NCBI GenBank assembly: GCA_947628545.1
Contig: CANRAJ010000005.1
Span: 1-32,928 of the forward strand
Direction: 5' to 3'
Source of the DNA: an uncultured Bacilli bacterium
GTDB taxonomy: Bacteria > Bacillota_I > Bacilli_A > RF39 > UBA660
DNA: 32,928 bases
Part shown: in pieces, positions 1-32,928 of the stretch
Layout of the letters: each line of letters opens with the position of its first letter
How positions within the stretch are numbered: the stretch's first letter is position 1
Notes under the pieces: model-generated
The model's input: the letters and a program-made list of their open reading frames with translations, nothing else
Told to the model about the DNA's origin: nothing
Databases searched by the model: none
Made by a program: the position numbers and the translations under genes

Positions 1-552
1 TATTACTTAAATACATACCTTGCCAAAGTAAGTGGTTTAAGTGAACATATAACAGAACATAAATGGACAACGGGAGGATTACCATATAATAGTAGCTATA
101 CGCCAAAACAAGTATATGATAAAGAACTAGGAGCAGAAAAACTAACAACAAGTGATAGTAAATGCTATGCTGAAGATAATAACAGTAAAGCCCAAACATG
201 TACCGAAGAAGACCTAACATACACAGCCAAAATTGGCTTAATGTACGTAAGTGATTATGGATATGCTGCCTATCCTGATGCTTGGAATCAATACGTAAGT
301 AGTACAAGTGGATATGGTAGCGAAGCCGTAAAAACAAATAACTGGATGTATATGGGACTATATGAATGGCCAGTTTCTCGTAATTCGGACAGTGGCAACG
401 ATGCGTGGCTTGTCAGCTTTACGGGCGATGCGACCGGCGACAGCGTGCTCGACTACGTTGGCGTGCGGCCGGTCTTTTATCTCGAGTCTTCGACCAAAAT
501 AACAAGTGGAGATGGCAGTAAGACAAACCCATTCAGGATTTCATGGAATTAA
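1..552 (+). CDS. C-terminal part of a surface/pilin-like protein with a DGR-type variable C-terminus (5' end outside window)
   Basis: The frame is open from the first base of the window to TAA at 550-552, giving 183 residues with no start, so the gene begins upstream. Visible motifs include a Cys pair near residues 53 and 64, then A-K-I-G-L-M-Y-V-S-D-Y-G-Y-A, N-N-W-M-Y-M-G, W-P-V-S-R, and a final G-V-R-P-V-F-Y-L. This order is typical of the C-terminal lectin-like (formylglycine-enzyme-like) domains found on large surface or prepilin-like proteins of gut Firmicutes, which are common targets of diversity-generating retroelements. The last third is far richer in G+C than its surroundings (see 370-495). 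The function as a displayed binding protein is inferred from the family; no reverse transcriptase or template repeat lies in this window. The gene is convergent with the flippase and shares a terminator with it. Confidence 0.7.
   Translation, partial: YYLNTYLAKVSGLSEHITEHKWTTGGLPYNSSYTPKQVYDKELGAEKLTTSDSKCYAEDNNSKAQTCTEEDLTYTAKIGLMYVSDYGYAAYPDAWNQYVSSTSGYGSEAVKTNNWMYMGLYEWPVSRNSDSGNDAWLVSFTGDATGDSVLDYVGVRPVFYLESSTKITSGDGSKTNPFRISWN
370..495 (+). other. Candidate DGR variable region (VR)
   Basis: At 421-480, 39 of 60 bases are G or C, against 23 of 60 at 301-360. Within 370-495 many codons end in C and differ only in the first two bases (GAC, GGC, AAC, AGC, ACC, CTC, TAC). That is the pattern left when AAC codons of a template repeat are changed at adenines. 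CTC is a rare Leu codon here, where TTA dominates. The 3' end (GCGGCCGGTC and onward) is GC-rich like an initiation-of-mutagenic-homing region. The template repeat and reverse transcriptase would have to lie left of the window. Confidence 0.6.
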
Positions 553-575
553 AAGGGATATAAATTATCCTTTTT
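551..575. terminator. Bidirectional terminator between convergent genes
   Basis: AAAAGGGATA at 551-560 pairs with TATCCTTTT at 566-574 (one bulged G), with T-runs on both strands. It lies between the stop of the left gene (550-552) and the flippase stop (565-567). Confidence 0.6.
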
Positions 576-1884
576 CTTTGGCTAAAGTTTTCTTTAAATA
601 ATAAAAATTAGCAAATACAACATAAATAATATTAATAATCTCGGAAATAAGTAAACTATATAGGCCAATATGTAAAAGGGAAAAGATAGCCAAAATAAGT
701 AATTTTAAGAAAACACCAATTAAAGAGATGCGCATGGTTATTTTGGCTTTATTAAGAGCTTGTAAACTGGAAATAAGGACTCCTTCTAAATAGAATAAAA
801 CAAAGATAGGGGCTAAATACTTAATGTAATTGCTGCCTTTAGTCGTATGATATAAAGTAAAAAGTAAAGTATCCCGAAAGGTAAAAATTAAAAAAGAAAA
901 AAAGATGCCAATAATAAAGGCAAAAATTAAGGCTTGTTTTATTCTTTTTTTAACCATGGCTAATTTATGCTGATAATAGTATTTACTTATCTCGGGTAAA
1001 ATAGACATCGAAATAGCGGATATAAAAAAATTAGGCATGGTTAAAAGGGCAATGGCATAAGCATTATAGGCTCCATATTCCGTTAAAATATAATTATTAG
1101 AATATCCGGAGAAAAGGAGTAAATTAGTTAAAATAATCGGTTCAAAAAAATAACCGATATTACCAATAATTCGACTTGATACCGTAGGCAGGGATATATC
1201 TAAAATACTTTTAGTTGTGGTAAAATTGGGTTTTAAATCCTCCTTTTTTAAATTAATTTTTTTGGGTAAGAAAAATAAAAAGACGATAATACTTGATATT
1301 TCACTTAAAATAGTAAGTAAAACTAAACCGACAACGGCGGTTAAAACGCTAACTTGCATTAATTTTGGTAAAACGAAATAAATAATTAAAAGGCGGATAA
1401 TTTGTTCAATGACATTACTGGTAGCATGGGGGATCATATTTTGTTTACCATAAAAATAACCTTTAAAGACACTGGAAATAGAGACAAAAGGTAAAGTTAA
1501 GGCCATGGCAATTAAAATGTAAAAGGAGCGGGGTTCTTGTAATAAATTATTTGCGATAAACTTAGAAGAAATAAGCATAATAATAATTAAGAGAAAATTA
1601 ATTGTTAAAATAATCGCTGCACTAGAGGTTAAAATATTTAAACTCCGTTTATGAGTAGCACTATTCTCGGCAATTAATTTGGAAATGGCAGTCGGAATGG
1701 CTAGGGAAGAAATCGTTAAAAGAAGCGAGTAGGTGGGAGTAGCAATCGAATAAAGGGCAACCCCAACCTCACCAATAATTCGGGTGTAAATGATGCGAAT
1801 TACGAAGCCCAAAATTTTAGTCAAAAAGCCACTTATAATAAGAATAAATGTGGCTTTTAAAAAGAGATTTTCGCGTTTTTGCAT
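565..1884 (-). CDS. MOP-superfamily lipid-linked oligosaccharide flippase, SpoVB/MurJ-like
   Basis: 439 residues, very hydrophobic, with about 12 membrane segments. The N-terminus (K-A-T-F-I-L-I-I-S-G-F-L-T-K-I-L-G-F, then R-I-I-Y-T-R-I-I-G) and the later F-K-G-Y-F-Y-G motif are typical of polysaccharide biosynthesis/SpoVB proteins, which flip lipid-linked cell-wall or polysaccharide precursors across the membrane. SpoVB of Bacillus is about 518 residues, so this is a compact member. An AAGGTG ribosome-binding site lies just upstream of the ATG at 1884. It is transcribed divergently from the RSH gene. Whether the substrate is lipid II or another glycolipid cannot be told from sequence; SpoVB-like proteins also occur in non-sporulating bacteria. 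Confidence 0.85.
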   Translation of the reverse strand: MQKRENLFLKATFILIISGFLTKILGFVIRIIYTRIIGEVGVALYSIATPTYSLLLTISSLAIPTAISKLIAENSATHKRSLNILTSSAAIILTINFLLIIIMLISSKFIANNLLQEPRSFYILIAMALTLPFVSISSVFKGYFYGKQNMIPHATSNVIEQIIRLLIIYFVLPKLMQVSVLTAVVGLVLLTILSEISSIIVFLFFLPKKINLKKEDLKPNFTTTKSILDISLPTVSSRIIGNIGYFFEPIILTNLLLFSGYSNNYILTEYGAYNAYAIALLTMPNFFISAISMSILPEISKYYYQHKLAMVKKRIKQALIFAFIIGIFFSFLIFTFRDTLLFTLYHTTKGSNYIKYLAPIFVLFYLEGVLISSLQALNKAKITMRISLIGVFLKLLILAIFSLLHIGLYSLLISEIINIIYVVFANFYYLKKTLAKEKG

Positions 1885-1969
1885 AATATCACCTTTATTT
1901 ATAGGTCATTTTGGTTTATAATGAAAATGTAAGTTTTACTTATAAAATATATTATTTAAGGTGAATATT

Positions 1970-4096
1970 ATGACTGAATCAATTGATTTTAAGCAGTTAG
2001 AAAAAGAATTAAATAAAAGAGAAAATTATGCAGAAATTAAAAAGGCTTATGAGTTTGCTTTAGAGCAACATCAGGGGATGAAACGGCTAACGGGGGATGA
2101 TTTTATTACCCATCCTTTGGCCGTTGTTAAAATACTAATGGAATTAAATGTCGATGATACCACCATTATCGCGGCGCTTTTGCATGAAACGATGATGAAT
2201 GGGACAGCTACATATGATGTTTTAGAAGAAAACTTTGGGACTGATGTAGCTAAAATCGTCGAATCAATTACCAAAATTAATAATTTAGATTTGCCGGGTA
2301 AAAATGATAATTCGGCGATATATTTAAGAAATATTTTGGTGGGATTAACCGAAGATGTAAGAACGCTTTATATTAAACTTGCCGATCGGTTACATAATAT
2401 GCGTACCTATTGGGCAGTTGATGAAGAAAAAAGAAAAGAAAAAGCCGAAGAAACACTGGATGTTTTAGTGCCTATTGCCCATCGGCTCGGGATTAATTCA
2501 ATAAAAAGTGAACTGGAAAACTTATCTTTATATTACTTAAAACCCGATGTCTATAATGATATCTTAGAGAAACTTAATGATACCGTTTCGAGTTTAAATG
2601 ATTATTTAGATGATATGAAACAAGAATTAATTGATATTCTAACGGAAGCCGGCATTAAGTTTAAAATTAAAGGCCGAGTTAAAAGTGTTTATAGTATCTA
2701 TAATAAATTAAATAATGGGAAAAAATGGGATCAAATTTACGATATTTTGGCCTTGCGGATTTTTGTGGAAAAAGAAAGTGAATGTTATGCTGTCGTGGGT
2801 TTAATCCATGCTCATTTTCGGCCAGTTCCAAACCGTTTTAAAGATTATATTGCCAATCCGAAAGAAAATATGTATCAATCCCTTCATACTACCGTTTTTG
2901 GGGTATCCGATAAAATCTTTGAGGTGCAAATAAGGACTTATGAAATGGATGAAATCGCCGAAAAAGGGATTGCTAGTCACTGGTCTTATAAAGAAAAAGG
3001 GGTTAAAAAGGTTCAAAAGTTGATGGAACAAAAACTAGAATTGTTCCGGAGTATTATTGATACTAATGCCTCAGAAACTGACGATACCTTTAAAGAAGCA
3101 ATTAATCGGAGTATTTTTTCTAAAAATATCTATGTTTATACTCCTAAAGGAGATGTCATGGAATTACCACAAGGAAGTACGCCTATTGATTTTGCGTACC
3201 GCATTCATTCCAAAGTTGGTGATACCATGGTTGGAGCAATCGTCAATGATCAAATGGTTCCGATTAATACCGAATTACAAAATGATGATATCGTTAAAAT
3301 CATGACAAATAGTTCCTCAACGCCAAATATCGATTGGTTAAATATTGTTAAAACTAACCAAGCCCGCGATAAAATTAAGGCCTTCTTTAGTAAAAAAGAT
3401 AAAGAAGAATACATTGCGAAGGGGAAAGATATTTTAGAAAAAGAATTACGGAAACGGAAATTAAGTTTTAATACCATTTTTAGTAATGAAGCCATAAAAA
3501 AAGTTTTACATGATTTAAAGTTTGAAGATATCGATGAATTATATATGGCTTTGGGTTCTTTACGCTTTACCCCAGGTTATGTCATTAATTTAGTCGATAC
3601 TGATAAAGATCGGGTTGAAGATATCTTAATTGAAAAAAGACCCCAACCGATTAAAGTTAATTATAAAAGTGATGTTTATGTCGATGGCTTAGATAACATT
3701 TTAGTTAATATGGCCAAATGTTGTATGCCCGTTAAAGGGGATAAGATCGTTGGTTATATTACCAAGGGTCAAGGGATCACCGTCCATAAAGAAAATTGTC
3801 CTAATGTTAATTTGACGGATGAACGATTAATTAAAGTTACATGGAATGAAAATACAACGAATAATTTTTATACCAATATTTATGTTAAAGTAAACGAAAA
3901 TAAAAATATTATGGCCGAATTAATTACCGAAATAGGTAAAAAAGAGGCCTATGTAAGATCATGTAATACGATTGAAAAAGAAAACTATTTAGTTTATGTT
4001 TTAAATATTCGAATTCGGAATACCGAAATGTTAGAACAAGTCATTAATAGTGTGGCTAAAATGCCGTATGTGGCCTCGGTCAGTCAAAATATTTAA
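1970..4096 (+). CDS. relA: Long RSH (p)ppGpp synthetase/hydrolase, hydrolase motif degenerate
   Basis: About 708 residues with the full Rel layout: HD domain (about residues 20-190), synthetase (about 230-340), TGS (about 390-450), zinc-finger/conserved-Cys region (K-C-C-M-P-V near 586) and a C-terminal ACT domain. The synthetase is intact, with R-V-K-S-V-Y-S-I-Y, Y-D-I-L-A-L-R and R-F-K-D-Y-I-A; the RxKD form is typical of bifunctional Rel enzymes. In the HD domain, T-H-P-L-A-V and A-D-R-L-H-N-M-R are kept, but the HDxxED motif reads H-E-T-M-M-N, so hydrolysis may be weak or lost. I chose ATG at 1970 because AAGGTG (1958-1963) is well spaced for it; the in-frame GTG at 1961 overlaps that site. 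It is followed after 9 bases by dtd, probably in one operon. Confidence 0.93.
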   Translation: MTESIDFKQLEKELNKRENYAEIKKAYEFALEQHQGMKRLTGDDFITHPLAVVKILMELNVDDTTIIAALLHETMMNGTATYDVLEENFGTDVAKIVESITKINNLDLPGKNDNSAIYLRNILVGLTEDVRTLYIKLADRLHNMRTYWAVDEEKRKEKAEETLDVLVPIAHRLGINSIKSELENLSLYYLKPDVYNDILEKLNDTVSSLNDYLDDMKQELIDILTEAGIKFKIKGRVKSVYSIYNKLNNGKKWDQIYDILALRIFVEKESECYAVVGLIHAHFRPVPNRFKDYIANPKENMYQSLHTTVFGVSDKIFEVQIRTYEMDEIAEKGIASHWSYKEKGVKKVQKLMEQKLELFRSIIDTNASETDDTFKEAINRSIFSKNIYVYTPKGDVMELPQGSTPIDFAYRIHSKVGDTMVGAIVNDQMVPINTELQNDDIVKIMTNSSSTPNIDWLNIVKTNQARDKIKAFFSKKDKEEYIAKGKDILEKELRKRKLSFNTIFSNEAIKKVLHDLKFEDIDELYMALGSLRFTPGYVINLVDTDKDRVEDILIEKRPQPIKVNYKSDVYVDGLDNILVNMAKCCMPVKGDKIVGYITKGQGITVHKENCPNVNLTDERLIKVTWNENTTNNFYTNIYVKVNENKNIMAELITEIGKKEAYVRSCNTIEKENYLVYVLNIRIRNTEMLEQVINSVAKMPYVASVSQNI

Positions 4097-4105
4097 GGAG
4101 AAATT

Positions 4106-4543
4106 ATGCGCGTAATAGTTCAAAGAAGCAAGGAAAGTAGTGTCCGGGTTGAAGGTAAAATTGTCGGTCAAATTAATCATGGGTTAGTCTTACTCGTGGG
4201 GTTTACCGCGGGTGATAATAGTCAAACAATTGCCAAAATGGTAAAAAAGATCCTAAACTTACGGATCTTTGATGATGAAAACGGCATTATGAATAAATCG
4301 ATATTAGATGTCGGGGGCGAAATTTTATCGATTTCCCAATTTACGCTTTATGCTAATACCCAAAAAGGGAATAGACCCAGTTATATTGCGGCTTTAAATG
4401 GGGCCGAAGCCATTAAATTATACGAAGAGTTTAACAAACTTTTAGAAAGTCAAATTAAAGTAGAAACAGGTATTTTTGGGGCCGAAATGATGGTAACAAT
4501 TACCAATGATGGTCCAATTACAATCGCTTTAGAAATGGCATAA
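4106..4543 (+). CDS. dtd: D-aminoacyl-tRNA deacylase
   Basis: 145 residues, the normal length. It removes D-amino acids (and glycine mischarged on tRNA-Ala) from tRNAs in the cytosol. The two family signatures are present: S-I-S-Q-F-T-L-Y-A near residue 75 and the C-terminal N-D-G-P-I-T near residue 133, which together form the chirality-sensing active site in the dimer; the usual G-I-F-G-A-E-M lies between them. AAGGAG sits 7 bases before the ATG. It is placed directly behind the RSH gene, the same rel-dtd order seen in many Firmicutes. Confidence 0.95.
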   Translation: MRVIVQRSKESSVRVEGKIVGQINHGLVLLVGFTAGDNSQTIAKMVKKILNLRIFDDENGIMNKSILDVGGEILSISQFTLYANTQKGNRPSYIAALNGAEAIKLYEEFNKLLESQIKVETGIFGAEMMVTITNDGPITIALEMA

Positions 4544-4548
4544 TTAAT

Positions 4549-4577
4549 TTGACAAAATAATAAAAAAGTTATATCAT
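4549..4577 (+). promoter_or_regulatory. Sigma-A-type promoter of the aspS T-box transcript
   Basis: Perfect TTGACA at 4549-4554, a 17-bp spacer, then TATCAT at 4572-4577. It lies six bases after the dtd stop and immediately upstream of the T-box leader. Confidence 0.8.
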
Positions 4578-4583
4578 TTTAGA

Positions 4584-4790
4584 AGAATTATTTGTTTAAA
4601 GGAGTACTTTTAAAAAGATATTTAGCGAGCTAATGGTTGGTGAAAATTAGTTATATTTTTAAAAGGAAGACATTAAACGGGAAATAAGCGTAGTTCTGCG
4701 TTAAAGAAAAAAGAGCATAGATTCTATGAAGTAAGGTGGTACCGCGAAATATCTTCGTCCTTACAGCGTAGGATCTTTTTTATTTCAAGG
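4584..4790 (+). promoter_or_regulatory. T-box leader, Asp-specific
   Basis: A tRNA-sensing leader that lets transcription into aspS continue when uncharged tRNA-Asp binds. The T-box sequence AAGGTGGTACCGCG is at 4733-4746. Stem I shows the distal GGTTGGTG-type loop (4634-4642). The 3' side of the specifier loop has GAC at 4669-4671, an Asp codon, which fits the downstream gene. The terminator arm (TCCTTAC ... GTAGGA, about 4757-4773) is followed by a T-run at 4775-4781. The start coordinate is estimated from the promoter. Confidence 0.93.
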
Positions 4791-4798
4791 AGGAGAAA

Positions 4799-6529
4799 AT
4801 GGAAAATATTTATCGGAGCCATTATTGTGGCAATTTAACAAAAGAAAATGTTGGGCAAACTGTGCGCGTTGCCGGATGGATTAATTCTATTCGGAATTTA
4901 GGTAGCTTAGTCTTCGTAACATTAAGAGATGAAACGGGGTTAGTCCAAATAATCAGTGAAGATACGGCCCTTTTTAGTAATCTAACTCGGGAAAGTACAG
5001 CAACTATTACGGGAACAGTCCGGATGCGGAGCGATATTAACCCAAAGATGAAAACCGGCGAAATTGAAATTGTTTTAGAAACCATGGAAATATTAGGGCT
5101 TTGTCAAAATACTTTACCTTTTGAGGTAAATCGAAGCAAAGAGGCCAGTGAAGAAACGCGGTTAAAATATCGTTATTTGGATTTACGGAATCCGGCGGTT
5201 CACGATAAGATTGTCTTTCGGGTGCAAGTAATTGATTTTATTCGCCAAACCATGAAAGAATTGGGCTTCACGGAAATTGCTACCCCGATTATTACGGCCT
5301 CATCCCCCGAAGGAGCGCGGGACTTTGTTATTCCTTCCCGGAATTACAAGGGTAAGTTTTATGCACTACCGCAAGCACCGCAAATCTATAAGCAATTACT
5401 AATGGTTTCGGGATTTAATCGCTATTTTCAAATTGCGCCTTGCTTTCGGGACGAAGATTGTCGGGCCGACCGGACTTTAGAGTTTTATCAATTAGATTTA
5501 GAAATGAGTTTTGCCACTGAAGAAGATGTTTATGCTGTTGGCGAAAAAGTTTTCTATGATACGTTTACCAAATTTTCCAATCGTGAAGTCTCTCCGCGGC
5601 CTTTTAGAAGAATTCCTTACCGGGAAGCTATATCTAAATATGGTACCGATAAACCCGATTTACGAAATCCGTTACTCATCGAAGATATAACCGATATTTT
5701 AGCCAATACGGAGTTTAATGGTTTTAAAAATAAAACGATTAAAGTAATTAAAGTCGAAAGTTGTGCTAAACCAAATTCTTGGTATAAAAAACTAGAAGAT
5801 TTTATAAAAGCCAAAGGGGCAGCTGGACTGGCCTATTTAAAATATGAAGATGGAGAATTAAAGGGCTCTATTGTTAAATTCTTAAGTGAAGAGGAAATTG
5901 CAAGTTTAATTAAAAAATTGAATCTTCAAGATGGTAATGTTATTTTCTTTCTTGCGGATGCCAAAAACGCTAGCAAATATGCGGGTATCTTAAGAACAAA
6001 ATTAGGCGAAGATTTGGAATTAATTGATCATAATAAATATGAGTTTTGTATTATTAATGATTTTCCAATGTATGAATACAATGAAGAAGATCAAAAATGG
6101 GATTTTGGCCATAATCCTTTCAGTATGCCTAAAGGTGGCTTAGAAGCTCTAGAAAGTGCCAATATTGAAGACATTTTGGCTTACCAATACGATTTTGTTT
6201 GTAATGGTAATGAAATGGCTTCTGGAGCCGTGCGGAATCATGATATTGGTATTATGAAAAAAGCCTTTGCCATTGCCGGTTATGATGAAGAGGTCATTAA
6301 AAATAAATTCCGCAGTTTATATACCGCTTTCCAATTTGGGGCACCACCTCATGCCGGAATGGCACCCGGAATTGACCGTATTGTCATGCTTTTAACAGAT
6401 GAAGAAAACTTAAGAGAAGTCCAAGTATTTCCACCTAATGTTTCCGGTATGGATTTACTAATGGGTAGTCCAAATACTTTAGATGCCAAACAATTAAAAG
6501 AATTAGGCATTGAAATTACGGAAAAATAA
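4799..6529 (+). CDS. aspS: Aspartyl-tRNA synthetase
   Basis: 576 residues, bacterial-type class IIb AspRS (usual length about 590). It has an N-terminal OB-fold anticodon-binding domain (about 1-110), motif 1/2 regions R-Y-L-D-L-R-N-P and F-R-D-E-D-C-R-A-D-R, the bacterial insertion domain (about 285-420), and motif 3 in G-A-P-P-H-A-G-M-A-P-G-I-D-R. The residues after ADR differ from the common R-Q-P-E-F-T-Q form (T-L-E-F-Y-Q here), as does the final A-P-G-I-D-R (usually A-F-G-L-D-R). A strong AAGGAGG site lies 4 bases before the start. Expression is controlled by the upstream Asp T-box; a terminator separates it from hisS. Confidence 0.96.
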   Translation: MENIYRSHYCGNLTKENVGQTVRVAGWINSIRNLGSLVFVTLRDETGLVQIISEDTALFSNLTRESTATITGTVRMRSDINPKMKTGEIEIVLETMEILGLCQNTLPFEVNRSKEASEETRLKYRYLDLRNPAVHDKIVFRVQVIDFIRQTMKELGFTEIATPIITASSPEGARDFVIPSRNYKGKFYALPQAPQIYKQLLMVSGFNRYFQIAPCFRDEDCRADRTLEFYQLDLEMSFATEEDVYAVGEKVFYDTFTKFSNREVSPRPFRRIPYREAISKYGTDKPDLRNPLLIEDITDILANTEFNGFKNKTIKVIKVESCAKPNSWYKKLEDFIKAKGAAGLAYLKYEDGELKGSIVKFLSEEEIASLIKKLNLQDGNVIFFLADAKNASKYAGILRTKLGEDLELIDHNKYEFCIINDFPMYEYNEEDQKWDFGHNPFSMPKGGLEALESANIEDILAYQYDFVCNGNEMASGAVRNHDIGIMKKAFAIAGYDEEVIKNKFRSLYTAFQFGAPPHAGMAPGIDRIVMLLTDEENLREVQVFPPNVSGMDLLMGSPNTLDAKQLKELGIEITEK

Positions 6530-6532
6530 CGA

Positions 6533-6570
6533 GAAAAGGTTTTAGGAAATTTATTAACCTTTTCTTTTTA
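6533..6570 (+). terminator. Intrinsic terminator after aspS
   Basis: GAAAAGGTT at 6533-6541 pairs perfectly with AACCTTTTC at 6556-6564 and is followed by a T-run. It ends the T-box-controlled transcript, so hisS and asnS probably have their own promoter in 6571-6608. Confidence 0.8.
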
Positions 6571-6621
6571 CTTAATTAAGGTGTTGTGATAAAATATTAA
6601 TAAGTGATGGGAGAGAAGAAA

Positions 6622-7875
6622 ATGATAGCTAAACCAAAAGGAACATATGATTTAATTGGCCTTGATGCTAAATTATACAACTATATTTATAATGTCGTCC
6701 AAGGTTATATGGACAATTACAATTATGAGTTTATCCGAACCCCAATTTTTGAGGCCAGTGAACTATTTCATCGAGGGGTGGGGGAAACGACCGATATTGT
6801 TACAAAAGAGACCTATGATTTTATCGATCGTGGCGAAAGAAATCTTACTTTAAGACCTGAGGGAACCGCCGGCGTTGTGCGCAGTGTCATTGAAAATAAA
6901 TTATATGGTAATCAAAATGGCCCATTAAAATATTATTATTTTGGCACAATGTATCGTTATGAAAGACCACAAGCCGGAAGATATCGGGAATTTAGTCAAA
7001 TGGGCGTTGAGGTATTTAACGCAAATGATCCAATGATTGATGCTGAGGTTATCTCCCTAGGTTATAATTTATTAAAAGAATTAGGCATTGAAAAATTTAC
7101 CGTCCATTTAAATACCTTAGGTGATTTAACTACTCGCCAAAACTATACGGCAGCCTTAAAAAAATATTTAAAACCGCATTTAGCCGAATTGTGTCCGGAT
7201 TGTCAAAAAAGATATGAAACCAATCCTTTACGGATTATTGACTGTAAAGCCGATAAAGATAATGATGTCTTAAAAAATGTGCCGAAGATTAGTGACTACT
7301 TAACGGATGAAAGTAAAGCATTATTTACGAAATTAAAAGAATTATTGACTATTTTAGATATCGACTATGAAATTGATGAAAGAATAGTTCGGGGACTTGA
7401 TTATTATGATTATAATGTTTGGGAATATGTAACTGATGATGCTAACATCTCCCTAGGCGGCGGGGGGCGCTATAATAATTTAGTTAAGACGCTCGATGGC
7501 CCGGATATGCCTGCCGTGGGTTTTGCTTTTGGCATTGATAGGGTTATTACCGAACTTAAAAATATTTTAGGTAGCCAAGAGTTTACCAATAATGTTGATG
7601 TCTATATTATGAGCGTCAATGATGAAGAAAAAATGCAAGCCTTGAGAATTGCTCAAGATTTACGCCTTAATAATGTAATGACGGAAATTAATAGTAATAA
7701 TTTAAGCTTAAAAAGCCAATTTAAGATGGCCGATAGTTTAAAGGCAAAATTTTTAGTTATCCTAAATAGTGATGATTTACAAAAGGGCTTAGTCAATATT
7801 AAAGATAATGTCACCAAAGAAGAAGTAAAAATTGATGAAGGTGAAATCGTCGATTGGATTTTAGGTAATATTTAG
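6622..7875 (+). CDS. hisS: Histidyl-tRNA synthetase
   Basis: 417 residues from ATG 6622, a normal HisRS length. Class II motifs are clear: R-P-E-G-T-A-G (motif 2 region), G-T-M-Y-R-Y-E-R-P-Q-A-G-R-Y-R-E-F, the His-specific V-R-G-L-D-Y-Y (about residue 258), G-G-G-G-R-Y and motif 3 G-F-A-F-G-I-D-R, followed by the C-terminal anticodon-binding domain. I prefer ATG 6622 because GGGAG at 6609-6613 is properly spaced and M-I-A-K-P-K-G-T-Y-D matches the family start; the in-frame GTG at 6604 and ATG at 6607 precede the ribosome-binding site. asnS follows closely in the same transcript. Confidence 0.95.
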   Translation: MIAKPKGTYDLIGLDAKLYNYIYNVVQGYMDNYNYEFIRTPIFEASELFHRGVGETTDIVTKETYDFIDRGERNLTLRPEGTAGVVRSVIENKLYGNQNGPLKYYYFGTMYRYERPQAGRYREFSQMGVEVFNANDPMIDAEVISLGYNLLKELGIEKFTVHLNTLGDLTTRQNYTAALKKYLKPHLAELCPDCQKRYETNPLRIIDCKADKDNDVLKNVPKISDYLTDESKALFTKLKELLTILDIDYEIDERIVRGLDYYDYNVWEYVTDDANISLGGGGRYNNLVKTLDGPDMPAVGFAFGIDRVITELKNILGSQEFTNNVDVYIMSVNDEEKMQALRIAQDLRLNNVMTEINSNNLSLKSQFKMADSLKAKFLVILNSDDLQKGLVNIKDNVTKEEVKIDEGEIVDWILGNI

Positions 7876-7889
7876 AAAGGATGAAAAAG

Positions 7890-9260
7890 ATGACAATTAA
7901 AGAATTAATAGCCAATTATCAAGCTCATTTGCAAAAAGATGTTGTTGTAAATGGGTGGATTCGAAATCACCGCAAACAAAAAGAATTTGGTTTTATTGAT
8001 TTATCTGATGGTACTTGCTTTAAACATGTGCAAGTGGTTTACGAAAAGAATTTAGCTAATTTTGAGGATATTCAAAAATTTTTAGTTGGTAGTGCCGTTG
8101 AAATAAAAGGGCAAGTTGTTGAATCCGCCGGCCAAGATGATTTCGAAATTAAAGCCACAAATATTACTTTATTAGGCGATTGTCCTGAAGATTATCCGAT
8201 TCAACCAAAAAGACATACTCGGGAGTTTTTAAGAGAACAGGCCTATCTTCGCCCTCGAACTAATCTTTTTCAAGCCGTGTTTCGCATTCGTTCTCTAGCG
8301 GCGATGGCTATTCATGAATATTTCCAAAATAATGGCTATATTTATTTTCATGCCCCTCTTATTACATCTAGTGACTGTGAAGGAGCCGGCGAAATGTTTC
8401 AAGTAACGACCCTCGATTTAGAAAGAGTGGCCCAAAGTGGTCAAGTTGATTATTCTAAAGATTTTTTTGGTAAACAAGCTGGTTTAACTGTTTCGGGACA
8501 ACTTGAAGCCGAAACCTTTGCCTTGGCTTTTAATAAAGTTTATACTTTTGGTCCCACTTTCCGGGCGGAAAATTCGAATACCAAAACCCATATGTCCGAA
8601 TTTTGGATGGTTGAACCCGAAATTGCTTTTTGCGATTTAGAAGGTCTTATGGATATTGAAGAAGAAATGCTTAAATATATCATAAATTATTGTTTAAATA
8701 AAGGTCATGATGAACTTGTTTTCTTAGATCAATTTGTCGAAAAGGGCTTAATTGATAAATTAACGAAAATCGTTAATTCCAAATTTACGCGAATTAGTCA
8801 TGAAGATGTCATTACGATTTTGAAAAAGGCCGATCAAAAATGGGAATTTCCTCCCGAATATGGTCAAGATATTGCCAAAGAACACGAAAAATACATTACC
8901 GAATATTTTGATGGTCCCGTTTTCATTACTAATTGGCCCAAAGATATTAAGGCCTTCTATATGAAACAAAATAATGATAATAAGACGGTAGCCGCCGTCG
9001 ATCTTGAAGTTCCTGGCGTTGGTGAACTTATGGGTGGCAGTCAAAGAGAAGAAGATTATACTAAATTAGTGACGCGAATGAAGGAATTAAAAATGAATCC
9101 CGATGATATGTATTGGTATGTTAATCTGCGCAAATATGGTACTTGTGTTCATTCGGGTTTTGGCCTTGGTTTTGAACGCTTAATTATGTATCTAACGGGC
9201 ATCGAAAACATTCGCGATGTCATTCCGTATTATCGGACACCTGGTAATTGTGATTTTTAG
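7890..9260 (+). CDS. asnS: Asparaginyl-tRNA synthetase
   Basis: 456 residues, class IIb. An N-terminal OB fold (G-W-I-R-N-H-R-K-Q-K near residue 22) is followed by the catalytic core with F-R-A-E-N-S-N-T, which is specific to AsnRS, and a C-terminal G-F-G-L-G-F-E-R motif 3. ATG 7890 (M-T-I-K-E-L-I) fits the GAAAGG site at 7875-7880; the in-frame ATG at 7881 would abut that site directly. It lies 14 bases after hisS. With AsnRS present, the GatCAB genes downstream are probably needed mainly for Gln-tRNA(Gln) formation (inference; glnS is not in the window). Confidence 0.95.
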   Translation: MTIKELIANYQAHLQKDVVVNGWIRNHRKQKEFGFIDLSDGTCFKHVQVVYEKNLANFEDIQKFLVGSAVEIKGQVVESAGQDDFEIKATNITLLGDCPEDYPIQPKRHTREFLREQAYLRPRTNLFQAVFRIRSLAAMAIHEYFQNNGYIYFHAPLITSSDCEGAGEMFQVTTLDLERVAQSGQVDYSKDFFGKQAGLTVSGQLEAETFALAFNKVYTFGPTFRAENSNTKTHMSEFWMVEPEIAFCDLEGLMDIEEEMLKYIINYCLNKGHDELVFLDQFVEKGLIDKLTKIVNSKFTRISHEDVITILKKADQKWEFPPEYGQDIAKEHEKYITEYFDGPVFITNWPKDIKAFYMKQNNDNKTVAAVDLEVPGVGELMGGSQREEDYTKLVTRMKELKMNPDDMYWYVNLRKYGTCVHSGFGLGFERLIMYLTGIENIRDVIPYYRTPGNCDF

Positions 9261-9267
9261 AGATTTC

Positions 9268-9296
9268 TTGACAAAATAGGGGAAAAAAGCTAAACT
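9268..9296 (+). promoter_or_regulatory. Probable promoter of gatCAB
   Basis: TTGACA at 9268-9273, a 17-bp spacer and TAAACT at 9291-9296, eight bases after the asnS stop. A transcript from here would start near 9303 and run straight into the hairpin at 9317-9353. Confidence 0.6.
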
Positions 9297-9316
9297 ATTG
9301 CTAGGTATAAATTAAG

Positions 9317-9353
9317 TCTAGATAGGGCTTTGCCACATTATCTAGATTTTTTT
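9317..9353 (+). terminator. Terminator-like hairpin in the gatC leader
   Basis: TCTAGATA (9317-9324) pairs perfectly with TATCTAGA (9339-9346), followed by seven T. It is either the end of the hisS-asnS transcript or, since a promoter lies upstream of it, an attenuator in the gatCAB leader. Confidence 0.7.
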
Positions 9354-9371
9354 CAAAATGAAGGTGAGAAA

Positions 9372-9683
9372 ATGAAATTTACGAAAGAAATGGTCGAAGA
9401 TTATGCGGCTAAATTGCTAGTCGGGTTAACGCCAGAAGAAAATAAACTCGTCTTAGATGAAATGGAAATAATCGAAGCAACCATTGAAAATGTAACGAAA
9501 ATAAAAGATATTGAAAAAGTTGAACCAATGAGCTATTGCTTAGATGATTTGACGGTTGAACTTCGGGAAGATGTAGCTGAAGAATCTTGTGCTATTGAAG
9601 ATATTTTACGGAATTGTGATAATTATGAAAACCGCGAAATTGTCGTACCAAAGGTGGTGAAAACAAATGACGTACATGAATAA
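9372..9683 (+). CDS. gatC: Asp-tRNA(Asn)/Glu-tRNA(Gln) amidotransferase subunit C
   Basis: 103 residues, normal for GatC. It is the belt subunit that wraps around GatA and GatB and stabilises the amidotransferase. The N-terminal helices (V-E-D-Y-A-A-K-L-L-V-G-L-T-P-E-E) and the central K-V-E-P-M-S motif are typical. ATG 9372 is supported by AAGGTGAG at 9361-9368; an upstream in-frame extension to 9330 would cross the leader hairpin and is unlikely. Its end overlaps the start of gatA by 17 bases, so translation is coupled. Confidence 0.92.
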   Translation: MKFTKEMVEDYAAKLLVGLTPEENKLVLDEMEIIEATIENVTKIKDIEKVEPMSYCLDDLTVELREDVAEESCAIEDILRNCDNYENREIVVPKVVKTNDVHE

Positions 9684-11124
9684 AACCCTTAAAGAAATCC
9701 ATGCGGCTTTAATAAATAAAGAGGTAACGAGTGCCGAATTAGTTGAAGAAGCCCTTACTAAAGCGCATCAAAATGCTAAAGAATGTAATTCTTTTGTAAC
9801 AATTCTTGATGAAGCCGAACCAACCGTGGTAACCGACAATATTTTATCCGGAATTCCGTATGGAGCAAAAGATAATTATTCGACTAAGGGCATTTTAACG
9901 ACTGGTTCTAGTAACACATTAAAAGATTATGTACCTTTTTATGATGCCACGGTTATTCAAAAATTAAAAGATGCCGGGGCCGTAATGATTGGCAAAACGG
10001 CCATGGATGAGTTTGGCATGGGCGGAACCGGAACAACAGCCCATACAGGCATTATAACCAATCCTTGGGACCATGAAAGAATGTGTGCCGGTTCTTCAGC
10101 TGGTTCGGCCGCCGCAGTAGCAGCTGGCGTATTTCCTTATGCTTTAGGAAGCGATACCGGTGATTCAATCCGGAAACCCGCGGCTTACTGTGGAATTGTG
10201 GGATATAAACCAACTTATGGTTTAATTTCGCGTTATGGTTTATTTCCTTATGCTTCTAGTTTAGATCATTGTGGCGTTTTAACGCGGTCAGTTGAAGATG
10301 CTGCCATCGTCGTCGATAATATTAAAGGGCAAGATCAAAACGATATGACTAGCTGGGATTCAAGTAATATTAATTTAACTAAATCCCTAACAGGTAATGT
10401 TAAAGGTAAAAAACTATGTTATATTAAAGAAATATGTGATATTGCTAATTATACCAATCCGACCCCAGAACTAACGGCCCATTTAGCCAATTTTAAGCAT
10501 ACTTTAGAAATATGTAAAAAATTAGGAATAACGGTGGAAGAAGTTAGTGTTGATCAAACCTTACTTAACGCTGAACCCGCCGTCTATGTTATTTTATCTT
10601 ATGCCGAAGCCACCAGTAATTTATCAAATTTAACGGGAATTATATTTGGCCCTCGGGGCGAAGGCAAAGATGTAAACGAAATGATGAAAGATCACCGAAC
10701 CAAGGGCTTTTCCCCTTTAATTAAAAGACGGTTTGTAATTGGTTCCTACGTTTTACAAAAAGAAAATCAAGAACGCTATTTTAAAAATGCTCAACGGGTA
10801 CGTCGCCTTTTAGTCGATGCTTGGAAAGATTTATTTAAAAACTATGATGGCGTTATTTTGCCGGTGGGAAGTGGACCGGCTAAATACTTAAAAGATGATG
10901 ATAATACATTAACGAAAAATACGGAAATATTAGAAGAACACTTACAAATTGGTAATTTTGGTGGTTTTCCTTCTATTACCATTCCCAATGGTTTTATTGC
11001 TAATTTACCAGTTGGGGTTAATATCACCGGCAATTGTTACGATGATGCCAATGTTTTAAATCTGGCGTATGCCTTAGAAAAGGCCATGAACTATCAAAAT
11101 ATGATCGCGGGGGATAAAAGATGA
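9667..11124 (+). CDS. gatA: Asp-tRNA(Asn)/Glu-tRNA(Gln) amidotransferase subunit A
   Basis: 485 residues. GatA is the glutaminase of the complex, an amidase-signature enzyme with a Ser-cisSer-Lys triad. Lys lies in G-I-P-Y-G-A-K-D-N (about residue 62), the first Ser in G-S-S-A-G-S (about 137), and the nucleophile in D-T-G-D-S-I-R (about 161-167). Most GatA proteins read D-T-G-G-S-I-R there; the Asp next to the nucleophile is an unusual but possibly lineage-specific change. The start has AAGGTGG nine bases upstream, inside gatC. The stop TGA overlaps the gatB start as ATGA, so the three genes are translationally coupled. Confidence 0.95.
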   Translation: MTYMNKTLKEIHAALINKEVTSAELVEEALTKAHQNAKECNSFVTILDEAEPTVVTDNILSGIPYGAKDNYSTKGILTTGSSNTLKDYVPFYDATVIQKLKDAGAVMIGKTAMDEFGMGGTGTTAHTGIITNPWDHERMCAGSSAGSAAAVAAGVFPYALGSDTGDSIRKPAAYCGIVGYKPTYGLISRYGLFPYASSLDHCGVLTRSVEDAAIVVDNIKGQDQNDMTSWDSSNINLTKSLTGNVKGKKLCYIKEICDIANYTNPTPELTAHLANFKHTLEICKKLGITVEEVSVDQTLLNAEPAVYVILSYAEATSNLSNLTGIIFGPRGEGKDVNEMMKDHRTKGFSPLIKRRFVIGSYVLQKENQERYFKNAQRVRRLLVDAWKDLFKNYDGVILPVGSGPAKYLKDDDNTLTKNTEILEEHLQIGNFGGFPSITIPNGFIANLPVGVNITGNCYDDANVLNLAYALEKAMNYQNMIAGDKR

Positions 11125-12560
11125 AGAAAATAGTACCAGTAATCGGCATTGAAATGCACTGCGAATTAAAAAGTAATTCCAAAGTCTTTTCCAGCGCCCG
11201 GAATTGTTTCAGTGAAGAGGCCAATTCAAATATTCGGCCTTTAGATATGGCATTTCCAGGAACATTACCTGTAGTAAATAAAAAATGTGTCAAAGATGCG
11301 CTTAAAATGGCTTTAGTTTTAAATTGCCAAGTACCGGAATATATGTATTTTGATCGGAAAAACTATTATTATCCCGATTTACCTAAGGGCTATCAAATTA
11401 CCCAAAATACGGAACCCGTTGGCGTTAATGGTTATCTAGATATTCCTTATCAAAATGGCATAAAAAAAGTATTAATCCACGATATTCACTTAGAAGAAGA
11501 TAGTGCTAGTTTAGAACACTATTTTGATGCCACTTTAATTGATTATAATCGGGCCGGAGTACCTTTACTTGAACTGGTTACCGAACCATGTTTTAATTCT
11601 AGTGCCGAGGTCTTAGCGTTTTTGGAATACATTAAAACAGTATATCAATATTGTGATGTTTCTGAAGCCGATACCAAAAAGGGGCAAATTCGCTGCGATG
11701 TCAATGTCTCAATTATGCCCGAAGGTGCTACCACCTTAGGCACAAAAGTTGAAATTAAAAATGTCAATGGTTTTGGTAATGTTGTCGAAGCCATCGAATA
11801 CGAAATTAAACGCCAAACGGAATTAATGAATGCGGGCAAATACGATTTAGTCGAACAAGAAACGCGCCGTTTTGATGAAGAAACCGGGGAAACTTACCGG
11901 ATGCGGAGTAAAGTTGATGCAATCGATTACAAATATTTTATTGAACCGAATATTCCCAAATATAAAATTACGCATGAATGGTTAGAAAAAATAAAAAAAG
12001 AAATTCCCATTTTACCATTAGAACGGCAAAAACTTTATACTACGGAATATGGTTTAAGTGAAGTTGATACTAATATCATTATTAAAGATAAATCCTTAGC
12101 GGATTACTTTGAAGAATGTTTAAATTTGGGAATTGATGCGAAAGTGGCGGCGAATTGGCTTATTACCCAAATTCTGGGCTATTTAAATAAAAAAGATTTG
12201 CCAATAGAGAAAATTTATTTAACGCCTTCACGATTAAAAGAACTTATTACATACCAAAATAAGGGGCTTATTTCTAGTAAACAGGCTAAAGAAATCTTTA
12301 ATCAAGTTTTAACCGAAGAAAAGGAAGTAGCAACCTTTATTAAGGAAGAAAATGCTCAAATATCGGATGAAGATAAACTTACCCATATAATTAAAAATAT
12401 TTTAGATAATAATCCCGAACAAATAAAACAATATCATAATGGTAAAACTAATTTATTTGATTATTTTGTTGGTCAAGTAATGCGGGAAACGAAAGGTAAA
12501 GCCAATCCGGTTTTAACTAAAGAAATACTAACTAAATTATTAGGAGAAATTACTCATTAA
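11121..12560 (+). CDS. gatB: Asp-tRNA(Asn)/Glu-tRNA(Gln) amidotransferase subunit B
   Basis: 479 residues, full length. GatB binds the mischarged tRNA, activates the side chain with ATP and receives ammonia from GatA. The N-terminal G-I-E-M-H-C-E-L, F-P-G-T-L-P, D-R-K-N-Y-Y-Y-P-D-L-P-K-G-Y-Q and R-A-G-V-P-L-L-E motifs are all present, and the C-terminal helical/YqeY-like tail (about 330-479) recognises the tRNA. It starts four bases before the end of gatA (ATGA overlap). Confidence 0.96.
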   Translation: MKKIVPVIGIEMHCELKSNSKVFSSARNCFSEEANSNIRPLDMAFPGTLPVVNKKCVKDALKMALVLNCQVPEYMYFDRKNYYYPDLPKGYQITQNTEPVGVNGYLDIPYQNGIKKVLIHDIHLEEDSASLEHYFDATLIDYNRAGVPLLELVTEPCFNSSAEVLAFLEYIKTVYQYCDVSEADTKKGQIRCDVNVSIMPEGATTLGTKVEIKNVNGFGNVVEAIEYEIKRQTELMNAGKYDLVEQETRRFDEETGETYRMRSKVDAIDYKYFIEPNIPKYKITHEWLEKIKKEIPILPLERQKLYTTEYGLSEVDTNIIIKDKSLADYFEECLNLGIDAKVAANWLITQILGYLNKKDLPIEKIYLTPSRLKELITYQNKGLISSKQAKEIFNQVLTEEKEVATFIKEENAQISDEDKLTHIIKNILDNNPEQIKQYHNGKTNLFDYFVGQVMRETKGKANPVLTKEILTKLLGEITH

Positions 12561-12573
12561 TTTCTCTTTTTTT
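12544..12573 (+). terminator. Intrinsic terminator of gatCAB
   Basis: GAGAAATTA (12544-12552) pairs with TAATTTCTC (12558-12566), followed by seven T. The gatB stop codon lies within the hairpin. Confidence 0.85.
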
Positions 12574-12641
12574 ATTTGAAAAAAATTTAACTTTTCCCAA
12601 TTTTATGTTATACTATTTCTAGAATAGAAAAGAGGTTTAAA

Positions 12642-13442
12642 ATGGCCAGAAAAAAAGTTACAAAAAAGAAAAATAATACGTTGTTAAATTATATAGAAAA
12701 GAATATTGTTCTTATTACATCACTTATTATATTTTTCATCGTTTTCTGTTTTGTGATGTACACTGGGGGAGAACAACCCAAAGAATTAGATCCAAATAAT
12801 CCTTTAGATGTTGCCGGTGGCAGTAAAATGGTGGCCGAACGGCTCGAAAAAATCATTCCTTACAGTGCCATTAATGATTTAAAGTATCAAACCGCCTATC
12901 AAAAAAATAAGGTATCGACTGATGATATTGCTAATGATATATTCCTCCAAATGGCTTATAATAATAGTGAAGAAAAAACATTTACGGCTTTTCAAACAAC
13001 CCTTACGAGACTATATGGCGATAATTTATTTATTATGAATCACGATTTTAATGTTAATGGTCAAGTTTAATGTGCCAGTAGTTATGCTTTAAGCCAATAT
13101 AATTGTGAAGATACCACAATTGCTGGACCAATTTATGATATTATTGCCGAGTATACGAAATTAAATATTAAAAATGATATTTATTATCTAACTCAAGACG
13201 TTTACTTTTACAGTAAAGAAGCAAATACTGATGGCATAAACTATACATTATATTTTGATTATAAATATCAAAATGTTGTGGCTAAATTTAGCGATAAAGA
13301 TTTAAATAATCAAGATATTGCCGACTTTATTAAAACAAAATATGCAGGTTATAAAAGTACCTATTTAAGTAAATTTGATTTAAATAAAAATACCTATCGC
13401 TGGCTAAGTACAGAAAGAATTAAGAATAATGAAACTGAATAA
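12642..13442 (+). pseudogene. Membrane-anchored protein of unknown function, interrupted by an in-frame TAA
   Basis: A start at 12642 with AGAGG upstream and a TATACT -10 at 12609-12614 opens a frame with a Lys-rich N-terminus, one membrane segment (about residues 23-43) and an extracellular part. It meets TAA at 13068-13070 after 142 residues. The same frame then continues without a stop from 13071 to TAA at 13440-13442, adding about 123 codons of similar composition (for example Y-F-D-Y-K-Y-Q-N-V-V). The next gene starts at 13429, overlapping the end of this extension, as expected if the full-length frame was the ancestral gene. One base change (AAA, CAA or GAA to TAA) would explain it. A sequencing or assembly error, or readthrough, are alternatives. 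I do not recognise the family. Confidence 0.75.
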
Positions 13443-13860
13443 ATTTTTAGGCATTTTATTTCTTAGTCTAAGCATCATCATTATCATTTTAGCAAGCATT
13501 TGGAATAATTTAAAAAATAATAATGTCATGGCAACGGTGATTCCCAAAGATAATCAAAAAGATTATAGTCCGGTCATAATTCGCGATTATACGACCTATT
13601 TTAATATCTTAAATAAATATCAAGGAGAAATTAGATTAAAACCGGAAGATTTTCGTGATTATGATTATATTTTAAATTTTATTCCGTATCAAGAAAACTT
13701 AAAAATTAAAAAAACGCACGTTATAGTTAGTGAGGAAATAACGGTAATTTATAAATTTAATAAAACCATATCAGACTCAGATGAATATGTCATTAATTTA
13801 GTAAAAATAAATAAAGGAGTCGTAAAAAAAGAATTAAAAATAAATATTCTATACGAATAA
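13429..13860 (+). CDS. Small membrane-anchored protein of unknown function
   Basis: 143 residues: an N-terminal hydrophobic anchor (about residues 7-25, L-G-I-L-F-L-S-L-S-I-I-I-I-I-L-A), then a soluble, probably extracellular, beta-rich region. No recognised domain. It overlaps the 3' end of the interrupted upstream frame by 14 bases and lacks a strong ribosome-binding site, suggesting coupled translation; the nonsense codon upstream may therefore lower its expression. The HerA-like gene follows after 13 bases. The gene pair looks like one functional unit on the cell surface (inference). Confidence 0.7.
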   Translation: MKLNKFLGILFLSLSIIIIILASIWNNLKNNNVMATVIPKDNQKDYSPVIIRDYTTYFNILNKYQGEIRLKPEDFRDYDYILNFIPYQENLKIKKTHVIVSEEITVIYKFNKTISDSDEYVINLVKINKGVVKKELKINILYE

Positions 13861-13873
13861 AAAGAGGTGTCTT

Positions 13874-15691
13874 ATGTTTGGAAAAATAGTTTATATTAAT
13901 GATTCGGTTGCCCATATTGCTAATTTAGGTGGTAGTAATGCCTCCGCGGATTTAATGAATGTCCATATTATTTTTGAAGAAAATAATCAACAGATTTTAG
14001 GCGAAATTACCGAAATTAATGATCAAGTAATTAAGGTTCGCTTTTTAGGAGAATACTTAAATAACCGTTATGTCAATGGGGTATTGCGAAAACCATTACT
14101 TTCTTCTAAAATAAGAATTATTAATAGCGCCGAATTACAAGAATTAATTGGAACATATAGTGATAAAACCTTTATTTTAGGCGAAAGTGCCATTTATAAG
14201 GGTTTTAAATTATGTCCCAATGTCAATGATTTATTTTCTAACCATTTAGCCATCTTTGGCAATTCCGGTTCTGGTAAATCCTGTGGGGTAGCCCGAATTG
14301 TGCAAAATCTTTTTTCCAATCAATATGCCGTGCAATTTAATGCTAATTTATTTATTTTTGATGCTTATGGCGAATATAAAAATGCCTTTGGAAAATTAAA
14401 TGAAATAAATGCTAGTTACAATTATAAATTCATCACGAGTAATCCGACAGAGGAAAGTGATTTTCCGCTTCAAATCCCGGTTTGCCTTTTAACGCTTGAT
14501 GATGTGGCTTTACTTTTACAAGCCAATACGCATTCCCAATTACCCATCATTGAAAATTCCATTAAATTAGCTAAGATTTTTTCCGTCGAATCCGAAGAAA
14601 CAACAACTTATAAAAATCACTTAATTGCGAAAGCCTTACTAGCCGTTTTATTTAGTAGCGAAACAATTTCCAATAAGAAAAATGAAATATTTACGATTTT
14701 AGAAGTATGTAATACAAAGGAATTTAATTTTGATTCCGTGATTCAAGGTTTAGGTTATACGCGCAGTCTAAGTGAATGCTTTGAAATTGATTCCAATGGT
14801 AATTTTGGCGAATCAGTACTTATAACCGATTATATTTTAAAGCATATAAATGATGATATAGAAAGTATGCGTGCACCAGAAAATGCTAATTACTCTTTAA
14901 AAGATTTGGCCCAAGCCCTTGAATTTACCCTTATTAGTCAAGGCTTCCAACATAACGCTAATTTACATGATGATGCTGTTATTTTGAAAGTTAGATTAAA
15001 CTCCATTATCAATAGTAAAATTAATGATTTCTTTACGGATCAAAACATTTCCGTGGCTGATTATATTGCTTCTTTAATTAATAAAAATGGTCAAAAAGCC
15101 CAAATTATTAATATTAACTTAGAAGATGTCGATGATATTTATGCTAAAGTAATTGTTAAGATTTTCTCCCGGATGATTTTCGAATTTGCCAAGGGCTGTG
15201 AAAAAAGAGCCTCTATTCCGTTTCATTTGTTTTTAGAAGAAGCCCATCGCTATATTCAAAAGGATAATGATACTTTCCTAATTGGTTATAATATTTTTGA
15301 CCGGATTGCCAAAGAAGGCCGGAAATACGGTGTAATTTTAGATATCATTAGTCAAAGACCAGTGGAAATATCCGATACCGTAATTGCCCAATGTAATAAT
15401 TTCTTAATCTTTAAAATGACCCATCCCCTTGATATTAAATATATTGAAGAAATGTTACCGAATATTTCGGCCGATATTCTTGATAAACAAAAAGTCTTGC
15501 AACCAGGAAATTGTGTTTGCTTTGGCGGGGCCTTTAAAATCCCAATGATCGTTAAACTCGATTTACCAAATCCCATGCCTTATAGTTCTAACTGTGATGT
15601 ATCGGCTTGCTGGAAAGTAAATGAAAGTGCTTTTCCAACTAATCAGGTAGCCCCAATGCCCAAACAAAATCCCGTAAATCAAACTCCTTAA
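13874..15691 (+). CDS. HerA-like hexameric ATPase/DNA translocase
   Basis: 605 residues. An N-terminal HAS-barrel-like beta domain (about 1-95) is followed by a DUF87/HerA-type FtsK-fold ATPase with Walker A G-N-S-G-S-G-K-S (about residue 132), Walker B H-L-F-L-E-E-A-H-R (about 452), and E-G-R-K-Y-G plus S-Q-R-P (about 480-495) as the arginine-finger/sensor region. HerA proteins form hexameric rings that move along DNA, often with the NurA nuclease. No nurA or other effector is next to it, so its role (DNA repair, or a general motor) is open. AAGAGGTG precedes the ATG; a terminator follows directly. Confidence 0.88.
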   Translation: MFGKIVYINDSVAHIANLGGSNASADLMNVHIIFEENNQQILGEITEINDQVIKVRFLGEYLNNRYVNGVLRKPLLSSKIRIINSAELQELIGTYSDKTFILGESAIYKGFKLCPNVNDLFSNHLAIFGNSGSGKSCGVARIVQNLFSNQYAVQFNANLFIFDAYGEYKNAFGKLNEINASYNYKFITSNPTEESDFPLQIPVCLLTLDDVALLLQANTHSQLPIIENSIKLAKIFSVESEETTTYKNHLIAKALLAVLFSSETISNKKNEIFTILEVCNTKEFNFDSVIQGLGYTRSLSECFEIDSNGNFGESVLITDYILKHINDDIESMRAPENANYSLKDLAQALEFTLISQGFQHNANLHDDAVILKVRLNSIINSKINDFFTDQNISVADYIASLINKNGQKAQIININLEDVDDIYAKVIVKIFSRMIFEFAKGCEKRASIPFHLFLEEAHRYIQKDNDTFLIGYNIFDRIAKEGRKYGVILDIISQRPVEISDTVIAQCNNFLIFKMTHPLDIKYIEEMLPNISADILDKQKVLQPGNCVCFGGAFKIPMIVKLDLPNPMPYSSNCDVSACWKVNESAFPTNQVAPMPKQNPVNQTP

Positions 15692-15708
15692 AGAATCAAA
15701 AAATACTC

Positions 15709-15736
15709 AAAATTGCCTCCAAAAAGGCAATTTTTT
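15709..15736 (+). terminator. Intrinsic terminator after the HerA-like gene
   Basis: AAAATTGCCT (15709-15718) pairs with AGGCAATTTT (15725-15734), with the loop CCAAAA and a trailing T-run. Confidence 0.85.
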
Positions 15737-15805
15737 AAATGAACCAAATTTCCCGAATATTAGCCAAAAATTAGATGCCTTTAGACCATTTTTAAGGGTA
15801 AAAAT

Positions 15806-15834
15806 TTGCAATTTTGGTTAAGTTGTGCTATAAT
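15806..15834 (+). promoter_or_regulatory. Promoter with extended -10
   Basis: TTGCAA at 15806-15811, a 17-bp spacer ending in TGC, and TATAAT at 15829-15834. It shows that the next gene starts downstream, not at the in-frame TTG that forms part of this -35. Confidence 0.8.
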
Positions 15835-15874
15835 AGATGACATCTCGCGAAAAAGGGGAGGTTTAATAGATACT

Positions 15875-16681
15875 ATGAAAGATTATGTCCTGCGTAACAG
15901 GAAGGGATTATTATTAGTATTATTAGCAGTTTTAGTAACGAGTTTAGTTGAAATAAGCAATATTAAAGGAAACAATAAACCGGATTTAAGTATTCGGTAT
16001 AATGGTTTTAATATCGAACAAAAGAAAGAAATAAGCGAAGAAGAAATCGTTGAGCAATTCTTTACGGATAATCAAAACTATTTTGCCTTTTATGCTAAAA
16101 CATTTCAAATTGAAGAAGAGAAATTAATTGCTTTATTAAAAGACGATTATAAAAATAATGGTTTATTGGAAGCCACTAATCTGGATAAATATTTAATTGA
16201 CTATTTATTGGCGTTAGAAAGCGAGAATAAGGACTTATTTAATAATAAAATAACATCGAGTATGCCTAATAGCGAATATATTATAAGTTTAATTAAATAC
16301 TTTACTAAAGTTTATGATAACGTGGATTTTAAGATTGCGGCGGCAATTGGTTTAATTGAATCTGGTTACCGTTCCGAATATATGCTTAAATGTAATAATG
16401 TCTTTGGTGGTATGGCTGGAGGTAAATTAATCAAATATAAAAGTATCGAATATGGTATTTTAAAATATGTTCAACTTTTAAGTGAAGGATATTTTGCTAA
16501 AGGATTAGATACCGTTGAAAAAATTGGACGGGTCTATAACCCAGTAATCAACGAAAACGGCCAAAAAGTGGCAAGTCCAACTTGGGTGATCAATGTAAAT
16601 AATGCTACAAGTAAATACGAAAATATCATTTTACCAAGTACTTTAGATGAAATTCTTACTTTACAGACCAACCAAGAATAA
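15875..16681 (+). CDS. Membrane-anchored glucosaminidase/lysozyme-like peptidoglycan hydrolase
   Basis: 268 residues from ATG 15875. Short basic N-terminus, one membrane anchor (about 11-27), a linker, then a C-terminal domain (about 140-255) with A-A-A-I-G-L-I-E-S-G, N-N-V-F-G-G-M and Y-L/V-type aromatic spacing. This is the layout of endo-beta-N-acetylglucosaminidase (LytG/Atl-like) domains, where the Glu of I-E-S-G would be the catalytic acid. It probably trims cell-wall glycan strands outside the membrane. GGGGAGG (15855-15861) lies somewhat far (13 bases) from the ATG. It has its own promoter and follows a terminator, so it is a single-gene unit. Confidence 0.75.
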   Translation: MKDYVLRNRKGLLLVLLAVLVTSLVEISNIKGNNKPDLSIRYNGFNIEQKKEISEEEIVEQFFTDNQNYFAFYAKTFQIEEEKLIALLKDDYKNNGLLEATNLDKYLIDYLLALESENKDLFNNKITSSMPNSEYIISLIKYFTKVYDNVDFKIAAAIGLIESGYRSEYMLKCNNVFGGMAGGKLIKYKSIEYGILKYVQLLSEGYFAKGLDTVEKIGRVYNPVINENGQKVASPTWVINVNNATSKYENIILPSTLDEILTLQTNQE

Positions 16682-16683
16682 AG

Positions 16684-16712
16684 TTGAATAAACTATAAAG
16701 ATTTGTTATAAT
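16684..16712 (+). promoter_or_regulatory. Promoter of the structured RNA
   Basis: TTGAAT at 16684-16689, a 17-bp spacer and TATAAT at 16707-16712. There is no ribosome-binding site or start codon for a gene downstream until 16918. Confidence 0.75.
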
Positions 16713-16718
16713 TAAATT

Positions 16719-16865
16719 GTCTAGAGGATAAGTTTATTATGTATAAAACCGACTAAGATAGAAAATTGGGAATCTAATTGACTGTGGTGTAGAAGACTTT
16801 TCCATTAAGTGAAAAAGGATCCTAAAGCAGTTCATGTGATGCCCACCTGCCGAGTGCGGGTTTTT
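16719..16865 (+). ncRNA. ssrS: Probable 6S RNA
   Basis: A stretch of about 147 bases without a credible reading frame, between a strong promoter and an intrinsic terminator (ACCTGC-CGAGT-GCGGGT plus T-run, 16845-16865). It can fold into a long interrupted rod: GGGAATC (16769-) with GATGCCC, GACTG with CAGTT, then CTTTT with AAAAG, leaving an internal bubble. That is the style of 6S RNA, which mimics an open promoter and sequesters RNA polymerase. Its place directly upstream of tcdA matches the 6S neighbourhood I recall for other Firmicutes. A covariance-model search has not been done. Confidence 0.55.
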
Positions 16866-16917
16866 ATCTAAAATAGACTTACCTTTGGACTTTTTTTATG
16901 TTTAATGAGGTGTTTTT

Positions 16918-17592
16918 ATGTTTGAGCGAATAATTTCCTTAATTGGATCCGAAAATCTTGCTAAGATTCAAAAACAACGGATTTTAATTGTGGGTCTTGG
17001 CGGAGTAGGGGGCATAGCAGCCGAAACTCTCGTTCGTAGTGGCATTAAAGATCTTACCATTATTGATGGCGACACTTTTGATGCCAGTAATTTAAACCGG
17101 CAAATACTTTCATTTAGTGGTAATATTGGCCAAAGTAAAGTAAAAGTAGGGAAACAATATTTCCAAAATATTAATCCTGACTGCCAAATTGAGGCCATAG
17201 ATGCTTTTTTAACGGATAATAACCGAGATTTATTAAAAGAATACGATTATATTATCGATGCTTGTGATACCATTAATACTAAGCTTTTACTTATAAAATA
17301 TGCTAAGGAAAAAAATATTAAAATAATTACGGCTTTAGGAATGGGCAAAAAACTCGATCCCAGTTTAGTTAAAATTACCACGCTTGATAAAACTTTTAAT
17401 GATCCTTTAGCCAAGAATCTGCGGTTACTTATAAGAAAACATAATTTAAATAGTAAAATACCCGTAGTTTTTTCTTCTGAAAAACCATTAAATAAAGATA
17501 AAGAAATTGCCTCAATGATGCCCGTTCCCGCAACAGCGGGCATATATTTGGCCTCTTACGTTATTAATGATATTCTAAAAAAAGAAAAATAA
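16918..17592 (+). CDS. tcdA: tRNA threonylcarbamoyladenosine dehydratase (ThiF/E1-like)
   Basis: 224 residues. It converts t6A37 of ANN-decoding tRNAs to the cyclic form using ATP. The ATP-binding Rossmann motif G-L-G-G-V-G-G (about residue 26), D-G-D-x-F-D-x-S-N-L-N-R-Q (about 50-62) and the late P-V-P-A-T-A-G-I motif are typical of the TcdA/CsdL branch of the E1-like family. It is slightly shorter than E. coli TcdA (about 268). ATG follows GAGGTG. It ends in a terminator shared with gpsA. Confidence 0.88.
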   Translation: MFERIISLIGSENLAKIQKQRILIVGLGGVGGIAAETLVRSGIKDLTIIDGDTFDASNLNRQILSFSGNIGQSKVKVGKQYFQNINPDCQIEAIDAFLTDNNRDLLKEYDYIIDACDTINTKLLLIKYAKEKNIKIITALGMGKKLDPSLVKITTLDKTFNDPLAKNLRLLIRKHNLNSKIPVVFSSEKPLNKDKEIASMMPVPATAGIYLASYVINDILKKEK

Positions 17593-17614
17593 AGATTAAT
17601 TAACCTTTATTTTT
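17585..17614. terminator. Bidirectional terminator between tcdA and gpsA
   Basis: AAAAATAAAG (17585-17594) and CTTTATTTTT (17605-17614) are perfect complements around a 10-base loop. Each strand ends in a T-run, and the stop codons of both genes lie inside the hairpin. Confidence 0.8.
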
Positions 17615-18581
17615 TAGCAATTAAGAATTTGGCTAAATTTTGGGGATCTTCTTCATTATAGACAATATTATGAATGACATTAATTAAAGGAATATCAATG
17701 CTTTTATGCTTTAACAATTTATAAACAACATCCAAAGTGTAATATCCTTCAACTGTGTTATTTACTAGGTATTCTTTAATTTTTTTAGAATCTTTAGTTT
17801 GGCCAATGGTAAAGCCAAAGGAAAAATTTCGACTTTTATGGCTCATACAAGTAAGCATTAAATCTCCAACTCCGGCAAATGATAAAATCGTTTTGGGATT
17901 ACCCCCTAAAGAGGAGATTATTTCTTTAATATCATGTAAAGATTCATTAATTAAAAAAGATTGCGTTGATTCCGAATATCCTAGACCACTTAAAATGCCT
18001 GAGGCAATGGCAATACAGTTTTTCACTGAACCGCATAACTGAATACCGATTATATCCTTGCAAGGACGAAGCTTTAATTTTTCATTAGGTAAACACTTCA
18101 TGATTATTCGTTCGCTTTTTTTGCTTAAACTGGCAATGGCAAGTGCTGCTGGTTCACCATTAATCATATCCACAGCAAATGTCGGTCCTGAAATAACAGC
18201 AATGTTTTTCGTATGCAAAATATCTATTAAAACATTTGATAATAATTCTTCTCGTGTTTCCTCAATACCTTTAGAAGCAATACAGATAACCATTTTCTTA
18301 TGGTAGAATGGTTTAATCTTTTGGGCAACAATATCGACAAATTTCGAAGCGCAAGTAATAAAAATTACTTCAGCACCAACCATTGCTTCTTCATAAGAAT
18401 TTGTTAAATTAATATTTTGAGGAATCTTTACATCCGCAATTGTCTTTAATTGATGGGTTTTACGAAACTTTTGCACCAATTCAGGATTTTCACTCCACAT
18501 CATAATTTCATTATTATTCTTGGCTAATTCTAAAGCCAAGGCCAAACCGTAAATCCCGGTTCCAATCATACATATTTTCAT
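17607..18581 (-). CDS. gpsA: Glycerol-3-phosphate dehydrogenase [NAD(P)+]
   Basis: 324 residues, normal for GpsA. It reduces dihydroxyacetone phosphate to sn-glycerol-3-phosphate for membrane phospholipids. Visible are the N-terminal G-T-G-I-Y-G dinucleotide fold, A-S-K-G-I-E (about residue 103), S-G-P-T-F-A (about 134), the catalytic-Lys region G-S-V-K-N (about 185), G-V-G-D-L-M-L-T-C (about 247) and N-T-V-E-G-Y. The start codon overlaps the rarA stop (ATGA), so gpsA is translated in one operon with rarA. Confidence 0.94.
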   Translation of the reverse strand: MKICMIGTGIYGLALALELAKNNNEIMMWSENPELVQKFRKTHQLKTIADVKIPQNINLTNSYEEAMVGAEVIFITCASKFVDIVAQKIKPFYHKKMVICIASKGIEETREELLSNVLIDILHTKNIAVISGPTFAVDMINGEPAALAIASLSKKSERIIMKCLPNEKLKLRPCKDIIGIQLCGSVKNCIAIASGILSGLGYSESTQSFLINESLHDIKEIISSLGGNPKTILSFAGVGDLMLTCMSHKSRNFSFGFTIGQTKDSKKIKEYLVNNTVEGYYTLDVVYKLLKHKSIDIPLINVIHNIVYNEEDPQNLAKFLIAKK

Positions 18582-19777
18582 TTTTCACCCTTCATTTCTT
18601 TATGCAAATTATTTAAATTAATTTCAACTTTATTTGGTTTCATTTGATAATAACGCCGATTTTTTAAATTAGCCGGTAAATATTCTTGTTTCACATAATC
18701 ATTTTTATAATTATGCGGATATTTGTAATCCGGACTAGTAGTTTTAATGTGATTTGGTACATTACCCGTATTACCTTTATGAATATCGTTTAAGGCCTCA
18801 TCAATCGCCATAATCGCACTATTACTTTTAGGCGATAAGGCCATTTCAATTACAATTTCACCTAAAGGAATCCTGGCCTCAGGTAGACCAACTAAATCCG
18901 CCGCATGAATAGCCGCCATTAGACGAGGCCCAATGCCCGGATTAGCCAAGCCAATATCTTCATAAGCAATAACCGAAAGCCGCCGGAAAATACTATCAAG
19001 ATCACCGGCCTCAATTAAACGGGCTAAATAGTGCAAAGAAGCATCGACATCGCTACCGCGAATTGATTTTTGTAAAGCACTTAAAACATCGTAATGGCCA
19101 TCTTCATTAGCATCGTGAAAAAAGGCCGGTTTATTATTAATTTCTTGGACTAAACTTAAATCTATTTGTTTATCTTCACTCGAATAGTAGCAAACTTCAA
19201 GTAAATTAAGGGCAAAACGAATATCGCCACTGGCTAAATTAGCAATGTAATTTAGGGCCTCAGTACTAACTTTTATTTTAGGTAAAAATTTCATGGCCCG
19301 GTTAAGACCCTTAATAATATCATCTTTAGTTAATTCTTTTAATTCAAATATTTGACAACGACTCCGAATTGCCGGATTAATTTTATGATAGGGATTACTA
19401 GTCGTTAGCCCAATTAAAATAATTGTTCCTTTTTCAATATGGGGAAGGAGGATATCTTGTTTATCTTTATTCATTCGATGAAATTCATCAATGATTAAAA
19501 CTAATTCTCCGTTTAATTTGGCTTCCGCAATCGCGGCATCAAAATCACTTTTATTATTGCTGGTTGCATTCATAAACTTGGCTCTTAAGTTTAATTCATT
19601 GACTAAAGCATAGGCAATAGATGTCTTGCCAATTCCTGGTTTACCATATAAAATCATTGAAAAAATTTTCTTGTTTTTGACAAGATTAGAAAGGATTTTA
19701 TTAGAACCGACCAAATGTTGTTGGCCTAAGACTTCCGCAAGACAAGTAGGCCGTAATTTATCAGCTAAAATTTCCAT
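18578..19777 (-). CDS. rarA: Replication-associated recombination AAA+ ATPase RarA/MgsA
   Basis: 399 residues. Walker A G-K-P-G-I-G-K-T-S (about residue 45), Walker B L-I-I-D-E-F-H-R (about 94), sensor 1 T-T-S-N-P (about 128) and R-S-R-C, then the clamp-loader-like helical and tetramerisation domains. RarA acts at stalled replication forks together with SSB. The usual D-E-V/I-H-R is D-E-F-H-R here. GAGGTAG precedes the ATG. It is divergent from xerD; the tcdA-rarA neighbourhood resembles yrvM-yrvN of Bacillus. Confidence 0.93.
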   Translation of the reverse strand: MEILADKLRPTCLAEVLGQQHLVGSNKILSNLVKNKKIFSMILYGKPGIGKTSIAYALVNELNLRAKFMNATSNNKSDFDAAIAEAKLNGELVLIIDEFHRMNKDKQDILLPHIEKGTIILIGLTTSNPYHKINPAIRSRCQIFELKELTKDDIIKGLNRAMKFLPKIKVSTEALNYIANLASGDIRFALNLLEVCYYSSEDKQIDLSLVQEINNKPAFFHDANEDGHYDVLSALQKSIRGSDVDASLHYLARLIEAGDLDSIFRRLSVIAYEDIGLANPGIGPRLMAAIHAADLVGLPEARIPLGEIVIEMALSPKSNSAIMAIDEALNDIHKGNTGNVPNHIKTTSPDYKYPHNYKNDYVKQEYLPANLKNRRYYQMKPNKVEINLNNLHKEMKGEK

Positions 19778-19793
19778 ACTACCTCACCATTTA

Positions 19794-19854
19794 ATTATAC
19801 CATAAAATAGGGGTGAAAAAATAACTTTATCGTTTTTTTATTTTGCGCTATAAT
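19794..19854. promoter_or_regulatory. Back-to-back promoters for rarA (minus) and xerD (plus)
   Basis: Minus strand: TGG-TATAAT, an extended -10, at 19794-19799. Plus strand: TTTATC at 19826-19831, a 17-bp spacer and TATAAT at 19849-19854. Both -10 boxes are perfect; both -35 boxes are weak. Confidence 0.65.
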
Positions 19855-19872
19855 TAAAGTACGAGGTTGCAA

Positions 19873-20751
19873 ATGAATGATAAGAATATTCAAGATTATC
19901 TAGATTATTTAAAATACGAACGAAAACTAGCAAAAAATACCTATGATTCTTATTATGAAAATTTAAAACAAGTTACCACTTATTTTGCCAATCAAAATAT
20001 TTTATTTTTAACCAAGGATAATATTCGCCAATTTTTAGGACAAATGGAATGTAGTGCCAAAACTAAGGCCCATTATCTTACCGTTTTAAACTCTTTTTAT
20101 AATTACATGATTTTGGTAGAAAAACTTACTAAAAATCCTTGTACGGCCATTAAAATGCCGAAAATTGAAAAGAAACTACCTAATTACTTAACGATAGAAG
20201 AGGTGGACCGCCTTTTAGATATTCAGTGCCTAAAACCTTTAGATTACCGCAATAAAGCGATGCTAGAAACATTGTATGCCACGGGAACTCGCATTAGTGA
20301 ATTAATTAATTTAAAATTTAACGAAATTAGTTTTGATGATTGTACCATTAGAATAATGGGGAAGGGGAAGAAAGAGCGAATTATTCCCATTGGGGATGTG
20401 GCTTTAAATTATTTAAAGTTATATATTAATGATTATCGACGGTTTCTTTTAAAAAACAATACTGATTATATTTTCTTAAATAAAAATGGCGATCCCATTA
20501 GTCGCGTTGGTTTTTTTAAAATATTAAAAGAACTTTGTCGCAAAGCGGGAATAAAAAAAGATGTTTCACCCCATACTTTACGTCATTCTTTTGCCACCCA
20601 TCTTTTAAATAATGGGGCGGATTTGCGAATAATCCAAGAATTATTAGGTCATGAAAACTTAAGCACCACTGAAATATATTCTCATATTTCCAATAAAAAA
20701 CTCGAAGAAGATTATCAAAATCATCCTCGAGCTAAAATAGAAAAAGAATAG
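19873..20751 (+). CDS. xerD: Tyrosine recombinase XerD-like
   Basis: 292 residues. N-terminal SAM-like core-binding domain (about 1-85) and C-terminal catalytic domain with the full set: Arg in A-T-G-T-R-I-S-E-L (about 143), Lys in G-K-G-K-K-E-R, H-T-L-R-H (about 240), G-H-E-N and the Tyr nucleophile in E-I-Y-S-H. It resolves chromosome dimers at dif with its partner. Because a prophage boundary lies only 0.5 kb away, a phage integrase was considered, but the length and motifs are those of a housekeeping Xer. ATG 19873 is preceded by ACGAGG; the TTG at 19867 is too close to that site. Confidence 0.88.
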   Translation: MNDKNIQDYLDYLKYERKLAKNTYDSYYENLKQVTTYFANQNILFLTKDNIRQFLGQMECSAKTKAHYLTVLNSFYNYMILVEKLTKNPCTAIKMPKIEKKLPNYLTIEEVDRLLDIQCLKPLDYRNKAMLETLYATGTRISELINLKFNEISFDDCTIRIMGKGKKERIIPIGDVALNYLKLYINDYRRFLLKNNTDYIFLNKNGDPISRVGFFKILKELCRKAGIKKDVSPHTLRHSFATHLLNNGADLRIIQELLGHENLSTTEIYSHISNKKLEEDYQNHPRAKIEKE

Positions 20752-20777
20752 AAATAAAGTAAATTATTATTTCCTAA

Positions 20778-20906
20778 CTATCTACTTTCTGAATTACGAG
20801 CATTATTTCTAGCTGAATTGCGGGCACTATTTTTGGATTTATTATTAGCTTTGTTACTGCATCTAGATTGATTATTAGCTCTATTATTATTTCTTGCGTT
20901 ACTCAT
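20778..20906 (-). CDS. 42-residue Asn/Arg/Ser-rich peptide
   Basis: The ATG at 20906 has a strong GGGAGGT ribosome-binding site upstream (minus strand) and the frame ends with TAG at 20778-20780. The product is made almost entirely of N, R, S, A and K with one Cys, and carries near-repeats (N-S-A-R-N, S-A-R-N-N-A-R-N-S). It is basic and low-complexity, with no hydrophobic segment, and resembles small nucleic-acid-binding or acid-soluble spore-type peptides only in composition. It is convergent with xerD. The function is unknown. Confidence 0.7.
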   Translation of the reverse strand: MSNARNNNRANNQSRCSNKANNKSKNSARNSARNNARNSESR

Positions 20907-20977
20907 ATTTTTCTTACCTCCCAATATTATTATGGTTTAATTTAAGGTATTAATTCATATAATTTAGGGGTGATGGT

Positions 20978-21250
20978 ATGGAAATAATTGGTGCTTTATT
21001 AATTTCAACTCTAGCCGGACTTTCCACCGTTTTAGGGGGATTAGTCATTCTTTTTAAATTTAAGGAAGAAAATATTACCAAATTTATTACGGCTTCTTTA
21101 GCCTTTTCTTTAAGTATTATGATTGGGATTAGTATTACCGATTTAATTCCTGAATCAACCTACATTTTATTGCAGACTTATGGTTTAACCAAAGGAATTA
21201 TTTTATGTCTTATTTTATTTGTCATAGGTATTATTTTAATAAAATATTAG
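20978..21250 (+). pseudogene. ZIP-family divalent metal transporter, truncated after about 90 residues
   Basis: The start (GGGGTGATGGT then ATG) is normal, and the first residues, L-L-I-S-T-L-A-G-L-S-T-V-L-G-G, followed by F-S-L-S-I-M-I-G-I-S and D-L-I-P-E-S, match the N-terminal two membrane helices of ZIP transporters (usually about 250-270 residues). Only three hydrophobic segments remain before TAG at 21248-21250. Right after this the sequence changes to minus-strand phage genes, and the frame overlaps the end of the first phage gene. I read this as a chromosomal gene cut by insertion or rearrangement, with the rest lying beyond the window or lost. It is not expected to transport. Confidence 0.75.
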
Positions 21251-21464
21251 GCAATAATTCTATAAAACCAGTATCTCCATTAAATAATTCAACTGGGAAG
21301 TCTTCTTTTTCACTTTGATAAACAATGTTGTTTCCCATATCATAGACCGTTAGACGATAAGCATTAACTCGGTCAGAAGTGTTCATTACGAGCGATATTT
21401 CTTCAACTGAATTGGCGTCTATTGATTTGTATGTTGGTTGGATGCTTCGTGGTTGATATATCAT
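21231..21464 (-). CDS. Phage tail-associated protein, N-terminal fragment
   Basis: 77 residues starting M-I-Y-Q-P-R-S-I-Q-P. The region has an Ig/fibronectin-like look (S-V-E-E-I-S-L-V-M-N, A-Y-R-L-T-V-Y-D) and ends shortly after F-N-G-D-T-G. I recall similar openings on much longer phage tail proteins in which this domain is followed by more repeats, so the gene is probably cut at the same junction that cuts the ZIP gene; its last few codons overlap that gene's 3' end. It lies 4 bases downstream of the S74 tail gene in the same direction and has an AGGAGG-type site upstream. Confidence 0.6.
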   Translation of the reverse strand: MIYQPRSIQPTYKSIDANSVEEISLVMNTSDRVNAYRLTVYDMGNNIVYQSEKEDFPVELFNGDTGFIELLPNILLK

Positions 21465-21468
21465 TTAT

Positions 21469-23400
21469 CTATTCCTCCTTTCCTAATTGTTTTTCAAGAT
21501 AATCTACTTTTTGTTGTAGGGCTTTAAGACAAGTTAATAAATATTTGTCTAACACATTAGAATCATATTCTTTGTATTCAATAATGTCTTCCCCAAGATT
21601 TTCTTTATCAAAATTTTCTTCATCCATAACAGATGGGTCGATTGTCCCATTGTCTGAAACTTTAGCATATAGCGTTTCTAATTTAAAGAATTTGTCATAG
21701 TTTGGTAGGGCTTCTAAATCATCAATTATGAACCCATATTGGTGTTTGTCTTTATATAATTTGTATTTGTAATCATAACTACAAATGTCGATTGATTTTA
21801 ATAGTTGATATGCTTCGTCATAGTCTTGACTCTTAAATGGCGTTATTTTCTCTTTTAAGATTCTTGATGACGCTTGACCTTCACTGGTTTGAACACGTCC
21901 AGAAGATAAGTTATTACCAGATGCCCATACTGATGCAGAACCATTCGCATTAAGTTCTATCTTCGACCATAAATAAATGTTGCAGCCGTTTGATGATGCC
22001 ATTTCAACACCATCGTCAGCATAAATGTTCATTTGATTAGTTGCCCCACGAGATGTATCTTGATAGCAACGAATATAACCAACTGACGTACCCGTGCTTG
22101 TGATAGATTGCGAACTTCTGAATGTTACGCCCGTTCCACCACCTCGACAGATATTCAAGGCACTGACATATGGATGGGTTATATCAGGAACACTGCCATA
22201 TCCGGGTCCCATTACGAAGAAGCCGGCATTATTTGTTAATTCAAGATGTCCACCAGAATAAATCTTTACATAGTTGCCGCAAGTTAAGTTCGATGCACTT
22301 ATTGTTCCACCACTTATACGAGCCGCACTCATCGTTCCGGATGTGATACGAGCAGCACTCATTGAGCCAGACGTAATGTTGCTGGCACTAAGATTTGTTA
22401 TATTAACATTGTTACCATTGATTGTTCCACCATAGATACGGTCAGCACTCATTGTACCGGACGTAATTTTACCAGCACTTAGGTTTGGTATACGGGCTTC
22501 ATTAAATGTCCCTGAGGTTACGTTAGCGGCTGCTACATTCAAAGTCCCATTGACTATTGAACAACCACCAATCGTACCAGCATTGGCTGTTATTGTACCC
22601 GTTATGGTGGCTTGTGACGCCGTTAGAGCACCGGCAGTTGTAACGGTGAAGTTTTGTCCTAAAGTGATAGAACCGCCCGTTACAGTTAAATTTGAACAAG
22701 TAACGGCACCTGCTCGAGTTACTCTAAATGGTGCAGAACCCGGTGCATCATTACCAGCCCATATCGCATAATTAACGCCAGACGTTCCGCTATCAAGTCC
22801 CACATAATTGGCACCAGTACCGCTATACAAGCGTGTTGCACCAAGAGACCATCCGCCTATCTTACCGGCGGTTGCTGTAATCGAACCTTCTTTGGTGACA
22901 CTAAAATAAGGTGATGTGATAGTAATTCCTTTTGTACCATTCAAAACGATATTCATACCATCCAAGTTAATGTTGTCGGCTACGATAGTGAAGGCTGTAC
23001 CTAAAGACGCATCTCTTTCAAGAGTGGTTGTAACAATGCGGTCGCCTTCGACTTTAAGAACAACTTCGCCAGCCAATTTGGTTAGTTGGTCGGCGTTACC
23101 TTCAACATTGGTTCCGTGTTTAAGAGCAACCCAAGAATTGGTAAGAGAACCGCTTTTGGTTTCTATTTCAACTGAGTCACCAACATAAAGGGCTTCGCCA
23201 CATTTGTTTAATACATTAGTTAATAAAATATCTCTATTAGGAGGCAAATATACATCTACCGTGCCATCATCATTAACTTTTTGTACTATGGCGGCTCTAT
23301 AAGTTGGGAATCCATTTTTCTTTATTTCATCTTTCGCAATATCTTTGATAACGTCTCGTAGGCTTTCTAGGTCTCGAGTACGATATTTGTTTCCTAACAT
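21469..23400 (-). CDS. Phage tail fibre with C-terminal S74 intramolecular chaperone
   Basis: 643 residues from ATG 23400, which has AAGGAGG upstream; in-frame starts further up overlap the transposase terminator. The N-terminus contains a small beta domain (about 30-110). The middle is a long Gly/Thr/Ser-rich beta region with repeated I-T-S-G-T-M-S-A-x-R-I units (about 300-370), typical of trimeric fibres. The C-terminus has S-S-R-I-L-K-E-K-I (about 515), Y-G-F-I-I-D-D-L and a final coiled coil (A-L-Q-Q-K-V-D-Y-L-E-K-Q), the layout of peptidase S74 chaperones that help the fibre trimerise and then cut themselves off at the Ser using the nearby Lys. It is likely a host-recognition fibre. Confidence 0.85.
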   Translation of the reverse strand: MLGNKYRTRDLESLRDVIKDIAKDEIKKNGFPTYRAAIVQKVNDDGTVDVYLPPNRDILLTNVLNKCGEALYVGDSVEIETKSGSLTNSWVALKHGTNVEGNADQLTKLAGEVVLKVEGDRIVTTTLERDASLGTAFTIVADNINLDGMNIVLNGTKGITITSPYFSVTKEGSITATAGKIGGWSLGATRLYSGTGANYVGLDSGTSGVNYAIWAGNDAPGSAPFRVTRAGAVTCSNLTVTGGSITLGQNFTVTTAGALTASQATITGTITANAGTIGGCSIVNGTLNVAAANVTSGTFNEARIPNLSAGKITSGTMSADRIYGGTINGNNVNITNLSASNITSGSMSAARITSGTMSAARISGGTISASNLTCGNYVKIYSGGHLELTNNAGFFVMGPGYGSVPDITHPYVSALNICRGGGTGVTFRSSQSITSTGTSVGYIRCYQDTSRGATNQMNIYADDGVEMASSNGCNIYLWSKIELNANGSASVWASGNNLSSGRVQTSEGQASSRILKEKITPFKSQDYDEAYQLLKSIDICSYDYKYKLYKDKHQYGFIIDDLEALPNYDKFFKLETLYAKVSDNGTIDPSVMDEENFDKENLGEDIIEYKEYDSNVLDKYLLTCLKALQQKVDYLEKQLGKEE

Positions 23401-23425
23401 ATTTTTACCTCCTTCCATAGGGCAT

Positions 23426-23450
23426 AAAAAAAGCAACTACTTTAAGTAGT
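23426..23450 (-). terminator. Intrinsic terminator after the transposase gene
   Basis: ACTACTT/AAGTAGT dyad at 23436-23450, followed on the minus strand by T7 (23426-23432). The transposase stop codon lies within it, so the S74 fibre gene must be read from its own signal or by readthrough. Confidence 0.7.
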
Positions 23451-24968
23451 CACTAAAAATCCTTCTTCTGTTATTTCTATATTCTTGTTATACCAATTTA
23501 ATAATTTAGTCATTCGTCTTCTAATCTCGGACGTCTTTTCAATAGATGATATTAAGAACAGGTTTGGATATTCTTGTTTAATTTGTACTTGGACAAAAGG
23601 TGGGAGAGAGTCATATCGTTCTTTTAATAATTGTTTTCTTCTACGTGCTTTTGCTTCAGGTGAGCGAGGTTTCTTTGGATATTGCCTTGGCACACATATA
23701 TTAACGTCTTTACTTTTTGTAGCATCTTTTAACATATCCATAACATCTTCTACGGTGTTTTCAATTCTATCACGATAATCTTTGTAGCCATTACCATAAG
23801 GCTTTATTCCTATGGCTTTCCGTTCTTCTAGTATATCATCTTGTCTCTTACAGAAATTTGGTTTCGCTTGATAATTCTTTCGCAAGATACCATAGACTGG
23901 TTTATCACTACACATAATATCTTCTAATGTTATGTCTTTAATATCTACATCATCAAATTGTTCTGGCAGTATCATTCTATAATCTTTTAAATCATATGTT
24001 TTATTTCCAAATCTTCCCATACGGCGTATGTCTATAACTTGAGGTGAGAATACACCTTGATATAAAATATCATCGATTGCTTTTTCAAAGTCAGTATGAT
24101 TATATCTAAAATCACTTTCAATTAAGTAACCATAAAGCCATTCTTTTGGTAAGTTTGAATGAGTAGAATAATACATCTTTTTAACAATACCCCAATATCC
24201 TTCTATACCATTTGTTGTATAGCCATTTTCGTTTACTCGTTGATTAATTGAATGGTCTACAGCCTCGTGCTTATATTTGCTATCAGGTTTGTCATAACGC
24301 CTATAAGTTCTAAAATCATCACTAACAATAGTTGAACCCGGCAAGATTAATTTTTCAACAAAACTGTTAATAGCATCAAACGATAGATATCTTCCTTTTT
24401 CATCTGGAATAGATGGATAAGAATAAACTCTTTTTTTAGCACCATCATAAATACCTAAGACGGCAACTTTATCTGATTTATCAAAATCTTTTTTACTGAA
24501 TCTTCCGTGGTTACTTCCACCGGTGAAAACCTCATCAATCTGGATAACACCCGAAAAGGGTTCTAAGTCATAATTGTTCATAGCCGCTTGAATTAATCTA
24601 CGCTTTGTATAAATAGAAGTATTAGACATATGCGTCTCTCTTCTTAACTGAAAATTAGAGATACTTTTTCTTGATACAAATACTTCATAAATTATATGGA
24701 ACCAATTTATAAGAGATGTTTGAGTTGATTCAAACATAGTCCCAACAAATATTGAGAAATCACGTCTACAGTTTCCACACATATAAATCTTAGGGCGGTT
24801 ATGTTTGTAAACATATTTTGAGTTACCACAATATGGACATACAATCTCCCCATTAGGGCATATATGTTCTACAATAAATTCATACACATCATTTTCTGTC
24901 TTAAATCTGTTCATAAATTCTTGAAAATTAGGTGTATTCATTATAACATCATAACCTGTTCTACACAT
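23442..24968 (-). CDS. IS1595 (ISXO2-like) DDE transposase with a long C-terminal extension
   Basis: 508 residues. N-terminal zinc ribbon C-P-Y-C ... C-G-N-C (about residues 45-66), a helix-turn-helix region, then the DDE core: Q-I-D-E-V-F (first Asp), V-S-D-D-F-R-T-Y (second Asp) and N-G-I-E-G-Y-W-G-I-V-K-K (acidic third residue region). IS1595 transposases are usually about 300 residues; here about 190 extra residues follow, rich in basic and aromatic residues (P-K-K-P-R-S-P-E-A-K-A-R-R-R-K). I see no clear terminal inverted repeats around it, so it may be an immobile or phage-borne transposase. The start at 24968 has GAGGAG upstream. Its promoter is overlapped by an RHH-type operator (25012-25041). 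Confidence 0.85.
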   Translation of the reverse strand: MCRTGYDVIMNTPNFQEFMNRFKTENDVYEFIVEHICPNGEIVCPYCGNSKYVYKHNRPKIYMCGNCRRDFSIFVGTMFESTQTSLINWFHIIYEVFVSRKSISNFQLRRETHMSNTSIYTKRRLIQAAMNNYDLEPFSGVIQIDEVFTGGSNHGRFSKKDFDKSDKVAVLGIYDGAKKRVYSYPSIPDEKGRYLSFDAINSFVEKLILPGSTIVSDDFRTYRRYDKPDSKYKHEAVDHSINQRVNENGYTTNGIEGYWGIVKKMYYSTHSNLPKEWLYGYLIESDFRYNHTDFEKAIDDILYQGVFSPQVIDIRRMGRFGNKTYDLKDYRMILPEQFDDVDIKDITLEDIMCSDKPVYGILRKNYQAKPNFCKRQDDILEERKAIGIKPYGNGYKDYRDRIENTVEDVMDMLKDATKSKDVNICVPRQYPKKPRSPEAKARRRKQLLKERYDSLPPFVQVQIKQEYPNLFLISSIEKTSEIRRRMTKLLNWYNKNIEITEEGFLVTT

Positions 24969-25011
24969 TTTAAATCACTCCTCTGACCCCTTTTTTCGGA
25001 AGTCGAGTGCT

Positions 25012-25041
25012 AATATAACACACTACGTACGTAGTTGTCAA
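25012..25041 (-). promoter_or_regulatory. Transposase promoter with operator in the spacer
   Basis: Reading the minus strand: TTGACA (25041-25036), an 18-bp spacer and TATATT (25017-25012). The spacer holds the perfect 14-bp palindrome ACTACGTACGTAGT (25022-25035). A repressor bound there would block RNA polymerase. The sequence ACTACGTACGT recurs at the RHH gene promoter. Confidence 0.8.
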
Positions 25042-25049
25042 GAAAAAAT

Positions 25050-25073
25050 TGCAAATTTTTTTAATTTTTTGCA
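25050..25073 (-). terminator. Weak terminator after the RHH gene
   Basis: TGCAAA (25050-25055) and TTTGCA (25068-25073) form a 6-bp stem with an A/T loop, followed on the minus strand by ATTTTTT. It separates the RHH transcript from the transposase promoter just downstream. Confidence 0.45.
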
Positions 25074-25080
25074 TTTTCCT

Positions 25081-25266
25081 TTATTTTTCGGGCGTTTCGT
25101 CCTTTAATTTTTTCATAGCCCAACGAACAAATTCGACTTTTTTAAGACCTTTTTTTTGGAGAAGGGCATCTAATTCTTCCTTCTCATCTTTCTTCAAATC
25201 GACTTTGAATTGAGACCTATTTTCTTTCATATATTCTATATCATACTTCGCTTTATCAAACGCCAT
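25081..25266 (-). CDS. Ribbon-helix-helix DNA-binding protein (CopG/Arc type)
   Basis: 61 residues. A short basic N-terminus leads to a beta strand S-Q-F-K-V-D-L, then helix 1 (K-D-E-K-E-E-L-D-A-L-L-Q-K-K-G) and helix 2 (K-V-E-F-V-R-W-A-M-K-K-L), the RHH fold; such proteins bind DNA as dimers through the paired strands. GAGGTGAG precedes the ATG at 25266. Its promoter and that of the downstream transposase both carry ACTACGTACGT between -35 and -10. The simplest reading is a repressor that controls itself and the transposase. An antitoxin role was considered, but no toxin gene is next to it. Confidence 0.8.
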   Translation of the reverse strand: MAFDKAKYDIEYMKENRSQFKVDLKKDEKEELDALLQKKGLKKVEFVRWAMKKLKDETPEK

Positions 25267-25290
25267 ATTTTGTACTCACCTCATAATTGA

Positions 25291-25319
25291 ATTATAGCAT
25301 ATAACTACGTACGTTACAA
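25291..25319 (-). promoter_or_regulatory. RHH gene promoter with operator in the spacer
   Basis: Minus strand: TTGTAA (25319-25314), a 17-bp spacer ending in TGC (extended -10), and TATAAT (25296-25291). ACTACGTACGT occupies 25304-25314 (plus-strand reading), in the same position relative to the promoter as at the transposase gene. Confidence 0.8.
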
Positions 25320-25700
25320 TAGAATTTTAGTCGGCGTTGTAAACCTTTAACAAAATGGACTAACGTCCGCCACTACAAAAACAAGACACACACCCTCATC
25401 GCAGGTAGCGTTGCCCCACCAAAAGGGCATAAGCGTAACCTGCGTACTGTCAAAAGGGCATTATACTAATTTTTTTCTTAGTGGCTTTTTAATCATACGT
25501 CCCCCATAAAAAAAGAATGTTTTTAACATACATTCTTCTTCAAAAAGAGAGTTTCTAACAAAAATACTTTATGTGACATAAATTATCAAATTATGGGTCA
25601 TAAAACTAAAAATCATCACTCATAAAACGAGTGCGGGCGACCCATATTATTGTTATTTTTATTCTCCTATTTCTATTCCTATTGTTATTGTTATGTCAAA
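25320..25700. other. Gene-free stretch with several dyads
   Basis: No reading frame with a credible start is seen. It holds a long imperfect stem (GCAGGT 25401-25406 with ACCTGC 25438-25443, and inner GCCC 25413-25416 with GGGC 25425-25428), two direct copies of CAAAAGGGCAT (25419-25430 and 25453-25463 region), a terminator (25506-25537), and a nested pair of inverted repeats: ATGGGTC (25593-25599) with GACCCAT (25639-25645), enclosing CACTC (25617-25621) with GAGTG (25629-25633). It lies directly downstream of the replication gene, so an origin or packaging element is possible; this is inference. Confidence 0.5.
25506..25537 (-). terminator. Terminator downstream of the replication gene
   Basis: AAGAATGT (25513-25520) pairs with ACATTCTT (25530-25537), followed on the minus strand by T-runs (A-run at 25508-25514 on the plus strand). 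Confidence 0.7.
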
Positions 25701-26390
25701 TCAGAACGGTAATTCGTCATCATCGTCATCATCATCGTCATCATAACGCTTAACCGATTCTTCTTCTTGTTCTTCTTTTTCTTCTAATCCATTACCGACA
25801 TCCGGATTTTTATAGAACACACCTTCTTTATCAAAATGCCCAAAGTTAAAGTGACGCATTGAGTTCTCAGGATATGCCATACCTACATAATAGTAGGCAC
25901 CTTCATAAAAATAATAATCGTTTAACATATCTTGATTATTCAACAATTCCCTCATCTTTTTCTTAGCGTAGAGCACTTCTTGACGGTTGTCTAAAATCCC
26001 TAAACTATAAAAATACATATCTTTTAAAAGTTCCATATCATCAACTTTCTTACCCAAATTATCATATAACTTAGTAAGAGCAGAACCTTTACTTATTACG
26101 CCGTATTTTAGGTAGTCTAGGATGGCGATTTCGTTGCTTTTGTCCGAATATTTAATAACGCCAAATTTGTTCTCTAAGCGGTCAAATGCCACGTTAAAAC
26201 GGTCTTCTGGCATATTTAATTCGGTCATCATCATCTTCTTAGTTAATTGGTAAATAGCGTGTTGTTGGAAGTGTCTGTTGGTAATCAAGTATATATATAA
26301 GATTTTATCATCTAAGGTGTATTCTTCATTAACATCAGGTCTTATCCAAAATTCGCTATACACAGGTCTACTAAGAGCGGTTGCTGCCAT
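25701..26390 (-). CDS. Phage replication initiator/DnaD-like winged-helix protein with SSB-like acidic tail
   Basis: 229 residues from ATG 26390 (GAGGTGAG upstream). An upstream in-frame start at 26471 would lie on the promoter itself. The N-terminus (P-V-Y-S-E-F-W, E-Y-T-L-D-D-K-I-L-Y-I-Y-L-I-T-N) and the later R-L-E-N-K-F-G-V-I-K-Y match the winged-helix domain of phage replisome organiser/DnaD-type proteins that load helicase at the phage origin. The C-terminus is Glu-rich, then nine Asp, then E-L-P-F: the acidic tip ending in P-F seen on SSB proteins, which recruits replication and repair enzymes. No OB fold is visible, so it is not SSB itself. The Asp run is encoded by GAT/GAC repeats. 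Confidence 0.7.
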   Translation of the reverse strand: MAATALSRPVYSEFWIRPDVNEEYTLDDKILYIYLITNRHFQQHAIYQLTKKMMMTELNMPEDRFNVAFDRLENKFGVIKYSDKSNEIAILDYLKYGVISKGSALTKLYDNLGKKVDDMELLKDMYFYSLGILDNRQEVLYAKKKMRELLNNQDMLNDYYFYEGAYYYVGMAYPENSMRHFNFGHFDKEGVFYKNPDVGNGLEEKEEQEEESVKRYDDDDDDDDDELPF

Positions 26391-26469
26391 ATTTTTTCTC
26401 ACCTCACAATCTTTTATTAATTGATTGTTTTGGTACCAAAACTTGGGATTTCTCCCTGTCGACATTCGC

Positions 26470-26527
26470 ATTATAGCACTAGGTATGTCCTAAATTACAC
26501 TTTTTTAGCCACAAATTATACTTTTTT
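26470..26527 (-). promoter_or_regulatory. Promoter and 21-bp direct repeats upstream of the replication gene
   Basis: Extended -10 TGC-TATAAT on the minus strand at 26475-26470 with a poor -35. Directly upstream are two near-identical 15-mers, AAATTACACTTTTTT (26492-26506) and AAATTATACTTTTTT (26513-26527), 21 bp apart, i.e. two helical turns. They are placed to be operators or activator sites for this promoter. Confidence 0.6.
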
Positions 26528-26560
26528 TGCAACAAATAAAAAAAAGACATTAATTTGTCT

Positions 26561-27160
26561 TTAATTAGCCCATATAACTTGGGAATTATAAGTTGAATTA
26601 TAGTTGCCTAAAATAGAGTAATTAACAGATTCTATAGTAATATTAAAATCATAATCTTCAATATCTATTTCTTTAATCTTTGCACTTATAATATCCTTTG
26701 CTTCTTCACTTGTAGTTAAACTATCAAAGTTTGCTGTAATATAAACTATTTTACCTTTAAGTTCAATATCACTATCAGTAATATGTTCATTAGAATCCAA
26801 CTGATTTTCAATTTCATTCCAGTTAATTGTTTCTTGCGTTTTAAACTGTTTTACATTCGATTTAACGCTACTTTTATGCGATGTGAATACAAATATTATA
26901 CTTAACCAAATGATTATAATTAGCGTTATACTAGTCACAAATGATGCTATAACAGGGGCAATACAACTCTTTGCAAGTTTCTTGTTAGTGCCTATATTAA
27001 TAGCATAGATTATTAGCCCTACAAGAGGGAATATGAATGAAATTATAGCCGCACCTCGATATTCTTTATCGACATAAAGTATTGTCTTTTTTACAGCGAA
27101 TACAATAGCCACAATGGCTATAACTACTACTAATAATATAGATAGAATCATACCCATCAT
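26561..27160 (-). CDS. Membrane protein of unknown function
   Basis: 199 residues. Three hydrophobic segments lie in the first half (about 4-24, 38-56, 70-92). A soluble C-terminal half follows (about 100-199) with alternating beta/alpha composition, including K-G-K-I-V-Y-I-T-A-N-F-D. No family recognised. The start ATG overlaps the stop of the upstream zinc-ribbon gene (TAATG), and GAGGTGAG lies before it, so the two are co-translated. It ends close to the replication gene promoter. It could be a phage-encoded membrane/exclusion protein, but nothing in the sequence proves this. Confidence 0.65.
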   Translation of the reverse strand: MMGMILSILLVVVIAIVAIVFAVKKTILYVDKEYRGAAIISFIFPLVGLIIYAINIGTNKKLAKSCIAPVIASFVTSITLIIIIWLSIIFVFTSHKSSVKSNVKQFKTQETINWNEIENQLDSNEHITDSDIELKGKIVYITANFDSLTTSEEAKDIISAKIKEIDIEDYDFNITIESVNYSILGNYNSTYNSQVIWAN

Positions 27161-27486
27161 TATTTCTCACCTCTATAACATAACTTACTTCTAATATCGT
27201 TTAGGATTCGGATTATTTCTGCTATTCCATATAATAAAGCAGATGCAATTCCACCTATAACCCAAGGGATAAATAATGAGAATATCCTTATCCAATCTGG
27301 TTCATCATAACTTGCATTACCTAATGATACAAATCCCTCTATAACGGCGATTGCAGCCACTACATAAGCCAATACTATTAATACCTCACTAATTATATTA
27401 ACATCAATTTTCGTGCCGCATTTAGGGCATTTACCGTCTTTTACGGGGGTTACTTTTTTGTCACAAACTACACAATATCTTTTCAC
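27160..27486 (-). CDS. Zinc-ribbon membrane protein of unknown function
   Basis: 108 residues beginning at GTG 27486, supported by GAGGTGG upstream and the GTGA overlap with the preceding small gene. The N-terminus is a compact zinc ribbon (C-V-V-C ... C-P-K-C, about residues 5-23), followed by two membrane segments (about 33-52 and 70-90). Similar zinc-ribbon/membrane proteins occur widely in Firmicutes and their phages, mostly uncharacterised. It is the middle gene of a tightly packed three-gene unit. Confidence 0.7.
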   Translation of the reverse strand: MKRYCVVCDKKVTPVKDGKCPKCGTKIDVNIISEVLIVLAYVVAAIAVIEGFVSLGNASYDEPDWIRIFSLFIPWVIGGIASALLYGIAEIIRILNDIRSKLCYRGEK

Positions 27487-27641
27487 TTTTCCACCTCATC
27501 TTCAATAACCAATTTTCCGTCAATGTTCCTTATTATCAGGTATTTATCTTTGTCTTCAAAAGTTGCGACTTTTATAAAGTCATTCTCGACTAAATAAACA
27601 CTGACAACATTGCCATCTTGCGTTATTAAACTCAAACCCAT
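27483..27641 (-). CDS. 52-residue acidic beta-rich protein
   Basis: The ATG at 27641 has AGAGG six bases upstream and a good promoter (27668-27696). The frame ends in TGA at 27483-27485, overlapping the GTG start of the next gene. The product alternates strands and turns (V-S-V-Y-L-V, F-I-K-V-A-T-F, K-Y-L-I-I-R) and has no Cys and no membrane segment. The family is unknown, but spacing, ribosome-binding site and overlap support it as a real first gene of the unit. Confidence 0.7.
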   Translation of the reverse strand: MGLSLITQDGNVVSVYLVENDFIKVATFEDKDKYLIIRNIDGKLVIEDEVEK

Positions 27642-27667
27642 ACTACTACCTCTTTATTCATATCAAG

Positions 27668-27696
27668 ATTATATCATAGATGTTTTATTTTGAAAA
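27668..27696 (-). promoter_or_regulatory. Promoter of the three-gene minus-strand unit
   Basis: Minus strand: TTTTCA (27696-27691), a 17-bp spacer and TATAAT (27673-27668). Confidence 0.7.
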
Positions 27697-27704
27697 TAGT
27701 TTTT

Positions 27705-27735
27705 TAAGTTATTTACTTAAATATTATAAGTTATT
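27705..27735. promoter_or_regulatory. Candidate regulator-binding repeats in the divergent intergenic region
   Basis: TAAGTTATT occurs at 27705-27713 and again at 27727-27735, 22 bp apart, with an ACTTA/TAAGT dyad between them (27714-27730). The site lies next to the minus-strand promoter and upstream of the plus-strand regulator gene, so it could be the operator of that regulator. This is an inference from position. Confidence 0.4.
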
Positions 27736-27821
27736 AGTTTATGGTTATTTAGGTGTATTTTAAGCATAATATTAACTGAGATTTATTCCATTATTTACTT
27801 ATATAAAAGGAGGTTAATAGA

Positions 27822-28112
27822 ATGTATAATGAAGATAACAAAAAAGAATTATTTCAATTAATAGGTAAGAATATCAATTATTATCGTTATCATTGTAATA
27901 ATACTAAATTAATGAATGAGAAAGGCTTTGTAACAATAGAGAAACTTGCTGAAAAGATAGATAGTAGTCCTAATATGTTATATAACCTTACTGCTAAGAA
28001 TGTGAATCAAGGTGTGTCTATTGTTTTCATTGATAAAATTGCTAGGGCTTTAGATATATCGTTGTATTGTTTCTTTCTAAAAGAACCCATACAAAATCCA
28101 CCAAGATATTAG
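27822..28112 (+). CDS. Cro/CI-type helix-turn-helix regulator
   Basis: 96 residues, the only plus-strand gene in the phage region. The helix-turn-helix runs from about residue 37 (F-V-T-I-E-K-L-A-E-K-I-D-S-S-P-N-M-L-Y-N-L), followed by F-I-D-K-I-A-R-A-L-D-I-S-L, the usual XRE pattern. A strong AAAGGAGG site lies before the ATG. It is divergent from the early-type minus-strand genes and ends in a perfect terminator. A phage repressor role is likely from its position, though a larger CI-type oligomerisation domain is absent. Confidence 0.8.
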   Translation: MYNEDNKKELFQLIGKNINYYRYHCNNTKLMNEKGFVTIEKLAEKIDSSPNMLYNLTAKNVNQGVSIVFIDKIARALDISLYCFFLKEPIQNPPRY

Positions 28113-28127
28113 GTGGATTTTGTTTTA
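28091..28127 (+). terminator. Terminator of the HTH regulator gene
   Basis: ACAAAATCCACC (28091-28102) and GGTGGATTTTGT (28112-28123) form a perfect 12-bp stem around a 9-base loop, followed by a short T-run. The facing minus-strand tail gene ends at 28125, so the same hairpin may stop both transcripts. Confidence 0.8.
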
Positions 28128-28523
28128 TCTAGCAAAAAAGACAATTCTTAAAGGTAGCCAACTACCACTCGGTACAGTAATAGCATCGTTGACGCCATAT
28201 CTTGAAATTGTACCTCTTCCATCTTCATATATACATAATAGCCATTTATTCATTCCACTCCCGGCACATATCGTTCTAATATTAGCATTAGGTCTATATC
28301 CTTCTGGGATATTGAATATAGTTTTATTATCTCCACCATTTGTAATATCTGTAGTAGGCTTTAGAACAGCATTAATTTCTACTAGCTTGCCAACTTTACG
28401 ATACCAACATTCATTTTGAGAATTATAAAATGTAAAACCTGATGCAATAGATAAAGGAATGTTCCCTGTATCTTTATTAAAATTATTTAAAGCATCTTCT
28501 ATTAAATCTGGATTTATTTTCAT
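28125..28523 (-). CDS. Tail-tip module B4: M-K-I-N-P-D-L-I anchor with receptor-binding-like domain
   Basis: 132 residues. After the shared N-terminus M-K-I-N-P-D-L-I it has a short linker and a beta-rich domain with C-W-Y-R-K-V-G-K-L-V-E-I-N, I-P-E-G-Y-R-P and I-Y-E-D-G-R-G-T-I-S. This pattern is common at the C-terminus of Firmicutes phage tail fibres that touch the host. It is the last gene of the array. No Shine-Dalgarno sequence is evident; instead a small hairpin (GTATC 28529-28533 with GATAC 28542-28546) lies right before the start. Confidence 0.75.
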   Translation of the reverse strand: MKINPDLIEDALNNFNKDTGNIPLSIASGFTFYNSQNECWYRKVGKLVEINAVLKPTTDITNGGDNKTIFNIPEGYRPNANIRTICAGSGMNKWLLCIYEDGRGTISRYGVNDAITVPSGSWLPLRIVFFAR

Positions 28524-28546
28524 AATATGTATCGTTTACTTGATAC

Positions 28547-28945
28547 TCAACTTATTCTTCTATACATATATACAACTACATACGGTTGTAAGTTATTATG
28601 TGGTTGGCTATTACCGGTATTCCCAACAGGTGTAGTAGACATACTAATATCGCCTACATAATTATAAGAATAGACGAAATTATTCCCACCAGTAGGCGTG
28701 TTATCATAAACTGCTGATACATAATGAGTATGACTAGCAAGTTCTGCTTCAGTTAATTTATGTGTTTTCTCCCCACCAGTCTTGCCGACAGTGCCAAATT
28801 CATTGTCACCTGATTGGTAACCAACAAGGCAGCGTCCGGCTGCGTAGCGTTCCCATTTGCCACCAAATAACACGCTTGGGTCAACGGTATTCGTTGTTAT
28901 ATATATAGAACCTATAGGATAAACTAAATCAACATTTATTTTCAT
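28547..28945 (-). CDS. Tail-tip module A3: tail-collar-like protein
   Basis: 132 residues from ATG 28945 (the start shared by the array); an in-frame TTG at 28966 is not needed. After M-K-I-N-V-D-L-I come Y-P-I-G-S-I-Y, L-F-G-G-K-W, T-G-G-E, S-H-T-H and the closing Q-P-H-N-N-L-Q-P-Y-V-V-V-Y-M, the pattern of phage tail-collar/short-tail-fibre domains. The H-x-H motif resembles the metal-binding receptor tip of T4 gp12. It lies between modules B3 and B4. Confidence 0.85.
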   Translation of the reverse strand: MKINVDLVYPIGSIYITTNTVDPSVLFGGKWERYAAGRCLVGYQSGDNEFGTVGKTGGEKTHKLTEAELASHTHYVSAVYDNTPTGGNNFVYSYNYVGDISMSTTPVGNTGNSQPHNNLQPYVVVYMYRRIS

Positions 28946-28974
28946 TTGCGTTGGTTTTAGTATCAAAGTTTTGT

Positions 28975-29412
28975 TTAGTTGAAGGTTAATTTTAATGAAA
29001 CGATTTCGGCTGCTACAGGTGTATTGTTTGTAATTTTATTACCAGAGCCATCTGTGAATGGAACGCCGCTTTCTCTAAAAGCGAATCTTAATATCGTTCC
29101 ATTTGCTTTTTGTACATATGAATCGGGTAATGTTTTTAGTGTGAAATGTGCTGTATCATTACTTGCTGTATTTTTATCACTTCTAAAATAACCTTGATTA
29201 TTTCTAAATACAACCTCAAATTCATTTATTGTAATTGTATTTATTTTATCTAATCTTTTAGGTAAAATTACACTAGAATAAACTGTGCTAGAACCGCTTG
29301 AAACTATGCTAGACATATATAAAGAACTGTTTCCAAATTCAAAAGTTTCTCCCGGTTTAAAATACATTTCATCATTTAAAGCGTCTTTTATTAAATCGGG
29401 ATTAATCTTCAT
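28975..29412 (-). CDS. Tail-tip module B3: M-K-I-N-P-D-L-I anchor with a unique domain
   Basis: 145 residues from ATG 29412, the one array gene with a strong ribosome-binding site (GGAGG at 29425-29421). The shared anchor is followed by a domain unlike the other B modules (F-E-F-G-N-S-S-L-Y-M, V-I-L-P-K-R-L-D-K-I, F-E-V-V-F-R-N-N-Q-G-Y-F), Ser/Thr-rich and beta-like, resembling a carbohydrate-binding or fibre-head domain only in general style. It lies directly downstream of the poly-G-interrupted stretch, whose restored frame would end over its start codon. Confidence 0.7.
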   Translation of the reverse strand: MKINPDLIKDALNDEMYFKPGETFEFGNSSLYMSSIVSSGSSTVYSSVILPKRLDKINTITINEFEVVFRNNQGYFRSDKNTASNDTAHFTLKTLPDSYVQKANGTILRFAFRESGVPFTDGSGNKITNNTPVAAEIVSLKLTFN

Positions 29413-29737
29413 AAACAAAACCTCCGCTTGATAAAGGGGAAGATACTACAGACCTTCCACCTCCAATCCTATTAAAGAAGGTTGAGTGGTAAACTCGAAC
29501 CTCCTTTTCTTCGTAAATTTGCCAAGCACTTTGTGCCCCCCCCGCACGATTTGTTAGGGGTTAAAATATTGTTTTTCATAAGCATTTCTGCTATCTTTTT
29601 ATCATCAATTTCAACTCTAAAAATGCGTCTTTTCCAAGACGTTCTTTTCCAAACATCTGACGATGTTCGAAACGTTTCCAAGACGGCTGACGCCATCTCG
29701 ATTTCTTTTCCAAACATCTGACGATGTTCGAAACGCA
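29402..29737 (-). other. Poly-G-interrupted reading frame between modules A2 and B3
   Basis: No intact gene is present. One frame runs from the end of module A2 through K-K-I-A-E-M-L-M-K-N-N to S-C-G-G at the 8-G run (29543-29536). A different frame then reads A-Q-S-A-W-Q-I-Y-E-E-K for 44 residues, ending at TAA 29404-29402 on top of the B3 start. Seven or ten G would join the two frames. As sequenced, the first frame instead runs on to a stop near 29472. This looks like a small gene switched off by tract length, but the upstream start is uncertain. Confidence 0.45.
29536..29543 (-). repeat. Poly-G tract 1 (8 G on the minus strand)
   Basis: Eight C on the plus strand inside GCACTTTGTGC-C(n)-GCAC (overall 29527-29547), in AT-rich surroundings. 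The flanks are shared with tract 3. Confidence 0.9.
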
Positions 29738-29757
29738 CTATGCAGTGCGTTTCCACA
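29622..29757. repeat. Cluster of small hairpins with a 33-bp direct repeat
   Basis: The 33-bp sequence starting TTCTTTTCCAAACATC is present identically at 29642-29674 and 29703-29735. Each copy holds AACATC-TGAC-GATGTT. Between the copies a diverged unit has GGC-TGAC-GCC, keeping the loop and the pairing with different bases. Flanking dyads are CGTCTT-TTCC-AAGACG (about 29624-29639) and GAAACGCACT-ATGC-AGTGCGTTTC (about 29730-29753), a 10-bp stem that covers the end of module A2. Confidence 0.85.
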
Positions 29758-30154
29758 TATAGCAAGTTATGTACGGTTGAAGATTTTCAGAGTCACCAGT
29801 TCCTTCAGTGTTTGTTGCTAAATTTGAAGTAGAACCTTTTGCATTCAATATATTGTCATTCCAACTCCAACTCTGAACCACTAGTGATTGTTGTCCTTCT
29901 CCGGCATTAGAAATAGAAACACCAGCACCGGCAGGACTCCCAAACCTAACATCGTGGTAGTGATTTTGCATAAACTTACTTCCGCCAGTCTTTTCAACCG
30001 ACTCAAACTCGCTTTGTGCACTATCTACGCCAACTGGTACTCGTCCATTTCCCCAACGAACCCACGTGCCACCAAACAATGTGCTTGGATTAACGGTGCT
30101 CGTTGTTAGGTATATCGAACCTATTGGGTAGATTAAATCTATGTTTATTTTCAT
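29738..30154 (-). CDS. Tail-tip module A2: tail-collar-like protein
   Basis: 138 residues. M-K-I-N-I-D-L-I, Y-P-I-G-S-I-Y, L-F-G-G-T-W-V-R-W, K-T-G-G, N-H-Y-H (H-x-H) and the closing N-L-Q-P-Y-I-T-C-Y-M-W-K-R-T-A. Compared with A1 and A3, about seven residues are missing between the T-G-G and H-x-H motifs. Its last codons lie inside the hairpin cluster at 29622-29757. No clear Shine-Dalgarno sequence. The family suggests a trimeric receptor-binding tip. Confidence 0.82.
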   Translation of the reverse strand: MKINIDLIYPIGSIYLTTSTVNPSTLFGGTWVRWGNGRVPVGVDSAQSEFESVEKTGGSKFMQNHYHDVRFGSPAGAGVSISNAGEGQQSLVVQSWSWNDNILNAKGSTSNLATNTEGTGDSENLQPYITCYMWKRTA

Positions 30155-30178
30155 TTTCTTTGGTTTTTAATCATTCTC

Positions 30179-30580
30179 TTATTTCCATCTTCCTATTGCA
30201 ATAACATTTACATATACTGATTCAGGGCTAGAAGAATTATTATTATGGAGATATCCTAAAAATCTATCACAGCATTTATTTGTATAAGAACCTCTTTCCT
30301 TACTACTGTCATTGTAGGGTACAAGTGAAAATAAATTATTATTATAATAAGTTATTTGTGTATATGGGTCTTCTATAAAATTTACTGGATAATTAGGTAC
30401 TCCAAATGTTCTTGAATAATAATATAAAGTTGCATTACCTTCTTCAGATTTTACTCCAAGATTACATACTACGTTTAAAACAAATTTTTGCAGACAGACC
30501 ATTGTTCCATCCACAAATTTATATGCAATGCCATTGCTATTGGTTATGGTTTCAAATATTAAATCAGGATTTATTTTCAT
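30179..30580 (-). CDS. Tail-tip module B2: receptor-binding-like protein
   Basis: 133 residues. The shared anchor M-K-I-N-P-D-L-I is followed by N-S-N-G-I-A-Y-K-F-V-D-G-T-M-V-C, Y-P-V-N-F-I-E-D-P and the ending V-I-A-I-G-R-W-K. The order (DGTxxC, F/Y-P-x-x-F-I-E-x-P, I-G-R-W-K) is that of C-terminal adhesion domains on Firmicutes tail proteins and matches module B1. It lies between A1 and A2, all on the minus strand with short gaps. Confidence 0.78.
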   Translation of the reverse strand: MKINPDLIFETITNSNGIAYKFVDGTMVCLQKFVLNVVCNLGVKSEEGNATLYYYSRTFGVPNYPVNFIEDPYTQITYYNNNLFSLVPYNDSSKERGSYTNKCCDRFLGYLHNNNSSSPESVYVNVIAIGRWK

Positions 30581-30617
30581 ATTTTTTTACTATACAGAGA
30601 ATTAAAGAGGGCTAGGC

Positions 30618-30989
30618 TTACGAAGTTCTCCTCCAAATGTTCACAACTTGATATGGTGGCATATTGTTATGAGGTTGGTCACCACCTGCAAATTGACACG
30701 CATTTGAAAGCGTGGTATTTCCGTTATTATGATTATAATAGATTGCTTCTGCATTTCCAGTTGTCCATCCTGCATACATATCATGATGATGCGAAGGCAT
30801 TTCCGATATTGTTAATTTATGAGTTTCTTCGCCACCTGTACTTCCAAGCGAGTAGGCTGAACTTGAGCCCAACAAAAAACGCCCTTCGATTTTTGTCCAT
30901 TTGCCACCAAAGAGCGTTTCTGGATTTACTGCCAACGTGCTCATATAGATTGAGCCTATTGGATAGATTAAGTCTACGTTTATTTTCAT
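30618..30989 (-). CDS. Tail-tip module A1: tail-collar-like protein
   Basis: 123 residues. M-K-I-N-V-D-L-I, Y-P-I-G-S-I-Y-M-S-T, L-F-G-G-K-W, S-T-G-G-E-E-T-H-K-L-T, P-S-H-H-H and Q-P-H-N-N-M-P-P-Y-Q-V-V-N-I-W-R-R-T-S are the standard tail-collar/receptor-tip pattern, with the H-x-H metal motif. A GGCTT/AAGCC hairpin (30998-31012) sits just before the ATG, where a ribosome-binding site would be expected. Confidence 0.85.
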   Translation of the reverse strand: MKINVDLIYPIGSIYMSTLAVNPETLFGGKWTKIEGRFLLGSSSAYSLGSTGGEETHKLTISEMPSHHHDMYAGWTTGNAEAIYYNHNNGNTTLSNACQFAGGDQPHNNMPPYQVVNIWRRTS

Positions 30990-31046
30990 TTCTGTTCGGC
31001 TTTTGTGAAGCCTTGCTTGTAATTTTGTGATGTGCTTATGCTTGTA

Positions 31047-31457
31047 TTACTTCCATCTTCCCATAGAGAAAATATCAATTTTATAATCCTTATCTACACC
31101 TTCAGTCCCACGTAATAAAACAACATTTTCTGGCTTAGCAGTAGTTGGCAGTCCATCCGGTGCAATTACTGATTCAGCAAAATGATTAGTATAAACTACA
31201 TATGGAACTTCAATAAATTGTGAAGGAAAATTTGGCGTGCTTATAACCGTGCTTTGAAAAAGACTTCCCCAAGTAGTTGTTATATCTACTCTTCCTTCTA
31301 CGCTTTGAAAGCAATACATTCTTCCATCTGAAAGTTTTATGTATTCGCCATTTGTATTTTTGCCGGATTCTACAATCTCGATTTTCTTATCTACATCTTG
31401 TAGGTCGGCAAGGCGGCGGTTTGTTCCACTCACGATTAGGTCGCCATTAATTTGCAT
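31047..31457 (-). CDS. Tail-tip module B1: receptor-binding-like protein
   Basis: 136 residues from ATG 31457, matching the array consensus (M-Q-I-N-G-D-L-I). A short linker (N-R-R-L-A-D-L-Q-D-V) is followed by N-G-E-Y-I-K-L-S-D-G-R-M-Y-C, F-P-S-Q-F-I-E-V-P and the ending F-S-M-G-R-W-K, the same adhesion-domain pattern as module B2. It is the first module after the structural protein and the poly-G-interrupted stretch, whose alternative frame ends on its start. Confidence 0.78.
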   Translation of the reverse strand: MQINGDLIVSGTNRRLADLQDVDKKIEIVESGKNTNGEYIKLSDGRMYCFQSVEGRVDITTTWGSLFQSTVISTPNFPSQFIEVPYVVYTNHFAESVIAPDGLPTTAKPENVVLLRGTEGVDKDYKIDIFSMGRWK

Positions 31458-31610
31458 ACGCATCACCGAGCAAGGCTGCTAAAATAAATTCGCCTTGCCC
31501 CCTTTCATTAGGGTAGTCTCTATATAGCGACTGCCCCCTTTCTGTATAGCGTTTTTGTGTTTGCGTGATGTGTGTTGTGCGGCGTTTGCAAGAAATCGAA
31601 CACATTCTTG

Positions 31611-31619
31611 CCCCCCCCC
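31611..31619 (-). repeat. Poly-G tract 2 (9 G on the minus strand)
   Basis: Nine C on the plus strand, in TGTGTGC-G9-CAAGAATGTG (minus-strand reading), 154 bases before the B1 start. Its core GTGC-G(n)-CA is shared with tracts 1 and 3. Confidence 0.9.
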
Positions 31620-31756
31620 GCACACACATTGAGGAGAATGACTATTCGCTAATGCGACTAACCATTCACCTCCTTGTTTAGAGTCGAAATTGCTGCTTTG
31701 GTTAGATAGCAATTCCTCCTCTCTTGCGTTGTTCTTTTCTTGTTGAGCACTTTGTG

Positions 31757-31766
31757 CCCCCCCCCC
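31757..31766 (-). repeat. Poly-G tract 3 (10 G on the minus strand)
   Basis: Ten C on the plus strand. On the minus strand it reads GTGC-G10-CACAAAGTGCT, with TTAACCC upstream, as at tract 1. GCAC-AAA-GTGC forms a hairpin at its edge. Confidence 0.9.
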
Positions 31767-31833
31767 GCACTTACGGTTGGGTTAAGAAAAGAACTTATAA
31801 AATGTATTAAATTCATTTAAAAAAACTCCTCTC

Positions 31834-32928
31834 TTACAATTTAGGTTGTAATTCAAGTCCTGTTAAATCTAAAGTATATAATATCTTTTCATCAACTCTA
31901 ATTGACAACCCAATATTTTGTCTATTATCTTTATTAAGTTTGACATTAATATTATAATCATTCGTATCAAAATTTGCCCAAGTGCTTGGTGCGAATCCAA
32001 ATGACACAGTTCCTTTAGGTAATTTTGTATTATCAATATGTAATGCGATATAGTTACCTTCAGTATCAGCACCGCATTCATAATCTTCTACATATTTTAT
32101 TGTACCAGTTACTTTATTATCATCTGAGAACACCAAATCATCTTCTTGTAAATCTCTTACGAATTTGTTATATGTTGCTGCACTTTGTGCTCTTGCTGAA
32201 ACAACTTCTGAAACCTTTGGTAATATTGCAACGTCAGATATATCTAATGTTTGTGATTTATTAATTTTGCCACTAACATCAACTTTGATAGGTTTCTTTT
32301 GTTTTAATTTAATAAGGTATTGATAATCGTCTGGACTTAATTCAATTTCTTGACCACCATCATATGAGCATTTAACTGTGTTTTCAGCATCTTTGGCTTG
32401 AGGGAACTCTAACATTAAATAGTTTCCATCGCCACCGGCACCAACAACGCCACTAGCATATTTAGAATAGCCTTTAACTTTATTATCAGCCACCGTTATA
32501 TCCATTTGAATATCTTTAACTTGCTTATTAATATTGTTTATTTGTGTTTCTGCACTTGGTGCGTCAACTTCAACTTCTGGTTCAACTGAACCACCGTTAA
32601 CTTTTTCAATCATTTCTTCCAATTTGCTTCCTAATTGGCAAGATTGTAAAGTTCCACAAATTCCGTTGTTAATCTTTTCGATAGTGTCTTCGTTCATTTC
32701 TTCAACATCGCCACTACCTTTTACGGCTTTGATTATATTATTTAAAATATAAGCGGCATCCGTAATATCAGAGCCGCTACACATTTTATCTAATGCTTCA
32801 ATATCTTTATCATCTAAGACATCACCATCAAATTCAGAGCCATTCATTATACTATCGTATAATTTATCAATAATATTACCTAGGCTAATTTTAGCAGCAG
32901 CAGGGCAATATTTATCGATTTCCTCGAA
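31834..32928 (-). CDS. Phage structural protein with internal duplication (5' end outside window)
   Basis: The frame is open from the window edge to TAA at 31834-31836; the internal ATG at 32847 has no ribosome-binding site, so the start lies beyond the window. At least 364 residues. The N-terminal part is acidic and helical. The C-terminal part has two related beta segments, each starting with Gly-Asn-Tyr (D-G-N-Y-L-M-L-E-F and E-G-N-Y-I-A-L-H-I) and ending with V-D-x-S/R type strands and L-D-I/L, about 120 residues apart. It sits directly upstream of the tail-tip array, so a tail or baseplate component is the best guess; I do not recognise the family. Confidence 0.6.
   Translation of the reverse strand, partial: FEEIDKYCPAAAKISLGNIIDKLYDSIMNGSEFDGDVLDDKDIEALDKMCSGSDITDAAYILNNIIKAVKGSGDVEEMNEDTIEKINNGICGTLQSCQLGSKLEEMIEKVNGGSVEPEVEVDAPSAETQINNINKQVKDIQMDITVADNKVKGYSKYASGVVGAGGDGNYLMLEFPQAKDAENTVKCSYDGGQEIELSPDDYQYLIKLKQKKPIKVDVSGKINKSQTLDISDVAILPKVSEVVSARAQSAATYNKFVRDLQEDDLVFSDDNKVTGTIKYVEDYECGADTEGNYIALHIDNTKLPKGTVSFGFAPSTWANFDTNDYNINVKLNKDNRQNIGLSIRVDEKILYTLDLTGLELQPKL

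Follow-up and report, generated by a model that had tools for sequence, protein, structure and literature searches.

How is a transposase gene carried on phage DNA kept quiet, and is the small ribbon-helix-helix (RHH) gene next to it involved? This question is raised by the window analysed here, the whole stretch of 32,928 nucleotides that represents contig C5 of a 1.10-Mb (1,102,131-base), 104-contig genome. An earlier note on this DNA had proposed that the RHH protein represses both its own gene and the transposase gene via a single operator sequence present in both promoters, and from the sequence comparisons described below we put the probability that the transposase has an autoregulated repressor in the RHH protein at roughly 0.85.

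The phage-derived segment, its RHH gene and two promoters

Host DNA occupies bases 1 to approximately 21,247 of the window, and contains two RNA features matched in Rfam, a 6S RNA gene (16715-16895) and, ahead of the first aminoacyl-tRNA synthetase gene, a T-box leader (4588-4765). From there a phage-derived segment continues to the contig end, with tail fibre genes, an XRE gene, a DnaD-like gene, the RHH gene, the transposase gene and an S74 tail fibre gene, largely on the minus strand. The segment interrupts a ZIP-transporter gene which is whole in genomes of the same genus, and the alignment of the window with an intact homologue of 254 aa ends at residue 90; the remainder of the ZIP gene is absent from the window's assembly, and the second end of the segment is missing. 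The features relevant to the question are:

21240..21255, no strand: left junction of the phage-derived segment, inside the host ZIP-transporter gene (ORF 20978-21250)
23442..24968, minus strand: IS1595-type transposase, 508 aa, with a C-terminal extension of about 200 aa (Pfam DDE_Tnp_IS1595 5e-18, Zn_ribbon_IS1595 9e-7)
25012..25041, minus strand: transposase promoter TTGACA-(18)-TATATT, 11/12 consensus matches, conserved in homologues
25022..25035, no strand: predicted operator O-T, perfect 14-bp palindrome ACTACGTACGTAGT in the -35/-10 spacer (pattern search)
25081..25266, minus strand: RHH gene, 61 aa, beta strand SQFKVDL, with K21 as predicted core-reading residue (ORF list; PHROG transcriptional repressor E 2.7e-4)
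25291..25319, minus strand: RHH promoter TTGTAA-(17)-TATAAT, 10/12 consensus matches
25303..25314, no strand: predicted operator O-R, a partial copy reading ACGTACGTAGTT on the minus strand (pattern search, inverted-repeat search)
25701..26390, minus strand: DnaD-like replication gene (PHROG DnaD-like helicase loader E 2.5e-20; alignment)
27822-28112, plus strand: XRE-type gene (HTH_26 4.4e-6)

The assignment of the 61-aa protein to the RHH proteins is based on its family profile, for which CopG is the top solved-structure match (E 0.08) and in which two members match Pfam RHH_1 (best E 4.6e-5), together with the PHROG match and a moderate AF2 model; the window protein on its own gave no Pfam RHH match. 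The AF2 model has helices at residues 26-39 and 43-57 following an extended stretch at 21-25, and this order of a beta strand and two helices is also found in the CopG profile alignment and in the two RHH_1 matches. Foldseek matches were weak (E 7-10), yet all are RHH proteins. Thr6 of CopG is a base-contacting residue, and in the profile alignment it is aligned with strand residue 4 of the RHH family.

Written out, the two promoters are TTGACA-ACTACGTACGTAGTGTGT-TATATT for the transposase and TTGTAA-CGTACGTAGTTATATGC-TATAAT for the RHH gene, and the sequence that the earlier note had seen in both is present as described. Exact matches to ACTACGTACGT were found at 25022-25032 (plus) and 25025-25035 (minus), together making up the palindrome ACTACGTACGTAGT, which is indeed perfect over 14 bp and located between the -35 and -10 boxes of the transposase promoter, and at 25304-25314 (plus) in the RHH gene's own promoter, where O-R and the -35 hexamer have the hexamer's last base in common. 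The RHH gene (25266-25081) is positioned between the two sites, and 25025-25036 and 25303-25314 form a 12-bp inverted repeat with 100% complementarity. This is far above chance: base composition predicts about 0.01 occurrences of ACTACGTACGT and 0.0002 of the 14-mer per window, ACGTACGT has two occurrences vs 0.15 in shuffles, and neither a further copy of ACTACGTACGT nor any match to a reversed control pattern was found in the 1,102,131-base genome.

The two promoters are the top two of eight promoter-like sites in the region (3.5 in shuffles), and an equally long palindrome inside a promoter spacer was seen in 1/100 shuffles of the RHH region. As a control, phage promoters with the same hexamers were collected with a bare promoter-signature scan, a signature which is unspecific by itself; a spacer palindrome of at least 10 bp was present in 0/80 others, and the sole case among the 81 (L070) is an RHH operon of the window RHH's own family.

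Two other stretches of non-coding DNA were noted near these promoters. The DnaD-like gene leader contains a 16-bp palindrome, GTTTTGGTACCAAAAC (26427-26442), which was a candidate for a third operator but was rejected, being downstream of the -10 box of that gene and not conserved. Upstream of the RHH gene, window positions 25340-25450 are conserved with positions 3340-3460 of the homologous locus L007, reading CAGGT..ACGCTTATGCCCTTTT..GGGCAACGCTACCTG and then GTGGCGGAC, and containing inverted repeats.

Homologous pairs and the wider RHH family

Relatives of the transposase are rare, and were found in two further genomes (G018 and G094, from well over a thousand genome look-ups) and four IMG/VR contigs, the closest coming from two rabbit-gut MAGs. 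Single-sequence transposase scans of viral and genome contigs gave nothing, the relatives emerging with an alignment query, and annotated phages and plasmids contained remote IS1595 relatives only and no RHH relative. Every transposase relative is adjoined by an RHH relative (at a distance of about 2.3 kb in L010), and in all pairs the upstream neighbour of the RHH gene is the DnaD-like gene. The six distinct pairs have the following promoters, with the longest stretch shared within the pair:

Window: transposase TTGACAACTACGTACGTAGTGTGTTATATT, RHH TTGTAACGTACGTAGTTATATGCTATAAT, 12 bases
L009: transposase TTGACAAGTAGTACCCCGTGTGATATAAT, RHH TTGCATAGTACCCCGTTATGTGTTACAAT, 11 bases
L010: transposase TTGACACTGTGTACACAGTGTGATATAAT, RHH TTGACAGTGTACACAGTTAATGTTATAAT, 11 bases
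L011: transposase TTGACAAGGGCTAGCCCTTATGCTATACT, RHH TTGACTAGCCCTTGTGTTTGTGTTAGAAT, 9 bases
L005: transposase TTGACAATGCGTACGCAGTGTGATATAAT, RHH TTGACTGAATACGTAGTGTATGCTATATT, 5 bases
L007/L008: transposase TTGACAACTACCTAGGTAGTGTGTTATTGT, RHH (L007) TTGTCAAAATTATTGGTTAGTGATATAAT, 5 bases

The spacer of the transposase promoter contains a perfect palindrome of 10-18 bp in 5/6 pairs and an imperfect one in the sixth (L009). Its sequence varies among the pairs, and the partner RHH promoter usually has the matching version, as in L010 (ACACTGTGTACACAGTGT and GTGTACACAGT) despite the distance between the genes; the shared stretches of the true pairs sum to 53 bases vs a mean of 33.7, a value equalled by 2 of 720 re-pairings. 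The sharing of the operator by homologous pairs had been set as a test in the earlier note, and it was seen with 9-12 identical bases in the window, L009, L010 and L011, and as a half-site common to both promoters in L005, and was lacking in L007/L008, where the RHH promoter is without a clear operator. The proposed circuit is thus supported for most pairs, and with respect to the transposase promoter for all six, with L007/L008 as the exception for self-repression. In every pair the site in the transposase promoter is more complete than, or equal to, that in the RHH promoter.

Some of these loci have additional features. In L010 a second promoter, TTGACACTATATACCTAGTGTGCTATACT (6829-6858), with a degenerate palindrome, is located directly behind the RHH gene, and drives a 133-aa ORF at the usual transposase position. 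The L009 and L011 phages contain reverse transcriptase genes (186-1376, RVT_1 4.9e-12, and 1977-3209, respectively), possibly part of a diversity-generating retroelement, of which the tail-fibre paralogues in the window could be targets. In L007/L008 the DnaD-like gene is separated from the RHH gene by an array of iteron-like repeats of 11 bp, such as ACGTGAGCGTA and ACGTGTCCGTA (L007 3440-3590), which is possibly the phage origin.

A search with the RHH alignment gave 12 further relatives, none of them seen beside an IS1595-type transposase. For these, operators were taken from an automatic scan for the longest spacer palindrome near each RHH relative:

L181: strand VQFNVDL, operator ACTACCTAGGTAGT
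L184: strand KQFNTDL, operator ACTACCTAGGTAGT
L191: strand KQLNVDI, operator ATTATCTAGATAAT
L187: strand SQFKAYL, operator ACATATAGTACTATATGT
L185: strand KQFKVDM, operator TAGTACTA
L188 and L190: strand KIFKADL, operator ACCGTACGGT, divergent promoters
L182: strand KTFRVEL, operator ACTTTGTACAAAGT
L180: strand KSFQVDL, operator ACTACCATGGTAGT
L070: strand KQFNVDL, operator ACACTACCTAGGTAGTGT (from the promoter-pattern scan)

The operator core follows residue 4 of the strand heptamer in 14/14 loci, with GTAC for K or R, CTAG for N or T and CATG for Q. The mutual information of residue 4 and core is 1.30 vs 0.43 (p ~0.0004, which is optimistic because the loci are partly related), and the other six positions are not significant; it is by this co-variation only that the strand residues are predicted to read the operator. 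Three loci were left out of the test: L183 and L189 have S at residue 4 and lack a perfect palindrome, with an imperfect site in L183 and no site in L189, and the imperfect L009 site does include GTAC. When 2.9 million viral contigs were scanned for TTGACACTACNNNNGTAGTNTGNTA with the core left free, there were three matches, each having CTAG as its core and each located in a QFNVDL RHH operon, which agrees with the rule and is not fully independent, since the matches are L070 again and two relatives of L181.

The candidate ligand of the palindrome

The palindrome is present at the transposase promoter every time, and autorepression is found in some insertion-sequence transposases, which bind element ends overlapping their own promoters, so that it could be a site for the transposase, with the RHH gene as a bystander. 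We consider this very improbable, as the same palindromes are found at RHH operons without a nearby transposase (L070, L181, L184, L187 and L200). In L180 the RHH gene is directly followed by the operator-promoter stretch TTGACACTACCATGGTAGTATGATATAAT, and then by an ORF of 66 aa and the gene for a tyrosine integrase (Phage_integrase 3e-15), which is the layout of the window with another recombinase. Similarly, there is hardly any likelihood that the phage XRE repressor uses the palindrome as its operator in ordinary lysogeny control: XRE repressors do bind palindromes and an XRE-type gene is located 2.5 kb away, but there is no copy of the site near that gene, and the core follows the RHH protein also at loci where the fetched neighbourhood has no XRE gene. 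Because the core follows the RHH strand residue, both the transposase and the XRE protein were rejected as ligand, pointing to the RHH protein.

A broader role of the RHH protein, in which it regulates the element in general (its lysogeny or copy number) through many targets and the transposase is one of several, is unlikely in our judgement, albeit considerably less so than either other ligand. The RHH relatives in operons without a transposase and the further TTGACA promoter behind the L010 RHH gene are in its favour, whereas the two promoters are the only operator sites in the window and its genome, in an assembly which lacks part of the phage.

With the RHH protein as autoregulated repressor, a dimer would insert its two-stranded sheet into the major groove over the palindrome centre, where strand residue 21 would read the four central bases, and RNA polymerase would be kept out by binding within the -35/-10 spacer. 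As the palindrome is complete in the transposase promoter and partial in the RHH promoter, we infer that the transposase gene would be shut off at a lower level of RHH protein than the RHH gene itself, so that a small, steady pool of repressor may be maintained with the transposase nearly silent. When this pool is missing, as upon new entry into a cell, or is diluted, production of the transposase would begin and the DNA could insert.

The transposase and its insertions

The zinc ribbon, the ISXO2-like DDE domain and the acidic residues of the transposase are intact, with matches above the curated cut-offs for the IS1595 family (NCBIfam transpos_IS1595 1.9e-30), D145, D217 and E256 invariant, and DDE/RNase H-like fold matches. 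Two homologous segments have direct repeats at their ends, a 17.1-kb segment of G811 (L040-L043, 8229-25384) in a LysR-type gene (CTGACTTT) and a 9.7-kb segment of G094 (L047-L049, G094:C4 35786-45487) in a prepilin-like gene (AAAGATGA). The G094 genome also contains an uninterrupted paralogue (98-99% protein identity), and this empty site means that the duplication is exactly 8 bp. Duplications of 8 bp are the norm for IS1595, and their exact presence at two transposase-bearing segments suggests that the transposase is probably active. Both segments are partial, with ends that cut through phage genes and vary between segments, and no convincing terminal inverted repeats were found at these ends or near the window's transposase gene.

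No integrase was noticed inside either segment, the integrases of the G811 contig being outside it. Together with the insertions in different host genes and the exact 8-bp duplications, this allows the tentative and rather doubtful suggestion that these phages integrate by an IS1595-type DDE transposase, silenced by the RHH protein, instead of by a site-specific integrase, as a transposing line unrelated to Mu. A Mu-like transposable phage, with a MuA-type transposase and MuB, is not what was found: the transposase is of the IS1595 type, and no MuB-like protein was noticed when the element ORF lists were read by eye.

If correct, there may be phages that move by means of an IS1595-type transposase, and the RHH gene and its operator would be a compact, portable switch for recombinase silence, present upstream of both a transposase and a tyrosine integrase. 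With the one-residue rule, RHH operator specificity would become predictable in genomes.

Both CopG of plasmid pMV158 and Arc of phage P22 are small proteins with one beta strand and two helices that bind a symmetric operator in a promoter, and CopG represses itself. The window RHH protein shares the strand and two-helix form, CopG being the best match of its family profile, but CopG controls plasmid replication and Arc controls a phage regulator, whereas the window RHH protein is paired with a transposase and its operator is common to two promoters. With IS1595 insertion sequences the transposase has the zinc ribbon, DDE domain and 8-bp target duplications in common, and it differs in the C-terminal extension of about 200 aa, in the lack of detected terminal inverted repeats, and in being located in a phage cluster with a repressor gene. 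As with the Mu c repressor and MuA, an element-encoded repressor would silence the transposase gene, but repressor and transposase are unrelated to those of Mu, the duplications are 8 bp vs 5 bp, and the segments are partial rather than a complete transposing phage. The earlier note had remarked that dedicated repressors are not a usual component of IS1595 elements, and in the literature searched (not exhaustively) an IS1595 element with a dedicated repressor is without precedent, whereas RHH repressors beside transposons are already known from cyanobacterial CAST, where two RHH proteins of 53-72 aa, Arc_1 and Arc_2, are encoded beside the transposition genes, and the MerR-type CvkR, the sole regulator tested for repression there, represses tnsB and cas12k (PMC9938897). 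The CAST regulators thus resemble the window RHH protein as small, element-encoded regulators next to transposition genes; CAST is Tn7-like, whereas here the transposase is of the IS1595 type, the RHH family is a different one, and the operator is located in the promoter spacer of both genes.

Follow-up and report, generated by a model that had tools for sequence, protein, structure and literature searches.

The window analyzed here, 32,928 nucleotides (nt) in length, is one whole contig of a metagenome-assembled genome (MAG). Its left part is bacterial, probably of class Bacilli, carrying a MurJ-like flippase, RelA/SpoT, a class II aminoacyl-tRNA synthetase behind a T-box, RarA, and 6S RNA, and from about 19.8 kb it becomes prophage-like, with a tyrosine recombinase and an S74 tail protein followed by an array of tail-tip genes (Table 1). 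On the minus strand, the array runs from a 364+-amino-acid (aa) gene through leader B, genes of 120 to 150 aa, and leader A to three more small genes. A first-pass annotation had taken the DNA for that of a phage and had placed three G-tracts in its tail-tip region. The tail-tip array is indeed there, but only the right third of the window is prophage-like, and the tracts sit in two leaders between tail genes, outside the tail genes proper.

Table 1. Features of the tail-tip array, in order along the minus strand.
Feature	Position	Strand	Description
Gene upstream of leader B	31834-32928	minus	364+ aa, cut by contig end
Leader B	31458-31816	minus	ATG 31816-31814, AGGAG Shine-Dalgarno site in front; MNLIHFISSFLNPTVSAGGG...
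Tract 3 (G10)	31757-31766	minus	First repeat of leader B
Tract 2 (G9)	31611-31619	minus	Second repeat of leader B
Tail gene behind leader B (MQINGDLIVSG...)	31047-31457	minus	Weak PHROG 2712 tail-fiber match
Array tail-tip gene	30618-30989	minus	Gp10_C (PF21939), E 1.2e-21
Array gene	30179-30580	minus	PHROG 2712 tail fiber
Array tail-tip gene	29738-30154	minus	Gp10_C (PF21939), E 6.3e-26
Leader A	29413-29579	minus	Nearest in-frame ATG 29579-29577, weak Shine-Dalgarno site
Tract 1 (G8)	29536-29543	minus	Single repeat of leader A
Small gene behind leader A (MKINPDLIKDA...)	28975-29412	minus	No family match; N terminus resembles other array genes
Array tail-tip gene	28547-28945	minus	Gp10_C (PF21939)
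Final array gene	28125-28523	minus	Begins MKINPDLIEDA

Three of the small array genes in the window encode Gp10_C (PF21939) proteins. The family profile matched the C-terminal domain of T4 gp10, for which a structure has been solved, with an E value of 3.7e-15, and the predicted model of the 30618-30989 product matched the same domain (2fkk); with its moderate pLDDT of 72, the model served only to confirm the gp10 C-terminal fold. Genes of the Gp10_C type are about 50% identical to the C terminus of the "putative antireceptors" of Lactobacillus delbrueckii phages, a region that is reportedly linked to adsorption specificity. The genes predicted to be gated by the leaders, as set out below, are mostly of this type and represent putative receptor-binding tips. 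No reverse transcriptase was found among those proteins that were scanned on the contig, which ends at 32928.

All three tracts read as C on the plus strand and as G on the minus strand, which is the coding strand. The first-pass annotation had reported them as G-runs within a shared motif, GTGC-G(n)-CA, and both the coordinates and the motif were confirmed; the lengths of 8, 9, and 10 could be off by one, as the assembly is a MAG. Tracts 1 and 3 also share the longer flanks TTAACCC...GTGC-G(n)-CACAAAGTGCT ascribed to them. Equally correct was the statement that no such run occurs elsewhere in the window: the longest other run of G or C is a single G6 (7462-7467), and C-run lengths go from 5 directly to 8, 9, and 10. 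The expectation for GTGCG8+...CAC in shuffled sequences was 0.00. Across the 1.10-Mb genome, runs of at least eight G were found only at these three sites and at two sites on contig C69, a phage tail contig, and TGCG7+CA was missing in 57 of the 58 other genomes searched. The lengths of the G-tracts in the window are well past chance.

The window tracts fall inside transcribed-looking leader frames, which were read in three phases from the unaltered sequences. At the assembled lengths, leader B stops at 31658 and leader A at 29472, both in an early-stop phase; the frame of leader A is open well upstream of ATG 29579, so that its exact start is uncertain. From tract 3, a single frame stays open as far as tract 2; beyond tract 2, one of the three frames reaches the next gene, with its TAA (31449-31447) over ATG 31457-31455. 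After tract 1, two frames end 59 and 33 nt short of the next gene, and the third continues to TAA 29404-29402, across the start codon of that gene (ATG 29412-29410). Compared with shuffled sequences, leader B folds with a z score of −8.05 and the region of leader A (29411-29770) with one of −6.11. In most leaders, of this window and of the relatives described below, the gene's own Shine-Dalgarno site directly follows a GGAGG-headed hairpin. Structure prediction has this downstream site largely paired in many leaders, though not in all, and largely free (0.65 unpaired) in leader A of the window. Rfam families were absent from the region, save for one chance match far under the cut-off.

Relatives' loci were then retrieved by tail-protein similarity, not by repeats. 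The same leader-repeat layout was found in at least a dozen other phages and prophages, including the cultured Eggerthella phage LE2-3, and the unit at the leader site can be G(8-11), (AT)n, (AC)n, (ACAA)n, or (ATCA)n. The leader repeat is G8 in G229, G11 in G010, (AT)n in G021, and (ACAA)13 in G144, with repeats of (AT)9-14 in both G218 and G372. Among the IMG/VR contigs, we found G8, G9, G9, and then G9 in L198, G8, G9, and G9 in L273, (ATCA)13 and (AC)9 in L248, (ACAA)9 in L256, (TA)6 in L260, (TA)15 in L282, and (AC)16 in L317. Leader B is preceded by a gene sharing 84% identity with the one that precedes the first (AT)n leader in G218, so G-tract and AT-tract leaders are syntenic: the place is kept, and the repeat unit is swapped. 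Units of 1, 2, and 4 bp at the same place are as expected if hypermutability, not sequence, were selected. The first-pass annotation had suggested that the shared motif marks a reused element; the motif turned out not to be essential, as relatives keep the position and the frame logic with other repeats. A mobile repeated motif was rejected as well, given that the exact GTGC-G(n)-CACAAAGTGC is missing from viral contigs and relatives and is thus not a widespread element. At the DNA level, the region as a whole showed no similarity to known phages, and only short chance matches were obtained within the host genus.

The reading frames of these leaders follow one pattern. All 19 final tracts scored had one downstream frame with its end between +1 and +14 of the next ATG, where dinucleotide shuffles gave an expectation of 2.1; leaders that are homologous do not count as wholly independent cases, and some of this set was first spotted in a coupling-flagged listing. 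The overlap of stop and start is mostly +4 or +11 and occurs in one of the three phases. When all repeats off long reading frames in the retrieved loci were listed blind to coupling, 20 of the 26 distinct entries were coupled. The other six comprise three first-in-series tracts, from which an open frame runs into the next tract, one opposite-strand entry (a tract of L291), and two true exceptions, L227 and L291. Inter-tract segments of multi-tract leaders had exactly one open frame in 5 of 5 cases, and a control using repeat-free tail-gene starts had only 2 usable members. The lack of any open frame across the tracts in relatives had been named as an observation that would speak against a switch; the opposite was found, with open frames in every leader analyzed. 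Of 23 leaders, 6 show the coupled phase, which fits one third and not a fixed phase.

A cultured example is provided by LE2-3 (MW679026.1; host, E. lenta DSM 2243; 63% GC), whose G-runs (G9, G9, G8, G9, and G8) all lie in the tail-tip array. Within the 16 kb examined there is no G-run of 6 or 7, and C-runs do not exceed 5. At tract 7954 (locus L356), which follows the conserved WKRT end of one tip gene, and at tract 9739, one frame stops at +11 relative to the next ATG. In its deposited phase, tract 10631 gives an end at +4 relative to the next GTG, with a second frame ending at +8. Tract 7457 lies in a glycine codon run inside a tip gene, and because the deposited frame there misses the conserved end, LE23_93 as annotated probably reads through two genes.

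The G-tracts are likely to be contingency (phase-variation) sites located in leader frames that gate the translation of tail-tip genes. Slipped-strand mispairing at replication would alter the repeat length and, with it, the frame in which the ribosome leaves the tract. In one of the three phases, the leader would be open through the hairpin series, with a stop overlapping the start of the tail gene that follows, and translational coupling could occur as terminating ribosomes re-initiate there. In either of the remaining phases, ribosomes would stop 20 to 240 nt earlier, the start region would remain covered by folded hairpins, and little or no tail gene product would be made. Polarity, in which early termination exposes the mRNA to Rho, could be an alternative step with the same outcome. 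Two or three tracts in one leader would act as an AND gate, since all must be in phase. Because the tracts are placed in upstream leader frames, the step affected is likely the translation of the next gene, rather than a truncation of the tail protein. Repeat length sets the frame, with predicted ON and OFF outcomes. From sequence comparison we infer that slippage is the cause, that coupling is the mechanism, and that receptor switching is the purpose, the coupling step in particular because the Shine-Dalgarno pairing described above is predicted for many leaders and not for all.

Alternatively, the leaders could be structural RNA or DNA elements, either mRNA-stabilizing hairpins or joints for recombination of the tail module, of which repeats and open frames would be by-products. 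The strong folding (z scores of −6.1 and −8.05), the GGAGG-headed hairpin before the start in most leaders, and the tail arrays themselves, which are mosaic with duplicated gene ends, would all agree with such a role. It leaves unexplained, however, why a single open frame ends right at the next start codon and why several repeat units occur at one place, and we regard it as unlikely. The hairpins are compatible with the phase-variation model and probably form part of it.

Variation in repeat length was observed between the MAGs G218 (Lapin-028) and G372 (Lapin-018), whose rabbit-gut origin is inferred from the French isolate name. They belong to two genera, and their arrays (loci L178 and L179, respectively) are 95 to 98% identical. 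All three comparable (AT)n leader repeats differ in length (20/28, 20/18, and 18/22 bp), none of the differences being a multiple of 3, and the 424 nt outside the repeats contain 4 mismatches and zero indels. For leader c, the G372 copy is in the coupled phase and the G218 copy in an early-stop phase. L248 and L249, which may be one population, have identical repeat lengths. Allele searches yielded no second allele of the G-tracts of the window or of L198, so length variation was seen in no G-tract; it is established for the (AT)n relatives, not for the window G-tracts. The idea of the first-pass annotation that the tracts phase-vary adsorption genes is strongly supported by relatives.

These length differences also bear on programmed ribosomal frameshifting or transcriptional slippage, under which the tract would have a fixed length, a constant fraction of ribosomes or transcripts would be shifted, and the tail gene would always be expressed at a set low level. 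G-runs can be slippery, structured RNA lies downstream of them, and alternative open frames are present, all in keeping with such a mechanism. On the other hand, (AT)n, (AC)n, (ACAA)n, and (ATCA)n are not known as slippery sites, near-identical phages differ by phase-changing lengths, and a programmed site should hold one phase, whereas the phases are mixed, with 6 of 23 coupled. Instead of the fixed length and phase and the slippery heptamer of programmed −1 frameshifting, we found that phase and unit vary among relatives. This explanation is thus distinctly improbable.

Gradual tuning of expression by G-repeat length through a trans-acting small RNA has a precedent in Helicobacter pylori, where RepG acts on the G-repeat in the tlpB leader (PMC8295292). 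Both cases have a variable G-repeat in an mRNA leader, which is a known type of target; RepG works by pairing and length effects are gradual, while the feature here is a leader reading frame. One small RNA could not serve phages whose units differ, and the frame coupling would be without explanation; we consider this very improbable. A sequencing or assembly artifact deserves hardly any credence: an assembly is least reliable in its homopolymer lengths, and the sequences are MAG or metagenome contigs, but the architecture recurs in independent assemblies and in cultured LE2-3, di- and tetranucleotide repeats occur too, and frames outside the tracts are intact.

The proposed phase-variation sites share with the simple-sequence contingency loci of bacteria (Campylobacter poly-G and Neisseria and Haemophilus surface genes) mixed phases and a predicted frame-based ON/OFF logic, and would also have in common with them a hypermutable repeat and putative surface products for cell recognition. 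They differ from these loci in lying in tail-tip arrays of phages and prophages, in using a separate, coupled leader frame, in often having repeats in series, and in the interchangeable unit. Phase variation of bacterial phage receptors is described in the literature, and a search of the open-access literature, subscription journals being outside its scope, turned up no account of phage tail genes switched by repeats. A hypervariable leader-frame switch has thus apparently not been described before in phages. Bacteria phase-vary phage receptors by means of simple repeats, and phages appear to do likewise for the matching tail tips. With somewhat more reserve, we think it reasonably probable that gut Firmicutes and Actinobacteria have phages and prophages with arrays of interchangeable receptor-binding tips, each with its own repeat-length switch and some needing two or three tracts in phase, such that a phage population would constitute a standing combinatorial library of receptor specificities generated by replication slippage alone. 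The signature, a repeat plus a single open frame leading to a stop/start overlap, could be mined in any virome, and Eggerthella phage LE2-3 offers a testable cultured model.

Tail fibers are also diversified by inversion or by diversity-generating retroelements. Both G/C-segment inversion in Mu and P1 and such retroelements vary the receptor-binding proteins of a phage clone, but they employ a recombinase or a reverse transcriptase, whereas here replication slippage alone is proposed and expression is what would be switched; if true, this would be a recombinase-free path to host-range diversity in gut phages. Leader-peptide coupling and attenuation likewise use a short upstream frame through hairpins to control the next gene via a stop/start overlap, although the signal in attenuation is ribosome stalling, in contrast to the heritable random frame change proposed here. 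Finally, a poly-G tract is a length-dependent switch in promoter spacers of the Neisseria porA type as well, but it is located there between the −35 and −10 elements, whereas the leader tracts lie between a start codon and the stop/start overlap. Poly-G switches of the promoter-spacer type were also observed in the host's own family.

Runs of at least nine G were present in 163 of the 291 genomes of the host's taxonomic family, with up to 140 such matches in a single genome. Among the 30 loci sampled from genomes of the family (L108-L137), the run was situated inside the spacer of a TTGACA/TATAAT-like promoter in 17 (e.g., L132, L112, L114, and L122). From these sequences, phase variation through poly-G tracts in promoter spacers looks widespread in this uncultured family, although the three other genomes of the host's own genus in the sample had no G9 match.

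The tracts of the second tail locus of the source genome (L147, on contig C69) lie within genes, and they represent a direct type alongside the leader type, in which the tract is carried by a short reading frame ahead of a tail-tip gene. As for the leaders, we found a predicted hairpin headed by GGAGGTG upstream of the tail gene's own GGAGGTG site in leader A of the window and in those of the rabbit-gut locus L178 and the IMG/VR contigs L198, L273, L317, and L260. Its loop is often ATTTAATAT-like in these leaders, and the frame through the hairpin reads GGxYLIS in the coupled phase, i.e., at the repeat length whose leader frame ends on a stop codon overlapping the start of the next tail gene.

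In the cultured Eggerthella phage LE2-3 (L356; MW679026.1, 7091-8011), the conserved ...VWKRTA end was found in another frame than that of the annotated protein LE23_93. The annotated product appears to be a frame-shifted read-through, in which two tip genes would be joined across a G9 tract. Gene ends of this kind are also duplicated: a 33-nt sequence occurs in two exact copies in the window (29642-29674 and 29703-29735), both containing a ...WKRT-like gene end, and additional ...WKRTA* fragments lie downstream of intact gene ends in L178, at about 571 and 1663. These duplicated ends are probably scars of recombination at the conserved 3′ ends of the tip genes.

The recombinase, the S74-type tail protein, and the transposase (window 19867-24968) mark the prophage-like part adjoining the host genes.

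Positions of further features in the window and of the G tracts in L147
Feature	Sequence	Position	Remark
T-box leader	window	4588-4765	ahead of class II aminoacyl-tRNA synthetase, host part of contig
6S RNA	window	16715-16895	host part of contig
Tyrosine recombinase	window	19867-20751	
S74-type tail protein	window	21469-23436	
IS1595-family transposase	window	23442-24968	
G8	L147 (contig C69)	4894-4901	within first 35 codons of 296-aa tail gene
G9	L147 (contig C69)	6067-6075	close to start of ORF truncated by contig end
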